A stretch of DNA of 64,000 nt from Sandaracinaceae bacterium. Lineage in GTDB: Bacteria; Myxococcota_A; Polyangia; Polyangiales; Sandaracinaceae. The stretch covers positions 1-64,000 of the forward strand of contig JAVJQK010000033.1 in NCBI GenBank assembly GCA_040218145.1, read 5' to 3'. A program made the translations under genes and the position numbers. The stretch's first letter is position 1, and every line of letters starts with the position of its first letter. This document shows, piece by piece, positions 1 to 64,000 of this stretch. The notes beneath the pieces were generated by a model that was not told where the DNA came from, did not search any database, and saw nothing but the letters and a program-made list of their open reading frames with translations.

Positions 1-392
1 TGCATCGCCGAGCGCGACGGCGTGTCCAGCGCGCCGGGCCGACGACGAAATGCTGAAGCATTTCGGAGGAGCGACTGGCGCGCTGGGCGCGCTGTCCCGC
101 CGGCGAGGCGCGCGCAGTCATCTTTGCCGGACACTGCTAGCGCTTCGACCGCGGTCACGAGGGCGTCGAGATCGTCGACGACCAGGGCCACGTGCGCGCG
201 GGTCTCGGCCGGGGACGCGTCCTGCACGCCGAGGTGCAGCTCCCCGTCGGCGAGCGCGAACCAGATCCCCTCCGGGTTCGGCATGTCGGAGGGCTTGGGG
301 ATGCGCGTCAGGCCGAGGGCGTCGCGATAGAACGCGAGCGCCGCGTCTTCGCCGCCGCGCGGGATCATCAGCTGGACGTGGTGGATGCGCAC
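1..392 (-). CDS. VOC-superfamily (glyoxalase-like) protein, 3'-partial at the window edge
   Basis: Read from a GTG at 392. The first ~80 residues are a typical vicinal-oxygen-chelate half: a first strand beginning VRIHHVQLMIPRG, a helix with AALAFYRDALGL, a region with GIWFALADGELHLGV, and RAHVALVVDDLDALV starting the second repeat. Such proteins bind a metal and act as lyases, dioxygenases or resistance proteins; the substrate cannot be told. After about residue 86 the sequence turns into an Arg/Ala-rich stretch with none of the usual second-half features (no GN..E ending), though the frame stays open to base 1. So the gene may be truncated, frameshifted or rearranged near base 130. It lies 7 bases downstream of the next gene on the same strand and is probably co-transcribed with it. 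An ATG at 403 opens only 11 codons in another frame. Confidence 0.55.
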   Translation of the reverse strand, partial: MRIHHVQLMIPRGGEDAALAFYRDALGLTRIPKPSDMPNPEGIWFALADGELHLGVQDASPAETRAHVALVVDDLDALVTAVEALAVSGKDDCARLAGGTARPARQSLLRNASAFRRRPGALDTPSRSAM

Positions 393-399
393 GCGCGGA

Positions 400-864
400 T
401 CATGCGGTGCGTGGGCGGCCGTCGTCTTCTTCTTCTTCGACCGGCTCCATCACGCACACCTGGCCCGAGCGGCTGCGGCGCACGTGTCGCTCGCCGCGGA
501 GGAGGAGCCGATCGGCGACGGTCTCGGCGAGCTGTCGCGCGGCGTCGGACGCGTCGGCGTGCACCACCGCGTAGACGGGCGCGCTGTAGGTGACGCGGAG
601 CAGGGCCATGTTGGAGGCCGCCTCGGAGAGGCCGAGCACGTCGCCGCCCGGAGAGCGCACCCAGAGCAGCACGGGCTTGTCGAGCTGCAGCGCCTGGGCG
701 AAGCGCTCGACGATCGCGTCGTAGCCGTCGACGGCGCCGAGGAGGTGCGTCTCGGCCCGACGCGCGACGGGGTTCTCCAGCCGCACGAGCGTCCAGTCCG
801 CGGGCAACGCCTCCAGCCCCTGGGTCACGAGCGCCCGGAGAACGCGAACGGTATCGGCCTTCAT
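400..864 (-). CDS. hypothetical protein, 154 aa
   Basis: ATG start with a purine-rich GAGGGGG stretch just upstream. I do not recognise the family. The protein is soluble, with no signal peptide or membrane span. The middle (around WVRSPGGDVLGLSEAASNMA) looks like an ordinary alpha/beta fold, and the C-terminus is a charged tail with EEEEDD. It is divergent from the LysR gene at 947 with 82 bases between them, so it and the VOC gene behind it are natural candidate targets of that regulator. Coding bias (high GC3) supports it as real. Confidence 0.6.
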   Translation of the reverse strand: MKADTVRVLRALVTQGLEALPADWTLVRLENPVARRAETHLLGAVDGYDAIVERFAQALQLDKPVLLWVRSPGGDVLGLSEAASNMALLRVTYSAPVYAVVHADASDAARQLAETVADRLLLRGERHVRRSRSGQVCVMEPVEEEEDDGRPRTA

Positions 865-946
865 GGAGCCCCCTCGAGCGTCGAATATGCCGCGGGATCC
901 CCAAGTAGTGAAGCCAAACCTCCGAATACCGACATAAGCTGTTCTA

Positions 947-1861
947 ATGAAGTTGGGCTCGATCAACCTGAACCTGCTGGTCGCGCTCGACGCGCTGCTC
1001 GAGGAGAACAGCGTCACGCGAGCCGCGCACCGGCTCGGGGTGACGCAGGGCGCGATGAGCCAGTCGCTGGGTCAGCTGCGCGAGATCTTCGGCGACCGCC
1101 TGCTGGTGCGGGGCAAGGGCGGCATGCAGCCAACCGAGCGCGCGGTCGCGATCGCGCCGGAGCTGCGGCGCACCCTGCACGCGATGGAGCGGCTCCTGAC
1201 CGACAGCCCCGCCTTCGACCCCGTCACCGACCGACGCACGGTGCGGGTGGCGTCGAACGATGGCGGCCAGATCGTGCTCCTGCCGGCCCTGCGTCGGGCG
1301 CTGGCGGAGCGGGCCCCGCACGTGGACATCGACGCGGTCCAGAGCGCGGACGGGCGATACTCCGAGATGCTCCAGAGCGGCGCGATCGACTTCGCGCTCG
1401 ACGTGCGCATCGACGACGCCTCGGGGATCCGGCACGCGGATCTCTTCCCGAGCGAGCTGGTGATCGCGGCGCGCAGCGGCCACCCCGCGATCGCGCCCGG
1501 CGCGAAGGAGCTGTCGCTCGAGACGCTCGTGGAGGTCCCCCACGTGCTCGTCGGCGTCACGACCCCGGGCGTGAAGAGCCCCGTGGACCGGGCGCTCGGC
1601 GCGGTCGGCAAGGCGCGACGGGTCGCGCTCCGGGTGGAGTACTTCCTGGTCGCGGCGCTCGTCTGCGCGGACTCGGATCTGCTCTGGCCGACGGACCGAC
1701 GCGTGGCCGAGATCGCGTCGCGCCACCTCGGCTTGCGCGTCTACGAGTCCCCTCTCCCGCTCGAGGGGCCGATGATCCGCCTCTTCTGGCACCGCCGCTT
1801 CGAGGACGACCCCGGCCATCGCTGGCTGCGCGACCGGCTGATCGAGGCCGCGCACGGCTGA
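947..1861 (+). CDS. LysR-family transcriptional regulator
   Basis: Full-length LysR protein of 304 aa. The N-terminal winged helix-turn-helix is clear (NLNLLVALDALLEEN, then SVTRAAHRLGVTQGAMSQSL and FGDRLLVR). The LNLLVALDALL opening resembles the NodD/NahR subgroup, which often responds to aromatic or xenobiotic-like ligands. Residues from about 90 onward form the two-lobed effector-binding domain. ATG start; the upstream 82 bases are relatively AT-rich (GACATAAGCTGTTCTA next to the start) and are shared with the divergent gene at 864, the usual arrangement for a LysR regulator controlling its divergent neighbour. Effector unknown. Confidence 0.92.
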   Translation: MKLGSINLNLLVALDALLEENSVTRAAHRLGVTQGAMSQSLGQLREIFGDRLLVRGKGGMQPTERAVAIAPELRRTLHAMERLLTDSPAFDPVTDRRTVRVASNDGGQIVLLPALRRALAERAPHVDIDAVQSADGRYSEMLQSGAIDFALDVRIDDASGIRHADLFPSELVIAARSGHPAIAPGAKELSLETLVEVPHVLVGVTTPGVKSPVDRALGAVGKARRVALRVEYFLVAALVCADSDLLWPTDRRVAEIASRHLGLRVYESPLPLEGPMIRLFWHRRFEDDPGHRWLRDRLIEAAHG

Positions 1862-1885
1862 CTTGTCGGGCCTCGCGGCGCGCGT

Positions 1886-2314
1886 ATGCCTCCGTGTATG
1901 GCCCTCGAAGGCTACGCGCTCCTGTTCTTCATCATCGTGCTCCCGAGCGGCTTCGTGCTCGCGCGCCGATGGCTGCGGAGCGGGGACCGCGGCGTGCGGC
2001 GCGAGGTCGAGTCGCTCGAGCGCACCCCCGTGGCGGAGCTGCGACCGAGGGTGCGCGCGCGCGTGCACGGCGTGGCCCGCGGCGCTCCGGTGGACGATCC
2101 GTCGGGTGAGCCCGCGCTGGCCTGGCGCGGCGGCGGCACGCCGTTCGAGATCGTGGACGAGACGGGCGCGGTGACGGTCGACCCGAGCGGCGCCGCGTTC
2201 GTGGGCACCCGCGTGCTGCCGGGAGACATCGTCGAGGCGGCGGGCCTCTTCGTCGACGGCGCGCTCGTCGCGCCAGAGCGCGAGCCGCTGCGCATCGTGC
2301 ACTCCGCCCGCTGA
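1886..2314 (+). CDS. membrane-anchored hypothetical protein, 142 aa
   Basis: Starts with MPPCMALEGYALLFF; a second ATG at 1898 is equally possible. A single N-terminal transmembrane helix (about residues 7-27) is followed by a soluble domain with short beta-strand-like stretches (ARVHGVARGAPVDDPSGEP, FEIVDETGAVTVDPSGA, GDIVEAAGLFVDG). The pattern resembles the small beta-rich domain of GIDE-like membrane proteins (HGVARG, then a vDPsGa strand), but this is inferred from the pattern only. It follows the LysR gene by 24 bases on the same strand and could share its transcript. Confidence 0.7.
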   Translation: MPPCMALEGYALLFFIIVLPSGFVLARRWLRSGDRGVRREVESLERTPVAELRPRVRARVHGVARGAPVDDPSGEPALAWRGGGTPFEIVDETGAVTVDPSGAAFVGTRVLPGDIVEAAGLFVDGALVAPEREPLRIVHSAR

Positions 2315-2383
2315 GGGGGCGCAAATCGTACGGTGAACGATTGACGCGCGGATCCGCGGCGCGCCGCCCCGTAGGCTGAGCCG

Positions 2384-5300
2384 ATGCGAACCCTCGTCAG
2401 CCTCTGCCTGTTGCTCCTCCCCTCGCTCGCTCACGCGGAGGAGCACCCCGTGTGGGATCCCGGGCTGGAGCAGGCGGCGACGGGGTCGCTCGGCCGGGGC
2501 ACGCCACCCGAGAGCGTCGAGGCGCTGCGCGCGCTGATCGGCGACTACCTGACGCTGAGCGACGCGCAGCTCCGCGCGCGCATCTCCACCACGCGCGGCG
2601 GCGCGAGCGGCGACGACGATCGCTACGAGCGCGCGCAGGCCACCTACAACCTCGCGCTCCTCCATCACCTGACGGGAGACGCGGACGCCGCGCGGCGATC
2701 CCGCGTCCTGCTCGAGCGCTACGCCGAGGTCTTCGACGGCTGGTCGTACGAGGTGTGCCCGACCTTCTGCGGCGTCTGGACCAACTGGTACCACAACGAC
2801 TTCGACGTCTCGATGCAGCTCGCGCTCGCCTTCGATCTGCTCGCGCCAGCCGGCGCGCTCGGCGGCGCGGAGGAGACGATCCGCGAGCTCCTCGTGCGGA
2901 TCGTGCAGCGTGATCTGGAGTACCGCCTCTACACGTTCAACTGGGCCTTCTACCGGCCGCTCGGCCTGATGATCTTCGGACGCGTGCTCGACGATCCGGA
3001 GCTGACCCACCTCGGCTACTGGTTCTACGAGAAGCACCTCCACGAGTACTACTCGCACGACGGCTTCCCCTCGGAGGGCGCGTACTCGTATCACGAGCAG
3101 CAGACGCCGCGGTTCACCGAGGCGCGTCAGGCGTACTACTTCGACGGCTACTCGGATCCGCCCGGCTACACCCACGAGCCCTTCGATCGGCGCTGGGATC
3201 CGCCGCGCATCGACGACTTCGACGTGGCCGCGCGCTGGGGCCGGATCACCGAGCGCATGATGTGGACGCTCCGGCACACGACCTTCCCCGACGGCGAGTT
3301 CCCGGTGCTCAACGACACGCGCCACTACGGGCGCGCGTTCGGCGAGCCGCCCGAGGCCAGCGTGCTGCTCGGCGGAGTGGGCCACGCGATCCTGGCCGGC
3401 GGCGCGGGCGAGGCGCAGACACAGGCCCGCCTCGACTTCAGCCACACGGTCGGCCACCGCCACCGCGACGCGCTGCACCTGATCTACTACGGCGACGGCG
3501 TCGAGACGGTGGGCGGGACCGCGTACCGAAACCCCGATCAGGCGTGGAACACGTCGACGCTCAGCCACAACCTCGTGGCGATCGACGGCGAGGAGCAGGA
3601 GGGCTCCTACTTCGTCGACTGGACGATGAGCCCCTACGTCCCGGGCGTCGGTCGCTCGGAGCTGGTGCGGCAGCGCTGGAACCCCGACTCCAACAACGTG
3701 CACAACGACGTACTACTCTGGGAGCCGTCCTTCGGCGGCTTCGACGACGTGCAGGTGACGGAGGTCGACGGCCTCGACGCGTACCGTGACCACGCCGACC
3801 GCTACCGCCGCATGCTGGTCCTCGTCCGCGTGGAAGGCGACGACTACTACCTGGCAGACTTCTTCCGGGTCCGCGGCGGCACGCAATACGACTGGCTCCT
3901 CCACGGCGGGCACGACGCGAACACGCTCTCGCTGCCCCTCTCCACCAGCTCGGCGAGCGGGAGCCTCGGGCGGATCCAGCTGCGCAGCTCCGCCACCACC
4001 GGGGACGCGTGGGAGGCGAGCTTCGTGCACGGCGGGACGACGGGGCGCGTGATGATGGCCGGCGCGCCGGACACGACCGTGTTCACCGGCGTCGCGCCCC
4101 GCTACGAGCACGGCGGGAACCAGGACCACCTCGTGGTGCGGCGAACGGCGGCGACCGACGAGGAGGTCGTCTTCGCGGCGACGCACGAGACGTTCACGGA
4201 CTCGCCGCGCGTCATGGCCGTCGAGGGGCTGACGTTCAGCCCGACGGGGAGCGCGGTCGGCCTGCGCATCACGCTCGCCGACGGCGCGGTCGACTACCTC
4301 GCGCAGAGCCTCGAGGAGGGCCCCGACGCGCCGCTCTACGCGGCGGATGGGGTGGAGCTGTCGTTCTCGGGCCGCTTCGCCCACGTGCGGGTCGGCGCCG
4401 ACGGCTCACTCGAGACGATGTACCTCGTGGGCGGCCGCGCGCTCTCGTTCGAGGGCGAGTCGCTGACCGCGCCCGACGGCGACTACTCCCATCGCGGCGG
4501 CGTGATCGAGGTCGAGCGGCGCGAGTCCGGCGCGGCGGAGGACGCCTTCGTGGTGGACGCGCCGCTGCCCGGCGACCCCGCGCGCTGGGTGGGCAAGTCG
4601 ATTCACGTCACGACCGGCGACGGCTGGACGTGGGCCTACCGCATCGAGCGCGTGGAGGGGGACCGCGTGATCACGAGCGACGAGCCGGGCTTCGAGCTCG
4701 ACGCGGACGGCGTCGACCGCCAGTACTTCCCGATCCAGGAGTACCTCGGGCTCGATCGCGTCCCCGGGCCGGTCACCTTCTTCGTGCCCGGCAGCGCGCT
4801 GCGCGAGGCGTCCGGAGAGGTGCGCACCACCCGCGACCCGGCCCCGATCGTCCCCGACGGCGGCGTGGGCGGCGACGGGGGCCCGACGACCATGCCCGGC
4901 GACGGAGGCGCGGACGCGGGCGGCAGCGACACGGTCACCAGCGGCTGCAGCTGCCGCGCGTCCGGTGGCTCGGGCCGCGGCCCCTGGGCGCTGGTCGCCC
5001 TGGCGTTCCTGTTCCTGCTTCGCCGACGCCGTCTCTCGCGGCTGACGCCGATCCTGATCGCCGCGCTCGCCGTCGGCTGCTCCGATCCGGAGCCGGCCGA
5101 AGACGCGGGCGCCGAGGACGCTGGCGCCGAAGACGCGATGGCCGCGGTCGACGCGTTCGTGCCGGGCGAAGACGCGGGCGTGGACGACGCCCCGGTGCGA
5201 CGCGAGGCCGACGGGAGCTTCACCATCCGGCGTGAGGACGGCGAGACCTTTTCGCTCTGCGGCTGCAGCGACGACCCGGTCCCGCTCTCGCTCGGCCCCG

Positions 5301-6271
5301 CGCTCTACGCGGTGGTCGGTCGGGAGGCGCAGCTCTTCTTCGACAACATCACGAGCAAGGACGCGAGCGCCTACACGTGGACCACGCTCGGTCCCGCCGA
5401 GGCCACGACCGACGCGGCGCGCTGGGCGTGGACGCCTTCGGCGGCGGGGGAGCAGCCGCTCTTCGTCGTCGCGTGGGACGAAGGCGACGTCCCGGTGGCG
5501 GTGGCACAGAGCGCGGTGACGGTGAGCGCCGCCGACGCGGGCGCCGGGACCGCGCCGACGATCCTGTTCCTCGGCGACTCCACCACCAACGCGGGCGTCT
5601 ACGTGCGAGAGCTGCACGCGCGCTTCGCCGACGACCCGATGGACGGCCGCTCGGTCGGCACGCGCGGCACCGCGCCGGACCTGCACGAGGGTCGCTCCGG
5701 TTGGCGCATCCACGACTACGCGACGGACTCCCGCGGCCCGGGCGCGAACCCGTTCTTCAACGACGGCGGCTTCGACTTCCAGCACTACCTCGACACGGTC
5801 GGGATCGAGGCGCCCGACTTCTTCTTCGTGCACCTCGGCATCAACGACGTCTTCACCGTCTCCGACGCGGCGCTCGAAGATCGCCTGGCCGAGATGTTCG
5901 ACGAGCTCGACGCGATCCTCGGCGACGTGCAGCGCGCGTCACCCGAGACCCGCCTCGCCATCGGGCTGACCATCGTGCCCTGCGCCACGGAGTCGGGCTT
6001 CCGCGAGAGCTACCCCGACAACCCCGAGTACACGCGCGAGCGCTACAAGCCGCGCATCGTCGAGTGGGCCCGCCGCGTCATCGCCCACTACGAGGGCACG
6101 GGCGTCGCCCTGGTTCCGCTCAACGCGGGCATCGACAGCCAGCTCGGCTTCCCCAACGAGCCGGACGGCGCGGGCGGCCTCCGCCACACCAACGCCGTGC
6201 ACCCCAACACGCTCGGGTACGCGCAGATGGCCGAGTCGATCTACGCGTGGCTCAAGTCCACGGCGCCCTGA
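2384..6271 (+). CDS. heparinase II/III-like lyase with MYXO-CTERM tail fused in frame to a GDSL lipoprotein hydrolase
   Basis: One uninterrupted frame of 1295 aa that looks like two proteins. Residues 1-18 are a Sec signal peptide ending AHA. Residues ~50-840 are a heparinase II/III-like polysaccharide lyase: an alpha-helical toroid with NWYHNDFDVS, then a beta domain with FSHTVGHRHRDALHL and STLSHN (probable catalytic His/Tyr region). Residues 855-883 are a MYXO-CTERM sorting signal (Cys855-Ser-Cys857, hydrophobic helix, RRRR). At once there follows a lipoprotein signal peptide (884-899, ending AVGC, lipidated Cys899), an Asp/Ala-rich linker, and an SGNH/GDSL hydrolase with FLGDS (Ser1066) and a C-terminal NAVHP (His1273). 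No ATG, GTG or TTG start lies at the junction, so the second half cannot readily start by itself. It may be a polyprotein split by sorting proteases or signal peptidase II. Substrate is probably an acidic or acetylated polysaccharide (inference). Confidence 0.85.
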   Translation: MRTLVSLCLLLLPSLAHAEEHPVWDPGLEQAATGSLGRGTPPESVEALRALIGDYLTLSDAQLRARISTTRGGASGDDDRYERAQATYNLALLHHLTGDADAARRSRVLLERYAEVFDGWSYEVCPTFCGVWTNWYHNDFDVSMQLALAFDLLAPAGALGGAEETIRELLVRIVQRDLEYRLYTFNWAFYRPLGLMIFGRVLDDPELTHLGYWFYEKHLHEYYSHDGFPSEGAYSYHEQQTPRFTEARQAYYFDGYSDPPGYTHEPFDRRWDPPRIDDFDVAARWGRITERMMWTLRHTTFPDGEFPVLNDTRHYGRAFGEPPEASVLLGGVGHAILAGGAGEAQTQARLDFSHTVGHRHRDALHLIYYGDGVETVGGTAYRNPDQAWNTSTLSHNLVAIDGEEQEGSYFVDWTMSPYVPGVGRSELVRQRWNPDSNNVHNDVLLWEPSFGGFDDVQVTEVDGLDAYRDHADRYRRMLVLVRVEGDDYYLADFFRVRGGTQYDWLLHGGHDANTLSLPLSTSSASGSLGRIQLRSSATTGDAWEASFVHGGTTGRVMMAGAPDTTVFTGVAPRYEHGGNQDHLVVRRTAATDEEVVFAATHETFTDSPRVMAVEGLTFSPTGSAVGLRITLADGAVDYLAQSLEEGPDAPLYAADGVELSFSGRFAHVRVGADGSLETMYLVGGRALSFEGESLTAPDGDYSHRGGVIEVERRESGAAEDAFVVDAPLPGDPARWVGKSIHVTTGDGWTWAYRIERVEGDRVITSDEPGFELDADGVDRQYFPIQEYLGLDRVPGPVTFFVPGSALREASGEVRTTRDPAPIVPDGGVGGDGGPTTMPGDGGADAGGSDTVTSGCSCRASGGSGRGPWALVALAFLFLLRRRRLSRLTPILIAALAVGCSDPEPAEDAGAEDAGAEDAMAAVDAFVPGEDAGVDDAPVRREADGSFTIRREDGETFSLCGCSDDPVPLSLGPALYAVVGREAQLFFDNITSKDASAYTWTTLGPAEATTDAARWAWTPSAAGEQPLFVVAWDEGDVPVAVAQSAVTVSAADAGAGTAPTILFLGDSTTNAGVYVRELHARFADDPMDGRSVGTRGTAPDLHEGRSGWRIHDYATDSRGPGANPFFNDGGFDFQHYLDTVGIEAPDFFFVHLGINDVFTVSDAALEDRLAEMFDELDAILGDVQRASPETRLAIGLTIVPCATESGFRESYPDNPEYTRERYKPRIVEWARRVIAHYEGTGVALVPLNAGIDSQLGFPNEPDGAGGLRHTNAVHPNTLGYAQMAESIYAWLKSTAP

Positions 6272-6275
6272 CGGG

Positions 6276-7247
6276 TCACTCGCCTTCGTCGCAGCGGCGG
6301 ACGCGGTCCCGGCCGCCGCGTTTGGCGTCGTAGAGCGCGGCGTCGGCGGCGCTCTGGAGGCCGGACGCTTCGATGTCGTCGGGCAACGCGGCGAGGCTGG
6401 CCACCCCAATCGAGAGCGTCTGCGCGCCCGCGACGGAGGCCTTGGCGCTCGCGGCGTGAAAGGCGCCCCGGAGGCGCTCGGCGAGCTCGACCGCCGCGTC
6501 GAGGCCGGTCTCCGGCGCGAGCACCACAAACTCCTCGCCGCCGTAGCGATGCGCGAAGTCCGCCTCGCGGACGCCCGCGCGCAGCACCCCGCCGAGGCAG
6601 ACGAGCACCTCGTCGCCCACGTCGTGCCCGTGCGTGTCGTTGACCTTCTTGAAGTGGTCCACGTCCATCATCAGCAGGCTGAGCTCACGCCCGTAGCGCC
6701 GCGCGCGCTCGACCTCCTTGGGCAGCCGCTCGTCGAGCATGCGCCGGTTCTCGAGGCCGGTGAGCCCGTCGATCTTCGCGAGCTGCCCGAGCGCGCGGCT
6801 CTTCTCCTCGAGCGCGCGGGTCAGCCGACGGATCCGCAGCATCGCCACCAGCCGGATGGTCAGCTCGAGCTCGTCCACCGGCTTGGTCAGCAGGTCGTCG
6901 GCGCCCGCCTCGATGCAGCGGCGGCGCGCCTTCTGGTCGCTCATGCCCGTCAAGAACACGATCGGGACGTACGACCGCGAGCGCTCTCGCAGCATGCGGG
7001 TGAGCTTGAAGCCGTCGACGTTGGGCATGACGGCGTCCATCAGGACCAGATCCACGTCGTGCTCGGCGAAGCGCTGGATCGCCTCGGTCCAGCTGTGCGC
7101 CAGGATCGTGCGGTGGCCGCTCTTCTGCACCATCGTCGCGACCTTCGTGGCGCCGAGCTTCTCGTCGTCGACGATGAGCACCGTCGCCACGACGTGTTCG
7201 TCGCTCAGGAAGGCGGGCGGTCTGGAGGTGAGGGTCGGATCCGACAC
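6276..7247 (-). CDS. response regulator with GGDEF domain (diguanylate cyclase)
   Basis: 323 aa. Residues 22-140 are a CheY-like receiver: acidic pair Asp27/Asp28, phospho-acceptor Asp71 in VLMDAVMP, and Lys122 in TKPVD. Residues ~155-323 are a GGDEF domain with an intact active site GGEEF (236-240) and an RxxD inhibitory site (READ, 227-230) exactly five residues before it. It should therefore make cyclic di-GMP from GTP and be product-inhibited. Cytoplasmic, PleD-like in design with a single receiver. It converges tail to tail with the lyase/GDSL gene, with 4 bases between the stops. No cognate histidine kinase lies next to it. Confidence 0.95.
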   Translation of the reverse strand: MSDPTLTSRPPAFLSDEHVVATVLIVDDEKLGATKVATMVQKSGHRTILAHSWTEAIQRFAEHDVDLVLMDAVMPNVDGFKLTRMLRERSRSYVPIVFLTGMSDQKARRRCIEAGADDLLTKPVDELELTIRLVAMLRIRRLTRALEEKSRALGQLAKIDGLTGLENRRMLDERLPKEVERARRYGRELSLLMMDVDHFKKVNDTHGHDVGDEVLVCLGGVLRAGVREADFAHRYGGEEFVVLAPETGLDAAVELAERLRGAFHAASAKASVAGAQTLSIGVASLAALPDDIEASGLQSAADAALYDAKRGGRDRVRRCDEGE

Positions 7248-7287
7248 GTGGGGTGGGTGTCACTCCCGGTTTCCCAGGGTAACACCG

Positions 7288-8799
7288 TCACTGCGTCACG
7301 AGCACGTGGCTTCCGCGGAGCGGCGTGTTCTCCGTGGACACGCCGTCCCACCCCGCCGGCAGCTCCGGCCAGGTGCGGCCGAACACGTAGTGCGCGTCGA
7401 AGGGCGTCATGTTCACGCAGCCGTGGCTGCGCGGCAGGCCGAAGCGGGTGTGCCAGAACGCGGTGTGGAGCGCGACCGCGCCCTCGAAGTACTGCGTCCA
7501 GGGGACGTCTTCGATGCTGTAGCGGTCGTCACCCGCGTCCGGCCCGATGTTGCTCATCGTGTCGGTGATGTGCTTGCGACGGATCTCGAAGAGCCCGGTC
7601 GGCGTCTCGTTGCCCTCGATGCCCGTGCTCACCAGCGTGGCGTAGGTGGGCGTGTCGCCACGGTAGAGCACCAGCGTCTGCTCGCTCAGGTCCACGTGCA
7701 CCCACGGCTCGTCGGCGGCCACGCCGTCGGGGCGGTCGACGCGCTCGGCGACCGAGGCGAACCAGGCCCGCAGGTAGCGCTCGCCGTCGTCGGTCTCGAG
7801 CACGTGGTAGACGCGACCGTCGATGTTGCGCCGCTCCCGCCAGCCCTCGAGCAGGGTCTGCCGCTCGATCGGCTCGGCCTCTTCTTCGTCCGCGAGCGCG
7901 CCGTCTTCGTCGCGCCGCATCGGCCGCGCGGTGCGCACCGTCCAGGCCACGGGCAGCGTCCGCTCTCCGGTCAGCTCCACGCCGCGGAAGTCGTGCCCGG
8001 TCCGCGGCTCGAGCTGCGCCTGCTTGATGTAGCGGCCCTGCGTGGTGCGCACGAAGCGCCGGAACGCGCGGACCTCGACGAGGGGGGACGCGACGTAGAA
8101 GCCGCGGTCGAGGTAGCGGTTGACCACCGCGGTGCCGGGCGGCCCGTCGTCGGCTTCGCCCGAGAGGTAGCGGCGCGCGCGGCGCTCGTCGATCTCGAGC
8201 AGCTCGCGGAAGCGCTCGGCTTTGGCGATCGCCCTGCGCTGCTCGTTGCGCGAGGGGAGACGGTGGTACTCGGGGACCGTCGACTCCTTCACGTACCAGT
8301 AGTCGTAGGGGAGCGTGTCGTCGCGCGCGACCGGGGGCAGCACCAGCGCGCCGCGCGTCGCCGCCTCCTCGACCTGCCCGTCTTTCCAGCCCTCCTCCGT
8401 CGGCGCCTCGATCGCGATGGCCGCGTCGCGCACGTCGATCCCGTCGTCGTCGCAGACCCAGCCCACCGGATGCACCGCGCGCCACGATCCGTCGCAGTTG
8501 GGCCCCCGCCGCGCGTCCGCGGCGACGCGGATCTGGTTGCCGATCCGGAGCCAGCCGACGATCGGCGACTCTCCGCTCGCCTCGGCGTGCACGGTCTTGA
8601 GGATGTCGGTGATCGCGCCGTGCTCCGGGAAGTCCGCGTCGAGCCGCGCCTGCGCGCGCTCCTCTTCGCTGGCCGTCGTGGGCAAGGCGGCCACGGCGCG
8701 GTCCCCCGCCGTCTCGGGCGCGGGCTCGGCCGCCGCTTCGGGCTCGCTGCCGCAGGAGCAGCCGACGAGCCACAGACCGATGAGGAGCCAGGGACGCAT
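7288..8799 (-). CDS. L,D-transpeptidase lipoprotein
   Basis: 503 aa from the ATG giving MRPWLLIGLWLVGC, a short lipoprotein signal peptide (lipobox LVGC). After an Ala/Pro/Glu linker there is a ~280-residue region of unknown role, then a YkuD-type L,D-transpeptidase domain in the last ~150 residues: VHVDLSEQTLVLYRGD, TPTGLFEIRRKH, and the catalytic SHGCVNM with Cys461. Such enzymes form 3-3 peptidoglycan cross-links or attach proteins to peptidoglycan. As a lipoprotein it would work at the periplasmic face. A longer in-frame reading exists upstream but would lose the signal peptide. It is divergent from the capA-like gene at 8855, with 55 bases between starts. Confidence 0.93.
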   Translation of the reverse strand: MRPWLLIGLWLVGCSCGSEPEAAAEPAPETAGDRAVAALPTTASEEERAQARLDADFPEHGAITDILKTVHAEASGESPIVGWLRIGNQIRVAADARRGPNCDGSWRAVHPVGWVCDDDGIDVRDAAIAIEAPTEEGWKDGQVEEAATRGALVLPPVARDDTLPYDYWYVKESTVPEYHRLPSRNEQRRAIAKAERFRELLEIDERRARRYLSGEADDGPPGTAVVNRYLDRGFYVASPLVEVRAFRRFVRTTQGRYIKQAQLEPRTGHDFRGVELTGERTLPVAWTVRTARPMRRDEDGALADEEEAEPIERQTLLEGWRERRNIDGRVYHVLETDDGERYLRAWFASVAERVDRPDGVAADEPWVHVDLSEQTLVLYRGDTPTYATLVSTGIEGNETPTGLFEIRRKHITDTMSNIGPDAGDDRYSIEDVPWTQYFEGAVALHTAFWHTRFGLPRSHGCVNMTPFDAHYVFGRTWPELPAGWDGVSTENTPLRGSHVLVTQ

Positions 8800-8854
8800 G
8801 GCCCGACGGAGTATCAGCCTGGTCGCGGCCCGCAAGGCGGGCATACTCGGCCCC

Positions 8855-10114
8855 GTGAAGCGCGGCGTGTGGATGATGTTGTGGCTCTGCGCATGCAGCG
8901 GCGGCGTGCAGAGCGGCGGCGCCCCGCGGAGGCTCGCCGCGGAAGCGGAAGCGGCAGCGGAAGCGGAAGCGGAAGCGGAAGCGGAAGCGGACGCGGAAGC
9001 GGCAGCCGAGGCGGAGGCGGAAGCGGACGCGGCAGCGGAAGCGGCAGCGGAGACGGAAGCCGACGGCGAGGTCATCATCGGCGCCTCGGGGGATGTGCTG
9101 GTCCACCTCAAGGTCATCGAGAGCGCCGCCCAGAACGGCGGCTTCGAGCACGTCTTCGCGGGGCTTCGTGAGCTGACCGCGCAGGACACCCTCGCCTTCG
9201 CCAACCTCGAGACCCCGCTCTCGATGCGGGTCCCTCCCGTGACCGGCGACCCGCCCATCCTCGGCGCGCCGGCCGAGGTCGCGACCGCGCTCGCGAGCGC
9301 CGGGCTCGACGTCCTGAGCGTCGCCAACAACCACGCGTTCGATCAGATGTCGGCCGGCCTGACCGACACCCTCGGCGCGCTCGAGGGCGCGGGGCTCACC
9401 GCGGTCGGCGCCGACATGGAGGCCGCCACGGCCGCGGGCCCGGTCATCGTCGAGCGCAACGGCATGCGCATCGCCTTCCTCGCCTTCACCGAGCGGCTCA
9501 ACCGCGGGCCCGTCGCGAACGGCCGCTACGACCAGCCCGCCCTCTTCGTGCCCGACGACGCCTGCGCCAAGGTCGCCGCCGCTCGTGAGCTCGCCGACCT
9601 GGTCGTCGTCTCGGTGCACTGGAGCTTCGACTTCGCCGAGGGCCCGTTCCGCGGCCAGCGACGGCACGCCCACGCCCTGGTCGAGCACGGCGCCGACCTC
9701 GTGCTCGGGCACGGGCCGCACATCCTGCAGCGCATCGAGCGGCTCGAGTCCCCGCGCGGCGACGCGGTCATCGCCTACTCCCTGGGCAACCTCGTGAGCA
9801 ACCAGGGCTTGCGATACTTCATCGGACGGCGGCGCCTCCCCGACACGCTCCACCCCGCGGTGATCCTGCCCACCACCCGCGACGGCGTCTGGCTCCGCAC
9901 CGGCTTCACGCGAGACGGCGACCGCCTGCGGCTGACCACCTTCGAGGCGATCCCGCTCTGGACCGAGAACAACTTCCTCCAGTGGGCCCAGGGCCAGGCG
10001 CCGACCCTCGACATTCGCGTCCGCCCCCTGCGCGCCTTCTCGGAGCGCACCCGCGCCGAGCGCATCGCGCCGATCACCGAGGCGCTCGGAGACGCCGTCC
10101 GCGTCTTTCCGTGA
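8855..10114 (+). CDS. CapA/PgsA-family metallophosphatase-like lipoprotein
   Basis: 419 aa from a GTG at 8855 (VKRGVWMMLWLCAC), which gives a short signal peptide with lipobox LCAC. Residues ~28-70 are an almost pure Glu/Ala run encoded by a GCGGAA hexamer repeat. The rest is a PGA_cap (CapA/YwtB) calcineurin-like fold: IIGASGDVLVH, AFANLETP, SVANNHAFD, VVSVHWSFD and GHGPHILQ supply the conserved Asp, Asn and His residues. Family members take part in poly-gamma-glutamate or polysaccharide capsule synthesis or anchoring. No capB/capC genes are nearby, so here it is a stand-alone member. The long Glu/Ala spacer would lift the enzyme away from the membrane. Confidence 0.9.
   Translation: MKRGVWMMLWLCACSGGVQSGGAPRRLAAEAEAAAEAEAEAEAEADAEAAAEAEAEADAAAEAAAETEADGEVIIGASGDVLVHLKVIESAAQNGGFEHVFAGLRELTAQDTLAFANLETPLSMRVPPVTGDPPILGAPAEVATALASAGLDVLSVANNHAFDQMSAGLTDTLGALEGAGLTAVGADMEAATAAGPVIVERNGMRIAFLAFTERLNRGPVANGRYDQPALFVPDDACAKVAAARELADLVVVSVHWSFDFAEGPFRGQRRHAHALVEHGADLVLGHGPHILQRIERLESPRGDAVIAYSLGNLVSNQGLRYFIGRRRLPDTLHPAVILPTTRDGVWLRTGFTRDGDRLRLTTFEAIPLWTENNFLQWAQGQAPTLDIRVRPLRAFSERTRAERIAPITEALGDAVRVFP
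8939..9060 (+). repeat. GCGGAA hexanucleotide repeat inside the capA-like gene
   Basis: About 20 imperfect copies of GCGGAA with GCGGCA, GCGGAC and GCGGAG variants. The unit is a multiple of three, so changes in copy number would lengthen or shorten the Glu/Ala linker without shifting the frame. Confidence 0.9.
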
Positions 10115-10122
10115 GACCGATT

Positions 10123-10683
10123 TCAGACCACGCGCGGCGGGGCGGCGACGTGGGAGAGCTCGGCGCCGCGGCGGAGGACGAAGAAGCTCGGGGTCGAGAA
10201 CGTGGTGAGGCCGAGGTCGAGGTAGGACCAGCCGAGGAGGAGCGCGCTCGAGCCGGGGTTGACGGCCACGATCGGGTCGCGGACGCGCGCGCTGGGGTCG
10301 GTGCGCGGGTTGCCCCCCTTGCCGTAGTCGAGGAGCAGGCCGCGGCCGTAGGGGCGGGGCATGCGGTAGCCCTCGGGCGAGACGACGCGGTAGTGCCCGT
10401 AGGTGACGGGGCGGCCGTCCTTCTGGGTCAGGACCCAGGGCTGGTCCAGCGGGCTCTGCTCGACCTTGCAGTTCCAGCCGCGGAGCTGCCCGCCGTGCTC
10501 GCGGTGGAAGACCTTGCAGAACTTCGTCCAGGTGAGCTTCTCGATCAGGGTCGGGAGGTTGAGGCTCACGCCGTCGAACTCGCGCTCCTCCAAAGCTCCT
10601 TCGTCGATCGGGTGTCCCTCGCGCATGAGGCGATCGAGCGCGTCCCCGTCCAGCTGGACGACGTCTTCGAGGGTCAGGGGCAT
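10123..10683 (-). CDS. hypothetical protein, 186 aa
   Basis: ATG start, soluble, no signal peptide. I do not recognise the family. It opens with a helical segment (LTLEDVVQLDGDALDRLMREG). The remainder is Trp/Tyr/Gly-rich (KLTWTKFCKVFHREHGG, RPYGRGLLLDYGKGGN) and looks like a compact beta domain. Two cysteines are present. It converges with the capA-like gene (8 bases between stops) and is divergent from the lipoprotein gene at 10756. Codon bias is like that of its neighbours. Confidence 0.7.
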   Translation of the reverse strand: MPLTLEDVVQLDGDALDRLMREGHPIDEGALEEREFDGVSLNLPTLIEKLTWTKFCKVFHREHGGQLRGWNCKVEQSPLDQPWVLTQKDGRPVTYGHYRVVSPEGYRMPRPYGRGLLLDYGKGGNPRTDPSARVRDPIVAVNPGSSALLLGWSYLDLGLTTFSTPSFFVLRRGAELSHVAAPPRVV

Positions 10684-10755
10684 GGGCAGCCTGATACCGT
10701 GGGGAACGTCCCGGAGCCAAGCGGCGTATGCTCGGGTGGCTGGAGGTGTGTGTCG

Positions 10756-11292
10756 ATGAAGGCTCTCTCGCTCGGATTGCTCGTGCTCGCGTTGCTCGGC
10801 TGTGGAGAACGGGAGGAGGCAGAGAGCGCGGCGAGCCCGCCGCAGGCCGTGGCCCCGGTGGAGGTGAGCGCCGAAGAGGGGACGGCCACAGAGGGGGCGG
10901 CCGCGGAGGGGACCTCGGAGGAAGACCCGGAGGCGCTCCGCGCGCGCATCGCGGAGCTCGAGGCGGAGCTGGCCGCGGCGCGTGGCGAAGCCCCGACCGG
11001 CACGGAGACGGCGGCGATCCCGGAGGTGGTGCCGGAGGGCGTCGCGGTGCCAGGCCAGGAGGAGCCCTCGGCCGCGACCCCCACGGACACGAGCGGGCAG
11101 ACGGCGAGCGCGGGACGCACGCGCGCCGATCGGCGGGAGCGCCGCGACCCGAGCCTGCTCGACACGGTCCTGGGCGACGACGGGACGCGCGGGCGAGACC
11201 GCGCTCGGGACGACGACGAGCGCACCGCCCGCCGCCCGCGTGACCTGACCGAGGAGGTCCTCGAGCTGCCCGGAGCGCTGCTCGGCGAGTGA
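10756..11292 (+). CDS. small lipoprotein with coiled-coil segment, 178 aa
   Basis: ATG start giving MKALSLGLLVLALLGC, a textbook lipoprotein signal (LLGC). The mature part is low-complexity Ala/Glu/Thr sequence, then a short heptad-like stretch (EALRARIAELEAELAAARG, about residues 56-75), then an Arg/Asp-rich tail. No enzyme motif is visible. Its stop overlaps the GTG start of the next gene (GTGA, 4 bases), so the two are probably translationally coupled. A structural or anchoring role is possible but not shown. Confidence 0.8.
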   Translation: MKALSLGLLVLALLGCGEREEAESAASPPQAVAPVEVSAEEGTATEGAAAEGTSEEDPEALRARIAELEAELAAARGEAPTGTETAAIPEVVPEGVAVPGQEEPSAATPTDTSGQTASAGRTRADRRERRDPSLLDTVLGDDGTRGRDRARDDDERTARRPRDLTEEVLELPGALLGE

Positions 11293-12203
11293 CCACCCTC
11301 ATCTTCGAGACGCTGCACGGCAGCCGCGCCTACGGGCTCGCGCGCGAGGGCTCGGACACCGACCTCAAGGGCGTCGTGATCGGGCCGCCGAGCTGGTACT
11401 TCGGCCTCGCGCCCGCGCCCGAGCAGGTCGAGCTGTCCGCCGATCACGTGCGCTACGAGCTGCGCAAGGCGCTGCGGCTCGCGGCCGCGTCGAACCCGAG
11501 CATCCTCGAGGTGCTCTTCGCGCACCCGGACGATCACCGCGTGGTCACCGAGGCCGGCGAGCGCCTCCTCGCCGCGCGCTCCGTGATGCTCAGCAAACAG
11601 GTCGCGGACACCTTCGGGGGCTACGCGCTGTCCCAGCTCGGGCGAATCCAGCGGCATCGGCGCTGGCTTCTCGAGCCGCCGAAGGAGGCGCCGACCCGCG
11701 CGCGCTTCGACCTGCCCGAGCGCACGGTGATCCCCAAGGATCAGCTCGGCGCGGCGGAGGCGCTCATGGCCGACGGCCGCGTCCAGGAGGCGGAGCTGAC
11801 GCCGAACTTCCTGGCCATCCTGGACCGGGAGCGCCGCTACCGCGCGGCCCGCAAGGAGTGGAGCCAGTACCAGCACTGGCTGAAGCACCGCAACGAGAGG
11901 CGCGCCGCGCTCGAGGCGAAGCACGGCTACGACACCAAACACGCGATGCACCTCGTGCGGCTCTGCCGCATGGCCGTCGAGATCCTCGAGACGGGTGAGG
12001 TGAAGGTGCGGCGCGACGACCGCGAGGCGCTGCTCGCGGTGCGGGACGGCGCCTTGTCGTACGACGCGCTGATCGAGGAGGCCGAGCGATTGAAGGCGCA
12101 GATCGCCGAAGCCAAGCGCCGCTCGACGTTGCCGGACGCGCCGGACGAGGCCGCGCTCGACGCGCTCGCCGTGACGCTGATCGAGGCCGCGCTACGCTCC
12201 TGA
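11289..12203 (+). CDS. RlaP/YcgL-type nucleotidyltransferase (first of two)
   Basis: 304 aa from GTG. The Pol-beta nucleotidyltransferase signature is at the very N-terminus: GSRAYG (residues 11-16) followed by SDTDLKG (22-28), whose two Asp residues bind catalytic metal. The rest is mostly helical, with a conserved-looking segment KHGYDTKHAMHLVRL near residue 220. This fits the predicted nucleotidyltransferase family COG3541 (PF10127), some members of which (RlaP) sit in RNA-repair operons. No RNA ligase or end-healing enzyme is present here, so the substrate is open. It overlaps the upstream lipoprotein gene by 4 bases and is followed 2 bases later by a paralogue. Confidence 0.85.
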   Translation: MTTLIFETLHGSRAYGLAREGSDTDLKGVVIGPPSWYFGLAPAPEQVELSADHVRYELRKALRLAAASNPSILEVLFAHPDDHRVVTEAGERLLAARSVMLSKQVADTFGGYALSQLGRIQRHRRWLLEPPKEAPTRARFDLPERTVIPKDQLGAAEALMADGRVQEAELTPNFLAILDRERRYRAARKEWSQYQHWLKHRNERRAALEAKHGYDTKHAMHLVRLCRMAVEILETGEVKVRRDDREALLAVRDGALSYDALIEEAERLKAQIAEAKRRSTLPDAPDEAALDALAVTLIEAALRS

Positions 12204-12205
12204 GC

Positions 12206-12976
12206 ATGCCGCTCGACCCCGACCTCGATCGCGCGCGCCGCTTCGTCTCCGAGAACCCGCCGCCCGGCGAGATCCTGCACGTGGGGCTGGTCGGCGCGCA
12301 CTACTACGGCTTCCCGTCTCCCGACAGCGATCTGGATCTGAAGGGCATGCACCTCGCGCCCACCCGCGCGCTCCTCGGGCTCGACGACCCGAAGGAGACG
12401 CACGACACGTTGCAGATCTTCGAAGGGGACGAGCACGACCTCACCACGCACGAGGCGCGGCAGGCGCTCTCGCTCCTGCTCCGCGGCAACGGCAACGTGC
12501 TCGAGCGGATCTTCACCCCGCTGCAGCTCTTCGAGACCGAGGCGCTCGAGGCCCTGCGCGCCCTGGCGAAGGGAGCGCTCAGCCGGCGCTTTCACGGGCA
12601 CTACCGCGGCTACTTCGGGGGCATGTGCCGCGAGCACGCCCGGGCGCCCCGCGCGAAGTCGATGCTCTACGCGTACCGGGTGGCGCTGACGGGCGTACAC
12701 CTGCTCCGCGCCGGGGAGGTCCGCGGCGACGTGGTGGAGAACGCGCGCGAGTACGGCTTCGACGGGCTCGAGACCCTCGTCGCGCACAAGCGCGGCGAAG
12801 GCGAGAAGTCAGCCCTGCCCGAGACGCTCGACGCCGAGCACCGCGCGCGCTGGCCCGCCCTCGAAGACGCGCTCCGCGACGCGCTCGAGCACAGCGCGCT
12901 GCCCGAGGAGCCCGCGGGCGCGGCGGCGATCGACGCGTGGCTCGTCGAGCGCCGCGTGGAGTCTCTCAGCTCCTGA
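12206..12976 (+). CDS. RlaP/YcgL-type nucleotidyltransferase (second of two)
   Basis: 256 aa, ATG start 2 bases after the previous stop. The same signature as its neighbour is seen in altered form: VGAHYYG (residues 29-35) and SDLDLKG (41-47), both metal-binding Asp residues kept. A later segment KSMLYAYRVALTGVHLL aligns in position with KHAMHLVRL of the first gene. The two proteins are clearly related but well diverged, which suggests distinct substrates or a heterodimer rather than a recent duplication. The 3' end overlaps the convergent PhyH gene by 11 bases. Confidence 0.85.
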   Translation: MPLDPDLDRARRFVSENPPPGEILHVGLVGAHYYGFPSPDSDLDLKGMHLAPTRALLGLDDPKETHDTLQIFEGDEHDLTTHEARQALSLLLRGNGNVLERIFTPLQLFETEALEALRALAKGALSRRFHGHYRGYFGGMCREHARAPRAKSMLYAYRVALTGVHLLRAGEVRGDVVENAREYGFDGLETLVAHKRGEGEKSALPETLDAEHRARWPALEDALRDALEHSALPEEPAGAAAIDAWLVERRVESLSS

Positions 12977-13886
12977 AGGACTTGAGGTAGCGCAGGAAGC
13001 GGCCGAGGTGGTGGTAGAACGGCGTCGGGCTGTCCTCGCGCTTCGGCTCGTAGGGCTGGGTCAGGTAGGGCACGTACATCGTCCGGCGCAGGCTGCGCGG
13101 CCCGACGTGCGGCGACTGCTCGACGCGGTGCCAGGTGCGGCCGTCGTGCACGGTCAGATCGCCCGGCTCGGTCTCCACCGCGACCTCGCGCACGTCCGCG
13201 CCGTGGCTGACGAAGTACGGCTTGTGGAAACACATCTTCCAGAAGCCCTGCTTGTGCGTGCCGGGGATGATCCGCAGGCCGCCGTCCTCCTTCTTCACCC
13301 GGTCGAGGTGGATGCCGACGTTGAGCATCGGGCCGGGGAGGCGCCCGTAGGCGAGGTCGCGCAGCCCGTCGGTGTGCCAGCCCAGGCGCGGGTAGGCGCT
13401 GCCGGGCACGTTGAGGTTGCGGTTGAAGACGACGCCGTCCTTCTCCTCGTCGCCGACGCGGGCGTCCGCCCCGATCAGGGTGCGCACGGGCTCGAAGCGG
13501 CGGTCGCGGACGAGGTCGCGGATGTAGTCGGAGTAGACGCTCGTGAACGCGAAGCGCTGGATGAAGGGCGCGCCGTTCTCGTCCTTGCCGACGAAGAGCG
13601 GGATGCCGTAGACCGACTTGCGGTTCTCGGCGAGCCAGCGCTCCTGGATGCCGCGCACCTCCTCGTCGAGGCGCCGGATCTCGGCCGGCTTCACCACCCC
13701 GCCGAAGACCGCGTATCCATGCCGATCCAGGAACGAGCGCTGGACCTCGGTGATCTCGGCCCCGAGCGTGAACCGATGCGCGAGGGGAAGCGTCTTGGCG
13801 TAGGCGACCGCTTCATCGCCCTGGAGGTGCGCGGTGGGATCGACCGGTCGCGTTTGCGTCGGCGTGGGCATCGACATGGCCATCAT
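12966..13886 (-). CDS. phytanoyl-CoA dioxygenase (PhyH) family protein
   Basis: 306 aa. Residues ~45-270 show a PhyH-type Fe(II)/2-oxoglutarate oxygenase: FLDRHGYAVFGGVV, the HxD pair in GWHTDG, GLRIIPGTHKQGFW, and a distal His in GRTWHRVEQSPH, giving the two-His-one-carboxylate iron site; Arg near RSLRRTMYVPY could hold 2-oxoglutarate. Family members hydroxylate small lipids and natural products. It overlaps the upstream tetR gene by 4 bases (ATGA), so the two form an operon and the regulator probably controls it. Substrate unknown. Confidence 0.88.
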   Translation of the reverse strand: MMAMSMPTPTQTRPVDPTAHLQGDEAVAYAKTLPLAHRFTLGAEITEVQRSFLDRHGYAVFGGVVKPAEIRRLDEEVRGIQERWLAENRKSVYGIPLFVGKDENGAPFIQRFAFTSVYSDYIRDLVRDRRFEPVRTLIGADARVGDEEKDGVVFNRNLNVPGSAYPRLGWHTDGLRDLAYGRLPGPMLNVGIHLDRVKKEDGGLRIIPGTHKQGFWKMCFHKPYFVSHGADVREVAVETEPGDLTVHDGRTWHRVEQSPHVGPRSLRRTMYVPYLTQPYEPKREDSPTPFYHHLGRFLRYLKSFRS

Positions 13887-14515
13887 GCGGAGGGCTCCTG
13901 GTTGGGCAACGAGAGGATCGCGGTTGCGACCTCGACGAGGTGGGCTTCGACGTTGGCGAGGGGATCGACCTCGCCCGCGAGCATCTCGAGCTCGGCGTCG
14001 CTGCTGATCGCGTACCGAGCGATCAGGAACACCGCGCTCTGGAGGGGCAGCCGGAGCGACTCGGGGGGCCGCCCAAAGGGCACCGACAAGAGCTCGCTCG
14101 CGCGCTCGAGGAAGGGCTTCTGAACGCGCTCACGGCGGTCGTCCGGGACCTGCCCGCTCTCGACCACCGCGCGCAGCATCATGCGCATCGCCGGCTGGTG
14201 CGCGCGGGCGAAGCGGAAGGTGGTGACGACCACGGTGCGCAGCGCCTCACGCCGCGAGCTCATGGCGAGCCGCGGGAAGAGCCCGAGGAGCTCGGCCTGC
14301 AGCGCGTCCAGCTCGTCGTACATGGAGCCGACGCACGCGTCCCAGAGGTCCGCCTTGCTGCCGAAGTAGTGGTGCACGGTGGCGAGCGTCACGCCCGATC
14401 CCTTGGCCACCTTGCGGATCGAGACCGACTCGCCCCCTTCCGAGAACATGCTCAGCGCGCAGTCGAGGATGCGCTGCTTGGTCGCCGTCGCGTCGGCGTT
14501 GGGGGGTCGCGCCAT
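13883..14515 (-). CDS. TetR/AcrR-family transcriptional regulator
   Basis: 210 aa. The N-terminal DNA-binding domain is standard: TKQRILDCALSMFSEGG, then VSIRKVAKGSGVTLATVHHYFGSKADLW with the recognition helix. The C-terminal ~150 residues form the helical ligand-binding domain. It is first in an operon with the PhyH gene. The start codon lies only 8 bases after a likely -10 box, so the transcript may be almost leaderless. A perfect palindrome sits in the promoter (see 14531-14548), consistent with autorepression. Confidence 0.95.
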   Translation of the reverse strand: MARPPNADATATKQRILDCALSMFSEGGESVSIRKVAKGSGVTLATVHHYFGSKADLWDACVGSMYDELDALQAELLGLFPRLAMSSRREALRTVVVTTFRFARAHQPAMRMMLRAVVESGQVPDDRRERVQKPFLERASELLSVPFGRPPESLRLPLQSAVFLIARYAISSDAELEMLAGEVDPLANVEAHLVEVATAILSLPNQEPSA

Positions 14516-14523
14516 GGGTCCGG

Positions 14524-14551
14524 ATATAACTAATCAATCGATTGATTACAA
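14524..14551 (-). promoter_or_regulatory. promoter of the tetR-phyH operon
   Basis: Read on the minus strand: -35 TTGTAA (14551-14546), 16-base spacer, -10 TTATAT (14529-14524), then 8 bases to the ATG at 14515. This is the most AT-rich short stretch in the region. Assigned by eye. Confidence 0.55.
14531..14548. promoter_or_regulatory. 18-bp perfect palindrome, probable TetR operator
   Basis: TAATCAATCGATTGATTA is a perfect inverted repeat lying between the -35 and -10 boxes of the tetR-phyH operon. TetR dimers bind such palindromes, so occupancy would block RNA polymerase. Confidence 0.75.
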
Positions 14552-14632
14552 TGCCCAGTTGAGGCTGGGGTGAGCCTGGGGTGAGCGAGGTCACGCTTGC
14601 CCCGCCGGCCGACCCGACCGACGCTCTCGGTC

Positions 14633-15475
14633 GTGGACTGGATCTCCCACGACGAGCAGGCGCCCGACGCGCTCCCCGACTGGGCGCACGCGACGGGCGA
14701 GGTGCTCGACGGAAAGCCCTACCGCGTGACCCTGCTCGCGGAGGGGATCGTGCTCGAGCGGGGCGGCCGCCGGAGCGCGCTCCGCTGGGACGAGGTGCTC
14801 GTGCCGATCCGCGTGGACGATCCCCGGCGTCTGCTCATCGCCGCCAACCGGGAGCCGCCGCGCTCCCCGTGGTTCGAATTGCGCGGGGTCGACGTGCCCC
14901 GGATCGAGCGTGAGCTCCGTCTCCGCCTGGAGTCGGTGGATCACCGCGGCTACCGGGAGCGACGCCGCTCTCGCAAGACCATGCCCGCGGACGAGGTGCT
15001 GACCGAGGTGCTCGATCGCCGGCCCCTCCCCGGCGCGGTGGAGATCCCGCGCGCGACCCCGAGCGTGATCCGCAGCGCCTTCACGGGCGGCTCGGTCGGG
15101 GCGGCGGCGCTCGGGTTCTACGGCCTCCTCTTCGGTCCGGGCGGCATGATCGTGGGGGGCGGCGTCGGAGCGGTGGGCGGCGCGGCGCTGATGGGGGGCG
15201 TCGAGGCGGTCCGGCGCAGGCGAGCGGGCCGGGTCCTGGTGCTCACCCCCGACGCGTTCGTCGGCGGCCTCGACGGCAAGAGCATTCGCGCCGTGCCGTG
15301 GTTCCGCGTGGGACGCTTCGTCGACGGCGTGGACCCGCACGGCGAGAGCGCCCTCGAGGTCTACTCCCCCGACGACGAGCTCGTCGCGCGCGCCGCGGCC
15401 CGCTACTTCGGCCAGCCCCTCGACGTCATCGTGGCCGTGGCCGAGGCCTACCGAAGGCGCGCCACGGGCGACTGA
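14633..15475 (+). CDS. hypothetical protein with glycine-rich membrane hairpin, 280 aa
   Basis: The start is uncertain: GTG at 14633 is used, and a TTG at 14597 is possible. The first ~130 residues are soluble (YRVTLLAEGIVLERGGRR, WDEVLVPIRVDD), resembling a small beta domain. Residues ~145-185 hold a glycine-rich hydrophobic segment (FTGGSVGAAALGFYGLLFG and GGVGAVGGAALMGG) that could form a glycine-zipper hairpin in the membrane. A second soluble part follows (RVLVLTPDAFVGG, VPWFRVGRFVDG). Family not recognised. It converges with the lipoprotein gene at 15481. Confidence 0.65.
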   Translation: MDWISHDEQAPDALPDWAHATGEVLDGKPYRVTLLAEGIVLERGGRRSALRWDEVLVPIRVDDPRRLLIAANREPPRSPWFELRGVDVPRIERELRLRLESVDHRGYRERRRSRKTMPADEVLTEVLDRRPLPGAVEIPRATPSVIRSAFTGGSVGAAALGFYGLLFGPGGMIVGGGVGAVGGAALMGGVEAVRRRRAGRVLVLTPDAFVGGLDGKSIRAVPWFRVGRFVDGVDPHGESALEVYSPDDELVARAAARYFGQPLDVIVAVAEAYRRRATGD

Positions 15476-15480
15476 AGCGC

Positions 15481-16002
15481 CTACTCGTCGCCGAGGAGGA
15501 GCGCCTCGCTGAAGCTCGTCTCGCTCACCGTCCCGTCGCTCGCGAAGCGCACGACGACGTTGAGGTAGTAGACGTCGTCCATGCCCGCGTGCTCGCAGTC
15601 GGTGAAGTGGCGCCGATCGGGGAAGGCGACGGAGAAGGTCAGGGTGGTCTCTCCGCTCGCGAGCCAGCCGTCGAGATCGCGCAGGCGCACCATGAGCTCC
15701 CCGAGGACGGGCGCGCTCACCGCGATGACGGGGGGAGAGACCTCGAGCGCGCTCTCGCCCGCCGCCTCGGTCTCGACCGCGCTCGGCAGCCGCCCCGCGC
15801 GGAAGTAGCCCTCGGGCAGCATCTCGGCGATGGGGCTCCCGGGCACGAACCCGATGCGGAGCAGGCTGCCGCCCGCGTCGCGCTCGACGCCATCGACCAG
15901 GGCCAGCTCGGCGAAGGTCGCCCCGCGTGTGCAGCTGTCCGCCTCTTGACAGCCGGGCAGACAGGCGGCGAGCAGACTCAGCGTGAGGGCGAATCGACGC
16001 AT
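15481..16002 (-). CDS. hypothetical lipoprotein, 173 aa
   Basis: ATG at 16002 gives MRRFALTLSLLAACLPGC, a lipoprotein signal with lipobox LPGC; an ATG at 16014 would add four residues. The mature part has beta-strand-like segments and Cys residues at CTRGATF and FTDCEHAGMDD that may pair. No family recognised. It is divergent from the kinase gene at 16095. Confidence 0.7.
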   Translation of the reverse strand: MRRFALTLSLLAACLPGCQEADSCTRGATFAELALVDGVERDAGGSLLRIGFVPGSPIAEMLPEGYFRAGRLPSAVETEAAGESALEVSPPVIAVSAPVLGELMVRLRDLDGWLASGETTLTFSVAFPDRRHFTDCEHAGMDDVYYLNVVVRFASDGTVSETSFSEALLLGDE

Positions 16003-16094
16003 CGCGCGGAGCATGGCCCGCATCCTCCACGCGGGCACGTCCGTGTGACGGAACGGTGTAGTTTCCCGTTCTCCTTCCGTATGATGGGCCGGGA

Positions 16095-17312
16095 ATGCAG
16101 CAGGCGCTGGCAGTCGAGCTGAGGGTGTGCACGAAGTGCCGCGCCTCGTATCGTGACGCGCGCCTCTCCGTGTGCCCGCGCGACGGCGCGCCGTTGACCA
16201 TGTGGGAGGAGGACCCCCTCATCGGTCAGGTGGTGGGCGGGCGCTACCAGATCCTCGAGCCGATCGGCCAGGGCGGCATGGGCTCGGTCTACCTCGCCGA
16301 GCGCCTCCCGGACGAGCTCGAGGTGGCCGTCAAGATCGTTCGCCCCGAGCACATCGGGAACCCCACGGTGCACGAGCGCTTCTTGCGCGAGGTGAAGCAC
16401 ACGAGCGCGATCTCCAGCCCCCACGTGGTGAAGATCTTCGACTCGGGCATGAGCGACGACGGGCGCGCCTTCATGGTGATGGAGCGGCTCGAGGGGGAGA
16501 CGCTGACCGAGCGCCTGCGCCGGCCTCCCGGGCTCCGACCGGTCGAGGCGCTGCACGTCGCGCGCGACATCGCGCGTGCCCTCGCCGCGGCGCACGCGGC
16601 GGGCGTGATCCACCGCGATCTGAAGCCCGACAACATCATCCTCTGTCGCGACGGCACGGTGAAGGTCGTCGACCTCGGCATCGCCAAGGCGCTCATCCCC
16701 GAGGACAAGCACAAGGTCGCCGAGCCCTCGCTGACCGAGGCGCACCGCGTGGTCGGGACGCCCGCCTACATGGCGCCGGAGATCATCACCAAGGAGGGGC
16801 TCTACCCCGCCTCGGACCTCTACGCGCTCGGCGTGATCCTCTACGAGGCGATGGTCGGCGAGCCGCCCTTCTACGAGAAGGACGCGATCGGCACGATGTA
16901 CCGGCACATCCACGAGGCGCCCAAGCGGCTGCGCGAGGTGGATCCCGGCCTCGACATCCCGGGCGCGCTCGAGACCCTGGTGCGCGATCTGCTCGCGAAG
17001 AGCGCGGCCGATCGACCCGCCGACGCCAACGACGTCGTGCAGCGGCTCGAGGCGCTGATGCGCATGGCGCGGGACCACGCGCGCCGCGGCGGGCAGGCCG
17101 AGACGGGGGAGCTGACCAAGGTCTGGTCTCCCAAGGACCGCATCTCCTCGCCCGACGGCGAGCCGCGCCGCCCCTCCAAGCTGAAGAAGCGCCTCTTCGT
17201 GGTGCTCGCGGCCGCGCTCCTCGCCCTGGTCCTCGGCTTCGGGGCGACGGCGGCGCTCATCTACTTCATCGGCCCGAGCACGAGCGACGCGGTCCAGCTC
17301 CCGTCCGACTGA
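16095..17312 (+). CDS. Ser/Thr protein kinase with N-terminal zinc-ribbon motif and C-terminal membrane anchor
   Basis: 405 aa. Residues 12-33 hold a short zinc-ribbon-like motif (CTKC and CPRDG). The Hanks-type kinase domain follows (about 48-320): Gly loop GQGGMGSVY, VAVKIV lysine, HRDLKPDN catalytic loop, DLG in place of DFG, TPAYMAPE activation segment. A single transmembrane helix near residues 365-392 is followed by only ~14 residues outside, so there is no large sensor domain. This resembles the common myxobacterial kinase layout with a zinc-ribbon head. Likely targets are unknown; the next gene on the same strand is an aldehyde dehydrogenase, probably unrelated in function. Confidence 0.95.
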   Translation: MQQALAVELRVCTKCRASYRDARLSVCPRDGAPLTMWEEDPLIGQVVGGRYQILEPIGQGGMGSVYLAERLPDELEVAVKIVRPEHIGNPTVHERFLREVKHTSAISSPHVVKIFDSGMSDDGRAFMVMERLEGETLTERLRRPPGLRPVEALHVARDIARALAAAHAAGVIHRDLKPDNIILCRDGTVKVVDLGIAKALIPEDKHKVAEPSLTEAHRVVGTPAYMAPEIITKEGLYPASDLYALGVILYEAMVGEPPFYEKDAIGTMYRHIHEAPKRLREVDPGLDIPGALETLVRDLLAKSAADRPADANDVVQRLEALMRMARDHARRGGQAETGELTKVWSPKDRISSPDGEPRRPSKLKKRLFVVLAAALLALVLGFGATAALIYFIGPSTSDAVQLPSD

Positions 17313-17371
17313 CGCCCCCGGCTTTCCGTGGTAGGCCGCCTCTCGAGCCAGCCCTCGGACGAGAGGTGACC

Positions 17372-18994
17372 GTGGAGACCAGCGAAGGCAAGAGCAACGG
17401 AGCGACCGGACCGGCAGAAGCGGTGACGGCCCTCCCTCGAACCGTAGTCCGCGACGGCGCGATCCACCGCGTGTGCCCGCTCGATCTGAGCCCGCTCCCG
17501 CCCGTGCCCGTCACGAGCCCGGACGAGGTGCGAGAGGCCGTCGAGCGATCGCGGCGCGCGGCCCGGGTCTGGTCCAGCCAGCCTCACGCGGAGCGGGTCG
17601 CGGCCCTCAAGCGCGCCGCGAAGACGATGCTCGAGCGGCGCTCCGAGATCCTCGAGCTCGTCAAGCGCGAGGCGGGCAAGCTCGACGTCGACGCGCTCTT
17701 CACCGAGGCGCTCGGCCCGCTCGACGCGGTCGGCGGCTGGGCGCGGGTGACCTCGCGCGCGGTGCGGCGGAAGGTGCGCCTCAACCCCATCAGCTTCCCG
17801 AAGAAGCGCGCCCGCATCGACCTCGTCCCGCGCGGCGTGGTCGGCATCATCGCGCCGTGGAACTACCCCGTCGCGGGCCTCTACCGCTCGCTGATCCCCG
17901 CGCTCATGACCGGCAACGGCGTCGTGCTGAAGCCGAGCGAGTTCACGCCCAAGAGCAGCCAGTGGCTCGCCGACATGCTCGCGACCGAGCTGCCCGAAGG
18001 CCTCGTGCAGGTGGTGCACGGCGCGGGCGACGTCGGCCAGGCGCTGCTCGAGTCGGGCATCGACGCCTGCGTCTTCACGGGCAGCTGCGCCACGGGCGTG
18101 AAGGTCCGCGTGCGCTGCGCCGAGCTGGGCATCCCGGCCAGCGTCGAGATGGGGGGCAACGACCCTGCCATCGTGCTCGCCGACTGCGACCTCGACCGGA
18201 CCCTCGCCGGGATCACCCACTGGGCTCTCCACAACGCGGGCCAGGCCTGCGGCGCGGTGGAGCTGGTCTACGTCGACCAGCGCATCGCCGACACCTTCGT
18301 CAAGCGCATCGGCGACGCGTGGCGCGCGCTCCGCGTGGGCGACGGGGACTTCGCCGAGGTCGACGTCTCTCCGCTCACCACGCGCCCGCAGCTCGAGCTC
18401 GTCGAGCGCCACGTGGCCGACGCCGTGGAGCGCGGCGCGACCGTCGTCTGCGGCGGGCGCGCGCTGGGCGTCGGGCTCTTCTACGCCCCGACCGTGCTCG
18501 ACCACTGCACCGACGAGATGCTCGTCGTGAAGGACGAGACCTTCGGGCCCGTGCTCGCGATCGTGCGCGTCGACGGGGCCGCGGACGCCATCAAGCGGGT
18601 CAACGCGAGCCGCTACGGGCTCGGCGCCTCGATCTGGACCAAGGACACCGCGCGGGCCGAGCGCCTGGCCGAGCGCCTCGACGTCGGCGTGGTCGACGTG
18701 AACAACCACGCCATGACGGGCGCGATCCCGGATCTGCCCTGGAGCGGCGTGCGCGACACCGGCTTCGGCATCGCCAACAGCGAGCTGTCGCTGACGACCT
18801 TCTGCCGGCCGAAGAGCCTGCTCATCGACGAGAACGCGCAGCCAGAGCCGTTCTGGATGCCCTTCGACGCGAGCACCTACGAGCTGGGCGACATCCTCGC
18901 CGACGCGCAGATCGCGCGGATCGGCCGCGCGTGGCGGCTCCCGATCCTGCTCCAGAAGCGCATGAAGCGGATCAAGTCCTTCTTCGGGCGCTGA
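17372..18994 (+). CDS. NAD(P)-dependent aldehyde dehydrogenase family protein
   Basis: 540 aa. GTG at 17372 is chosen because GAGAGG lies 5 bases upstream; a GTG at 17366 is also in frame. ALDH fold motifs: PWNYPV (oxyanion Asn), LKPSEFTP (cofactor Lys), FTGSCATG, EMGGNDPAIV (general-base Glu), and catalytic Cys in NAGQACGAVE. The usual ELGGK is EMGGN here. The ~60 C-terminal residues extend beyond a standard ALDH and end in a basic stretch (KRMKRIKSFFGR), which could give peripheral membrane contact. Oxidises an aldehyde, probably medium- or long-chain, to the acid (inference). Confidence 0.92.
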   Translation: METSEGKSNGATGPAEAVTALPRTVVRDGAIHRVCPLDLSPLPPVPVTSPDEVREAVERSRRAARVWSSQPHAERVAALKRAAKTMLERRSEILELVKREAGKLDVDALFTEALGPLDAVGGWARVTSRAVRRKVRLNPISFPKKRARIDLVPRGVVGIIAPWNYPVAGLYRSLIPALMTGNGVVLKPSEFTPKSSQWLADMLATELPEGLVQVVHGAGDVGQALLESGIDACVFTGSCATGVKVRVRCAELGIPASVEMGGNDPAIVLADCDLDRTLAGITHWALHNAGQACGAVELVYVDQRIADTFVKRIGDAWRALRVGDGDFAEVDVSPLTTRPQLELVERHVADAVERGATVVCGGRALGVGLFYAPTVLDHCTDEMLVVKDETFGPVLAIVRVDGAADAIKRVNASRYGLGASIWTKDTARAERLAERLDVGVVDVNNHAMTGAIPDLPWSGVRDTGFGIANSELSLTTFCRPKSLLIDENAQPEPFWMPFDASTYELGDILADAQIARIGRAWRLPILLQKRMKRIKSFFGR

Positions 18995-20407
18995 TCAGCT
19001 CTCTTCTTCTTCCTCGTGCCCGCGGACCGCGCCGAGCCAGAGCTCGCGCCGGATCGCGTCCTCGTGCTCGGGGTCGCGCCGCGCCTTCTTCTCCAGGCGC
19101 TCCCGCTCGTGGAGCACGAGCGCGTTGAGGTACGCGCGCACGTCGGTCACGTGGGCGAGGAAGCTGTTGAGCAGATCCGCCGAGCTGATCTTGCCCTCGG
19201 CGTAGCCCTCGAGCGCCTCGTTCTTCAGCTCCCCGAGCCGGCGCTGGATGGTCAGCAGACGCGGCAGATCGAGATCCGCCTCGAGCTCGAGCTGCAGCAC
19301 CTCCCGCTCGAGCTTGGTCACGCCCTGCAGGTACAGATCGAAGCCCTTCATCTGACGCGCGCGCCACCAGCGCCAGAGCAGGATGAGCGCGATCACCGCC
19401 GAGACGAGGAAGCTGCGGAGGCTCTCGACGTTGTCGATGATCTCCGGCGTGACCAGGGGATCGTTCCGCGCCAACCAGGCCCGCGCCCCGTCGTGCAGCG
19501 GCAGCTCGGGCTCGGCGAGCTCCGCCGCGCCGATCGGTGACAGCTCCGCCCTGCGCGCGAGCGCCTCGCTCGACACGACCTCGAGGAGACGGCGGATCGC
19601 GTCGTCGTCCACGTCGTCGCGCGCGACGATGAGCATGCGCGTGGCGATCGTGGGCAGATCGGCGCTCGGGTGGGGCGGAGACGCGCCGTACCCGTAGGCC
19701 GGGATCACCCCCTCGCGCACCGCCACGTCCCGCATGTGCATGGCGCGCGCGTAGGGCAGCGGCAGGAGGCGATAGCCGCGGTGGCGCAGCAGGTGCTCGG
19801 CCACGGGGGAGGGCAGCGAAGAGACGTGGAAGATGGCGTCCGGCAGCTCCGCCGCCGGCTTGTTCATGAGCTGGTCGTAGCTGAGCGTGGCCTCTTCGAA
19901 GTCGCGCTCCGGCCGCAGGTGGACCAGCTCCAGCAGCTCGAGCGCGAGCTCTCGGGTCCCGCTGCCCGGAGTGCTGAGGTCCACGCTGCGCCCGCGCAGA
20001 TCCTCGAGCCGCAAGATCGCCGGCTCGCGCACGAGTAGATGCATCGGCTCGAGCGCGAGGGGCGCCACCTCGCGGATCGCGGAGCCCGCTGGCAGCCCGC
20101 CTTGCACCAGCGCGACGTCGAGCGAGCGCCCCGCGACCCGCTCCAGCGACGCGGCCGAGCCCGCGGTCGGGACGAGCTCGAGCCGCAGGCCCCGCTCACG
20201 GGCGAGCTGCTGGAGCACCTCGGCGATCTCGTGCCGACGGCCGAGCTCGCTCCCCGCGCTCACCCGCAGCGTCACCTCGGGGGAGCGCAGCGCCAGCCAG
20301 AGCATCAGCCCCGTGACGAGCAGCATGCCCAGCATCGCCGCGAGCACGATGTGCGGAGACCGGGTCAGCGCCCGCACTTGCTCCACCCGCCGCGACACCT
20401 CCCCCAT
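18995..20407 (-). CDS. membrane-anchored TAXI/NMT1-type solute-binding protein with cytoplasmic-like C-terminal domain
   Basis: 470 aa. Transmembrane helix near residues 20-42, then a periplasmic TAXI/NMT1-type binding domain (LRVSAGSELGRRHEIAEVL, then LVPTAGSAASLERVAG, DVALVQGGL and VDLSTPGSGTRELA). A second transmembrane helix near 345-363 (FLVSAVIALILLWRWW) leads to a ~105-residue charged helical tail with coiled-coil character (LEREVLQLELEADLDLPRL). Normal TAXI proteins are free periplasmic partners of TRAP permeases; none is nearby. The two-helix layout suggests a sensor that passes a ligand signal inward. It ends exactly one base after the aldehyde dehydrogenase stop. Confidence 0.82.
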   Translation of the reverse strand: MGEVSRRVEQVRALTRSPHIVLAAMLGMLLVTGLMLWLALRSPEVTLRVSAGSELGRRHEIAEVLQQLARERGLRLELVPTAGSAASLERVAGRSLDVALVQGGLPAGSAIREVAPLALEPMHLLVREPAILRLEDLRGRSVDLSTPGSGTRELALELLELVHLRPERDFEEATLSYDQLMNKPAAELPDAIFHVSSLPSPVAEHLLRHRGYRLLPLPYARAMHMRDVAVREGVIPAYGYGASPPHPSADLPTIATRMLIVARDDVDDDAIRRLLEVVSSEALARRAELSPIGAAELAEPELPLHDGARAWLARNDPLVTPEIIDNVESLRSFLVSAVIALILLWRWWRARQMKGFDLYLQGVTKLEREVLQLELEADLDLPRLLTIQRRLGELKNEALEGYAEGKISSADLLNSFLAHVTDVRAYLNALVLHERERLEKKARRDPEHEDAIRRELWLGAVRGHEEEEES

Positions 20408-20484
20408 CGACCGCCCTCCGTGGCGAGCCGTGGTTATCACCGGGGCGTGAGCCGGTCGAGCGCGATCGGGCGTCGCTCTCCTCG

Positions 20485-21054
20485 ATGCGGCTGCTCTTCT
20501 TCCTCCTCGCCCTCGCGTCGCCATCGGCGACGCTGGCCCAGAGCCCGCCCGAGCCGGCGGACGATCTGCGTCGCCTCTCGAGGGCCGCGCAGGAGCTCCG
20601 CGCCGACGCGGGCCAGAGCTACCGCCGCCTCGCGGCCATCGCCACGCGCCTCCGGGGCGACGACGACGCGGCGCGCTTCACGATCACGCACCACGACGAG
20701 GTCGGCCCGTTCTATCGCCTCGTCGAGATCACCTACGCCCTCGACGGAGTGCAGCTCGTGCACAGACGTGACGAGTCCGGCGCCCTCTCGGGGCATCGCG
20801 TGGAGATCCACGATGGACTGCTCCGCCCCGGTGATCACACGCTGAGCGTGGTCCTGCGCTACGTCGGCGAGGGCGGCGAGCTGATCAGCTACCTCCGCGG
20901 CTACCGGTTCGCCGTCCGCAGCAGCCACGCCTTCATGGCGCCCCCCGGCCGGCACGTCCGCCTGGAGGTGCGAGCCTTCACGCGGGGCCCGGACGTGCCC
21001 TACGAGGACCGCCTCGGCGTCAGCTTTCGCGCCTCCATCGAGGAGCTGCGCTGA
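20485..21054 (+). CDS. conserved secreted hypothetical protein, 189 aa
   Basis: Signal peptide MRLLFFLLALASPSATLAQS (cleavage after TLA or LAQ). Then a helical segment, and a beta-rich domain with EITYALDGVQLVHRRDE, LRPGDHTLSVVLRYVGEGG and LRGYRFAVRSSHAFMAP. Similar secreted proteins are common in myxobacteria and are often mislabelled dihydrolipoamide acetyltransferase; no such activity is visible here. It is divergent from the TAXI-like gene (77 bases between starts). Confidence 0.78.
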   Translation: MRLLFFLLALASPSATLAQSPPEPADDLRRLSRAAQELRADAGQSYRRLAAIATRLRGDDDAARFTITHHDEVGPFYRLVEITYALDGVQLVHRRDESGALSGHRVEIHDGLLRPGDHTLSVVLRYVGEGGELISYLRGYRFAVRSSHAFMAPPGRHVRLEVRAFTRGPDVPYEDRLGVSFRASIEELR

Positions 21055-21058
21055 CGGG

Positions 21059-22789
21059 TCAGCAGGACCCGCCGAACGGCGCGCAGAAGTTCGTGCCCGG
21101 GCAGTCGTGGCAGAACATGCCCGCGCCGCAGCCTCCGTTGCTGCACACGCCGTTGCTGGAGCACTGGCACTGACACCAGGCGGGCGGCGCGGCGACGTTG
21201 TAGCAGGTGGCCGAGCCGTTGAGGATCGACTGACAAGACGCGTTCGTGCTGCAGCCTCGGCACGAGTAGCCGCCCGTGCCCGTGTTGGCGCAGCTCAGGC
21301 CGATCGCGTTGCAGTTCACTCCGCAGCCGCCGCAGTTCCCGTTGGTGCGGAGGTCACGACAGACGCCGCCGCAGCAGCGGCTCCACGTGCCGCCGCAGCT
21401 GGTTCCGTCGGACACGGTGCGCGAGCAGCCGCGGCTCTCCGAGTTGTTCACGTTCGCGCAGCTGCCGCTCCGGCAGAGGCGACGCGTGCGGGTGCGGCTC
21501 TGCGTGCCGGTCTGGTCGCAGGCGTTCGAGTAGCCGCCGCAGCTGCCCCAGCCGGAGTAGGTGGTCGAGCCGCAGGTCGTGTCCTCGGTGGTGCGCGCGC
21601 AGCTCCGGCTCTCCATCGTGACCTCGGTGGAGCAGACGCCGGCCATGCAGCGGGGCGTGGTGACGGTCCGGCTCTGGGTCCCCGTCTCGTCGCAGGTGCC
21701 GGAGAAGCCGCCGCAGCCGCTCCAGCCACCGAAGCTGACGCTGCCGCAGTCCGCGTCGTCGCGGCACTCCTCGCACGCCATGGTCATCTCGTTGCAGAAG
21801 GAGGGGCAGGGCGGCTCGCCGTGGTCCTGGCAGGCCCCGTCGCGGCAGCTATCCGCTCCGTTGCACCAGAAGCCGTCGTCGCAGGAGGCCGTGTTGTTGG
21901 TGTGCGCGCAGCCGGTCGTCGGATCGCAGCTGTCGTCGGTGCACGGCTCGCCGTCGTCGCAGTCGAGGGCGTCGCCGCCGCACGTCCCGTCCATCTGACA
22001 GACGTCGTTCTCCGTGCAGACGGAGCCGTCGTCGCACGACACGTCGAGGCAGTCGCTGTCGGCGCAGTCGATCTGCCCGTCGCAGTCGTCGTCCACTCCG
22101 TCGGCGCACGAGGTCTCCGTGCTCGGGCAGCCCGGCCCCGCGTCGACGTCGGGGCGCAGCACGCAGCCGGCTCGGAGGTCACACAGCTCGTTGGCCGCGC
22201 ACGCGGAGTCGTCGGCGACGGCGAAGCACTCCTCCGCGATGCACATCGGCCGCGCGCACGCGGACTGCGTCGTGCACTCCCCGTCGGAGCTGCAGCCCCC
22301 GTCGCCGCAGAACTCGGGCGTCTCCGGGCTGCAGCGGGGATCGACGCAGCGGCCGCCGACGCACGCGCTGAAGGACGGGTCGTCCCCCGCGCCCGGGCAG
22401 GTGACGTCGCGACAGGAGTCCGTGATCAGCACCGTCACCGCGTGCGCCTGGGTGAGGCGAACGATCACGGTGCGGGAGATCACCGGCACGTTGAGCATGT
22501 CGTAGAGCGTGACCTCGACCGCGAGCGAGCCGGTGGGCACGCCGTCCATCTGCGCGATGCGCACGCCGCTCAGGTAATCCTCACCCGGCAGGGCGAACTC
22601 GCGCTCCTCGGCCACCTGGGCCATCGAGCCTTCGGCGTGGCGGACCACGGTGGTGATCCCGGTGAACTGATAGCCGGGCACGAGATCCGTGCGCAGGTCC
22701 ACGATCAGCGAGGTGTCGTTGCTCGCGCAACCGAGCAGCCAGAGACCCAGAGAGAGCGCGAGGAGACACGGTCGGTACAGCCGCCGCAT
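21059..22789 (-). CDS. Cys-rich lipoprotein with metal-binding-like and thrombospondin-like segments
   Basis: 576 aa. Lipoprotein signal MRRLYRPCLLALSLGLWLLGC. Residues ~25-120 form a beta domain (LIVDLRTDLVPGYQF) shared with the lipoprotein at 59998. Next comes a Cys-rich region shared with the same paralogue, with an Asp/Cys motif (CADGVDDDCDGQIDCADSDC) like MopE-type metal-binding repeats. Residues ~340-470 contain two thrombospondin-1-like repeats (WSGCGGFSGTCDETGTQSR and WGSCGGYSNACDQTGTQSR), and the C-terminus is another Cys-rich block. Surface-exposed, probably adhesive or structural. The start at 22789 (ATG) is preferred over a TTG at 22795. Confidence 0.85.
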   Translation of the reverse strand: MRRLYRPCLLALSLGLWLLGCASNDTSLIVDLRTDLVPGYQFTGITTVVRHAEGSMAQVAEEREFALPGEDYLSGVRIAQMDGVPTGSLAVEVTLYDMLNVPVISRTVIVRLTQAHAVTVLITDSCRDVTCPGAGDDPSFSACVGGRCVDPRCSPETPEFCGDGGCSSDGECTTQSACARPMCIAEECFAVADDSACAANELCDLRAGCVLRPDVDAGPGCPSTETSCADGVDDDCDGQIDCADSDCLDVSCDDGSVCTENDVCQMDGTCGGDALDCDDGEPCTDDSCDPTTGCAHTNNTASCDDGFWCNGADSCRDGACQDHGEPPCPSFCNEMTMACEECRDDADCGSVSFGGWSGCGGFSGTCDETGTQSRTVTTPRCMAGVCSTEVTMESRSCARTTEDTTCGSTTYSGWGSCGGYSNACDQTGTQSRTRTRRLCRSGSCANVNNSESRGCSRTVSDGTSCGGTWSRCCGGVCRDLRTNGNCGGCGVNCNAIGLSCANTGTGGYSCRGCSTNASCQSILNGSATCYNVAAPPAWCQCQCSSNGVCSNGGCGAGMFCHDCPGTNFCAPFGGSC

Positions 22790-22808
22790 CTCCAAACGCT
22801 AGCACGGG

Positions 22809-24734
22809 TCAGCCGAGGACCTCGGAGATCCGCTCGGCCGCGCGGGTGGCCATCGCCATGATGGTGATCTGCGGGTTGACGCCGAGGGGGCCGGGGACGG
22901 TGCTCCCGTCGACCACGAAGAGCCCCGGCAGGTCGTGCATCTCGTGGTTCAGGTCCACCACGCTCGTCTTCGGGTCCTTGCCCATCTTGCACGTGCCGAG
23001 CGGGTGATAGCTGGTGAGCATCAGGTCCGACGCGGACATGTCGAGCTCGCGGAAGCGGCGCCAGTCGTCCATGTCGTCGATCACGTGCATCGGCACGCAC
23101 ACGGGGTGGAGCCGCTTCGCGCCGGCCGCCCACGCCATCTCGCCCGCCAGCACGAAGCCGCGGTGCATGCGCTTCACGTCGGCGCCGGTGAGGTTGTACT
23201 TCACGATCGGCAGGCCGCCCGGGCCCGGGTAGACCACGCCGTTTGCCGTGTCGTCGGCGATCAGCACGCCGAACGACGCGATGTGATCGAGGTCCTCGAG
23301 CGCCCGCATCAGCCGATCGCCGGTCTGCGGGAAGAGGATGGGCGCGAAGTTGCGGTCCGGCTGCGCGGCGTTGATGAGGATGCCGTCCTTGATGTGCTCC
23401 TCGACGAAGTAGCCTTGCGGGATGTGCCGGTGCGCGTCGATCCGCTCCTCCATCAAGGCGCTGAAGCCCGTGGAGGGATGCATCGTCAGGTTGCGCCCGA
23501 GCTGACCCGAGGCCCCGCCGAGGCCCTGCTTCATCAAGAACAGGGGCGTGGGGATGGCGCCGCCGCTGAAGATCACGGCGTTCGATCGCACGCGGAGCTG
23601 GCGGCCGTGCGCGTCGACCCCGACGATGCCGACCGCGCGCCCGTTCTCGCGAAGGATCTCGGTCGCGCGGAGGCCGGAGAGCACCATCGCGCCCTTCTCG
23701 ATCGAGGGAGGGATGTAGCTGAGGTTGGTGCTCTTGCGCGCGTCGGTGCGGCAGCCGAAGTCGCAGAAGCCCTCGCCCTGACACCCGGGCGCGTTGCGGA
23801 GCATCACGCGGTGCTCCCACCCGAGCGCGTCGCAGCCGCGCGCCATGAGGTCGGCGATCGGCCCCGCCGCCTTCAGGTCGGCCGGCTCGACCGAGAGCGT
23901 GCGCTCCACCTTCTCGAAGTGGGGCGTCATCCGCTCGGACTCGAAGGCGTCCGTCCCGAGCTCCTCGCACCAGCGGTCGAGCACCCAGCCGGGGGTGCGG
24001 AAGCAGCTGCCCGTGTTGACCGCGGTGGACCCGCCGACGAGCCGCCCCATGAAGATGGCCATCGGCGCGTTGCCGAGGCTGACCGAGCCCCGGTAGAAGT
24101 CGAAGTGCGCCTGGACGGAGCTCCCGGTGAACGAGTCGCGGCGGTAGTGGCCGCCCTCCTCCACGAAGACCACCGCGTAGCCGCGGTCGGCCAGCTCCTT
24201 GCCGACCACCGCGCCGCCCGCGCCGGTCCCGACGACGACGACCTCGCACTCGATCTCTTCGTCGGCGTCCCACTCGGTGGCCGGGGTGATGCCGGAGAGC
24301 CAGCGCGGCTGCTCCAGGTTCTGGACGACGTTGAGCTTGCCGCCCAGCGACCGATAGACCTCGGGCGTGTCGAAGTGCGTGAACTTGAACGCGAAGGCCA
24401 CCGCGGTCAGCGGACCTCGGAGCACCGGGTCCTGCTCCCACTTCTGGAGCAGGCGCTGCTGCCGCGCGCGGTCGAGCTTGTGGAACCGGCGCCCGGTCGA
24501 GAGCACCGCCGCGCGATCCAGCAGACCCATGGCCGCGCGGAACGCCTTGGTGGCCCACGGCGAGACGTGGTCGGTGACCTCCTCGGTCAGCTTCAGGGTC
24601 AGCTCGTCGGCCGGGCGAATGCCCGCGCCGCCGGGGATGATCGCCTCGGCGAGCGCGAGGGCGACGCGGCGCTCCTCGGGCAAGGCGCGGGAGTCGGGGT
24701 CGGTCGGTCGAAGGTCGAACACGTCTGCGTCCAC
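22809..24734 (-). CDS. GMC-family FAD oxidoreductase
   Basis: 641 aa. Residues ~1-150 are a helical extension resembling the gluconate-dehydrogenase-subunit-3-like region. The FAD Rossmann motif is at ~165 (VVVVGTGAGGAVVGKEL, then VVFVEEGG), followed by GRLVGGSTAVNTG. The C-terminal GMC signature has the active-site His in SYHPLGTCKMG and the closing VNPQITIMAMA. It oxidises an alcohol group of a sterol, sugar or other substrate; cholesterol-oxidase-like members share this layout. No signal peptide. It lies downstream of the P-loop kinase-like gene on the same strand with 78 bases between. Confidence 0.93.
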   Translation of the reverse strand: MDADVFDLRPTDPDSRALPEERRVALALAEAIIPGGAGIRPADELTLKLTEEVTDHVSPWATKAFRAAMGLLDRAAVLSTGRRFHKLDRARQQRLLQKWEQDPVLRGPLTAVAFAFKFTHFDTPEVYRSLGGKLNVVQNLEQPRWLSGITPATEWDADEEIECEVVVVGTGAGGAVVGKELADRGYAVVFVEEGGHYRRDSFTGSSVQAHFDFYRGSVSLGNAPMAIFMGRLVGGSTAVNTGSCFRTPGWVLDRWCEELGTDAFESERMTPHFEKVERTLSVEPADLKAAGPIADLMARGCDALGWEHRVMLRNAPGCQGEGFCDFGCRTDARKSTNLSYIPPSIEKGAMVLSGLRATEILRENGRAVGIVGVDAHGRQLRVRSNAVIFSGGAIPTPLFLMKQGLGGASGQLGRNLTMHPSTGFSALMEERIDAHRHIPQGYFVEEHIKDGILINAAQPDRNFAPILFPQTGDRLMRALEDLDHIASFGVLIADDTANGVVYPGPGGLPIVKYNLTGADVKRMHRGFVLAGEMAWAAGAKRLHPVCVPMHVIDDMDDWRRFRELDMSASDLMLTSYHPLGTCKMGKDPKTSVVDLNHEMHDLPGLFVVDGSTVPGPLGVNPQITIMAMATRAAERISEVLG

Positions 24735-24812
24735 GTCGACCGATTTCGGCCGACCGGCTCTTTTTGGGACCTTCGCTGCTCCGCGGCAAGTCGGAGCGTG
24801 AGCGCACGCCCG

Positions 24813-25403
24813 TCAGGTCCGCGCGTCGACGGCCGCCTGCAGCGCCTCGAGCCCGGCCGTGAGCTTCGCGAAGAAGGAGGGCTGGTGGGGCACGAGGGTG
24901 AAGCGTTCGTGATTCGACCAGAGCTCGCGCAGCGCGCGATCGAGCCGGGCCGCCTCCACGTCGTCCTCGGTGCGCGTGGGGTTGCCGCCCTCGATGCTCA
25001 TGCCGCCCAGCGCCGCGCTCTCGAAGAAGATCACCGCGTCGTAGCGAGCCAGCTCCGCCTCGAAGCGGGTCCCCATCGCCTCGAAGTAGTCGCCGTCGAC
25101 GGGCCAGTAGGCCGCGCCGTCGATGGTGCCGCGGTCGCAGACGAGGACGCGATCGGGGTACTCGCTCGCGTAGAGATCCTCGAGGTTGCGCTGCACGTGG
25201 AAGATGGCGCGCTGCGCGCAGCGCCTCGACTCGGGCTCGCGCGTGCGCGGGAAGCCGCCCGAGAAGAGCAGCGTCGCGGACTCGGGCACGACCACCACGC
25301 GCTCGCCCAGCTCGCGCCGGAAGAGATCGACCGCGGTGCTCTTGCCGCCGCCGGGTCCGCCCGTCACGGCGATCCGGCAGCGCCTCTGGTTGGAGACATG
25401 CAT
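24813..25403 (-). CDS. P-loop NTPase/kinase-like protein (AAA_28 type)
   Basis: 196 aa from the ATG giving MHVSNQRRC. Walker A GGPGGGKST at residues ~15-23, VVVVPESATLL, then VLVCDRGTIDGAAYWP with the DRG/DG pair typical of small nucleoside- or nicotinamide-riboside-kinase-like ATPases, and VIFFESAALGG. Full domain length for the family. The phosphoryl acceptor is not known. The flanking genes give no pathway hint. Confidence 0.85.
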   Translation of the reverse strand: MHVSNQRRCRIAVTGGPGGGKSTAVDLFRRELGERVVVVPESATLLFSGGFPRTREPESRRCAQRAIFHVQRNLEDLYASEYPDRVLVCDRGTIDGAAYWPVDGDYFEAMGTRFEAELARYDAVIFFESAALGGMSIEGGNPTRTEDDVEAARLDRALRELWSNHERFTLVPHQPSFFAKLTAGLEALQAAVDART

Positions 25404-25445
25404 GTCGCGGCACCTACGCACCTGGCGCGTAGGCGCTCGCGTCGG

Positions 25446-26411
25446 TCAGTCGTCCCAGTCGAGGCCGTCGATGGGCGCGGAGGAGGCGAGCGCGGTCGCG
25501 AAGTCGCCCGCCGTGCGGTGACGGTCGCGAGGATCGGCGCTGAGCGCGCGATCGATGGCCGCGATGACGTTCGCGGGCAGGTGGGGGCAGAGCTCTCCCA
25601 GCGACGGGGGACGCTCACGCACGATCCGGAGGAGCAGCTTGCCCACGTGCTCCTCCTCGAAGAGGGGCCGGCCCGCGAACGCGTGAAAGAGCACCGCGGC
25701 GGCCGCCCAGAGGTCCGCGTCCACGCTCACCGGCATGCCGCGGCAGACCTCGGGGCTCATGTACTCGGGGGTACCGAGGATGAGCCCATCGAGGGTCTGG
25801 AAGCTGATGGCGGCGTCGGGCCGGGTGAGCTTGGCGATGCCGAAGTCGAGGACCTTGAGCCGGATGCTCCCGGTCGGCGAGGCGGCGAGGAAGAGGTTCT
25901 CCGGCTTGATGTCGCGGTGCACGATGTCGCGCGCGTGCGCCGCCGCGAGCGCGCCGAGGAGCTGACGCCCCACCTCGAGGACCTCCCGCGTGCTGAGGTC
26001 GGCGAGCATGATGCGGTCGTGCAGCAGGGTCCCCTCGAGCAGCTCCATCACGAGGAAGAGCGCGCCGTCGCGGCCCTCGCCGGCGTCGAGCACCCGCACC
26101 ACCGCGGAGTGGGCGATGCTGGAGAGGGCGCGGATCTCGCGGCTGAAGCGCGCCACGTGTCCGTTCGAGGTGCGGAGGTACGGGTGCAGGAGCTTGAGCG
26201 CGACCCGCTCGCCGCGCTCCGCGTCGAGGGCGGCGTAGACCACGCCGCTCGCGCCCGTGCCGAGGATCGACTGCAGCGTGTAGCGCTCGGCGACCACGGT
26301 GCCGACCCGCTCGGTGGGGGTGGCGTCCCGGCGAATGGCGCGGATGTCGCTGCGCGCCGCGGGCTCCACCCACGTGTCGCTCAGCTCCTTGGCCCCGGTG
26401 CCATCGCTCAT
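25446..26411 (-). CDS. soluble Ser/Thr protein kinase
   Basis: 321 aa, kinase domain only (about 40-310), no transmembrane helix. Motifs: GTGASGVVYAAL, ALKLLHPY, HRDIKPENLF, VLDFGIAKL, GTPEYMSPE. All catalytic residues are intact. A short acidic/Thr-containing N-terminal tail precedes it. Cytoplasmic regulator; the substrate may be among the FHA or Cys-cluster proteins nearby but nothing proves it. Divergent from the gene at 26518 with a 106-base gap. Confidence 0.95.
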   Translation of the reverse strand: MSDGTGAKELSDTWVEPAARSDIRAIRRDATPTERVGTVVAERYTLQSILGTGASGVVYAALDAERGERVALKLLHPYLRTSNGHVARFSREIRALSSIAHSAVVRVLDAGEGRDGALFLVMELLEGTLLHDRIMLADLSTREVLEVGRQLLGALAAAHARDIVHRDIKPENLFLAASPTGSIRLKVLDFGIAKLTRPDAAISFQTLDGLILGTPEYMSPEVCRGMPVSVDADLWAAAAVLFHAFAGRPLFEEEHVGKLLLRIVRERPPSLGELCPHLPANVIAAIDRALSADPRDRHRTAGDFATALASSAPIDGLDWDD

Positions 26412-26517
26412 ACAGCCTGCCCTCCCCGGCTGCGCAGCCTACGTACAGCGTGGCGCGGACATTCCTCAGCCTTCAAGGTCCGGGCCGAGATACCGTGAGC
26501 GACGGAAAACCACACGA

Positions 26518-27753
26518 ATGACGCTGCGGCCCAGACTCCGATCCAGTGTCCGCGCGCGCAGGCACCTGCGTGGCGAGGGATCGCTCGTGGTGCTGCACGA
26601 AGGTGAGCGCGCGATGCAGATCGGCGAGCGCGAGTGGAGCGTCGTCCAGGCGATGGACGGCTCGCGCGACGTCGAGGGGATCGCGCTCGCGTCCAGGGTG
26701 GCGACGCCGCATGTGCGCGCGTTCGTCGAGGCGCTCGAGGGCCTCGGTCTCCTGGGCGAAGACGCAGAGGACGCGCCGCCGCCAGCGTTCGCGGCCGATC
26801 GCCCGGTGCGCGCGCTCCCCGGCTACCGCTTCACCTGCGATGGGCGGGGAGCCTGCTGCGCGACGTTCTCGACCGTGCTCTTCACGCCGCTCGAGGCGGC
26901 CCGCGCCCGCGCGGCGGCGCCCGAGGTCGAAGACGGAGGCCACGACGCGGCGCGCGTCTTCACCCCCGCCGAGGGGCTCGACCGCACGCTGCAGGCGGTG
27001 GCGATGCGGGACGGAGCTTGCGTCTATCTCGGCGACGACGGCTGCCGCATCCACGCGGCGGCGGGCGCGGAGGCCAAGCCCTTCGGCTGCCGGACCTTCC
27101 CCATGCGCTTCGTCGACACGGGGGAGGAGATCCGCGTCGCGCCTCGCCCGGAGTGCGCCTGCGTGTTCGCGCCGGGCGCCGATCCGATCACCGACGCGAC
27201 CCGCGGGGGCGAGCTCCCGCGCGCGCTGCACGTGCCCACCCTCGGCGTGGTGCGCATGGGCCCCGACGAGGTCACGCCCGGGGAATTCATCGCCTGGTGC
27301 GACGCGCGCCGGCCCTCCGCGGACGCCGCCGCCTGGTGCGCGGGCACGGCCGACGCCGTCGCGCGGGAGGGCCGGGCGGCGGAGGATCGAGAGGGAGACC
27401 CGGCCCGCCTCCACGCCATCGCGGCGGGGGTCGGCGCGCGCGCCGAGCGCCTCGCGTCGGTGCTCGCGGATCACAGAGGGGACGACGACCCCCTGCGACG
27501 GCGCGTCGGCTGGCTCCTCGACGCCGCGCGCCGCGTGGGCCAGGGCCAGCCGCGCCCGGAGGACGAGGCGCTCTACCTGCGCGCCACGCTCTTCGGGGGC
27601 TGGCTCGGCGACGCCCCCTCCGTGGAGGACGGGCTGCGTGACCTCGGCGCGCACATCCTGCTCGCCCGCGCGTTCCCACCCGGCGCGCCCCACCCGCTCG
27701 CCGTCGTCGAGTCGCTCGCGCGCGGTCATGGCCTCGCGTCGCTCTCTTCGTAG
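26518..27753 (+). CDS. YkgJ-family Cys-cluster (metal-chelating) protein
   Basis: 411 aa, ATG start. Residues ~15-80 form a small PqqD-like winged domain (VVLHEGERAMQIGEREWSVV). Residues ~100-260 contain the Fe/Zn-chelating Cys cluster of the YkgJ/FliB-type family: CDGRGACC, DDGCRIH, FGCRTFPM and a further ECACVF. The last ~140 residues are helical. Such proteins bind a metal or Fe-S cofactor; some methylate lysines or assist radical SAM enzymes. The PqqD-like N-terminus hints at a link with a peptide substrate, but no radical SAM gene is adjacent (the nearest is at 57123). Confidence 0.8.
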   Translation: MTLRPRLRSSVRARRHLRGEGSLVVLHEGERAMQIGEREWSVVQAMDGSRDVEGIALASRVATPHVRAFVEALEGLGLLGEDAEDAPPPAFAADRPVRALPGYRFTCDGRGACCATFSTVLFTPLEAARARAAAPEVEDGGHDAARVFTPAEGLDRTLQAVAMRDGACVYLGDDGCRIHAAAGAEAKPFGCRTFPMRFVDTGEEIRVAPRPECACVFAPGADPITDATRGGELPRALHVPTLGVVRMGPDEVTPGEFIAWCDARRPSADAAAWCAGTADAVAREGRAAEDREGDPARLHAIAAGVGARAERLASVLADHRGDDDPLRRRVGWLLDAARRVGQGQPRPEDEALYLRATLFGGWLGDAPSVEDGLRDLGAHILLARAFPPGAPHPLAVVESLARGHGLASLSS

Positions 27754-27780
27754 AGCGCGCTTTCGCGGTATGAGTGCGGC

Positions 27781-29274
27781 ATGTCGAGGTCGAGCACGAC
27801 AGGGGTCAGCCTTCGCGCGGGCACGAGCGCATCGGAGCTGTTCTTTCACGTCCTCGAGCGCGCGCGGGGCGACCACCCGGACGCGTTCGAGGGGCTGCGC
27901 TGGCCCGAGAGCGCGCGCGGCTTCAAGCGCGACTACGCCGCGACGCTGATCGCCTTCGAGCGACGGCGCGTCGCGTCGCCGGATCGGGCCGAGATCGCGC
28001 GCACCATCGTCGAGGCGAGCGAGGCCTCGATGATCTTCGCGACCGACACGGGTGAGGTCCCCCTCGCGGAGCACGTGCGGCGAGCCGCCCAGCCGCTCCC
28101 CACCGAGACCGTGAAGCTCGAGCAGAGCGCGGGGCTGGTCCCCGAGCTGACCTTCCGCGGGGAGCACTACCAGGGCGCGCGCGTGGCGGCCCTGGCGGAC
28201 GACTGGCTCGAGCGGCGCTGGATGACCGAGAGCGCGCACCGCGGCGTTCGGTGGACGCTGGATCAGGCGATGCGCTCGGCGGAGGGCCACGCGAGCCTCG
28301 TGGGGCAGAAGTGCGTGTCGCTGGGCGCGGGGGCCGAGCTGTCACCGACCCGCGCGATGCTCCGCGCGGGCGCCGACGTGCTCTTCATCGACGCCCGGGA
28401 TCCGAGCGAGGCGCTGCTGAGAGACCCGCGCGTGTCGGGCACGCTGACCTACGTGCCGGGCGGCGCGGACCTGCTGGCCCAGCCGGCCGAGGTCGCCGCG
28501 ACGATCGCGCGCTTCGCAGGGGACGAGCCCGTGCACATCGGCATGTACGCGTACGCGGGCGGCGCGGCTCAGGAGTGGCGGCTCACCGCGTCGATGAACG
28601 CGATCGTGCGCGCCCTGCCGAAGGAGGCGGTCCGGTCGGTCGTCATGCTGATCTCGCCGACCACGCCAGGAACGGTCAGCGCGGCCGACGCGGCGACGGC
28701 CGAGAGGCGGCACGGCAGGTGGCTCACGAGGCCCCTCGGGGTCGGGCGCTCCCAGGCCTCGCTCGGCCAGAGCGGAGATCTGCCGAACCGCGTCTCGCAC
28801 TCCATCGTGAGCCTGCAGGGCGCGAGCTACCAGGCGGCGCAGTACGTCGGGAAGATGATGCCCGCGGAGGTCTTCGCGGTGTTCGGCGTGGACGGGGCGA
28901 GCGGCGGCGTGTCCGTCTCGGCTCCGGTCGCTCCGATCACCAAGACCGCGTCGCTGGCGCACCCCTTGTTCGACGCCGGCTTCGAGGGCGCGGAGCTGTT
29001 CGGCATCCTGGTCTCGGAGCCGCAGGCCACCCGGGTCATGTGCGCGCTGCTCGCGTTCCACGATCTGCTCAACCCCGAAGCCCCGAGTCGCGCCGGCACG
29101 GCCTTGCCGCCAGCCGAGCGCGTCGCGGCGATCATGGGCGAGCAGATCCACGGCGGCGTCTACGCGCAGCCCCACGGCCTCGAGCGCGAGATCATGCTCG
29201 CCGCCGTCGCCGGCCTCGCCCGCAAGCCCAGCCTCGTCCCCCCCGCCCTGCGCTTCCTCGTCCGCGGCAAGTGA
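27781..29274 (+). CDS. large hypothetical protein with Rossmann-like core, 497 aa
   Basis: ATG start 27 bases after the previous stop. I do not recognise a named family. Residues ~175-210 (QKCVSLGAGAELSPTRAML, then GADVLFIDARDPSEALL) have the glycine loop and acidic residue of a nucleotide- or SAM-binding Rossmann fold. Other well-formed segments are VHIGMYAYAGGAAQEWRLT, VVMLISPTTPGTVSAAD and QGASYQAAQYVGKMMP. Soluble, no Cys cluster, no signal peptide. It may be co-transcribed with the YkgJ-type gene. It ends 18 bases before the 60-bp palindrome. Confidence 0.78.
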   Translation: MSRSSTTGVSLRAGTSASELFFHVLERARGDHPDAFEGLRWPESARGFKRDYAATLIAFERRRVASPDRAEIARTIVEASEASMIFATDTGEVPLAEHVRRAAQPLPTETVKLEQSAGLVPELTFRGEHYQGARVAALADDWLERRWMTESAHRGVRWTLDQAMRSAEGHASLVGQKCVSLGAGAELSPTRAMLRAGADVLFIDARDPSEALLRDPRVSGTLTYVPGGADLLAQPAEVAATIARFAGDEPVHIGMYAYAGGAAQEWRLTASMNAIVRALPKEAVRSVVMLISPTTPGTVSAADAATAERRHGRWLTRPLGVGRSQASLGQSGDLPNRVSHSIVSLQGASYQAAQYVGKMMPAEVFAVFGVDGASGGVSVSAPVAPITKTASLAHPLFDAGFEGAELFGILVSEPQATRVMCALLAFHDLLNPEAPSRAGTALPPAERVAAIMGEQIHGGVYAQPHGLEREIMLAAVAGLARKPSLVPPALRFLVRGK

Positions 29275-29291
29275 CCGCCCGCCGAGTCCCC

Positions 29292-29351
29292 AGGGACGGT
29301 GTTTACTTGTTGACTTGATACGTATCAAGCCAACAAGTAAACACCGTCCCT
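29292..29351. repeat. 60-bp near-perfect palindrome, REP/RAYT-type element
   Basis: Two 30-base arms, AGGGACGGTGTTTACTTGTT onward and its complement, differ at one position and meet with no loop at TACGTA. The outer AGGGACGGTGTTTAC is the kind of end seen on repeats mobilised by REP-associated tyrosine transposases. It would form a strong hairpin in RNA and could also stop transcription. No transposase gene is in this window. Base composition is much lower in GC than its surroundings. Confidence 0.85.
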
Positions 29352-29487
29352 GACCCGCGGAGAAAGTGAGCATGGGCTCGGATAACGCCTTCAACGTGTT
29401 GTGATCACGGCTAAATCTCTGCTGCATCATACGAGTCGACGATCGGCTGACGTGCCGTATATTGAACTCGATTCAGGAGGGGGACGG

Positions 29488-31023
29488 ATGCTGAAGCGAC
29501 GAACGGGGGACGAGAACGAGCTGTCGATCGCGATCATCGGGGCCGGGTTCGCCGGGCTCGGCATGGCGATCCGGCTGAAGCAGCGCGGCGTGGACGCGTT
29601 CACCGTCTTCGAGGGCGGGAGCGACGTGGGCGGGACCTGGCGCGACAACACCTATCCGGGCTGCGCGTGCGACGTGCCCTCGCACCTCTACTCGTTCTCC
29701 TTCGAGCGCAACCCGGACTGGTCCTGCAACTACAGCCCGCAAGAAGAGATCCTCGCCTATCTCCGCTGCTGCGCGGAGAAGTACCGCGTCCGCCCCCACA
29801 TCCGCTTCGACACGTGGATCGCGAAGGCGAGCTGGATCGAAGAGGAGAAGCGCTGGCGGCTCGAGAGCGGGAGCGGGGACGTGTTCTTCGCGCGCGTGCT
29901 GGTGGCGGGCACCGGGCCGCTGCGCACCCCGTCGCTCCCCGACGTGCCGGGGCTCGAGGAGTTCGAGGGCGAGGTCATGCACTCGGCCCGCTGGAACCAC
30001 GACTACGACTTCGCGGGCAAGCGCGTCGCCGCGGTCGGGACGGGCGCGAGCGCGATCCAGTTCGTGCCCGAGCTGGCGAAGGAGGTCTCGGACCTGCACC
30101 TCTTCCAGCGCACGCCGCCGTGGGTGCTGCCCAAGATCGACGGCGCGTTCTCGGACGCGTGGAAGGCGCGCTTCCGCGAGCACCCCTCGCTCACCTTCGG
30201 TTTCCGCAACCTCATCTACTGGGCGGCGGAGCTCTTCGGGACCGGCTTCTTCGTCGACCCGCGCGTCAACGAGTGGCGCCAGAAGATGGCCCTCCGCTAC
30301 ATGGCGGAGACGATCGAGGACCCGGCGCTCCGCGCGAAGATCACGCCCGACTACGTCATGGGCTGCAAGCGTGTGCTGTTCTCCAACGACTACTACCCCG
30401 CGCTGAACCGCGACAACGTCGAGCTCATCGACCACGGGGTCTCGGAGATCCGCGCGCGCAGCGTGGTCGCTCAGGACGGCACGGAGCGCGAGGTCGACGC
30501 GATCGTCTTCGGCACGGGCTTCCGCGTGACCGACTTCCTCACCCCGCTCGAGGTGACGGGGCGCGACGGCCTCGACCTGAACGACGCCTGGCGCGACGGC
30601 GCGGAGGCGTACCTCGGCATGACGGTCTCGGGCTTCCCGAACCTCTACATCCTGGTCGGGCCCAACACCGGCCTCGGTCACAACTCGATCGTCTTCATGA
30701 TCGAGGCGCAGGTGCACTACGTCCTGCGCTGCCTCGAACGCATGGAGGATCGCAAGGTCGGCGCGCTCGAGGTGAAGCCCGCCGCGCTGCGCGCGTTCAA
30801 CGATCGCGTCCAGGAGCGGCTCTCGAGCGTGGTCTGGAACACGGGCGGCTGCACCAGCTGGTACCTCGACGAGAACGGGAAGAACGTCACCCTCTGGCCC
30901 GGCTACACGACGGAGTACTGGCTCCGGACGCGGCGCCCGCGCTGGACGCACTACATCGAGCGGCCCCTCCCCGCGCACGTGGTGGAGCGCGCTCCGGAGC
31001 CGCTCTCGGCTTCGATGGCCTGA
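29488..31023 (+). CDS. flavin-containing (Baeyer-Villiger-type) monooxygenase
   Basis: 511 aa. ATG at 29488 chosen because AGGAGGGGG lies just upstream; an upstream in-frame reading lacks this. Two Rossmann motifs: IAIIGAGFAGLG (FAD) near residue 15 and VAAVGTGASAIQ (NADPH) near 180. The Baeyer-Villiger fingerprint appears as FEGEVMHSARWNH, with Asn where Pro or Asp is usual after Trp. DVGGTWRDNTYPGCACD is also characteristic. It inserts oxygen into ketones or oxidises N/S centres using NADPH and O2. Substrate unknown. It stands alone after the palindrome. Confidence 0.92.
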   Translation: MLKRRTGDENELSIAIIGAGFAGLGMAIRLKQRGVDAFTVFEGGSDVGGTWRDNTYPGCACDVPSHLYSFSFERNPDWSCNYSPQEEILAYLRCCAEKYRVRPHIRFDTWIAKASWIEEEKRWRLESGSGDVFFARVLVAGTGPLRTPSLPDVPGLEEFEGEVMHSARWNHDYDFAGKRVAAVGTGASAIQFVPELAKEVSDLHLFQRTPPWVLPKIDGAFSDAWKARFREHPSLTFGFRNLIYWAAELFGTGFFVDPRVNEWRQKMALRYMAETIEDPALRAKITPDYVMGCKRVLFSNDYYPALNRDNVELIDHGVSEIRARSVVAQDGTEREVDAIVFGTGFRVTDFLTPLEVTGRDGLDLNDAWRDGAEAYLGMTVSGFPNLYILVGPNTGLGHNSIVFMIEAQVHYVLRCLERMEDRKVGALEVKPAALRAFNDRVQERLSSVVWNTGGCTSWYLDENGKNVTLWPGYTTEYWLRTRRPRWTHYIERPLPAHVVERAPEPLSASMA

Positions 31024-31040
31024 TCCGCTACCGTGCGCGC

Positions 31041-32036
31041 ATGCGCCTGGCCCTGATCGCGCTGTTGCTCCTGGCGTGCGGGGAGACCGGACCCGCGGAC
31101 GCGGGCGCCGATGGCAGCGCAGCCGACGCGGGCGCTCCGGAGCCGACGCTCACCGTCGTCACGTTCAACACCGGCACCACCGAGGGGCTCGACCACGACG
31201 GCGCGCCCGACGACGGATACACCTCGGACCACGCGGCGCGCAGCGACACGTACTACGGCGACGGCCTCGCGTGGCGTCCCGCCGTCGAGGCCGCGCGCGC
31301 GTTCTTCGAGCGGGTGGATCCGGACATCGTCGTCTTCCAGGAGATCTTCCACGCCGACGAGTGCGCGGACATCCCGCCCGACGCGCACCCCGACTTCGTC
31401 TGTGAGACCTGGAGCCCCGGGGACCCCACGGTCGCCGCCGCGATCCTGCCGCTGGGCTTCCAGGTCGCCTGCCACCCCGGCAAGCCCGACAAGTGCGCGG
31501 CCGTGCACCGACGCGTGGGCACCTTCCGCGGGTGCGACGCAGACTTCTGTCTCGAGGGTCTCAGCGGGACGCAGGTCGACGGCTGTGGCCGCGGCGCCCG
31601 GGTGGCGCGAGGGCTCGTGGACCTGGTCGAGGGCGGCACGCTCACGGTGGTGAACGTGCACGGCACCAGCGGCGTGACCGCGGACGAGCAGGCCTGTCGG
31701 GTCGCGCAGTTCGAGCAGGCCTTCGCGCTCACGGACGGGGAGACCAACCTCGTGATGGGCGACCTCAACACCGACCCCGGCCGCCTCGCGGGCGGCGACC
31801 CGAGCGCCGCCCGCGTGCTCGACTTCGTCGGCGACGGCCTGCCCTTTCACTTCGTCACGGACACGGGCCGCCGCGCGACGCCCACCTACGCGGGCCTGTT
31901 CAACATCGACCACGTGATCAGCGATCGCCTCGAGGGGCGCTGCGTCGCCGCCGGCATCACCGAGGGCGAGCCGGGCGTGATCGAAGCCGTCTACTTCGAC
32001 CACGCCCCCATCGTCTGCCGCGTCGGCGCGCGCTGA
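31041..32036 (+). CDS. endonuclease/exonuclease/phosphatase-fold lipoprotein
   Basis: 331 aa. Lipoprotein signal MRLALIALLLLACGE with lipobox LLAC. Asp/Ala-rich linker, then an EEP (DNase I-like) fold: TVVTFNTGT, DIVVFQEIF (metal-binding Glu), TVVNVHGTSG, LVMGDLNTDP (catalytic Asp/Asn), and a C-terminal DHAPIVCRV with the final Asp-His pair. Several Cys residues in the middle (CETWSP, CHPGKPDKCA, CDADFCLEG) probably form disulfides. An extracytoplasmic phosphodiesterase or nuclease. The ATG is 17 bases after the monooxygenase stop, so co-transcription is possible. Confidence 0.9.
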   Translation: MRLALIALLLLACGETGPADAGADGSAADAGAPEPTLTVVTFNTGTTEGLDHDGAPDDGYTSDHAARSDTYYGDGLAWRPAVEAARAFFERVDPDIVVFQEIFHADECADIPPDAHPDFVCETWSPGDPTVAAAILPLGFQVACHPGKPDKCAAVHRRVGTFRGCDADFCLEGLSGTQVDGCGRGARVARGLVDLVEGGTLTVVNVHGTSGVTADEQACRVAQFEQAFALTDGETNLVMGDLNTDPGRLAGGDPSAARVLDFVGDGLPFHFVTDTGRRATPTYAGLFNIDHVISDRLEGRCVAAGITEGEPGVIEAVYFDHAPIVCRVGAR

Positions 32037-32043
32037 GCGCGCG

Positions 32044-34140
32044 TCACTCCCAGGGGTAGAATGCGTTGTCGACGTGGGCGAGCCCCGTGTCGGCGAGGTC
32101 CGGGAAGTGGCGCAGGAGCACCGACTTCATCGAGTTCGCCTCTACCCAGATCAGGCCCTCGTTGGTGTACGTGTCGGCGTTGTAGAGCTCCGTGTAGTAG
32201 CGGTCCGCCTGGAGCCGGCGCGTGGCCATGAGGGTGAAGACCTGGAAGAGCGTCTCGCCGAAGCCGTAGCAGCTCGGGCGCTGCGCCTCGGCGAAGGTGC
32301 CCACCATCAGGTCGAGTCGGTCGATGGTGCCGTAGACCCGCTGCAGGCGGTGCGCGAGGCCACGATCGCCCCCCGTCAGCGTCAGGAAGTCCGGCACCGG
32401 AGGCATGCCCAGCATCTGGCGCGCCTGGTTGTAGCGAGGCACGCCGCGCTCGCGATCGCGCAGCACGTCGACGGTGCCCATGTCCATCACGCCGCGCCCC
32501 GGGATCTCGATGTCCTGGAGAAAGCGAGGGTAGTTGCCGAGCACGAGCGCGCCCGGGTGACTCGTGCCGAAGGTGTAGAGCATGTCGGTCATGCCGTGAC
32601 GCTCGACGAGCTGCCGGCCGCCTCCGTCGCGGGTGCGGCCCGTGGGCACGATCTGACGGAGCCGCCCGGAGCGCGCCGAGCGCACCGCGAAGACCTCCGG
32701 CAGGAGCGGGTGCATGCGGTAGACCGAGACGAACTCCTCCGTCATCGCGTAGGCCGCGTCGTGGAGATCGCGCCCCGCCGCGTTGCCCACCACGCCGTAG
32801 ACCACCGGGTTCGGGTAGAGCCCCGGGATCTCCGGGAGCGGCGGACACGCGAAGTGGTTCAGGCCGTACCAGTTCGTGTTCATCGCCACGTCGAGGCTGC
32901 TGTTGGGCAGGATGGCGGGCGTCCACTCGAGGGTGTGGATCTTCGCGATCAGCGCCGCGTTGATCAGCCGCGCGGTCTGGAACAGGCGCTCGTCGTCCCA
33001 GCTCGGGTAAGTGGCCGCGAGCATGTCGGCGATCGCGTTGTGCTCGAGCGCGAAGATCGTGTGGAGCAGCTCCAGGCCGACCCAGAAGTTCTCGCGCATG
33101 CCCGTGTCCGAGTAGCCGCGCGAGCCGACCGGGAGCAGCCCGTCCGCCTGCACGCGGAGCCGGCCGCCGTGGTGCGCGCGGAGCCGATGCGCGGTGGCGT
33201 CGTCGCTCCCGTAGATCTGCGAGCCGTCCCACCAGTGCGTGACCTCGTTGGTGAAGGTCGGCGGGAGCGCGTCGTCACGGCCGGCCACGCGCGTCGGGTC
33301 GGCGCGGGTCGCGGGCACGATGAGCGTGTCGAGCCCGCGCGTGAAGCGGAGCGGATCCCACCGACTCAGCGGCACCTCGATCACGTCGCGGGTGTGGGGG
33401 CGGCCGTGATCGAACCAGTCGTGGATCTGAAACTGGGTCCACGCGCCAGCGAGGTTGTTGAGGAAGGGGACCGGCTGGAAGCGCCCGATCCGGCGTCGAA
33501 GGAGCGAGAGCGACACCTTGCGCGGGTTCGGCTCGAGCAGCATCGACGGATCCGCGTGCGCCCCGGCGAGCGGCACGTTGCGTCCGAAGCGTGTGCCGCG
33601 CGCGCCCATCAAGGGGTTCAGCGGATCGTTGCAGCTCCCGTCGAGCGTGCGCGCGGCGTAGTCGCCAGGCGGACACATCGGGCTCGGCCGCGCGGGATCC
33701 GTCACGAGCGGCACCCCGGTGGCCCCGCCCACGTACATGTCCGTCAGGTTGTAGGTCTCGAGGATGCCGCGCATCAGCGCGAGCTTCGCCAGGCCGCGCT
33801 CCCGGCCATCGCGGTACCAGTTGGTCCACGGGCCGGTGAAGAGGTCCGCGGCCAGCGCGGGATCGCTCGCGAGACCGAGCAGCCCGATGAGGTCCGAGGC
33901 GAGCACCGTCGCCGGCGGCGGGCCCGACGGCCCGATGCAGACGGGAGGCTGGCCCGTCATGGGATCATCGGGGCAACACAGACCGGTCGTCGCGCTGACC
34001 GGCTCGCAGACGAGACCCGGATCGCACACCGGCCCTCCACCCACTCCGCAGTACTGCGCCTGCCCGATGCCCGGCGTCCACAGCAGACACACGAATCCCA
34101 GCGCCCCGAACCGGGCGAACCAACCCACGTCGATTTTCAT
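32044..34140 (-). CDS. secreted animal-type haem peroxidase
   Basis: 698 aa. Signal peptide to about residue 29 (GIGQAQ). Residues 30-75 are a small Cys-rich head ([17 protein letters not shown]). The peroxidase domain follows: distal His region [31 protein letters not shown] with the catalytic Arg/Glu pattern, and proximal His in [10 protein letters not shown], as in the alpha-dioxygenase/PGHS-like branch of PF03098. GGAGGG precedes the ATG at 34140. Exported; it oxidises substrates with H2O2 or oxygenates fatty acids. It converges with the EEP lipoprotein gene (7 bases between stops). Confidence 0.92.
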
Positions 34141-34292
34141 CAGACCCTCCCGCCGCACCGCCCCCAGTGCGCAACCGCACAGGCAGAGTGCCCCACCTCG
34201 GGACGCTGTGCAACTTTCGGACATCCAATCTCGGGCGCTCCAGGCTGGGGGACGCGGTGACCCGATCGACGAAACCGAATAGAGTCGGGGGT

Positions 34293-34712
34293 ATGCGCTT
34301 CCTGCACACGATGCTTCGCGTCCAGGACCTCGACGCCGCGCTCGACTTCTACGTGGAGAAGCTCGGGCTCCGAGAGGTGCGCCGGCGAGACAGCGAGGGG
34401 GGCCGCTTCACCCTCGTGTTCCTGAGCACCGGCGAGGACGAGGCCGAGATCGAGCTGACGTACAACTGGGATCCCGAGGAGACGTTCACCGGCGGCCGCT
34501 ACTTCGGTCACCTCGCCTTCTCGGTCGACGACATCTACGCGACCTGCCAGCGGCTCATGGACGCCGGCGTCACGATCAACCGGCCGCCTCGCGACGGACG
34601 CATGGCGTTCGTCCGCTCCCCCGACCTGCACTCGGTGGAGCTGCTCCAGCGCGGCGACGCGCTCCCCCCGCGGGAGCCCTGGGCCAGCATGCCGAACACG
34701 GGGGAATGGTGA
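34293..34712 (+). CDS. gloA: glyoxalase I-like VOC protein (lactoylglutathione lyase)
   Basis: 139 aa, full length for bacterial glyoxalase I. The four expected metal ligands are in place: His5 in [11 protein letters not shown], Glu in EIELTYN, His in GHLAFSVDD, and Glu in SVELLQ near the C-terminus. It isomerises the methylglyoxal-glutathione hemithioacetal to S-lactoylglutathione. No glyoxalase II is adjacent. Its stop overlaps the next gene by 7 bases, which implies translational coupling with the M20 peptidase. Divergent from the peroxidase gene with a 152-base gap in which I see no clear promoter. Confidence 0.85.
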
Positions 34713-36079
34713 GCACGGATCTGAGAGAGACGAGCGCCGCGCAGCCGTTCGACTGGGCGGAGATCGAGGCCGAGGCGGTGGCGCACTTCAAGGCGCTGCT
34801 CCGCATCGACACCACCAACCCGCCAGGGAACGAGCGGCCGGCCGCGGACTACATCGCGAAGGTGCTGAAGAAGGAGGGCATCGACTTCGACATCGTCGAG
34901 TCCAAGCCCACGCGCGCCAGCCTCGTCGCGCGCCTGCGTGGGAGCGGCAAGAAGGGGCCCTTGCTCCTGAACGGGCACCTGGACGTGGTGCCCGCCGACC
35001 CGGACTTCTGGACGCACCCGCCCTTCGAGGCGAAGGAGGCCGACGGCTGCATCTGGGGCCGCGGCGCGATCGACATGAAGAACATGGTGACGATGGGCCT
35101 GATGGCGCTCATCCTCGCCAAGCGGACCGGCGTCCGGCTCGAGCGCGACCTGATCTTCGCCGCGGTCGCGGACGAGGAGGCGGGCAGCCACGAGGGCGCG
35201 CTCTACCTCGTCGAGGAGCACCCGGAGAAGGTGCGCGCCGAGTACGTGCTGAACGAAGTGGGCGGCCACACGCTCTTCATGGGAGACAACCGGTTTTACC
35301 CCATCCAGGTCTCCGAGAAGGGCATCTGCTGGTTCGAGATGACGGTCGAGGGCGAGCCGGGGCACGGCTCGATGCCGCGCCCCGACAACTCGGTCGTGCG
35401 GCTCGGGCGAGCCCTCGCGCGCCTCGGTGAAGCGCGCCTGCCGCAGCACAACCTGCCGGTCGTGGAGAGCTTCCTCCGCACCCTCGCGGCGGGCTCCCCG
35501 TTCCCGAACAAGGCCGTGCTCCCCTTGCTCCTGCAGCCCCGCTTCGCCTCGACGCTCCTGTCGCTCCTCGAGAAGCACGAGCTGGAGAAGGCGATCGGGA
35601 TCAACGCGATGCTCCGCAACACCGCGTCTCCGACCATGATGGAGGCGGGCAAGAAGGTGAACGTCATCCCCTCGAGCGCGAAGGCGCGGGTCGACGGGCG
35701 CATCCTGCCGGGCCAGTCGCTCGAGCAGTTCCTCGCCGAGGTCCAGCGCGTGGTGGGGCCCGAGGTGAAGATCAACGTCATCGATCATCACGAGGGCACG
35801 ACCTTCGACGCTGACACCCCGCTCTACGACACGATCTGCCAGGTGCTCGACGAGCGGGACCCGGGCGGCACCCCCGTGCCGTACATGATCCCCGGGTTCA
35901 CCGACTCGTTCGCGTACGCGCGGCTCGGGGCCACCTGCTACGGCTTCTCACCGGTGAAGCTCGGCCCGGACCTCAACTTCACGCGCATGTACCACGGCCA
36001 CGACGAGCGCATCCCCGTGGACGGCTTCAAGTGGGGGCTGCGCACGCTCTGGGACGTGGTCCACCGCTTCGTGACCTGA
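34706..36079 (+). CDS. M20-family metallopeptidase/amidohydrolase
   Basis: 457 aa. Zinc ligands and catalytic residues of the M20 (ArgE/DapE/CPG2) family are visible: [28 protein letters not shown] (catalytic Glu pair), the GHGSMP lid-domain motif, and YHGHDERI near the C-terminus. Cleaves an amide bond, as in N-acyl amino acids or dipeptides. Start at the ATG overlapping the glyoxalase stop; a GTG three bases later would give a 4-base overlap. Cytoplasmic. Confidence 0.92.
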
Positions 36080-36095
36080 TGATCTGGCAGGCGGC

Positions 36096-36659
36096 TCAGG
36101 CGCGCGTGGCTCGGGCGCGCGGGGCCTGGAAGACGCCGCTCTGCTCGACGCTGAAGGACCGCTCCGGCGGCCGCGCCCGCAAGAGGCCCCGCTCCCGCAG
36201 GTCCGCGGCCGTCATGAGGTCGGCGGCGCGGCCGTCGTCCTCGCCGCGGGTGACGAGGAGGTGGGCCAGCTCGATCAGCTCGGTCGGCCGCGCGAGCGCC
36301 GGGTCGAGCGCGAGGTCGTGCAGACGCCGCTCTCGCGCGCGCTCTCGGGCCACGGTCCGCTCGAGCTGCGCGCGCAGGTCGCCGAGCGCGGGGCGCTCCA
36401 CCATGGCCTGCGCCTCCGCGACCAGGTCCAGCGCCTCCCGCGAGGCCGCGCCGAGCTCGTGCAGCACCACCTCGGCCGCGTCGCGATAGACCAGCAGCGC
36501 GAGGGCCACCAGGACGTCGGGCGCGCGCTCGTCGAAGCACGCGAGGTGGTCCCGCAGGAGATCGATGACGTCCGGCCGGAGCCCATCATCCGTCAGGCCG
36601 CGCGCGACGAGGGGACGCAGCGCGGCGGGAAGTCGGTCGAGCTCGAGGGCGGCGTCCAT
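36096..36659 (-). CDS. hypothetical helical protein, 187 aa
   Basis: ATG at 36659. All-helical, rich in Ala, Leu, Arg and Glu, with no signal peptide or membrane span. Segments such as LVALALLVYRDAAEVVLHEL and LDLVAEAQAMVERPAL suggest helical repeats. The last 30 residues are Arg-rich and probably disordered. Family not recognised. It converges with the M20 gene and is divergent from argJ. Confidence 0.65.
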   Translation of the reverse strand: MDAALELDRLPAALRPLVARGLTDDGLRPDVIDLLRDHLACFDERAPDVLVALALLVYRDAAEVVLHELGAASREALDLVAEAQAMVERPALGDLRAQLERTVARERARERRLHDLALDPALARPTELIELAHLLVTRGEDDGRAADLMTAADLRERGLLRARPPERSFSVEQSGVFQAPRARATRA

Positions 36660-36795
36660 GGACCTTCGTACCGTGGGCGGCTGGCGGATCTTCCCTCGGC
36701 ACACCGGCCCGTTCCGTCCGCGCTGGAATGGGGACGATCGCGGCGCTCTTTCGCGTGCAAAAACGCCCCGACCGAGCGATTGGCCCGGATGATGG

Positions 36796-36824
36796 TTGAC
36801 GGGGATGGGTCGGGTCATGGAATT
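36796..36824 (+). promoter_or_regulatory. possible argJ promoter
   Basis: TTGACG (36796-36801), a 17-base spacer and GGAATT (36819-36824) place a transcription start just ahead of the ATG at 36835. The -35 is good and the -10 weak. Assigned by eye. Confidence 0.35.
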
Positions 36825-36834
36825 CTGCGGTCGC

Positions 36835-38037
36835 ATGACCGACTCCCAACATCCCACCGTGGCCGGCTTCTCGTTCGCCGCCATGCACTGCGGCATCAAG
36901 AGCAACGGGGCGCTCGACCTCGGGCTCATCGTCGCCGACGACGCGGTCTCCGTGGCCGGCATGTTCACCAAGAACCGCGTGAAGGCCGCGCCCGTCGAGC
37001 TGTCGATGCAGCGGGTCGAGCGGGGGCGCGCCCAGGCCATCGTGGTCAACAGCGGCAACGCCAACGCCTGCACGGGCAAGAAGGGCAAGGAGGACGCCCG
37101 GGTCATCACCTCGATCGTGGCCGACGAGCTGGGCGTGGCCGACGACATGGTGCTCATGGCGTCCACCGGGATCATCGGTCACCCGCTCCCCTCGGAGCGC
37201 ATCGAGGCGGTCCTGCCCGAGCTGCTCAAGTCGGCGACGCCCGACCAGATCGATCCGTTCGCGCGGGCGATCATGACCACCGATCGCTGGCCGAAGGTCT
37301 CGTCGATCAAGTTCCCCATCGGGCACGACCAGGAGGTCACCGTGCTCGGGATCGCCAAGGGCGCGGGCATGATCCACCCGGACATGGCCACCACCCTCGC
37401 GTTCGTCCTGACCGACGCCCCGATGCACAGCTCGTTCTTGAGCCGCGCGCTCAACACGGCCGTCGATCGCACCTTCAACCAGCTGACGGTCGATGGGTGC
37501 ACGAGCACCAACGACTCCATCTTCGCGATGAGCTCCAACAAGGTGCAGTCGGAGCCGCTCCGGGGCAGCGACCGCGACGCGCGGCGCTTCATCGACGCCC
37601 TGGTCGACGTGCTCGGCGAGCTCGGCCGGCGCATCGTGCAAGACGGCGAGGGCGCCAAGCACGTCGTCAGCCTCGAGGTCATCGGCGCGCCGAGCGAGGA
37701 CGCGGCGCGCAAGGTCGGCGAGGCCATCGCCACGAGCCTGCTCGTCAAGGCGGCCGTCTACGGTCGAGACCCGAACTGGGGCCGCATCATGGCCGCGGCG
37801 GGCACGGCCGGGGTCGCCTTCGATCCCAGCAAGGTCGACATCAAGATCGGCAAGGTCACCGTCTGCAAGAAGGGCATGGGCGTGGGCCGCGACGCGGAGG
37901 AAGACGCGCGCCGCGCGATGAACGACCCGAGCTACCGCATCACGGTCAAGCTCGGCCCCGGCAAGGCGAAGAGCACCTACACGTTCTGCGACATCGGCGA
38001 GGACTACCTCCGCCTCAACGCCGCCTACCGCACCTGA
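36835..38037 (+). CDS. argJ: bifunctional ornithine acetyltransferase/N-acetylglutamate synthase
   Basis: 400 aa from the ATG giving MTDSQHPTVAGF. The ArgJ family is clear: CGIKSNGALDLGLIVAD, VVNSGNANACTG, MASTGIIG, and the self-cleavage region AKGAGMIHPDMATTLAF, where the first Thr of ATTL is the expected nucleophile freed by autolysis into alpha and beta chains. The C-terminal GRDPNWGRIMAAAG is also typical. It moves acetyl groups in the arginine pathway. Usual PNMAT is PDMAT here. No other arg genes are nearby. Confidence 0.96.
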   Translation: MTDSQHPTVAGFSFAAMHCGIKSNGALDLGLIVADDAVSVAGMFTKNRVKAAPVELSMQRVERGRAQAIVVNSGNANACTGKKGKEDARVITSIVADELGVADDMVLMASTGIIGHPLPSERIEAVLPELLKSATPDQIDPFARAIMTTDRWPKVSSIKFPIGHDQEVTVLGIAKGAGMIHPDMATTLAFVLTDAPMHSSFLSRALNTAVDRTFNQLTVDGCTSTNDSIFAMSSNKVQSEPLRGSDRDARRFIDALVDVLGELGRRIVQDGEGAKHVVSLEVIGAPSEDAARKVGEAIATSLLVKAAVYGRDPNWGRIMAAAGTAGVAFDPSKVDIKIGKVTVCKKGMGVGRDAEEDARRAMNDPSYRITVKLGPGKAKSTYTFCDIGEDYLRLNAAYRT

Positions 38038-38143
38038 GCGGAGCGGCCGGCCCCCCGAGCGGCAGGGGTTCCTCGAAGATGCATCACGTCTCCTCTTCAC
38101 CCCCACCCCCTCCGCCGATCGACGGCGCTCCGTCCTGAGGCGC

Positions 38144-38167
38144 ATGCCGGAGCGCATGCCGGAGCGC
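38144..38167 (+). repeat. 12-bp tandem duplication at the start codon
   Basis: ATGCCGGAGCGC occurs twice in a row, so the protein begins MPERMPER and either ATG could serve as start. Confidence 0.8.
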
Positions 38168-38992
38168 GCTCGCTGCGCCGCGCACCCCGACGTCCCGGCA
38201 GCAGACACCTGCGCGCGCTGCGGCGACTACTACTGCCGCGGCTGCGCCGATCCCCGACACGACGCCGTCTGCATCCGCTGCGGCGACCGGCTCCCGAGCG
38301 GCATCGCCTGGGAGGACCCCCGCCACGGCGTGTGGCCCTGGCGCTGGCTGAAGACGCTGTGGCACGTGATCTGGAAGCCGAAGGTCGCGTTCCCGGGCCC
38401 CGCGCGCTTCGTGCCCGCGCTCGGCTTCGCGGCGATCTGCGGCGCGCTGATAGGGGTGATGCTCCTCGTGATGGGCGCCGCGCTCCTCGCGCCCGCGGAC
38501 AGCGTGCTGCGACAGCAGCTCGGCGGGGAGCCGAAGAGCGTGCTCTGGCTGGGCGCGGCCCTGGCCGTGCTGCTCCCGATGGCGGCGTCCGTCGTCTGGA
38601 GCGGCCTCCTCGCGATGTCGTTCGCGGTCGGGCTCGCCAGCGTGGGGCGCACGCGGGGGGTCATGCGTTTCGCGCTCCGCGCGTGCGGGTACGCGCAGGC
38701 GATCACGCTGCTCGCCGTCCTGCTCCCCTTCGGCTTCGCCCTGAGCGCGCAGCTCGTGGCCGACAGCCGCCTGCTCTTCCGACTCGCGCACGCGAGCTGG
38801 ATCGTGAGCAGCCTGGCGTGGCCGCTGCTGAGCGGGCGGGTCTGCTTCCACGCCGGGCGCGGGGTGGGGCTCGACTCCGGGCGCGCCGCCCTGGCCGCGC
38901 TCGGCGCCACGCTCGCCTGCGTGCCCGTGGCGGCGTGGGTGACGGAACAGCAGCTGGATCTGCTGGCCCATCCCCTGACGTTCGGACCGTGA
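38144..38992 (+). CDS. zinc-finger-headed membrane protein (Yip1-like), 282 aa
   Basis: Residues 10-50 hold a B-box-like zinc finger (CAAHPDVPAADTCARCGDYYC, cut here to its Cys/His pattern: C-H-C-C-C-C, ending CIRCGDR). After a Trp-rich stretch there are about five transmembrane helices (for example ALIGVMLLVMGAALLAP and AVLLPMAASVVWSGLL). This zinc finger plus Yip1-type membrane domain is a common myxobacterial arrangement of unknown role. The first 12 bases of the gene are duplicated, giving two tandem ATG codons (38144 and 38156). Confidence 0.8.
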   Translation: MPERMPERARCAAHPDVPAADTCARCGDYYCRGCADPRHDAVCIRCGDRLPSGIAWEDPRHGVWPWRWLKTLWHVIWKPKVAFPGPARFVPALGFAAICGALIGVMLLVMGAALLAPADSVLRQQLGGEPKSVLWLGAALAVLLPMAASVVWSGLLAMSFAVGLASVGRTRGVMRFALRACGYAQAITLLAVLLPFGFALSAQLVADSRLLFRLAHASWIVSSLAWPLLSGRVCFHAGRGVGLDSGRAALAALGATLACVPVAAWVTEQQLDLLAHPLTFGP

Positions 38993-39064
38993 AGGAGGGC
39001 GCGTGAATCGATGGGACGTTGCCAGCGTCGATCTCCGGGACCACGTTCCCTCCGGGACACAACC

Positions 39065-39373
39065 ATGACCGTCAGACGCATCGGACTGCTCTTCTTCGCG
39101 CTCCTCGCGCTGCCCCTGGTCGCGCAGGCGCAGAATCAGGTGCCGGACTGCGTGACCGTCACGCACTCGGCGCGCTGGGGCGCGGCGGGCTACGACCACC
39201 GCGTGCGCGTGGCCAACGGGTGCGAGAACCCGGTGCGCTGCACCGTGGCCACGAACGTCAACCCGGACCCCTCGACCATTCGCGTCGAGCCCGGGCAGTC
39301 CGAAGAGGTCCTCACCTGGCGCGACTCTCCGGCCCGTGAGTTCACCCCGCGCGTGAGCTGCGAAGAGCTCTAG
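39065..39373 (+). CDS. small secreted hypothetical protein, 102 aa
   Basis: Signal peptide MTVRRIGLLFFALLALPLVAQAQ, with cleavage near AQA. The mature ~79 residues form a beta-type domain with four Cys (PDCVTVTHSARWG, NGCENPVRCTVATN, RVSCEEL) that probably make two disulfides. No family name known to me. It converges with the gene at 39377 (3 bases between stops). Confidence 0.75.
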   Translation: MTVRRIGLLFFALLALPLVAQAQNQVPDCVTVTHSARWGAAGYDHRVRVANGCENPVRCTVATNVNPDPSTIRVEPGQSEEVLTWRDSPAREFTPRVSCEEL

Positions 39374-39376
39374 AGC

Positions 39377-40108
39377 TCAGCCGGCGTCGCTCGAGGCGCT
39401 CTCTTCGATGGTGCGACGCACCACGCGGTCGAGGTCGCGGCGCGCGCTCTGTTCCGCCGCCGCCGTGTCGGGGTTGCCCTCCGCCACCGCGCGCGCGGAC
39501 TCGGCCAGCGCCTCGGCGCAGGCGGCCACCGTGAAGAGGAACGCGCCCTGCGCGGGATCGCTGGCGGCGGCCATCACGTCGAGTCGGGGCGGCCCCTCGG
39601 GTGACGAGAGCGCGGCTTGCGCGCCCACCCCGAGGTAGGCCCCGCGGGCGCGCGCCTGCTCGAGCCGCACGCCCTCCCGCTGCGCTTCGCCTGCGATGAG
39701 CCCCTCCGCCGCCCGCGCCACCAGCGCCGCCGCGCGCGACGCCTCGGCGCTCCCCGGCTCGGCCGCGCTCCGGTACCCGCCGCGTCCGAACCCCGACACC
39801 GCCACCTGCTCGCAGGCCTCCGCCGCCTCGAGCAGCTCCACCGCCGAGCCGCCTCCGACCGCCAGCTCGAGCGCGTGGACCACGGGCTCGGGCGCCTCCG
39901 TGAAGGTGTCGACCGCGGTCAGCACCGCCGCGGCCGCCGCCTCGACGAGGACCTCGATGGGCGTGCCGCCGCAGGCCGCCACCCAGAGCCGATGGTCGCC
40001 GCGGGTGAGCGTGGCCCACACCGCGTCGAACTCGAGCGCTGCGTCGCGGGCCCACACCACTAGATCGTCGGGCGCGTCCACGCGCTCCAGCAGCTCGTGC
40101 AGCTCCAT
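39377..40108 (-). CDS. hypothetical protein, 243 aa
   Basis: Soluble, Ala/Glu-rich, mostly helical. The N-terminal segment (LVVWARDAALEFDAVWATL, then GDHRLWVAACGG) resembles the opening of small helical proteins sometimes labelled immunity-like, but I would not name it on this basis. It ends in an Arg/Glu/Ser-rich tail. It lies 15 bases downstream of the start-side neighbour set by the EBP stop at 40124, on the same strand, so it could be the second gene of that transcript's far end. Confidence 0.6.
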   Translation of the reverse strand: MELHELLERVDAPDDLVVWARDAALEFDAVWATLTRGDHRLWVAACGGTPIEVLVEAAAAAVLTAVDTFTEAPEPVVHALELAVGGGSAVELLEAAEACEQVAVSGFGRGGYRSAAEPGSAEASRAAALVARAAEGLIAGEAQREGVRLEQARARGAYLGVGAQAALSSPEGPPRLDVMAAASDPAQGAFLFTVAACAEALAESARAVAEGNPDTAAAEQSARRDLDRVVRRTIEESASSDAG

Positions 40109-40123
40109 GCCGCGCAGTATCGG

Positions 40124-41521
40124 TCAATCGAGCGCGAAGCGGCGCAGCTTCTTCCAGAGCGTGGAGCGCGAGACCCCGAGCAGCTCCGCGGCCTTGCTCT
40201 TGTTGCCGGCCGTGTGGCTCAGCGTCGCCTCGATGTGCCGACGCTCCGCCTCGTCGCACGCCTCGCGCGCGACCTCCTCGAGGCGACGCGGCACGAAGGC
40301 GCGCCCCGAGCGCAGCGCCTCCGGGGGCAGAGAGCTCACGAGCGGCCCCTCGGACCGCCCGAGGATGCCCAGCGCGTCCACGTCGCGAGGCGTGACCTCG
40401 GCGCCGTCCACCAGCAGCGCCATCCGCTCGACCACGTTGCGGAGCTCGCGCACGTTGCCGGGCCAGGGGTGCTCCACCAGCGCCTCGAGCGCGGCGGGAG
40501 AGAATCGCACCGGGCCTCGCCCCGTCTGGCGGCGCACGTCCGAGAGGATGGCCTTGGCCAGCGCGGGGATGTCCTCTCGACGCTCCCGGAGCGAGGGGAC
40601 GCGGATGACCACGGAGGCGAGGCGATAGAAGAGATCGGCCCGCATGCGCCCCGCCTTCACCTCGGCTTCGGGGTCGCGGTTGGTCGCGGCGACGATCCGC
40701 ACGTCGCTGTGCACCTCGCGCCTCGCGCCGACCGGGTAGTAGCGGTGCGTCTCGATGACGCGCAGCAGCTTCGCCTGCAGCTCCGTCCGGAGCTCCGCGA
40801 TCTCGTCGAGCAGCAGCGTGCCCCCGTCCGCGGCGGCGAAGAACCCGCTGCGGTCGCTGCGGGCGTCGGTGAACGCGCCGCGTACGGCCCCGAAGAGCTC
40901 GGCCTCGATCATCGTGTCGGGGATGGCGGCGACGTTGATGCGCACGAACGGGCCGCGCGCGCGCGACGACTGGCGGTGCAGATACGCGGCGACGATCTCC
41001 TTGCCCACCCCGCTCTCGCCGACGACGAGCACGGCCGAGTCGCTCCCCGCGGTGCGACGCGCGAGCTCGAGGGTGGCGCGCATCGTCTCCGACTGCGCGG
41101 TGCCGGCGGGGTCCGGGTCGTCCTGCACGGTGCGCTGCAGGAAGTCGACGCGGCGCCGGAGCCGCGTCGTCTCCACCACGCGGTCCAGCACGTGCTCGAG
41201 CGCCTTCATCGTCAGCGGCTTGTTGACGTAGTCCGCCGCGCCGGCGCGCATCGCGTCGACGGCCGTGGTCACGTCCGTGTCTCCCGTGACCACGATGACC
41301 GGGGGCGCGTCCTCGCCGGCCAGCCGACGGAGGAGATCGAGCCCGCTCATCCCAGGGAGGTGGAGGTCCGTCACCACCACGTCGACCATCTCACGGCCCA
41401 GCGCCTCGACCGCGTCCTCGGCCGAGGGGACATGCGAGACCTGGTGCCCACCGCGCGACAGATATTGCTCCATCATGCGCGACTCGAAGGGATCGTCTTC
41501 GACGATGAGTACGGAGGGCAC
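40124..41521 (-). CDS. sigma-54-dependent response regulator (NtrC type)
   Basis: 465 aa from a GTG at 41521 with AGGA nine bases upstream; a GTG at 41569 would add 16 residues. Receiver domain first (VLIVEDD, VVVTDLHLPG with the phospho-Asp, NKPLT Lys). AAA+ domain next: Walker A GESGVGKE, GAFTDA in place of canonical GAFTGA, Walker B LLLDEI, and an arginine-finger region FYRL. The C-terminal Fis-type helix-turn-helix is GNKSKAAELLGVSRSTLWKKL. It activates sigma-54 promoters after phosphorylation. Divergent from a soluble histidine kinase at 41721, its likely partner. Confidence 0.95.
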   Translation of the reverse strand: MPSVLIVEDDPFESRMMEQYLSRGGHQVSHVPSAEDAVEALGREMVDVVVTDLHLPGMSGLDLLRRLAGEDAPPVIVVTGDTDVTTAVDAMRAGAADYVNKPLTMKALEHVLDRVVETTRLRRRVDFLQRTVQDDPDPAGTAQSETMRATLELARRTAGSDSAVLVVGESGVGKEIVAAYLHRQSSRARGPFVRINVAAIPDTMIEAELFGAVRGAFTDARSDRSGFFAAADGGTLLLDEIAELRTELQAKLLRVIETHRYYPVGARREVHSDVRIVAATNRDPEAEVKAGRMRADLFYRLASVVIRVPSLRERREDIPALAKAILSDVRRQTGRGPVRFSPAALEALVEHPWPGNVRELRNVVERMALLVDGAEVTPRDVDALGILGRSEGPLVSSLPPEALRSGRAFVPRRLEEVAREACDEAERRHIEATLSHTAGNKSKAAELLGVSRSTLWKKLRRFALD

Positions 41522-41672
41522 CGCGTCGATCCTATCAGCGGCGCCTCCCGGCGGGTGTCCTGACTTCACCCCTCATGTCGCTGCTGCAGGCGGCCCGGTT
41601 CTCGGTTCGGGGCGACGAGGAAATGCTTCAGCGTCTTCGAGGAGTCACGGGCCGAGAGACCCGTCGTTCCGC

Positions 41673-41684
41673 CCGAGAAACGAG
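41673..41684 (+). promoter_or_regulatory. CCGAGAAACGAG element upstream of the histidine kinase
   Basis: The same 12 bases occur at 42654-42665 ahead of the next gene. Related copies lie at 41652-41660 (CCGAGAGAC) and, inverted, at 41596-41605 (CGGTTCTCGG). Possible binding sites for the adjacent EBP; inference only. Confidence 0.4.
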
Positions 41685-41720
41685 GAGCGAGGCTCTTCAA
41701 CGGACTGCTACCCTCTCCCG

Positions 41721-42599
41721 ATGACCCCGAGCCAGCGCGACGCGGTCCTGGCGGCGCTGCCCGACGCGGCGCGCGCCAGCCGCTACACGAGCAGCGTGGC
41801 GAGCCTGATCGTCGAGCACGATGGCGTCTTGATCGACGCGGCGGTCTCCCTCGGGGAGCCGCCGGAGGTGTGGCAGCGACCGCTCCCGCACGACGACCCG
41901 GATCAGCTCCAGCGATGGCTCGAGATGGTGGAGCGCCGCCGCGGTCAGCTGGCGCACGACCTGAGCGGCCCCGCCACCGGGGTGATGGCCGCGCTCGAGA
42001 CGGTGCTCGAGTTCGAGCCCATCCCCGAGTCGAGCCGACGGCTCCTGACCGAGGCCCGCTCGGGCATGCTGCGGCTGACGCGGCTCCTCGACGACCGGAG
42101 CGGGCTCGTCAACATGCGCAGCAACGCCGTGGCCGCCCCGCTCGTCTCGTTGGTGGAGCACTGGTGCCGGAACCTGGTGGAGGCGTACGACCCGGACCGA
42201 GAGCGGTTCCGCGCCCGAGTGGTCGCCTCGATGGACGAGGCCCGCGTCGACGCCGCGCTCGCGCAGGGCGCCCTGTCGGTGATGTTCGCCAACGCGTGGA
42301 AGTTCCGGCACGGGCAGACCGCGGAGCTCGAGGTCCGGGCCGACGTGGTGGACGGCCGGCTGAGCCTCGAGGTCACCAACGACGGCCGAAGTATCGATGA
42401 AGACACGTGCCGGCGCGCGGGAGAGCTCGGCTTCTCGCAGAGGGCCAACGGCGTGGGCTGCGGGCTCTTTCTGCTGCGGTGGGCGTCGCGAGGCCCGCGG
42501 CCGGGTGTCGTGATCATCGGGCCGTCCCGAGACGGTACGCGCGCTGCGATGTTTCTCCCGCCGAACACTGGCACTCCACCTGGCCCCCCATTGCGGTGA
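41721..42599 (+). CDS. soluble histidine kinase
   Basis: 292 aa, ATG start. A short N-terminal part without a recognisable sensor leads to a dimerisation region with QLAHDLSGPATGVM (phospho-acceptor His, H-box) and a HATPase domain: N-box MFANAWKFRHG, G1 VTNDGRSID, G2 GVGCGLFLL. No transmembrane helix. It is head to head with the sigma-54 response regulator, so the two probably form a two-component system. The input may come through a partner protein such as the receiver-like product of 42733. Confidence 0.9.
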   Translation: MTPSQRDAVLAALPDAARASRYTSSVASLIVEHDGVLIDAAVSLGEPPEVWQRPLPHDDPDQLQRWLEMVERRRGQLAHDLSGPATGVMAALETVLEFEPIPESSRRLLTEARSGMLRLTRLLDDRSGLVNMRSNAVAAPLVSLVEHWCRNLVEAYDPDRERFRARVVASMDEARVDAALAQGALSVMFANAWKFRHGQTAELEVRADVVDGRLSLEVTNDGRSIDEDTCRRAGELGFSQRANGVGCGLFLLRWASRGPRPGVVIIGPSRDGTRAAMFLPPNTGTPPGPPLR

Positions 42600-42602
42600 C
42601 AG

Positions 42603-42641
42603 GTGTTCACATTGCGAAACACTGTTCGCCCGGGTGAACAC
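42603..42641. promoter_or_regulatory. spaced inverted repeat GTGTTCAC...GTGAACAC
   Basis: Eight-base perfect arms (42603-42610 and 42634-42641) with a 23-base gap lie just after the histidine kinase stop and ~90 bases before the next start. This could be an activator or repressor site, or a weak hairpin. Confidence 0.35.
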
Positions 42642-42653
42642 TCGATGTTCGGA

Positions 42654-42665
42654 CCGAGAAACGAG
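42654..42665 (+). promoter_or_regulatory. CCGAGAAACGAG element upstream of the receiver-like gene
   Basis: Identical 12-mer to 41673-41684. Lies 67 bases before the ATG at 42733. Surrounding bases (GTTC-G--CCGAG) also match the first copy. Confidence 0.4.
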
Positions 42666-42732
42666 CGTCGTAAAAAGCCCAGTGATTTCGTCGCGCCCGC
42701 GTCGGCCCAGGGATTGCTCTATCACTGGGCGA

Positions 42733-43443
42733 ATGGCTTCACGTGCGCTCGCTTCTGGCTCTTCGGCTCCGTCCGCCGCGTTGATCGTGGAGGAGGTGCT
42801 GGCCACGGTGCTCTCGCCCGAGCGACGGGGTGAGCTCCTCGGCGAGGCGCTCGGCATGGCGGCGCTGCCCGCCATTCCGGACGGCGCGGGATCGCTGCGG
42901 GTGTTCGTGGAGGGCGCGCTCTTCTCGACCCTCGCCCGGCACCTCGAGGTATCAGACGCGCTCGAGCTCGTGGGGCAGATCCGGTCCGCGCTCGAGCTCG
43001 CCCTGGACTGCATGGAGGAGGAGCGTCCGATCTCGGACATCCACACGCGCATGTCGTTGCCGGCCGGCCCGCAGCGGGTGCTCGTGGTCAGCCAGGCGTC
43101 GCTCGTGGTGTTCCTGCTCCAAGACGTGGTGGGAGACGCGGTCGACGTGCTGCCCGTGTCCGACACGCCCGCGCTCCGGGACCGGCTGCGGCGCATGGCC
43201 GGTCAGAGCCTGCTCGTGGTGGTCGACCGGAAGCACCCCTGCGTGGGCCCGGGCGTCTGCAACCTGCTCCGCACCGAGCTCGGTCCCGACAGCACGGTGA
43301 TCTGGTGGGGAGCGCACGGCGCCGAGCGGGAGGACATCACGCGCCGCCTGCGCGGCGGGCCCCAGGCGATCACCTGCGAGTTCGACCTGCGCCTGAGCGA
43401 CCTCGGTGAGCTCTGCCAGCGGCTCCTCCAGCCGGCGGACTGA
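42733..43443 (+). CDS. degenerate receiver-like signalling protein, 236 aa
   Basis: Residues ~15-110 are helical, of unknown fold. From ~115 the pattern is receiver-like: QRVLVVSQASLVVFLLQDVV starts the first strand and helix but lacks the acidic pair, and SLLVVVDRKHP keeps an Asp near the phospho-acceptor position. STVIWWGAHGAE replaces the usual switch strand. Probably a pseudo-receiver. It follows the histidine kinase on the same strand and shares an upstream 12-base element with it, so it may belong to that pathway. Confidence 0.7.
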   Translation: MASRALASGSSAPSAALIVEEVLATVLSPERRGELLGEALGMAALPAIPDGAGSLRVFVEGALFSTLARHLEVSDALELVGQIRSALELALDCMEEERPISDIHTRMSLPAGPQRVLVVSQASLVVFLLQDVVGDAVDVLPVSDTPALRDRLRRMAGQSLLVVVDRKHPCVGPGVCNLLRTELGPDSTVIWWGAHGAEREDITRRLRGGPQAITCEFDLRLSDLGELCQRLLQPAD

Positions 43444-43499
43444 CCTCCTCGCGCTGGCGGGGATACCCGACGACCGCGGCGCCGTGCTAGCACGGAGGC

Positions 43500-44144
43500 G
43501 TGGCGGATCCGATCGCGCTCGTGGTGCTCGTCAGCGGGCGCGGCTCGAACCTGCACGCCATCGCGGAGGCGATCGACGCGGGCGCCTGTCACGCGCGGAT
43601 CGCGGCGGTGATCTCGGATCGCGGGCCCGACCGGTGCGAGGCGCTCAGCTGGGCGACGGGGCGCGGGATCACGACCGCGACCGTGCCCCCCAAGGCCCAC
43701 GCGGACCGGACGGCGTGGGACGCGGCGCTGGCCGAGGAGGTGGCCGCGCACGCGCCAGACCTGGTCGTGCTCGCGGGCTTCATGAAGATCGTCGGGCCCG
43801 CGTTCCTCCAGCGCTTCGGCGGGCGGACGCTGAACGTGCACCCCTCGCTCTTGCCCGCGTTCCCGGGCCTGCGCGCGCCCGAGCAGGCGATCGCGGCCGG
43901 CGTGCGGATCAGCGGCTGCACGGTGCACCTGGTCGACGCGGGGGTCGACACGGGGCCCATCCTCGCCCAGGCCGCGGTGCCCGTCCGCCCCGACGACGAC
44001 GCGGCCCGGCTCCACGCGCGCATCCAGCGACACGAGCACCGCCTGCTCCCGCGGGTGGTGCACTGGCTCGGCACGGGCGAGCTCTCGCTCGAGCGCGGGA
44101 TCGCCCCCGAGGCCGACGGCGTCCTCTACTCCCCGTCGGTCTGA
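43500..44144 (+). CDS. purN: phosphoribosylglycinamide formyltransferase
   Basis: 214 aa from GTG. Typical PurN: VVLVSGRGSNLHAI phosphate loop, VISDRGPDRC, LAGFMKIVGPAFL, and NVHPSLLPAFPG with the catalytic Asn/His, then VHLVDAGVDTGPIL with the catalytic Asp. It transfers a formyl group from 10-formyl-tetrahydrofolate to GAR in purine synthesis. The usual GLHAPEQA-like segment is GLRAPEQAI here. No other pur genes are adjacent. Confidence 0.95.
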   Translation: MADPIALVVLVSGRGSNLHAIAEAIDAGACHARIAAVISDRGPDRCEALSWATGRGITTATVPPKAHADRTAWDAALAEEVAAHAPDLVVLAGFMKIVGPAFLQRFGGRTLNVHPSLLPAFPGLRAPEQAIAAGVRISGCTVHLVDAGVDTGPILAQAAVPVRPDDDAARLHARIQRHEHRLLPRVVHWLGTGELSLERGIAPEADGVLYSPSV

Positions 44145-44296
44145 CGAGCCGCGTCGCGCCGACTGGGCACACGCTCGTTTGCCCGATCGAGCAAGTGTTG
44201 CGTGACCCCGGTCGCGTCGCCGAGGCTCGCGCACGTCGGCCATATACATCAACGATTTCAACAACTCATGGCGCCGGAGCGGGCGTGACGGCGGGG

Positions 44297-44312
44297 TGGC
44301 GCGGCCCTTGCG
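44297..44312 (+). promoter_or_regulatory. sigma-54 (-24/-12) promoter
   Basis: TGGCGCG, four bases, then TTGCG, matching the consensus TGGCACG-N4-TTGCW in both spacing and the invariant GG and GC. It points at the membrane protein gene at 44372. About 100 bases upstream (44171-44200) an imperfect inverted repeat built on ACAC-GCTCG and CGAGC-GTGT could be an enhancer. Two sigma-54 activators are encoded within 5 kb. Confidence 0.6.
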
Positions 44313-44371
44313 CAATGGCGGGGTGTGTCGCGTCGAAGGGACGCGGCCCGCGCAACCTCAGGAGAACCGTC

Positions 44372-44806
44372 ATGAACTTCAACCTCGATCAGCTCGCCGC
44401 CGCCGCCACCGCCCCCGACACCGAGGAGGGCACCCTCGACATGCCCAAGGCGATCATGGGCGCCCTCGCCGGGGCGCTCGTGGTGGGCCTCATCTACGGC
44501 GTCGTCGGGCGCTTCGTCGCCGAGTTCAGCTATCTCGCCATCCTCATCGGCACCGCGAGCGGCCTCGCGGCGGTCCGCCTCGGCGGCAAGGCCAACCGCA
44601 CGGCGGGCGTGGTCGCCGCCGTCGCCTCGCTCGTGATGGTCCTCGCGGCCAAGATCCTCGTCGGCGCCCCCGAGGGCGTCAGCTGGGTCGGCTACCACAC
44701 CACGCTCTTCGACATCATCTTCTGCTACATCGCCAACCCCGTTGCGGCCTTCGTCGCCGGCGGCACCGGCGCGGGGCGTGGCCTGCTGCAGCGCCTGCCC
44801 TTCTGA
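44372..44806 (+). CDS. small multi-pass membrane protein, 144 aa
   Basis: ATG with a clear AGGAG site 8 bases upstream. About 24 soluble residues are followed by four hydrophobic helices (IMGALAGALVVGLIYGVVG, YLAILIGTASGLAAV, AGVVAAVASLVMVLA, and one near IIFCYIANPVAAF). No catalytic motif is seen and the family is not recognised. It is preceded by a sigma-54-type promoter and followed by a hairpin terminator, so it is probably a single-gene transcript under activator control. Confidence 0.82.
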   Translation: MNFNLDQLAAAATAPDTEEGTLDMPKAIMGALAGALVVGLIYGVVGRFVAEFSYLAILIGTASGLAAVRLGGKANRTAGVVAAVASLVMVLAAKILVGAPEGVSWVGYHTTLFDIIFCYIANPVAAFVAGGTGAGRGLLQRLPF

Positions 44807-44923
44807 GCCGCCTGCCCTCTGAACCGAACTCCTTCTTTGCGCGGCCGGTCGGGGTCTCGCGTTCACAATGGTGTGAATCGGGGCCTCGACCGGACACTTC
44901 TCTCGGGCTCGCGCAAGGAAGCC

Positions 44924-44976
44924 GCGGGGACCTCGCCATCGGCCATCGCGCCGATCGCCGGGTCCCCGCTTCTTTT
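44924..44976 (+). terminator. rho-independent-type terminator
   Basis: Stem GCGGGGACC (44924-44932) pairs with GGTCCCCGC (44961-44969), and an inner ATCGGC/GCCGAT pair sits in the loop; TTCTTTT follows. It would end the membrane protein transcript and abuts the stop of the convergent EBP gene. Confidence 0.7.
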
Positions 44977-46784
44977 CATTCATAGCTCTTCTTGATGCCG
45001 TACGACTTGATCTTGTGCACCATGGTCCGGAGCGGCATGCGGAGCAGCTTCGCCGCCTGCGTCTGGTTGCCCCCGGTGCGGGCCAGGGCGTCGAGGATCA
45101 GCTTCGTCTCGTAGGCGCGCACGCGCTCCTTGAAGTCGGCGTCGCTCTCACCCGGAGTGGGGTGCGCGCCCGGGGCGGCCGCGCCGAGCCCCGATCGGAT
45201 GGCGGTCAGCCGCTCGGGCAGATCGTCCGGCGTGATCACGTCGCCCTGGCTCACCACGACGGCCCGCTCGATCACGTTCCGGAGCTCCCGCACGTTGCCC
45301 GGCCAGCTGTGCGTCGTCAGCAGCGACCACGCCGCCGGATCGAGGCGCCGCGCCCGTCCGTCGGCGGCCCGGCTCGCCTCCTCGAGGAAGCGCGTCGTCA
45401 GGGCCTGCAGGTCTTCGGGCCGCTCCCGCAGCGGGGGCACCGAGAGGCGCATCGTCTCGAGCCGGAAGAGGAGGTCCTGACGGAACGTGCCCTCGCGCAC
45501 CATCTGCTCGAGGTCCCGGTGGGTCGCGGCCAGGATGCGCACGTCGACCACGATCTCCTCGGTGCCGCCCACGCGCACCACGCGCTGCGTCTCGAGCGCG
45601 CGCAGCAGCGCCGCCTGCGCGGGGGCCCCCAGCTCGCCCACCTCGTCGAGGAAGAGGGTCCCCCCGCTCGCCTGCTCGAAAAGGCCGGGGACCGCGCGAT
45701 CGGCCCCGGTGAAGGCGCCCTTCTCGTGCCCGAAGAGCGTGGCCTGCAGCAGGGTCAGCGGCATCGCGCCGCAGTTGACGCTGCGCAGCGGCCCCTTCGC
45801 GCGCGGGCTCGAGCCGTGAATGGCCCGGGCCACGACCTCCTTGCCGCTCCCGGTCTCGCCCTGAATCAGCACGGGGATCTGCGAGGCGGCGACCCGCTCG
45901 ATGAGAGCGTGCAGCGCGTGCATCTTGGGGCTCGCCCAGACGGGCGCGGCGGTCACCGATCCGGCCTCTGCGTCCCCGTCGATCACCACGCGGCGCTCGG
46001 CGCGGGCCTGCCGCGCGAGGCCCCGGGCGCGGTCGACCAGCGTCTCGGTCGCGCCCGCGTGCAACGCCACGCCGGCCACCAGCGTCGGCTCGCCCAGCCG
46101 TCGGCCCTCCACGAGCGCCGAGGCGACGGTGCGCGCGCGGGACAGGTCGGTCTCCGGCAAGAGCACCAGCGCGGCCGTCTCGCCCCAGAGGGTGACGCGG
46201 TCGACCGGCCGGAGCGTGCCGCGGCAGCGCGGGACCCAGTGGCTCACGTGGGCGTGCTCGCCGCCGAGCGCGCGCACGAAGACCAGGGCGAGCGAGCGGC
46301 CGAAGGTCCGGGCCCGGACGCGCTCGTCTTCGACGTGGTGCACGAAGCGCTCGTAGCTCTCCGTGCCCGAGACCAGCGGCGCGCTGGCCGACGCGAGGCT
46401 GAACGAGACCGTGACGCTCCCGAGGGACACCGCCTCGCCCGGAGCCAGCGTCGCGACATCGATGCGCGCGCCGCCGAGGTGGGTGCCGTTCGTGGAGCCG
46501 AGGTCCTCGACCTTCAGCCCGGCCGGGATCCGCGTGAAGCGGGCGTGTCGCCGCGAGAGGCTGGGGTCCTCGACGACCACGTCGGCCGGCGCCGCGCGCC
46601 CGACCACGAGCGAGCCACCGTCCGCGATGGGCACGCTCTTGACCGCCTCGCCGTGATGCACGACGAGCGCCGCCCGCGGGCCGGTCGCCTGGCGCGCGCG
46701 CTCCACCGTGTCCTGCGACAGGGTCGTGTTGTCGTCCTCGCGGGTCAGACGGTGATCCTGGTCGGGCGAGGGCGTCCGCGTCAA
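44976..46784 (-). CDS. FHA-domain sigma-54 enhancer-binding protein
   Basis: 602 aa. No ATG/GTG fits well, so a TTG at 46784 is used. It keeps the tail LTREDDNTTLSQDT, which I would expect at the N-terminus of this class; GTG codons further in would lose it. Residues ~50-130 are an FHA domain (VVGRAAPADVVVEDPSLSRRH, GSTNGTHLGG), which binds phosphothreonine. A central linker domain follows, then the AAA+ domain: GETGSGKE, GAFTGA intact, LFLDEVGEL, and the Fis-type C-terminus GGNQTQAAKLLRMPLRTMVHK. It is divergent from a Ser/Thr kinase at 46806, only 21 bases between starts, so the kinase probably signals to it. Confidence 0.92.
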   Translation of the reverse strand: MTRTPSPDQDHRLTREDDNTTLSQDTVERARQATGPRAALVVHHGEAVKSVPIADGGSLVVGRAAPADVVVEDPSLSRRHARFTRIPAGLKVEDLGSTNGTHLGGARIDVATLAPGEAVSLGSVTVSFSLASASAPLVSGTESYERFVHHVEDERVRARTFGRSLALVFVRALGGEHAHVSHWVPRCRGTLRPVDRVTLWGETAALVLLPETDLSRARTVASALVEGRRLGEPTLVAGVALHAGATETLVDRARGLARQARAERRVVIDGDAEAGSVTAAPVWASPKMHALHALIERVAASQIPVLIQGETGSGKEVVARAIHGSSPRAKGPLRSVNCGAMPLTLLQATLFGHEKGAFTGADRAVPGLFEQASGGTLFLDEVGELGAPAQAALLRALETQRVVRVGGTEEIVVDVRILAATHRDLEQMVREGTFRQDLLFRLETMRLSVPPLRERPEDLQALTTRFLEEASRAADGRARRLDPAAWSLLTTHSWPGNVRELRNVIERAVVVSQGDVITPDDLPERLTAIRSGLGAAAPGAHPTPGESDADFKERVRAYETKLILDALARTGGNQTQAAKLLRMPLRTMVHKIKSYGIKKSYE

Positions 46785-46805
46785 CGCGTGCCATGATCGG
46801 CGACG

Positions 46806-48284
46806 GTGCTCGACCTCGTCGGAACGCGCGTCGATCGGTACGACGTGCTCTCGCAGCTCGGACAGGGAGGCTTCGGCGCCGTGTACCGCGCGCGGCACGC
46901 GGTGGTGGGGAACGAGGTCGCCCTCAAGGTGCTCTGGCCCGACCACGCCGACGACCCCCGCAAGGTCGAGCGCTTCGTGCGGGAGGCCCGCGCCGCCGCC
47001 TCCCTCGGACACCCGAACATCGTCCGGGTCCTGGACGCGGGGACGACGGACGGCCTGACGTTCCTCGCGATGGAGCTTCTCCCGGGCCGGGATCTGGAGA
47101 GCGCGATCGAGGCCCGCGGCCCTCTCCCCGTGCGCGAGTCGGTCGCGATCCTCCGGCAGGTGCTCGACGCGCTGCAGGCCGCGCACGGGCGCGGGATCGT
47201 GCACCGGGACCTCAAGCCGGCGAACGTGTTCCTGGTCGGCGACCGCGACGCGACGCAGGTGAGGCTCCTGGACTTCGGCATCAGCAAGATGCAGCACGAG
47301 TCGAAGCTCACCGACTCGGGCATGATCCTGGGCACGCCGGCCTTCATGGCGCCCGAGCAGGTGGAGGGGCGGGCGGACGCGCGGGCGGACGTCTTCGCGG
47401 CGGGCGCGATGCTCTACGCCATGCTGGCCGGGCGGCCGCCGTTCTCGGGCACCGGCTTCGAGGTGCTGACCCGACGCATGGCGGGCGAGCGCGAGCAGCC
47501 GCTGGGCGAGCTGGTGCCGGGGCTGCCGCCGTGGATCCTGGCCGCCGTGCGGCGCGCGATGGCGCCCGATCCCGACGCCCGCTTCTCGAGCGCGACGGCG
47601 ATGCGTGAGGCCCTCGAGGGGCGCCTCGACGCGGCCGGCGGGGTGGCGACCCTTCCCGCCCACGCCTCGATGCCCCCGCGCGTCCGACCTCGCCGAGGCG
47701 CGTGGATCGGGGTCGGCCTGCTCGCGGTGCTCTTCTCGCTCGGCCTGGGCGTGCTCGGCGTCCTTGGCGTCGCCCTGTGGAGGCGGGCGCCCGAGCCCGA
47801 GCCCGCGGCGGAGGCACTCTCGCCGGTCGCCGCCGAGCCTGTGCCGAATGTGATACCGGTGGTGCCGGTGTCGGTCCCCGCGCCGACCCTGTCCGGGGAC
47901 ACCGCGACGTCCGGCGCGGAGGACGAGGTCGCTCCACCCGAGACGCGCTCCGAGCGGCTTCGGCCCGGCAACCCGCGCGGCGTCGCCTACACCTTCGTCC
48001 GCTTCGTCAGCCGCGCGCCGCGCTCCACCCTGCTCGCGGCGCTCAACCGCGCGAGGCCCGCCGTGTCGGCCTGTCACCGCGGGCGACGCGACGCGGTCAG
48101 CGTCTCCCTCGTGGCCACGCTCGGCGGTGAGATCTCCATCGCGCAGCCCCACGCGACCCGCCACTCCTCGGACCTCGGGGTCGCCCGTTGCGTCGCAGAG
48201 GCGATACGCGGCGCGGGCCCTCTCCGGCTGGGACCGCAGCAGACGGTGATCGCGGATCTCGACGTGGTGGTCCCCGCGCCCTGA
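46806..48284 (+). CDS. membrane Ser/Thr protein kinase with AgmX/TonB-like C-terminal domain
   Basis: 492 aa from GTG. Kinase domain at ~10-275: GQGGFGAVYRA, VALKVLW, HRDLKPANVF, LLDFGISKM, GTPAFMAPEQ, all catalytic residues intact. Transmembrane helix near 300-322 (GVGLLAVLFSLGLGVLGVLG). After a Pro/Ala linker, the last ~100 residues (ALNRARPAVSACHRGRR, SVSLVATLGGEISIA, VARCVAEAIRGAG) look like the small two-Cys domain at the end of AgmX/PglI and TonB-like proteins. Divergent from the FHA-EBP. Confidence 0.93.
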   Translation: MLDLVGTRVDRYDVLSQLGQGGFGAVYRARHAVVGNEVALKVLWPDHADDPRKVERFVREARAAASLGHPNIVRVLDAGTTDGLTFLAMELLPGRDLESAIEARGPLPVRESVAILRQVLDALQAAHGRGIVHRDLKPANVFLVGDRDATQVRLLDFGISKMQHESKLTDSGMILGTPAFMAPEQVEGRADARADVFAAGAMLYAMLAGRPPFSGTGFEVLTRRMAGEREQPLGELVPGLPPWILAAVRRAMAPDPDARFSSATAMREALEGRLDAAGGVATLPAHASMPPRVRPRRGAWIGVGLLAVLFSLGLGVLGVLGVALWRRAPEPEPAAEALSPVAAEPVPNVIPVVPVSVPAPTLSGDTATSGAEDEVAPPETRSERLRPGNPRGVAYTFVRFVSRAPRSTLLAALNRARPAVSACHRGRRDAVSVSLVATLGGEISIAQPHATRHSSDLGVARCVAEAIRGAGPLRLGPQQTVIADLDVVVPAP

Positions 48285-48340
48285 CCTTCGTGTGCCACTT
48301 GCGGGCCGCCGCTCGGGACCTCGTGTACGATCCGAGGCCG

Positions 48341-49651
48341 GTGAGCCAACTGCCAAAGAAGGGCGGCGACACGGAGACCGACCTCCCGGTCGGGAGCCGG
48401 GTCGGACCGCGCAGCGACCCCGGAGAGCTGGGGAGCGGCGGGCTGGTGTCCAGGCTCACGGAGGGGCTCGCGGACCGCTATGGGCCGCCGCTCGCGGTGG
48501 CTCATGGCGGCATGGGCGTCGTGGAGACCGTCCAGGACAAGCCGCTGGCCCGCGTGCTCGCGCGGAAGGTCATACACGAGGAGCTCCGTGACCAGCGGGA
48601 CGTGGTGGAGATGTTCCTCCGCGAGGCGCGCATCACCGGGCAGCTCGATCACCCGAACGTGGTGCCCGTGCACGACCTGGGCGTGAGCGACGACGGGGGG
48701 CTCTTCTTCACGATGAAGCTCGTCACCGGCCGCACGCTCCGTGACTGGATCACCGAGCTGCCGGCCGACGGCCCGGTCGAGCGGTCCGAGCTGCTCGACC
48801 TGCTCGACGTGGTGCTCCGGGTCTGCGACGCGCTCGCCTTCGCGCACAGCCGCGGCGTGCTCCACTGCGACATCAAGCCCGCCAACGTCATGGTCGGGGA
48901 GTTCGGCCAGGTCTACCTGATGGACTGGGGCGTGGCGCGCTGGATCGAAGAGGAGGCCCTCCGTGTCGCCTCCAACGAGGACGACGACGAGCGCGTCATC
49001 GGCACGACCGGGCTCATGCCCCCCGAGCAGGCGCGCGGGGCCCCGCTCGACGAGCGCGCCGACGTCTTCGCGGTGGGCGCGCTGCTCTACAACATCCTGA
49101 CGCGCCGCCCTCCTTTCAGGGGGGAGACGGGCGTGCAGGCGCTCACGGCCGCGCTCCTCTGCCGCTTCCCGACGCCGGAGGAGCTGATGGGGCCAGGCGT
49201 CGTGCCCCCTGCGCTCTCCCGCGTGATCCTGCGCGCGATGTCGAAGGACCCCGAAGACCGCTACCCTTCGGTCATCGAGCTCAAGGCCGACCTGCAGCGC
49301 TTCGTCCGGGGTGGCGAGTCCTTCGAGGCGAAGGTCTTCGAGCCTGGCGAGATCGTGGTCAACGAAGGCGACCCCGGGGACGAGGCCTACATCATCGAGA
49401 GCGGCCGCTGCGAGGTGCTGCGCGGCGCCGAGTCCATCCGCGTGATGGGGGCCGGCGAGGTGTTCGGCGAGATGGCCATCCTCTCCAGCGGGGTTCGCAC
49501 CGCCACCGTCCGCGCCATCGAGCGATCGGTGCTGCGGCGCGTCTCGGGCAAGGCCCTGCTCGACGAGCTCGACGAGATGAAGCCGTGGATGGGCGCGCTC
49601 GTGCGCCGGCTCGCCGAGCGATTCCGCGAGCGCGAGGTCGAGCAGGACTGA
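48341..49651 (+). CDS. atypical Ser/Thr kinase fused to a cyclic-nucleotide-binding domain
   Basis: 436 aa from GTG; an in-frame GTG at 48323 is possible. Residues ~45-310 are a kinase domain with unusual motifs: loop AHGGMGVVETV, HCDIKPANVM in place of HRD, DWG in place of DFG, GLMPPEQARG. The catalytic Asp and Asn and the metal Asp are kept, so it may be active. Residues ~320-430 are a cNMP-binding domain: GEIVVNEGDPGDEAYIIESG, then the phosphate-binding cassette GEMAILSSGVRTATVRA. No membrane span. Its activity could be set by cAMP, cGMP or a similar ligand. It follows the previous kinase on the same strand. Confidence 0.9.
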   Translation: MSQLPKKGGDTETDLPVGSRVGPRSDPGELGSGGLVSRLTEGLADRYGPPLAVAHGGMGVVETVQDKPLARVLARKVIHEELRDQRDVVEMFLREARITGQLDHPNVVPVHDLGVSDDGGLFFTMKLVTGRTLRDWITELPADGPVERSELLDLLDVVLRVCDALAFAHSRGVLHCDIKPANVMVGEFGQVYLMDWGVARWIEEEALRVASNEDDDERVIGTTGLMPPEQARGAPLDERADVFAVGALLYNILTRRPPFRGETGVQALTAALLCRFPTPEELMGPGVVPPALSRVILRAMSKDPEDRYPSVIELKADLQRFVRGGESFEAKVFEPGEIVVNEGDPGDEAYIIESGRCEVLRGAESIRVMGAGEVFGEMAILSSGVRTATVRAIERSVLRRVSGKALLDELDEMKPWMGALVRRLAERFREREVEQD

Positions 49652-49725
49652 CTTCGGAGCGGTCGCGCGCAGCGTCCCCGAAAGTTCGCGCACGACGGTG
49701 CCGGTCCGGGCTACAGTCCCGCCCC

Positions 49726-50382
49726 GTGAAGCCGACCATGCCGATGAACTCGTACCCGGGGGGCCCGGGTACGCCTCCTCCCGGCGGCACGCCTCCTCCC
49801 GGCGGCGGCTGGGGCACTCCACCTCCCGGAGGTCCGCCTGGCGGCTTCCCCGTGGGCCAGCCCGAGCCGAAGAAGAGCAAGGTCGGCCTGTACGTCGGCG
49901 TGGGCTGCGGGTGCCTGCTCCTGCTCGCCTGCATCGGAGGCGGCCTCGCCTACTGGGCGATCAGCGGCATCGGACCGGGCGAAGAGGTCGTCAGCCAGCA
50001 GCTCGTCCCCGGCCAGCCCTTCACGCTCAGCTACGTGCAAGACGGCTCGCAGAAGTACGAGGCGTGGCTCGAGGTCGACGTGAACCACTCGACCGGGTAC
50101 AACCTCTCCGGTCAAGTTCTCTTGAACGAGAACGGGACTCCTTTCGGTCAGTACACCCTGTCGGAGAGCGGCAGCGGCTCACCGATCACCGAGCGCAGCT
50201 CGTCGACGCGCATCAACTGGTCGAGCACCAACGTCAACGGGAGCGGGAGCACGTCGGGCACGGTCTCCCTCTTCCCGATCCCCGCGCGCACGGCAGGCGG
50301 GAACGTGAGCTTGACCGGCACGCTCGCGGCCTCTCCCGGGATCACCGGCAGCATCCGGCTGATCGTCTCCAAGCGGGACTGA
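49726..50382 (+). CDS. Pro/Gly-rich membrane-anchored protein, 218 aa
   Basis: Start uncertain: GTG at 49726 or ATG at 49738. The first ~45 residues are Pro/Gly repeats (TPPPGG), likely cytoplasmic, then one transmembrane helix near 52-75 with a Cys-rich start (VGVGCGCLLLLACIGGG), then an outer beta-rich domain with Ser/Gly/Asn-rich strands (LEVDVNHSTGYNLSGQV, GGNVSLTGTLAAS). No enzyme motif is seen and the family is not recognised. The next gene starts 5 bases after its stop. Confidence 0.72.
   Translation: MKPTMPMNSYPGGPGTPPPGGTPPPGGGWGTPPPGGPPGGFPVGQPEPKKSKVGLYVGVGCGCLLLLACIGGGLAYWAISGIGPGEEVVSQQLVPGQPFTLSYVQDGSQKYEAWLEVDVNHSTGYNLSGQVLLNENGTPFGQYTLSESGSGSPITERSSSTRINWSSTNVNGSGSTSGTVSLFPIPARTAGGNVSLTGTLAASPGITGSIRLIVSKRD
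49771..49806 (+). repeat. 18-bp tandem repeat coding for TPPPGG
   Basis: Two identical 18-base units (ACGCCTCCTCCCGGCGGC), with a third degenerate copy near 49816. The unit is a multiple of three. Confidence 0.8.
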
Positions 50383-50387
50383 GCTGC

Positions 50388-51359
50388 GTGCGCGCGCGCG
50401 TCGCGATCGAGCGCTGGCCGCTCCGCGAGGCGTTCACCATCTCTCGCGGCGACAAGCGCGAGGCCGTCGTGGTCGTCGTGACGTGCGAAGAGGGCCCTCA
50501 CCGGGGCCGGGGCGAGTGCGTGCCCTACGCGCGCTACGGCGAGACGCCCGAGGGGGTGGTCGACGCCGTGCGCGCCGCGCTCGACGCTGGCCACGCGAAG
50601 GACCGTGAGACCCTGCGCGCCTCGATGGCGGCGGGGGCGGCGCGCAACGCCCTCGACCTCGCGCTCTTCGATCTCGAGTGCAAGCGCAGCGGCCTTCGCG
50701 CGCACGAGCGGCTCGGCGTGGAGGCGCGCGCGGTGACCACGGTGTTCACCCTGCCCATCCGCAGCCCCGAGGAGACCGAGCGGCGCGCGCGCGAGGAGGC
50801 GAGCCGCCCCATCCTGAAGCTCAAGATGGGCGCCGAGGGAGACCTCGCGCGGGTGGAGGCCGCGCGCCGCGGCGCGCCGGACGCGGAGCTGATCGTCGAC
50901 GCGAACGAGGGCTGGACCCTGGGGCAGCTCGAGGCGCTGTCCCCGCAGCTCTCCGCCCTCGGAGTCGTGCTCATCGAGCAGCCGCTGCCCGCCGCGGACG
51001 ACGCGGCGCTCGAAGGCTGGGACGGACCGGTGCCGCTCTGCGCCGACGAGAGCTTCCTCGGCGACGTCGACCCCGCCACGCTCGCGGGCCGGTACGGCGC
51101 GATCAACGTCAAGCTCGACAAGCAAGGCGGGCTGACCGCGTGCCTCGACGCCGTGGCGCGCGCTCGGAGCGCCGGGCTCGAGGTGATGGTGGGCTCGATG
51201 GTCGCGACCTCCCTCGCCGTCGCACCCGCGCTGCTGCTCGCAGAGGACGCGCGCTGGCTCGACGTCGACGGCCCGCTCTTCATGGCGCGCGACCGGGAGC
51301 CGGGCCTGCGCTTCGAGGGCTCGCGTGTCTCTCCTGCCCCGGCCGCGCTCTGGGGTTGA
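50388..51359 (+). CDS. dipeptide epimerase (enolase superfamily)
   Basis: 323 aa from GTG. The muconate-lactonising subgroup is evident: TLPIRSPEETERR, LKLKMG (KxK general base), IVDANEGW, IEQPLP, CADESFL (metal ligands Asp, Glu, Asp), and VKLDKQGG (second Lys base). This set fits L-Ala-D/L-Glu or related dipeptide epimerases, which recycle peptidoglycan peptides. It is slightly short (about 320-350 is usual). Convergent with the FAD monooxygenase gene. Confidence 0.88.
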   Translation: MRARVAIERWPLREAFTISRGDKREAVVVVVTCEEGPHRGRGECVPYARYGETPEGVVDAVRAALDAGHAKDRETLRASMAAGAARNALDLALFDLECKRSGLRAHERLGVEARAVTTVFTLPIRSPEETERRAREEASRPILKLKMGAEGDLARVEAARRGAPDAELIVDANEGWTLGQLEALSPQLSALGVVLIEQPLPAADDAALEGWDGPVPLCADESFLGDVDPATLAGRYGAINVKLDKQGGLTACLDAVARARSAGLEVMVGSMVATSLAVAPALLLAEDARWLDVDGPLFMARDREPGLRFEGSRVSPAPAALWG

Positions 51360-51360
51360 G

Positions 51361-52527
51361 TCAGAGGGGCAGCCCCGCCGACCAGCCGCGCGCCATCCCC
51401 TCGACCACCGCCCCGTGGTCGGTCGCCGCGCTCTCCGCGTCGCGGATCGCGCTCTCGGCGGCGTTCAGCGAGAAGAGCCGCCTCGCGAACCCGCGCCCCA
51501 TCGCCGTGATCGCCGCCGTCTTCGCGGACCGCCGCGCCGTGAACGCCTCGAAGCAAGAGCCCGGATCGGACGCCTCGCCGAGGAGCCCCGCCAGATGCCA
51601 CGCGTCCTCGAGCGCCTGACAAGCTCCCTGCCCCGATGTAGGGAGCGGCGCGTGCGCCGCGTCACCGACCAGGAGGACCTGATCTCGATGCCAGCGCGCG
51701 ATCGGGTCGTGGTCGTGAACCCGGATCGGGTGGGGCGGGGCGCTCTGTGCGATCGTGCGTCGGACGAGCTCGGGCCAGCCTCGGAAGCGCTCCCCGAGGC
51801 CATCGGGCGAGAGCGCCTCGTCGGGCAGGTCGAGCGGCGCGGAGGCCGCGGCCGCCCAGTAGGCCGCGCGGGGGCTCAGCGGCACGATCCCGAACCGCTC
51901 GCCGACGCCCCAGTAGTCGCGCACGGCCATGTCGGTGAAGAGCGGCTCGGTCAGCTCGCACACGCCGACCCAGTTGACGAAGCCCTGGTAGACGGGGCGG
52001 GCGTCACCGTGCACGAACCGCCGCGCGGCCGAGCGCATCCGCCCGTCCGCGCCGATGACGAGCCAGGGCGTGCGGGCCACGCCTCCCTCGAAGACCACGC
52101 GCGCGCGGCCCGGGACGTCCGGCTCGATCCGCACGACGCGACGGCCGTACTGCACCCGGACCCCCAGCGTCTCGAGCGCCTCGAGCATGACGGCCTGCAG
52201 ATCGCGCCGGAGCACCGACAGGCTCGGGTGCCCCATCAGGTCGCCGAGCCGGGCCACGTCGATCGCCCCGAGCTCGCCCCCGCGGCGCGAGATGCGGCGC
52301 ATCCAGCTCGGGCGCCCGGCCCGCGCCTCGACGGCCGCGAGCAGCCCCAGCTCCTTCAATACGAAGGTGGCGTTCGGCCAGCAGACCATGCCGCCGCCGA
52401 GCGCAGCCGGGCCCGGGCGGCGCTCGAACACCTCGACGGAGAAGCCCGCGCGTCGCAGCGCGATGGCCGTGGAGAGCCCGGCCACCCCCGCTCCGAGGAT
52501 GGCCACCGGAGACCGCTCATTCGACAT
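51361..52527 (-). CDS. FAD-dependent monooxygenase (aromatic hydroxylase type)
   Basis: 388 aa. FAD motifs of the PHBH-like group: VAILGAGVAGLSTAIALRRAG at the N-terminus (GxGxxG), VIGADGRMRSAAR (DG motif), and LLVGDAAHAPLPTSGQGACQ (GD motif). It uses NAD(P)H and O2 to hydroxylate or epoxidise an aromatic or polyketide-like substrate. No signal peptide. Starts at ATG 52527, divergent from the Cys-rich lipoprotein at 52646. Confidence 0.93.
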   Translation of the reverse strand: MSNERSPVAILGAGVAGLSTAIALRRAGFSVEVFERRPGPAALGGGMVCWPNATFVLKELGLLAAVEARAGRPSWMRRISRRGGELGAIDVARLGDLMGHPSLSVLRRDLQAVMLEALETLGVRVQYGRRVVRIEPDVPGRARVVFEGGVARTPWLVIGADGRMRSAARRFVHGDARPVYQGFVNWVGVCELTEPLFTDMAVRDYWGVGERFGIVPLSPRAAYWAAAASAPLDLPDEALSPDGLGERFRGWPELVRRTIAQSAPPHPIRVHDHDPIARWHRDQVLLVGDAAHAPLPTSGQGACQALEDAWHLAGLLGEASDPGSCFEAFTARRSAKTAAITAMGRGFARRLFSLNAAESAIRDAESAATDHGAVVEGMARGWSAGLPL

Positions 52528-52645
52528 CGACACCGACCGTGGGGCGCCGCGCCTCGTCCGTCGAGGGGGTGACAGGTGGGAGTAATTGCACCGCCGTTCA
52601 TTTCTCCGGCATGCTGCCGGCGCCCACAGCCCCGGAGGTCCTCCC

Positions 52646-54376
52646 ATGCGTACGTCTCGTCTCCTCAGCGTCCTCGGTTGCACGCTGCTCCTCTCGCTCG
52701 GCTGCAGCGAATCGGTGACCCTCGATGATGGCGGGGTGCCCGACGACACCGGGGTCATCGTCGAGATGGACTCCGACACCCCGCCCCCGCCGGACAGCGG
52801 CCCGGTCGATCCCGACTCGGGCGTGGACGAGGACGGCGGCGTGATCGAAGTCGACGCGGGTCCTCCGTGCGGCATGGTCGGTCAGGACTGCTGCGCGGAC
52901 GAGGAGTGCGACGAGGGCTTCTGCGACTCCACCACCAACCAGTGCGCGGCCTGCGGCGGCGCGGGGGAGCCTTGCTGCCCCGGCGACGTGTGCGACGGCG
53001 GCTTCTGCGACGCCACGACCAGCACGTGCACCGCGTGCGGCATGATCGGTGACGCCTGCTGCCCCGGCGACGTGTGCCTCGACGGCTTCTGCGACGGCAG
53101 CACCGACACGTGCAGCTCCTGCGGCGGCGCGGGCGAGAGCTGCTGCCCCGGCGACATGTGCGACGCGGGCAACACCTGCAACGCGGCCGACCTCTGCGTG
53201 GGCTGCGGCGATCCCGGCGAGGCCTGCTGCGCCGACACGACCTGCAATGGTGGCGGCTGCTGCGTCTCGAACACGTGCGTCGGGGCGGGCTCGACCTGCG
53301 GCGGCGGCATCGGCGGCACCTGCATGGGCGGCAGCTGCGGCACCTGCGGCGGCGTCGGGCAGCCCTGCTGCGCGGGCGGCACGTGCACCGCCTCCACCAC
53401 CACCTGCAGCGGCGGCACCTGCGCCACGTGCGGCGGCGCCGGTCAGCCCTGCTGCCCGGGCGACTCCTGCGGCGGCGGCCTCGTCTGCGGCTCGAGCGAC
53501 ATCTGTCAGCCCTGCGGCGGCCCCGGTCAGCCCTGCTGCCCTGGCGACTCGTGCACGAGCGGCTGCTGCGACCCGAGCAGCGACGTCTGCGTCGCGGACG
53601 GCTCGGCCTGCGGCGTGGGCACCTGCACCGGCTCCACCTGCGTGGCCTGCGGCTACCCGGGCGAGGCGTGCTGCCCTGGCGACACCTGCCGCGGCGGCGG
53701 GTGCTGCAGCGCGGGCGCGTGTCTCGCTTCGGGCGAGGCGCCCACCGGGGTGAGCGGCATGGTCTGCGACCTCGGCGGCGTGGTCGCGTGCGGCGGCATG
53801 GGCGAGCCCTGCTGCGACGGCGCGGACTGCGCCGGCGGCTGCTGCCTCGAGGGCGTCTGCACCGCGGACGGAACGATGTGCGGCACGCGCACCACCTGCA
53901 GCATGGGCTCGTGCACGGCGGGCAGCTTCAGCTGCGGCGGCCCGGGCGAGCAGTGCTGCGACTTCGGCATCACGGAGATGTGCACCTCGCCCGGCCTCGC
54001 GTGCGTGGGCTTCGGCTCGGGGAGCTGCCAGGCGTGCGGTGGCCCCGGTCAGCCCTGCTGCGACGGCCAGGCCTGTGACGGCGGCGGCTGCTGCGTCGGG
54101 AACATGTGCGTCGGCTCGGGTGACAGCTGCGGCGGTGGGAGCCTCGGCACCTGCTCCGCGGGGTCCTGTCAGGGAGGGACCTGTGGTCGCCCCGGTCAGC
54201 CCTGCTGCCCCGGCATCGGCTGCAGCGGTCCCTTCGCGATCTGCGCCGGCGGCTCGGTCTGCGAGACCTGCGGCGGCGAAGGCGAGCCGTGCTGCTCGCC
54301 CCACCAGCACTGCAACGGCTCGCTCGAGTGTCAGTCCCGTCCGGGCCCGGACCTCTGCGTGCGTCCGGCGCCCTGA
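52646..54376 (+). CDS. Cys-rich repeat lipoprotein
   Basis: 576 aa. Lipoprotein signal MRTSRLLSVLGCTLLLSLGC, with GGAGG just upstream of the ATG. An Asp/Pro/Gly linker (to ~70) leads to a region with 14 copies of a CG-x2-G-x2-CC motif (for example CGGAGEPCC, CGMIGDACC, CGGPGQPCC), each followed by short Cys-bearing loops such as PGDVCDGGFC, at intervals of roughly 25-50 residues. This would give a chain of disulfide-bonded knots on the cell surface. No enzyme domain. Similar short CC units occur in the head of the haem peroxidase at 32044. Confidence 0.88.
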   Translation: MRTSRLLSVLGCTLLLSLGCSESVTLDDGGVPDDTGVIVEMDSDTPPPPDSGPVDPDSGVDEDGGVIEVDAGPPCGMVGQDCCADEECDEGFCDSTTNQCAACGGAGEPCCPGDVCDGGFCDATTSTCTACGMIGDACCPGDVCLDGFCDGSTDTCSSCGGAGESCCPGDMCDAGNTCNAADLCVGCGDPGEACCADTTCNGGGCCVSNTCVGAGSTCGGGIGGTCMGGSCGTCGGVGQPCCAGGTCTASTTTCSGGTCATCGGAGQPCCPGDSCGGGLVCGSSDICQPCGGPGQPCCPGDSCTSGCCDPSSDVCVADGSACGVGTCTGSTCVACGYPGEACCPGDTCRGGGCCSAGACLASGEAPTGVSGMVCDLGGVVACGGMGEPCCDGADCAGGCCLEGVCTADGTMCGTRTTCSMGSCTAGSFSCGGPGEQCCDFGITEMCTSPGLACVGFGSGSCQACGGPGQPCCDGQACDGGGCCVGNMCVGSGDSCGGGSLGTCSAGSCQGGTCGRPGQPCCPGIGCSGPFAICAGGSVCETCGGEGEPCCSPHQHCNGSLECQSRPGPDLCVRPAP

Positions 54377-55012
54377 TCAGGGGGCCACGGGCTCGATGAC
54401 CCCGCAGGCGAGGCGGGCGCCCGCGTTGCCCGTGGGCTGCCCGCCGTCGTCGGGCTCGGCGTGCACGATGACGCCGCGGCCCATCACGGGCGGCGGCGCG
54501 GCGGCTTCGACGCTGAACGTATCGAAGACCAGCTCCGCGTGGACTTCGCCCGCGTCGTCCGACTCCACGTTGCCCATGTCCCCCGCGTGACGCGGTGCGC
54601 CCTCCGGGAGCGCGTGGTCGTGGCCGCCCGGGTTGTAGTGCCCGCCTGCGCTCGTGCCGTCCGACGCAGAGCAGTCGCCGTGCTCGTGCACGTGGAAGCC
54701 GTGGCGGGTGCCCGGAGGCAACCCCGTCAGGTCCACGGTGACCCGGACGGCGTCGCCCTGCTGCTCGAAGCGGACCGTCCCGCGCACGTCGTTGCCCTCG
54801 GTCGGGTGCAGCTCCGCGAGCGCCGCGGTGGGCGCCTCCGGCTGCTCGGGCGCGACCACCTCGACCTCGGTGTCGCTCTCTCCGCCGCCCGTGGTCGGCT
54901 CGGCGGGCTCGGCGGCGCCGCCCCCGCAGGCGGAGACGAAGAGAAGGGCGAGCAGAGTTGATGCGCAGCTCGAGACCGACGACCTCGACATGTGCTCTGG
55001 CGTCTTTCGCAT
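54377..55012 (-). CDS. sodC: Cu/Zn superoxide dismutase lipoprotein
   Basis: 211 aa from ATG 55012, which has AAAGGAG seven bases upstream. The hydrophobic signal ends FVSAC (lipobox). A ~35-residue linker precedes the SodC domain: GFHVHEHGDC (Cu ligands), GGHYNP, RHAGDMGN (Zn/Cu bridging His and Asp), VIVHAEPDDGG (Cu His), and GARLACGVI (disulfide Cys). It converts superoxide to H2O2 and O2 outside the inner membrane. The lipid anchor is less usual than a soluble periplasmic form. It converges with the gene before it. Confidence 0.96.
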   Translation of the reverse strand: MRKTPEHMSRSSVSSCASTLLALLFVSACGGGAAEPAEPTTGGGESDTEVEVVAPEQPEAPTAALAELHPTEGNDVRGTVRFEQQGDAVRVTVDLTGLPPGTRHGFHVHEHGDCSASDGTSAGGHYNPGGHDHALPEGAPRHAGDMGNVESDDAGEVHAELVFDTFSVEAAAPPPVMGRGVIVHAEPDDGGQPTGNAGARLACGVIEPVAP

Positions 55013-55085
55013 GAGTGCTCCTTTCGAGGTATCGAAGCGTAGGCACCGCGGTCTTCGGCCCAAGCTCGGGTAAGCTGGAGGCCTC

Positions 55086-55973
55086 ATGCTTCGCATCCAC
55101 TCCCTCGGCGCCCTCTGTCTCGTCCTCGTGCTCGCTGGCGGCTGCCGGCGCGAGGGGACCCCACGCGGGGACGCGTCGCTCTCCCGCGACGCCGCGCAGA
55201 TGGACGCCGACGCGGGGAGGAGTGGCGATGGCGGCGGCGACATCGACGCGGGCGACGACGGTGGCGTGGTCGACGGAGACGGCGGCGCGATGGACGGCGG
55301 CGCGATGGACGGCAGCATGGCGGACGGCGGCGTGACGGACGGCGGCGTGGACGCTGGCCCGGTCTCGATGCCGTGTACCCCTACCGGGAGCTGCGATCCG
55401 TTCGACCCGTCGAGCTGCCCGTCGGGTCAGAAGTGCGCCGTGAGCGACATGGGCACCGTGTGCGAGGACCTGACCGCGGACCCCGCGCTCGTGGCCGGCG
55501 AGGCGTGCACGCGGGACTCGCAGTGCGGGCCCGGGACGTGGTGCGTCAACTTCGGCGGCGGATTCGAGTGCGCGCCGATGTGCGCCGCCGGATCGATCGG
55601 CGACTGCGGCGCGGACGGCGCCTGCATCGGTCGGGTCGGGATGGAGACGTGCGTGCAGGTGTGTCGACCCATCGCCGCCCGCTGCGACATCTACGCGCAA
55701 GACTGCGCGGACGCGGCGGAGGCGTGCACGCTCGCCTCGCACCCGGAGACCGGAGAGCGCTACACGGGCTGTCGACCCGAGGGCAGCCAGACCGTCGGTC
55801 AGCCCTGCGGCGGCAGCATGGGCACCTGCGCGGGCGGGCTGATCTGCATCCGTGAGGCGGGCGCCTCGACCTGCCGCGAGGTCTGCCGCGACCCGGGCCC
55901 GCCGAGCTGCACCCAGGCGGGCGAGACGTGCTCGGGCACGGCGCGGAGCTGGGGCGTCACCTACTGCCGCTGA
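55086..55973 (+). CDS. Cys-rich lipoprotein with Asp/Gly repeat linker, 295 aa
   Basis: Lipoprotein signal MLRIHSLGALCLVLVLAGGC. Residues ~45-95 are a DGG/DGGA/DAG run, built from GGCGGCGCGATGGAC-like repeats. The C-terminal ~190 residues are Cys-rich (CDPFDPSSCPSGQKCAVSD, CTRDSQCGPGTWCVN, ETCVQVCRPI), like many myxobacterial surface proteins. No enzymatic motif. It converges with the ATPase gene at 55978. Confidence 0.82.
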   Translation: MLRIHSLGALCLVLVLAGGCRREGTPRGDASLSRDAAQMDADAGRSGDGGGDIDAGDDGGVVDGDGGAMDGGAMDGSMADGGVTDGGVDAGPVSMPCTPTGSCDPFDPSSCPSGQKCAVSDMGTVCEDLTADPALVAGEACTRDSQCGPGTWCVNFGGGFECAPMCAAGSIGDCGADGACIGRVGMETCVQVCRPIAARCDIYAQDCADAAEACTLASHPETGERYTGCRPEGSQTVGQPCGGSMGTCAGGLICIREAGASTCREVCRDPGPPSCTQAGETCSGTARSWGVTYCR

Positions 55974-55977
55974 TCGG

Positions 55978-57072
55978 TCAGCCGTCTTTCTTCCACGGCC
56001 CGGGCCCCTCGACCGTCTGGCGACGGGGCGGCAGCGCGGCCGGCGGCGGAACGCTCGGTGCGGATCTCGACGCGCTCGGGGCCGCGTCCGCGAACCCGAG
56101 CATGGCGAGCAGCAGCGGCTCGATCCCGCGCTTGCGGAGCTCGCCGCTCGGCGTCGCCTCGCGCCGCACCAGGTCGAAGACCGTCGCGTCGTCGAGGCTC
56201 ATGGCCACGAGGGGCGAGTGGGTCGTCACGATCCATTGCACGCGTGGATAGAGCTCCGCCAGCGCCGGCAGCAGCTCGCGCTGGAGGCGCGGGTCGAGGT
56301 TGGCCTCGGGGTGATCGATCAGCACCACCCCGTGCGGCTCGAGCGCGCCGTCCCCGTTGCGCAGGCGCGCCGCCTCCACCCGGATCATCACCTCGGCCCA
56401 GAGGGTCACCGCGGTCGCGTGTCCGAGCGAGAGCTCCCCGAAGCCCACGCGGCGTCCGTCCGGGAGATCGAGCTGCACCCCGCCCGCGTCGAAGGCGAGG
56501 CCGATCCCGGGCTGGTGCAGCAGCTTGCGGAGCGCCGAGCGCACGCGGAGGAACCACGAGGCGTGCAGCTGCTCCCGGAGCGGATCCGCGCTCTCGCGCG
56601 CCAGCGTCTGCTCCGTCTTCCGGTTGACCAGCAGCTGGACCAGGCGCGGGGCGACCTGGGCGTCGGGCGGCTTCGGATCGGTGTCGGTGGGCGTGGGGCG
56701 AGGCGCGGCGAGGAAGCTCGGCGCGCGCGGCAGGCGCAGGTGGGCGAGCACGAGCCGCCCCTCGGCGTGCGCGGAGGCCACGGCCGGATCGCTCCAGACG
56801 ACCCGCACCGGGCGACCGAGGTGGGCGAGCTTCAGCGCGCGATCCCGCGCCTCCCCGATCGGCGCGCGCACGTCGTCGGCCGGGTGAGCGCGCCCGTCGA
56901 GCGCCGCGTCCAGCTCCCCCGCGATGCCCGCGAGCAGGCTGCTCTTGCCCGATCCGCTCGCGCCCAGGAGCACCAGCGAGCGCGGCGCGTCCTCGTCGAG
57001 CGCGATGATCAGCGGCGAGAGGTGCCTGAGCGCGCGCGCTTCGATCCGTCTCAACCAGGTCATCGCTCGCAT
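55978..57072 (-). CDS. ABC-like ATPase (AAA_21 type)
   Basis: 364 aa from the ATG at 57072, which has GGAGGGG upstream (ATGs at 57087 and 57063 are also in frame). Walker A GASGSGKSS near residue 38; ABC-type signature GELSLGHATAV; Walker B GVVLIDHPEANLD; and a switch His in WIVTTHSPLVA. This is the head of an SMC/OLD-like ATPase without a TOPRIM nuclease or transmembrane part. A Pro-rich tail ends the protein. It is divergent from the radical SAM gene with 50 bases between starts. It may relate to that system or to DNA repair/defence; neither is shown. Confidence 0.87.
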   Translation of the reverse strand: MRAMTWLRRIEARALRHLSPLIIALDEDAPRSLVLLGASGSGKSSLLAGIAGELDAALDGRAHPADDVRAPIGEARDRALKLAHLGRPVRVVWSDPAVASAHAEGRLVLAHLRLPRAPSFLAAPRPTPTDTDPKPPDAQVAPRLVQLLVNRKTEQTLARESADPLREQLHASWFLRVRSALRKLLHQPGIGLAFDAGGVQLDLPDGRRVGFGELSLGHATAVTLWAEVMIRVEAARLRNGDGALEPHGVVLIDHPEANLDPRLQRELLPALAELYPRVQWIVTTHSPLVAMSLDDATVFDLVRREATPSGELRKRGIEPLLLAMLGFADAAPSASRSAPSVPPPAALPPRRQTVEGPGPWKKDG

Positions 57073-57122
57073 CGTTCGCCCCTCCATCGCGCAGGTCAAT
57101 GGTCGCTGCTACGGTGGCCACG

Positions 57123-58451
57123 ATGAGCGAAGAGCAGCGGGGCCCCGATCCTCTCAGCCCGGCCGAGCGCGCGCTCCGCATGGACGCGCCGCGACCGAAG
57201 CGAGATCTGCCGATCGCGCCCGAGGCGCCGCCCGGCAAACGCCACCTGCCGCTGCTCGCCTCCCGCCCCTCCGACGCGCGCTATCGACCGATCTACGCGG
57301 TCTGGGAGATCACCCTCGCGTGCGATCTGGCCTGCCGGCACTGCGGGTCGCGGGCCGGGAAGGACCGCCCGGGGCAGCTCGACACCGCCGAGTGCCTCGA
57401 TCTGGTCGACCAGATGGCTGACCTCGGCGTGCGCGAGGTCAGCCTCATCGGCGGCGAGGCGTACCTCCACGACGGCTGGCTCGACATCATCCGTCGCATC
57501 CGGGAGCGCGGCATGATCGCGCTGATGACCACGGGCGGGCGCGGCGTGACGCGGGAGCGCGCGCAGGCGGCCGCGGAGGCCGGCCTGCAGAGCGTGAGCG
57601 TCTCGGTCGACGGCGTCGAAGACACGCACGACCGGTTGCGGGGCGTCAAGGGAAGCCACCGCGCCGCGTTCGACGCCCTGAACAACCTGCGGGACGCGGG
57701 GATCAAGGTCAGCGCCAACACGCAGATCAACCGCCTGAGCATGCCCGAGATGCCGCGGGTGCTCGACGACATCATCGCCGCGGGCATCCACTCCTGGCAG
57801 ATCCAGCTCACGGTCGCGATGGGGCGCGCGGCCGACGAGCCGGAGATCCTCTTGCAGCCCTACGATCTCCTGGACCTCTTCCCGATGCTCGCCGAGCTGA
57901 AGGGGCGCTGCGACGCGGCGAAGGTGCGGCTCTGGCCGGGCAACAACATCGGCTACTTCGGGCCCTACGAGTCGACGCTGCGCGGCACGATGCCGCGGGG
58001 TCACATGGCCTCGTGCGGCGCGGGGCGCGTGACGCTCGGGATCGAAGCCGACGGCGCGATCAAGGGCTGCCCTTCGCTCCCCACCGAGGCCTGGACCGGG
58101 GGGAACATTCGCGACGCGTCCCTGGAGGACATCTGGGAGCGCTCGGCCCCGCTGCGCTACACGCGCGACCGCACGGTCGAGGATCTCTGGGGCTACTGCC
58201 GGACCTGCTACTACGCGGACACCTGCCGCGCCGGATGCACCTGGACGAGCTTCGTCCTGTTCGGCAAGGCCGGGAACAACCCCTACTGTCATCACCGCGC
58301 GCTCGAGCGGCAGCGGGAGGGCAAGCGCGAGCGCGTGGTGCGCAAGACGGAGGCCCCGGGCCTGCCTTTCGATCACGGCGAGTTCGCGATCGTGCTCGAG
58401 GACGTGCCCCCGGAGGGCGCGCCCCTCGAACCGGCACCGACCCTCAGCTAG
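57123..58451 (+). CDS. radical SAM/SPASM-domain enzyme
   Basis: 442 aa from ATG 57123. The radical SAM [4Fe-4S] motif is C67-DLA-C71-RH-C74. A GGE motif (LIGGEAYLHDG) binds the methionine part of SAM. The C-terminal SPASM domain carries further Cys residues (ASCGAGRV, IKGCPSL, CRTCYYADTCRAGC, YCHHR) for auxiliary Fe-S clusters. Such enzymes modify peptides or small substrates through a 5'-deoxyadenosyl radical; PqqE- and anSME-like proteins share this build. Two small proteins follow at once on the same strand and are candidate substrates. Confidence 0.93.
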   Translation: MSEEQRGPDPLSPAERALRMDAPRPKRDLPIAPEAPPGKRHLPLLASRPSDARYRPIYAVWEITLACDLACRHCGSRAGKDRPGQLDTAECLDLVDQMADLGVREVSLIGGEAYLHDGWLDIIRRIRERGMIALMTTGGRGVTRERAQAAAEAGLQSVSVSVDGVEDTHDRLRGVKGSHRAAFDALNNLRDAGIKVSANTQINRLSMPEMPRVLDDIIAAGIHSWQIQLTVAMGRAADEPEILLQPYDLLDLFPMLAELKGRCDAAKVRLWPGNNIGYFGPYESTLRGTMPRGHMASCGAGRVTLGIEADGAIKGCPSLPTEAWTGGNIRDASLEDIWERSAPLRYTRDRTVEDLWGYCRTCYYADTCRAGCTWTSFVLFGKAGNNPYCHHRALERQREGKRERVVRKTEAPGLPFDHGEFAIVLEDVPPEGAPLEPAPTLS

Positions 58452-58474
58452 AGTGCCGCGGGGAGGATGCGCGC

Positions 58475-58849
58475 GTGAGTCACCTGCTTCCTTGCGACGG
58501 CTGCGACCGTCACGTCCGGGCCGACGAGCCCGAGTGTCCTTTCTGCGGCGCCGCGATCGTGTCGCGCCCCGCGCCCGTCCTGCCCGCGGGCCGGCTGGGG
58601 CGAGCCGCGACCTTCGCGTTCGGGGCCGCGCTCGCCGCGGCGACCGCGGGCGGGTGCGGCGACAGCCACGACCGGCGCGACGACGGGGGTGAGCCGCCCG
58701 CCGACTCGGGCGTGGAGTCCGACGCGGGCGTCGATCCCGTGGACTCCGGCGTCGAGCCGGTCGACTCCGGCCCCGTCGCGCCGCCTTACGGCGCGCCTCC
58801 GAGCGACGGCGGCCCGGCCCCGCTCTACGGCGGCGCGCCCGAAGAATAG
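58475..58849 (+). CDS. small protein next to radical SAM, possible modified precursor (124 aa)
   Basis: GTG with GGGAGG about 8 bases upstream, 23 bases after the radical SAM stop. N-terminal zinc-ribbon-like motif LLPCDGC, RHVRADE, CPFCG (about residues 5-28). A hydrophobic segment RLGRAATFAFGAALAAATAG ends in GGC, which looks like a lipobox set unusually far in (Cys near 54). Then an Asp/Ser linker (DSGVESDAGVDP), and finally PPYGAPP and PLYGGAP near the C-terminus. The same four-part design is repeated in the next gene. Function not known. Confidence 0.8.
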   Translation: MSHLLPCDGCDRHVRADEPECPFCGAAIVSRPAPVLPAGRLGRAATFAFGAALAAATAGGCGDSHDRRDDGGEPPADSGVESDAGVDPVDSGVEPVDSGPVAPPYGAPPSDGGPAPLYGGAPEE

Positions 58850-58879
58850 AGTAGCTTCGGTTTCTTCCTGGAGGGTTCG

Positions 58880-59386
58880 ATGAACAGCTTGCTTCCCTGC
58901 CCCGCCTGCCAGCGCCACGTGCGCGCGGCGGAGAGCCTCTGCCCCTTCTGCGGCGAGACCCTGCCCATGTCGCTCCGCTCCCGCGTCGCCTCGCGGGCCG
59001 CGGTGCCCGTGCGGCGGCTGGGCCGCGCGGCGACGTTCGCGTTCGGCGCGGCGCTCGCGGCGTCCACGGCCAGCGCGTGCGGCGGCGAGGTCGGCGACGA
59101 GGACTCGGGCGTCGCGAACGACTCGGGCACATCGCCGAGCGACGGCGGCGCCTCCTCCGACGCGGGATCCGGGCAGGACTCCGGCACGTCGAGCGACTCG
59201 GGCACCGAAGCGGACTCGGGGATCGAGGCGGACTCCGGCGTGACCCCCGAAGACGGCGGCGGCATCGCGCCGGCCTACGGAGGCCCGACGCCGGTGGACG
59301 CCGGCCCGAGCCGACCCGACGCGGGTCGGCGCGACGCAGGGGGCGGCGTGATGCCGCTCTACGGCGGCCCGCCGCCCAGCGAGTGA
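58880..59386 (+). CDS. second small protein next to radical SAM (168 aa)
   Basis: ATG with TGGAGGG upstream, 30 bases after the previous stop. Close paralogue of the preceding gene in its first ~65 residues (LLPCPAC, RHVRAAES, CPFCGE; then RLGRAATFAFGAALAASTAS ending AC), followed by a longer DSG/DAG linker and two motifs, PAYGGPTP and PLYGGPPP. Conservation lies in the head, the hydrophobic segment and the Tyr-Gly motifs, while the linker varies, as expected if the last motifs are what matters. It is the third gene of the apparent operon. Confidence 0.8.
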   Translation: MNSLLPCPACQRHVRAAESLCPFCGETLPMSLRSRVASRAAVPVRRLGRAATFAFGAALAASTASACGGEVGDEDSGVANDSGTSPSDGGASSDAGSGQDSGTSSDSGTEADSGIEADSGVTPEDGGGIAPAYGGPTPVDAGPSRPDAGRRDAGGGVMPLYGGPPPSE

Positions 59387-59389
59387 GCC

Positions 59390-59917
59390 TCAGCCCGCCC
59401 GCCACCGGGCCAGGAACGCGCGCACGAGCGCGGGGTCGTGACGGTCGCCGGACTCGAGTGAGCCGGTCTCCTGCACGTGCGCGACCTCGCCTTCGGCGTC
59501 GAGCACGACGATGCACGGCAGCCCGTTCGAGAGCGGGTCGCCGTAGCGCGCGGCGACCTGCCGGTTGACGTCCGAGCCGCGCGCGCCGACGTCGACGTGC
59601 ACGACCCGGAAGCCGTCCCGCAGATCGTTCGCGACCCCCTCGTCGTTCCGGAGCGTGTGCTCGAGGCGTCTGCACCAGGGACACCAGTTGGCGCCGAAGA
59701 CGAGCAACACGCGCTTGCCATCGTCGCGTGCGCGCGCGACGGCCGCGTCGATCTGCGCCTGCGCGTCGACGCCCTCTTCGTAGGGGCGCGCGATCTCGGG
59801 CGGCGCGCTCTCGGCGGGCTCATTGCTGGGCGACGGCTCGGCGCGCTCCGAGCAGCCCGGTAGGCTGCCGAGCGCGCAGCCGAAGGCCAACAGGACCCCG
59901 ATCGGCGACCATCGCAT
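59390..59917 (-). CDS. thioredoxin-like lipoprotein
   Basis: 175 aa. Lipoprotein signal ending SLPGC. The thioredoxin fold has LLVFGANWCPWCRRLE, with the CPWC redox pair near residue 80, VHVDVG, and a cis-Pro region NGLPCIVVLD. Of the DUF255/Thioredoxin_7 sort. It would reduce or isomerise disulfides, or act on Cys-rich proteins, outside the inner membrane. Many Cys-rich lipoproteins are encoded in this window. It is convergent with the small-protein operon, 3 bases between stops. Confidence 0.9.
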   Translation of the reverse strand: MRWSPIGVLLAFGCALGSLPGCSERAEPSPSNEPAESAPPEIARPYEEGVDAQAQIDAAVARARDDGKRVLLVFGANWCPWCRRLEHTLRNDEGVANDLRDGFRVVHVDVGARGSDVNRQVAARYGDPLSNGLPCIVVLDAEGEVAHVQETGSLESGDRHDPALVRAFLARWRAG

Positions 59918-59997
59918 GACCCGGATCTATCACGCGTCGGCGCATGGCTGGAGGGCGCTGACGTGAGCGAGGCGCGGCGGCCGCGTATGATGCGCCG

Positions 59998-62900
59998 ATG
60001 GAAGTCGAGAAGGGAGGCGACCCCGGCGCGGGCCTGCGCGCGCGAACGAGCGGCGAGGGGCGCGCCGCATGGCGCCTGGCGCTCCCGCTCCTGATCGCCG
60101 CGGGGTGCGCCCTCGCCGGCTGCACCGAGGGCAACACCGTGTTCGTCGACGTGCGCACGGACTACGTGCCCGGCTTCGAGTTCGTCAGCGCGCGCGCGGA
60201 GGTCGGCGCGGGCGGCGTGCTCAGGCGCGTCGATCGCGCCGCGGCGCGCGGAGAGGGCTGGGTGGAGGGCGTCCGCGTGGGCGAGATCTCCGGGCTCGCC
60301 GCCGGCACGCACGAGATCTACGTGGAGCTGCGCGACGCGGACGGCGGGCTCGTCGCCACCCAGCGCGTGATCCGGACCCTCTCCGGCGACGCGGCGGTGA
60401 CGGTGGTGATCTCGCGCGACTGCGAGGCGGTGACCTGCCCGGCCGCGGACGGCGACCCCGAGGCCACGAGCTGCCGCGGCGGCCGGTGCGCGCGCCCCGA
60501 TTGCACTCCCGAGACGCCGGAGCTCTGCCCCGATCCCGAATGCGGGGACGACTCCGACTGCAGCGCGGCCGTCGACTGCGTCGCGGGCGTGTGCGCGGAG
60601 GGCATCTGCTTCAGCTCCGCGCAGGACTTCCGCTGCGCCGGCGACGAGTGGTGCGACCCCGACGTCGGCTGCGTGCCGACCGCCGGCTCGCGCCCGGATG
60701 GAGGCACGCCCGACGCGGGCTGCGCGAACGACACCGAGGCGCGCTGCGACGACGGCCGGGACGACGACTGCGACGGGCAGATCGACTGCGCGGACGACGA
60801 CTGCGCAGGCCGGAGCTGCTCGGCGGATGCCGTGTGCGAGGCGGGCACCTGCGGGGGCTGCCTCCCGAGCGGCGGGATCGACGGCTGCGGGCGCGGGGAC
60901 GAGAACTGCAACGGCGTGGTCGACGAGGACTGCGGGTGCACGCCGGGCGCGTGGATCGGCGGGACGATCGACACGGTCGGCGACATGGGCCGCTACGCCG
61001 ACGTCGCGCTCGACGCCGTGGGGGGCGTGCACGTCAGCTATCGGGACAGCTCCGCGAACGACCTCCGCTACGCCTACCACCCGCCGAGTGGGTGGTGGAC
61101 CTTCGGCCCGCTCGCGAGCACGGGGAACGTCGGCGATCACACGGACGTCGCGGTGGACGGGAACGAAGAGCCGCACGTCGTGTTCCACGATCTGTCCAAC
61201 CGGGACCTCCTCTATCGACACCGGCGCGCGGACGGGACCTGGGAGGAGGCGGTCATCGACGCGACCGGCTCGGTGGGACGCTACGGGAGCGTGGCGGTGG
61301 GCGGCGACGGGAGCGTGCACGTCGCCTATCAGGACTACGGCGCGAACGACCTGAAGTACGCGTACCGCCCCCCGGGCGGGCTCTGGACCGCGGAGACGGT
61401 CGCGAGCGCGGGCACGGTCGGGCGCTACGCGTCGATCGGCGTCGAGGCCGACGGGACGGTGCACATCGCCTACCTCGACGACTCCGCGGGCGACCTCATG
61501 CACGCGGAGGGCAGCCTCGGCAGCTTCACCACGGAGGCCGTCGACACCGCGGGCACGGTGGGCCGCGACGCCGCCCTCGCCGTCGACCCGAGCGGCGGGC
61601 TCCACGTCGTGTACCGCGACGCGACCAACAACCGCCTGAAGTACGCCCAGCGCCCTCCCGCCGGGGCCTGGAGCCTCGAGGTCGTCGACGAGACGGCCAA
61701 CGTCGGCGAGTACGCCTCGATCGCGCTGGGCAGCGACGGGGTCGTGCACGCCAGCTACTACGACACCACCAGCGACGACCTGCGATACGCACGTCGGACG
61801 GGCGGCGTCTGGGCCACCGAGACGGTCGATCCCACGGGCAACGTGGGTCAGTACACGTCCATCGGCGTCGACGCCGCGGGCGGGGTGCACATCTCTTACC
61901 GGGACGCCTCGCGAGAGGATCTCCGCTACGCGCGCCGCGGCGCGGACGGACGCTGGCGCACCGAGCCCGTCGACACGGTGGGTCGGAAGGGCGAGTGGAC
62001 GGGGCTGGCGCTCGGCGCGGACGGTCAGGTGCACGTCGTCTATCGGGACGGAACCGACGATGACCTGCGCTACGCGTCGCGCGGGCGCGGAGGGATCTGG
62101 GAGCACGAGACGGTCGACGCGACGGGCAACCTCGCGGCGGGCACGGCGATCGCGATCGGTCCGGACGGCGCGGTCCACATCGCCTACCGCGACAGCAGCA
62201 ACGCGGACCTCGAGTACGCCACCCGCCCGAGCCCCGGGGCGCCGTTCGAGCTGACGACGGTGGACGAGGTGGGCAACGTCGGCGACGAGGCCGATCTCGT
62301 CGTGGAGGCGGACGGCACGGTGCACATCGCGCACGTCGACCGCAGCGCGGAGGATCTGCGCCTCTCGACGCTCGCGCCGGGGAGCGGGTGGAGCAACGTG
62401 ACCCTCGACGCGATGGGGAGCGTCGGCTTCGCGCCGCGGCTCGCCACCGACCCGAGCGGGGGCCTCCACCTCGTCTACTACGACAACGGGCCCGACGACC
62501 TGCGCTACCTGTTCCGGCCGGCGGGCGCCGCGTTCGCGAGCCCCGCGACCGTGCTCACGACCGGCAGCGTGGGGCGGCGGAGCGGCCTCGCGGTCGACGC
62601 GGCCGGCGGCGTGCACGTGGTCGCGTGGCGGCAGAGCGTCGACGACCTGGAGTACGCCTTCCGGCCTGCGGGCGGGCTCTGGTCCCCCGAGACGGTCATC
62701 GAGGCCGACCGGGTGCAGGAGTACGCGGACGTCGCGGTCGACGCGGCGGGCGACGTCTGGGCGGTGACCTTCGACGCGACGCCCGAGGTCGTCGGGACCA
62801 GCGCCGTGCCGCGGCTCGACCTCCGCCTCGCCCACCGGCCGGCGGGGGGCAGCTGGACGGTGAGCACCCTCGACGCGGTGGGAGACGTCGGCCGCTGGCC

Positions 62901-63003
62901 CGCCATCGCGACCACGCCGGACGGCTGGGTCCACGTGGTCTACTTCGAGAACGGCGCCGACGACCTGCGTCACCTCCGCTGGTGCCCGGAGGCAGGTCGC
63001 TGA
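59998..63003 (+). CDS. large surface lipoprotein with 14 propeller-type repeats
   Basis: 1001 aa, ATG 59998. A long N-terminus leads to a signal ALPLLIAAGCALAGC (lipobox LAGC). Residues ~45-140 form a beta domain (FVDVRTDYVPGFEF) and ~145-315 a Cys-rich block with the motif DGRDDDCDGQIDCADDDC; both are shared with the lipoprotein at 21059. From ~320 to the end there are 14 repeats of about 47 residues (pattern: V-D-x-x-G-x-V-G-x-Y-x-x-I-A-V, then G-x-V-H-x-x-Y-x-D, then D-L-x-Y-A). Fourteen is twice seven, so two seven-bladed propellers are likely. A binding or adhesion role is probable. Confidence 0.9.
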   Translation: MEVEKGGDPGAGLRARTSGEGRAAWRLALPLLIAAGCALAGCTEGNTVFVDVRTDYVPGFEFVSARAEVGAGGVLRRVDRAAARGEGWVEGVRVGEISGLAAGTHEIYVELRDADGGLVATQRVIRTLSGDAAVTVVISRDCEAVTCPAADGDPEATSCRGGRCARPDCTPETPELCPDPECGDDSDCSAAVDCVAGVCAEGICFSSAQDFRCAGDEWCDPDVGCVPTAGSRPDGGTPDAGCANDTEARCDDGRDDDCDGQIDCADDDCAGRSCSADAVCEAGTCGGCLPSGGIDGCGRGDENCNGVVDEDCGCTPGAWIGGTIDTVGDMGRYADVALDAVGGVHVSYRDSSANDLRYAYHPPSGWWTFGPLASTGNVGDHTDVAVDGNEEPHVVFHDLSNRDLLYRHRRADGTWEEAVIDATGSVGRYGSVAVGGDGSVHVAYQDYGANDLKYAYRPPGGLWTAETVASAGTVGRYASIGVEADGTVHIAYLDDSAGDLMHAEGSLGSFTTEAVDTAGTVGRDAALAVDPSGGLHVVYRDATNNRLKYAQRPPAGAWSLEVVDETANVGEYASIALGSDGVVHASYYDTTSDDLRYARRTGGVWATETVDPTGNVGQYTSIGVDAAGGVHISYRDASREDLRYARRGADGRWRTEPVDTVGRKGEWTGLALGADGQVHVVYRDGTDDDLRYASRGRGGIWEHETVDATGNLAAGTAIAIGPDGAVHIAYRDSSNADLEYATRPSPGAPFELTTVDEVGNVGDEADLVVEADGTVHIAHVDRSAEDLRLSTLAPGSGWSNVTLDAMGSVGFAPRLATDPSGGLHLVYYDNGPDDLRYLFRPAGAAFASPATVLTTGSVGRRSGLAVDAAGGVHVVAWRQSVDDLEYAFRPAGGLWSPETVIEADRVQEYADVAVDAAGDVWAVTFDATPEVVGTSAVPRLDLRLAHRPAGGSWTVSTLDAVGDVGRWPAIATTPDGWVHVVYFENGADDLRHLRWCPEAGR
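60957..63000 (+). repeat. 14 tandem ~141-bp protein-coding repeats
   Basis: Degenerate tandem array in the 3' two-thirds of the lipoprotein gene. Each unit codes for a blade-like pattern with G-x-V-H, Y-x-D and D-L-x-Y core residues. Units are diverged enough that DNA-level identity is low. Confidence 0.85.
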
Positions 63004-63109
63004 ACGACCTACCTCCCCCTTGCCTTTGCCCGTGCCCCTGCCCCTGCCCGCGTGGTGGAGGTGCTCCTCGAGACCAAGACCGACGATCCAAGGGGCGCCC
63101 CTGCGAGAC

Positions 63110-64000
63110 CTACCGCCTGAGGAGCCGACGCAGGGACGACGGCAGCGGCGGCGCGTTGCGCACGCGAGAGTCGATCGGGGCGCTGCTCAGCGTGTGCCAG
63201 TAGAGGAGCCGCCGCTTGGCGTGCGCGCCCGAGGCGTGGCGGAGGACCGACGCGAAGGTCTTCGCGGTGTAGGTGTCGTCCAGCTCGATCCCGACGTGAT
63301 CGCGCACCAGCCGGAGCGCGCTGCGGCCGGCGCTGCTCGGCACGCCGTAGCCCTGCCCGGCCTCACCGTGGTCGATCTCCACCTGGGCCCGCGCGAGCTT
63401 CGTCACGTCCGGGAAGCGCGCGTCGAGGCGTCGGAGGTGTTTGACGGTGCGCTTGATCAGCGACGCGATGAGCGCCGGGTGCGCGAGCGAGCGCGGCACG
63501 ACCCGCACCCCGTAGATGGGCGTGGTCACGCCGCCCGCCGCGAGCCCGATCGCGAGGCCGCTGAGCGTGCCGCCCGTGCCGAGGGGCACGAAGATCGCGT
63601 CGGGCTCGAGCATCTGCCCCGCCTCGAGCTGCCGCGCGAGCTCGAGCCCCGCCTCCACGTAGCCGATCACGCCCGCCACGTTCGAGCCGCCGGGAGGGAT
63701 CAGATAGGGGTGGCGACCCCGCACGCGCAGGCTCGCCGCCAGCGCGGTCATGCGGGGCACGATCCCGGCGCCGCCGCCGACCGGGTGCGCGTGCGCCCCC
63801 GCGATCTGCAGCGCGCGGAGGTTCTCTTCGGCGTGCACCCCGTAGCGCTGCGGCATGAGCACGGCGTGGGTCTGGAAGCCGAGGTCGGCCCCGTAGAGAG
63901 TGGTGGCGAGCGCGTGGTGCGAACCGGCCGCGCCCGCCGTGACGAGCGTGTCCGCCTTGCGGGAGAGCGCGTCGCCCAGGAGGTACTCGAGCTTCCGGAC
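63110..64000 (-). CDS. PLP-dependent D-cysteine desulfhydrase/ACC deaminase-family protein, 5'-partial
   Basis: Runs off the right edge of the window, so the start lies outside. Visible part ~297 aa. VRKLEYLLGDAL carries the PLP-binding Lys, TLVTAGAAGSHHALA the substrate-binding region, and VPLGTGGTLSGLAIGLAAGG the phosphate loop. This is a type II fold PLP enzyme that deaminates or desulfurates D-amino acids. The active Lys and Gly-rich loop are intact. The first ~30-40 residues are probably missing. Confidence 0.88.
   Translation of the reverse strand, partial: VRKLEYLLGDALSRKADTLVTAGAAGSHHALATTLYGADLGFQTHAVLMPQRYGVHAEENLRALQIAGAHAHPVGGGAGIVPRMTALAASLRVRGRHPYLIPPGGSNVAGVIGYVEAGLELARQLEAGQMLEPDAIFVPLGTGGTLSGLAIGLAAGGVTTPIYGVRVVPRSLAHPALIASLIKRTVKHLRRLDARFPDVTKLARAQVEIDHGEAGQGYGVPSSAGRSALRLVRDHVGIELDDTYTAKTFASVLRHASGAHAKRRLLYWHTLSSAPIDSRVRNAPPLPSSLRRLLRR

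Follow-up and report, generated by a model that had tools for sequence, protein, structure and literature searches.

A probable spliceotide-type radical SAM system with predicted zinc-ribbon lipoprotein substrates in Myxococcota

A radical SAM/SPASM enzyme and two small proteins encoded directly after it, in a 64,000-nucleotide stretch of DNA from a Sandaracinaceae bacterium (the whole stretch analysed, hereafter the window), are likely to form a spliceotide-type system with lipoprotein substrates. In the reading that we favour, the enzyme would excise tyramine at Tyr-Gly (YG) sites of the small proteins, which would then be exported as lipoproteins carrying alpha-keto-beta-amino-acid sites. 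These zinc-ribbon lipoprotein precursors look like a widespread and seemingly undescribed class, an earlier description being possible.

The gene trio

The initial annotation had described a SPASM radical SAM gene followed, after 23 and 30 bases, by two small genes with clear ribosome-binding sites, and direct reading bears out every detail. The three genes are co-directional; GGGGAGG precedes the start of the first lipoprotein gene and GGAGG that of the second. The products are also as described, with a CxxC...CPFCG head, a hydrophobic segment that is identical in both and leads into a Cys, and a pair of YG motifs each. The features are:

57123..58451, + strand: radical SAM/SPASM enzyme gene, 442 aa (TIGR04103 and TIGR03913 scores; PF04055 and PF13186 above cut-off)
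57321..57344, + strand: CxxxCxxC of the radical SAM [4Fe-4S] cluster (C67, C71, C74), invariant in 42 aligned homologues
58014..58289, + strand: SPASM cysteines C298, C316, C359, C362, C368, C372 and C389 (PF13186 match, conserved columns)
58475..58849, + strand: ribbon lipoprotein 1, predicted precursor, 124 aa, GTG start (family profile)
58493..58546, + strand: zinc-ribbon head of lipoprotein 1 (C7, C10, C21, C24), invariant in the family; AlphaFold pLDDT 90-95 over residues 1-30
58655..58657, + strand: lipobox Cys61 (TAGGC) of lipoprotein 1; lipobox Cys in 120/120 family members
58787..58792, + strand: YG site 1 of lipoprotein 1 (APPYGAPP), direct reading and family motif
58826..58831, + strand: YG site 2 of lipoprotein 1 (APLYGGAP), direct reading and family motif
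58880..59386, + strand: ribbon lipoprotein 2, predicted precursor, 168 aa, ATG start (family profile)
58898..58951, + strand: zinc-ribbon head of lipoprotein 2, invariant in the family
59078..59080, + strand: lipobox Cys67 (TASAC) of lipoprotein 2, family lipobox
59276..59281, + strand: YG site 1 of lipoprotein 2 (APAYGGPT), direct reading and family motif
59360..59365, + strand: YG site 2 of lipoprotein 2 (MPLYGGPP), direct reading and family motif

Both lipoproteins have a Cys4 head (CxxC.RHVR...CPFCG), the identical segment RLGRAATFAFGAALAA followed by Cys, and an Asp/Ser-rich linker. Their YG motifs read PPYGAP and PLYGGA in lipoprotein 1, and PAYGGP and PLYGGP in lipoprotein 2. The AlphaFold model of the precursor has a confident head (pLDDT 90-95) and a signal helix, the remainder being disordered. 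Neither precursor has a Nif11 or NHLP leader among its Pfam and NCBIfam matches.

Three other genes of the window are of note. An AAA-type ATPase gene (55978-57099, - strand), whose product partly resembles the retron effector ATPase PtuA, diverges from the radical SAM gene across about 23 bases and is not a conserved neighbour. Further out lie a predicted exported protein with many CGGxGxxCCPGxxC repeats (52586-54376, + strand) and a 1001-aa protein with DxxGxVHVxYxDxxxDDLRYA-type repeats and a weak BNR match (59998-63003, + strand).

Which family does the enzyme belong to?

Two NCBIfam families stand out. Against TIGR04103 (nif11-class peptide radical SAM maturase 3; Nif11/spliceotide) the enzyme scores 527.6 bits, below the cut-off of 725, and against TIGR03913 (GDL motif maturase) 483.6 bits, again below the cut-off (591.75); the third-best family follows far behind with only 155 bits. 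All 42 aligned homologues have their matches in these two families. An identical enzyme is encoded in a Sandaracinaceae MAG (L009), which makes a host from this family probable. A strong match to the enzyme family is present in 121 of 379 Myxococcota genomes, and an enzyme above the TIGR03913 cut-off in 0 of the 379. Because TIGR04103 and TIGR03913 are both the best models and both cut-offs are missed, with no Myxococcota genome of this sample above that of TIGR03913, sequence comparison places the window enzyme in a third sister clade, beside PlpX proper and the GDL maturases. Its AlphaFold model (pLDDT 87.4) finds its best solved-structure matches in the RiPP maturases SkfB, SuiB and PqqE. 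Plasmid sequences are not among the rows of the alignment used for folding. Two contigs from a viral collection (L140, L141) encode a distant relative of the enzyme, with 51-54% identity.

What is known of the nearest relatives? Spliceotides and the PlpX-PlpY splicease were reportedly described by Morinaka et al. in 2018. TIGR04103 corresponds to IPR026482. The PlpX splicease, a member of IPR026482, excises tyramine at Xaa-Tyr-Gly (PMC11002830), and the published PlpX tags are RPLYGLPI and RPGYGLPI (PMC10533398). An enzyme encoded on a Nostoc plasmid lies above the TIGR04103 cut-off with 853 bits; of its 394 residues aligned to the window enzyme, 209 are identical (about 53%). Directly upstream of its gene lies that of a Nif11 precursor whose sequence ends in GGRGSIALYGLPPELF; on the other side, a 71-aa gene occupies the place of PlpY and is a putative PlpY by gene position only. 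The precursor motif IALYGLPP of Nostoc resembles the motifs beside the myxobacterial enzymes of L010 (IALYGGAP) and L011 (APLYGLPP), and PLYGGPP of the window. The initial annotation knew no named system with this precursor design. For the chemistry there is a named counterpart, since the window enzyme is in a sister clade of PlpX, a splicease whose sites are X-Tyr-Gly (PMC11002830, PMC10533398).

The ribbon lipoproteins and their YG sites

By sequence, the two small proteins belong to a large Myxococcota family with a ribbon, a signal, a lipobox, a disordered linker and YG sites. The profile of this family (A1) was built from the head and signal region only and has no YG column. Searching the fetched loci with it gave 124 clear, complete proteins, 118 of which contain YG. 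The other six are ribbons on the enzyme or free-standing (L074, L086, L075) and precursors with another residue (L046, L051, L067). In the latter three, all ribbon lipoproteins, Tyr-Ser, Tyr-Ala or Tyr-Arg replaces Tyr-Gly. Across 45 diverse sequences, the C, C, RH, C, F and C of the head and the lipobox Cys never vary.

Are the YG motifs the substrate sites, as had been suggested from the window alone? The comparison supports it: in the family tails Tyr is followed by Gly in 280 of 305 cases. Shuffled tails would be expected to hold about 57 YG, and 283 are observed; in six ordinary proteins of the window Gly follows Tyr in 3 of 50 cases. The enrichment is thus far beyond chance. The site consensus is [PA]-X-Y-G-[AGL]-P-[PA], with 1-5 sites per protein, and the last Tyr typically lies 5-11 residues (median 9) from the C-terminal end. 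The residue X before YG varies, L (80), A (51), P (37), R (27), V (25) and M (24) being found.

This variety bears on the reaction. Could the enzyme act at YG with another chemistry, such as a Tyr cross-link, an epimerisation or an oxidative decarboxylation without rejoining? SPASM enzymes catalyse many reactions, the window enzyme misses both curated cut-offs, and PYG, RYG, EYG and DYG sites go beyond the MYG and LYG named for PlpX (PMC10533398). Nevertheless, TIGR04103 is the nearest family, the motif and its flanks are common to the cyanobacterial TIGR04103 system, and a cross-link would lack a second conserved partner residue near the site, where just Pro and small residues are found. We therefore regard a different chemistry as unlikely, and continue with tyramine excision as the preferred reaction.

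The other half of the earlier proposal, that head and membrane segment act as leader and lipoprotein signal, is supported by comparison as well. In the family, 120 of 120 members have a Cys behind a hydrophobic segment; position -1 is G, A or S in 119 of them, and the residue that comes next to the Cys is usually G or S. The family thus has the hydrophobic segment and lipobox Cys of a lipoprotein, lipidation and cleavage by signal peptidase II being predicted. By E. coli rules, the residues after the lipobox Cys suggest sorting to the outer membrane.

Some members depart from this layout. Several Polyangium-type and related proteins (L058, L059, L062, L068, L069, L070, L079) end in YGCVF or YGCVW, and the Cys directly after YG in these members possibly points to further chemistry. 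Polyangium sp. (L058) is a cultured relative that has the system. In others (L071, L081, L135, L102, L109, L111, L115, L118) YG follows the lipobox Cys immediately or within 2 residues (MACYG, GCAKYG), so that the site would fall at the lipidated N-terminus.

Are enzyme and lipoproteins linked?

In 80 loci collected by the enzyme alone, a YG ribbon lipoprotein adjoins the enzyme in 63 (47 of 57 when only loci with sufficient sequence to either side are counted), an adjacency that is partly by construction within the training loci, as A1 was trained on enzyme-adjacent proteins. The adjoining genes often overlap the enzyme gene or lie within 90 bases. An all-against-all comparison of the ORFs within 5 kb in the 80 loci looked for another constant partner, and none is as widespread as the ribbon lipoproteins; they and second enzyme copies are the only widespread real neighbours, and no other small neighbour is conserved in these loci. 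The remaining neighbour clusters proved to be overlapping-frame ORFs or families of few loci and were set aside.

Independent tests of the link come from a genome survey and from unlinked copies. Of the 144 genomes surveyed in the class, 63 encode the enzyme (E at most 1e-80), 49 have an A1 match and 48 have both, with a Fisher p of about 1e-23 in which relatedness among genomes is uncorrected. The one apparent genome with substrate and without enzyme (G029) was rejected: the match is to the ribbon of a cytosolic protein that is unrelated and has neither lipobox nor YG. The link proposed from the window is therefore supported by co-occurrence in genomes (48 of 49, the 49th a false match) and by adjacency (63 of 80 loci). 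In several of the enzyme-only genomes the ribbon lipoproteins are more divergent, with YG straight after the lipobox Cys (e.g. LMACYGM), so the 15 discordant genomes reflect in part a limit of sensitivity. Four enzyme-positive loci (L017, L043, L052, L060) still appear to lack a substrate. A plasmid search with the lipoprotein gave no match.

Might the lipoproteins simply be chance neighbours, ordinary Asp/Ser-rich myxobacterial lipoproteins that happen to lie beside the enzyme? Asp/Ser/Gly-rich lipoproteins are frequent in Myxococcota, and other Cys-rich or Asp-rich proteins predicted to be exported are encoded in the window. Already contradicted by the genome co-occurrence, and at odds with the adjacency and the strict conservation of YG, this explanation is hardly credible.

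The source genome encodes eight ribbon lipoproteins, of which the window contains two; two more adjoin a second enzyme copy on contig C52, and four are unlinked, on further contigs. YG is present in all eight, including the four unlinked ones, and in 23 of 23 unlinked copies from four further genomes (27 of 27 examined in total). The initial annotation held that the link would fall if the small proteins commonly occurred without a radical SAM gene nearby. Literally this is the case, half of the source-genome copies being unlinked; the link is not broken, however, because such copies occur only in enzyme-bearing genomes and all have YG. As the unlinked copies retain YG, one enzyme probably serves many dispersed substrates.

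Common unlinked lipoproteins are also what a general surface motif would predict. Enzyme and lipoproteins would then still be linked, with YG serving recognition or surface binding while the enzyme modifies, for instance, the ribbon or a small molecule. Against this, YG is kept in the sister clades on different scaffolds (Nif11, DUF1843-like), enzyme and YG being all that these systems have in common, and we consider such a role for YG very unlikely. YG as the site of modification remains our reading in what follows.

A mobile zinc ribbon

The ribbon is not confined to the lipoproteins. Five GDL-type systems (L074, L077, L086, L098, L099) have an A1 match at the C-terminal end of the enzyme, where the window enzyme has no ribbon. 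In two loci (L075, L078) A1 matches a free 55-aa protein just downstream of the enzyme, to which positions 426-474 of the TIGR03913 model align as well. In a Tropicibacter enzyme (L100:3695-5317) the ribbon stands at the N-terminus; this locus has no obvious adjoining YG precursor, but nearby are another radical SAM gene and two genes for peptidases. A1 yields only ribbon lipoproteins in the 11-Mb source genome, so the similarity is not that of a generic zinc ribbon. A quick tree groups the fused-ribbon enzymes in one clade, with the free-ribbon pair alongside, and the labelled loci need three state changes, a count made with L100 wrongly labelled as head_lipoprotein and with overlapping substrate genes in several rows labelled none_seen.

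What are the precursors of these systems? Among those of the fused-ribbon systems read are DUF1843 or DUF1843-like peptides that carry YG close to their N-terminus: PPYGVPI (L074), HVLYGRPI (L077), RPYGPAM (L098) and QPYGAGI (L099), with Pfam matches to DUF1843 (PF08898) in L074, L098 and L099. At the free-ribbon loci the precursor motif is RPLYGVFI. Some DUF1843 paralogues in these loci are without YG. DUF1843 thus looks like the precursor family of the GDL branch, one such peptide having been crystallised as a protein of unknown function (PMC10994174); the window proteins have no Pfam match to PF08898. The window enzyme is about 50% identical to the GDL maturases, several of which have DUF1843 precursors with YG and the same ribbon at the enzyme end. 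The arrangement is reversed: in the GDL systems the ribbon is on the enzyme and YG near the N-terminus of the precursor, whereas in the window the ribbon is on the precursor and YG at its C-terminus. The ribbon thus turns up in three settings, attached to the enzyme, free-standing or as part of the substrate, and probably acts as a portable module for docking or recognition between the two.

Proposed mechanism

How would such a system work? The zinc ribbon at the N-terminus would be a folded leader by which the precursor docks on the enzyme, which would then cut tyramine from X-Y-G and rejoin the chain, with a change of about -135.07 Da per event. The modified protein would be exported by the general secretory/lipoprotein route, Lgt would lipidate the lipobox Cys, and LspA would remove signal and ribbon together in one step, so that a dedicated leader peptidase or transporter would be unneeded. 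The product would be a lipid-anchored, probably outer-membrane protein with 1-5 electrophilic ketoamide sites on a flexible linker. Because spliced ketoamides inhibit proteases (PMC10373908, PMC11117315), the most likely role would be protease inhibition, by surface-bound inhibitors or reactive sites with a variable X at P1. Family, motif, lipobox, ribbon and co-occurrence enter this scheme from comparison; from these we infer the chemistry, the docking of the ribbon, the order of cleavage, the location and the function.

Some observations count against the proposal. The enzyme is below the TIGR04103 cut-off and a PlpY-like gene was not found at the loci (best tblastn E 0.4 with the putative PlpY of Nostoc, in the 80 loci), so the reaction could have drifted. 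The Gly is not absolute, with Tyr-Ser or Tyr-Ala at some loci (L046, L051) and the YGC motif in Polyangium. Besides, a long folded head ahead of a signal peptide is unusual.

Compared with the spliceotides of PlpX, the window system shares X-Tyr-Gly with Pro flanks, the possibility of several sites per precursor and the nearest enzyme family: a TIGR04103 member from a cyanobacterium is about 53% identical to the window enzyme, which itself is below the cut-off. It differs in the precursor, a zinc-ribbon lipoprotein instead of a Nif11 or NHLP one, in the lack of an adjoining leader protease or transporter, and in having substrates that are also unlinked in the genome. The DAG-RiPPs, RiPP-lipoprotein hybrids such as DybA and NedA, likewise have a signal for signal peptidase II with a lipobox and C-terminal sites modified before export, but their modifying enzymes are MNIOs and their signal is not preceded by an additional folded head (PMC12636315), which the window precursors do have. 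In that work leader-independent systems were expected as likely DAG-RiPPs, and further examples beyond MNIOs were anticipated (PMC12636315). The window system departs from this expectation in its leader-like domain ahead of the signal, which would leave together with it.

A broader scheme can be offered tentatively, as a possibility to which we give slightly less than even weight. The ribbon may be a portable recognition module of the splicease superfamily that replaces PlpY or an RRE, placed on the enzyme (at either end), free, or, in Myxococcota, as a substrate-fused leader removed by signal peptidase II. The sets of unlinked lipoproteins of a cell would then receive alpha-keto-beta-amino-acid sites and provide a surface panel of protease inhibitors with varied P1.

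Perspectives

If the proposal is true, the formation of beta-amino acids in ribosomal products extends from small peptides to sets of surface lipoproteins dispersed over the genome. A 2022 paper by Scott is said to name both peptides and proteins in its title. The enzyme family is present in roughly a third of the sampled Myxococcota genomes. The system also offers an answer to how recognition of a precursor may do without a classical leader or RRE and how the leader may come off in the absence of a dedicated protease, and it suggests a likely role for the DUF1843 peptides. Spliced sites are handles for protein labelling as well as protease inhibitors, so spliceases with a broad preference for X would be directly useful.
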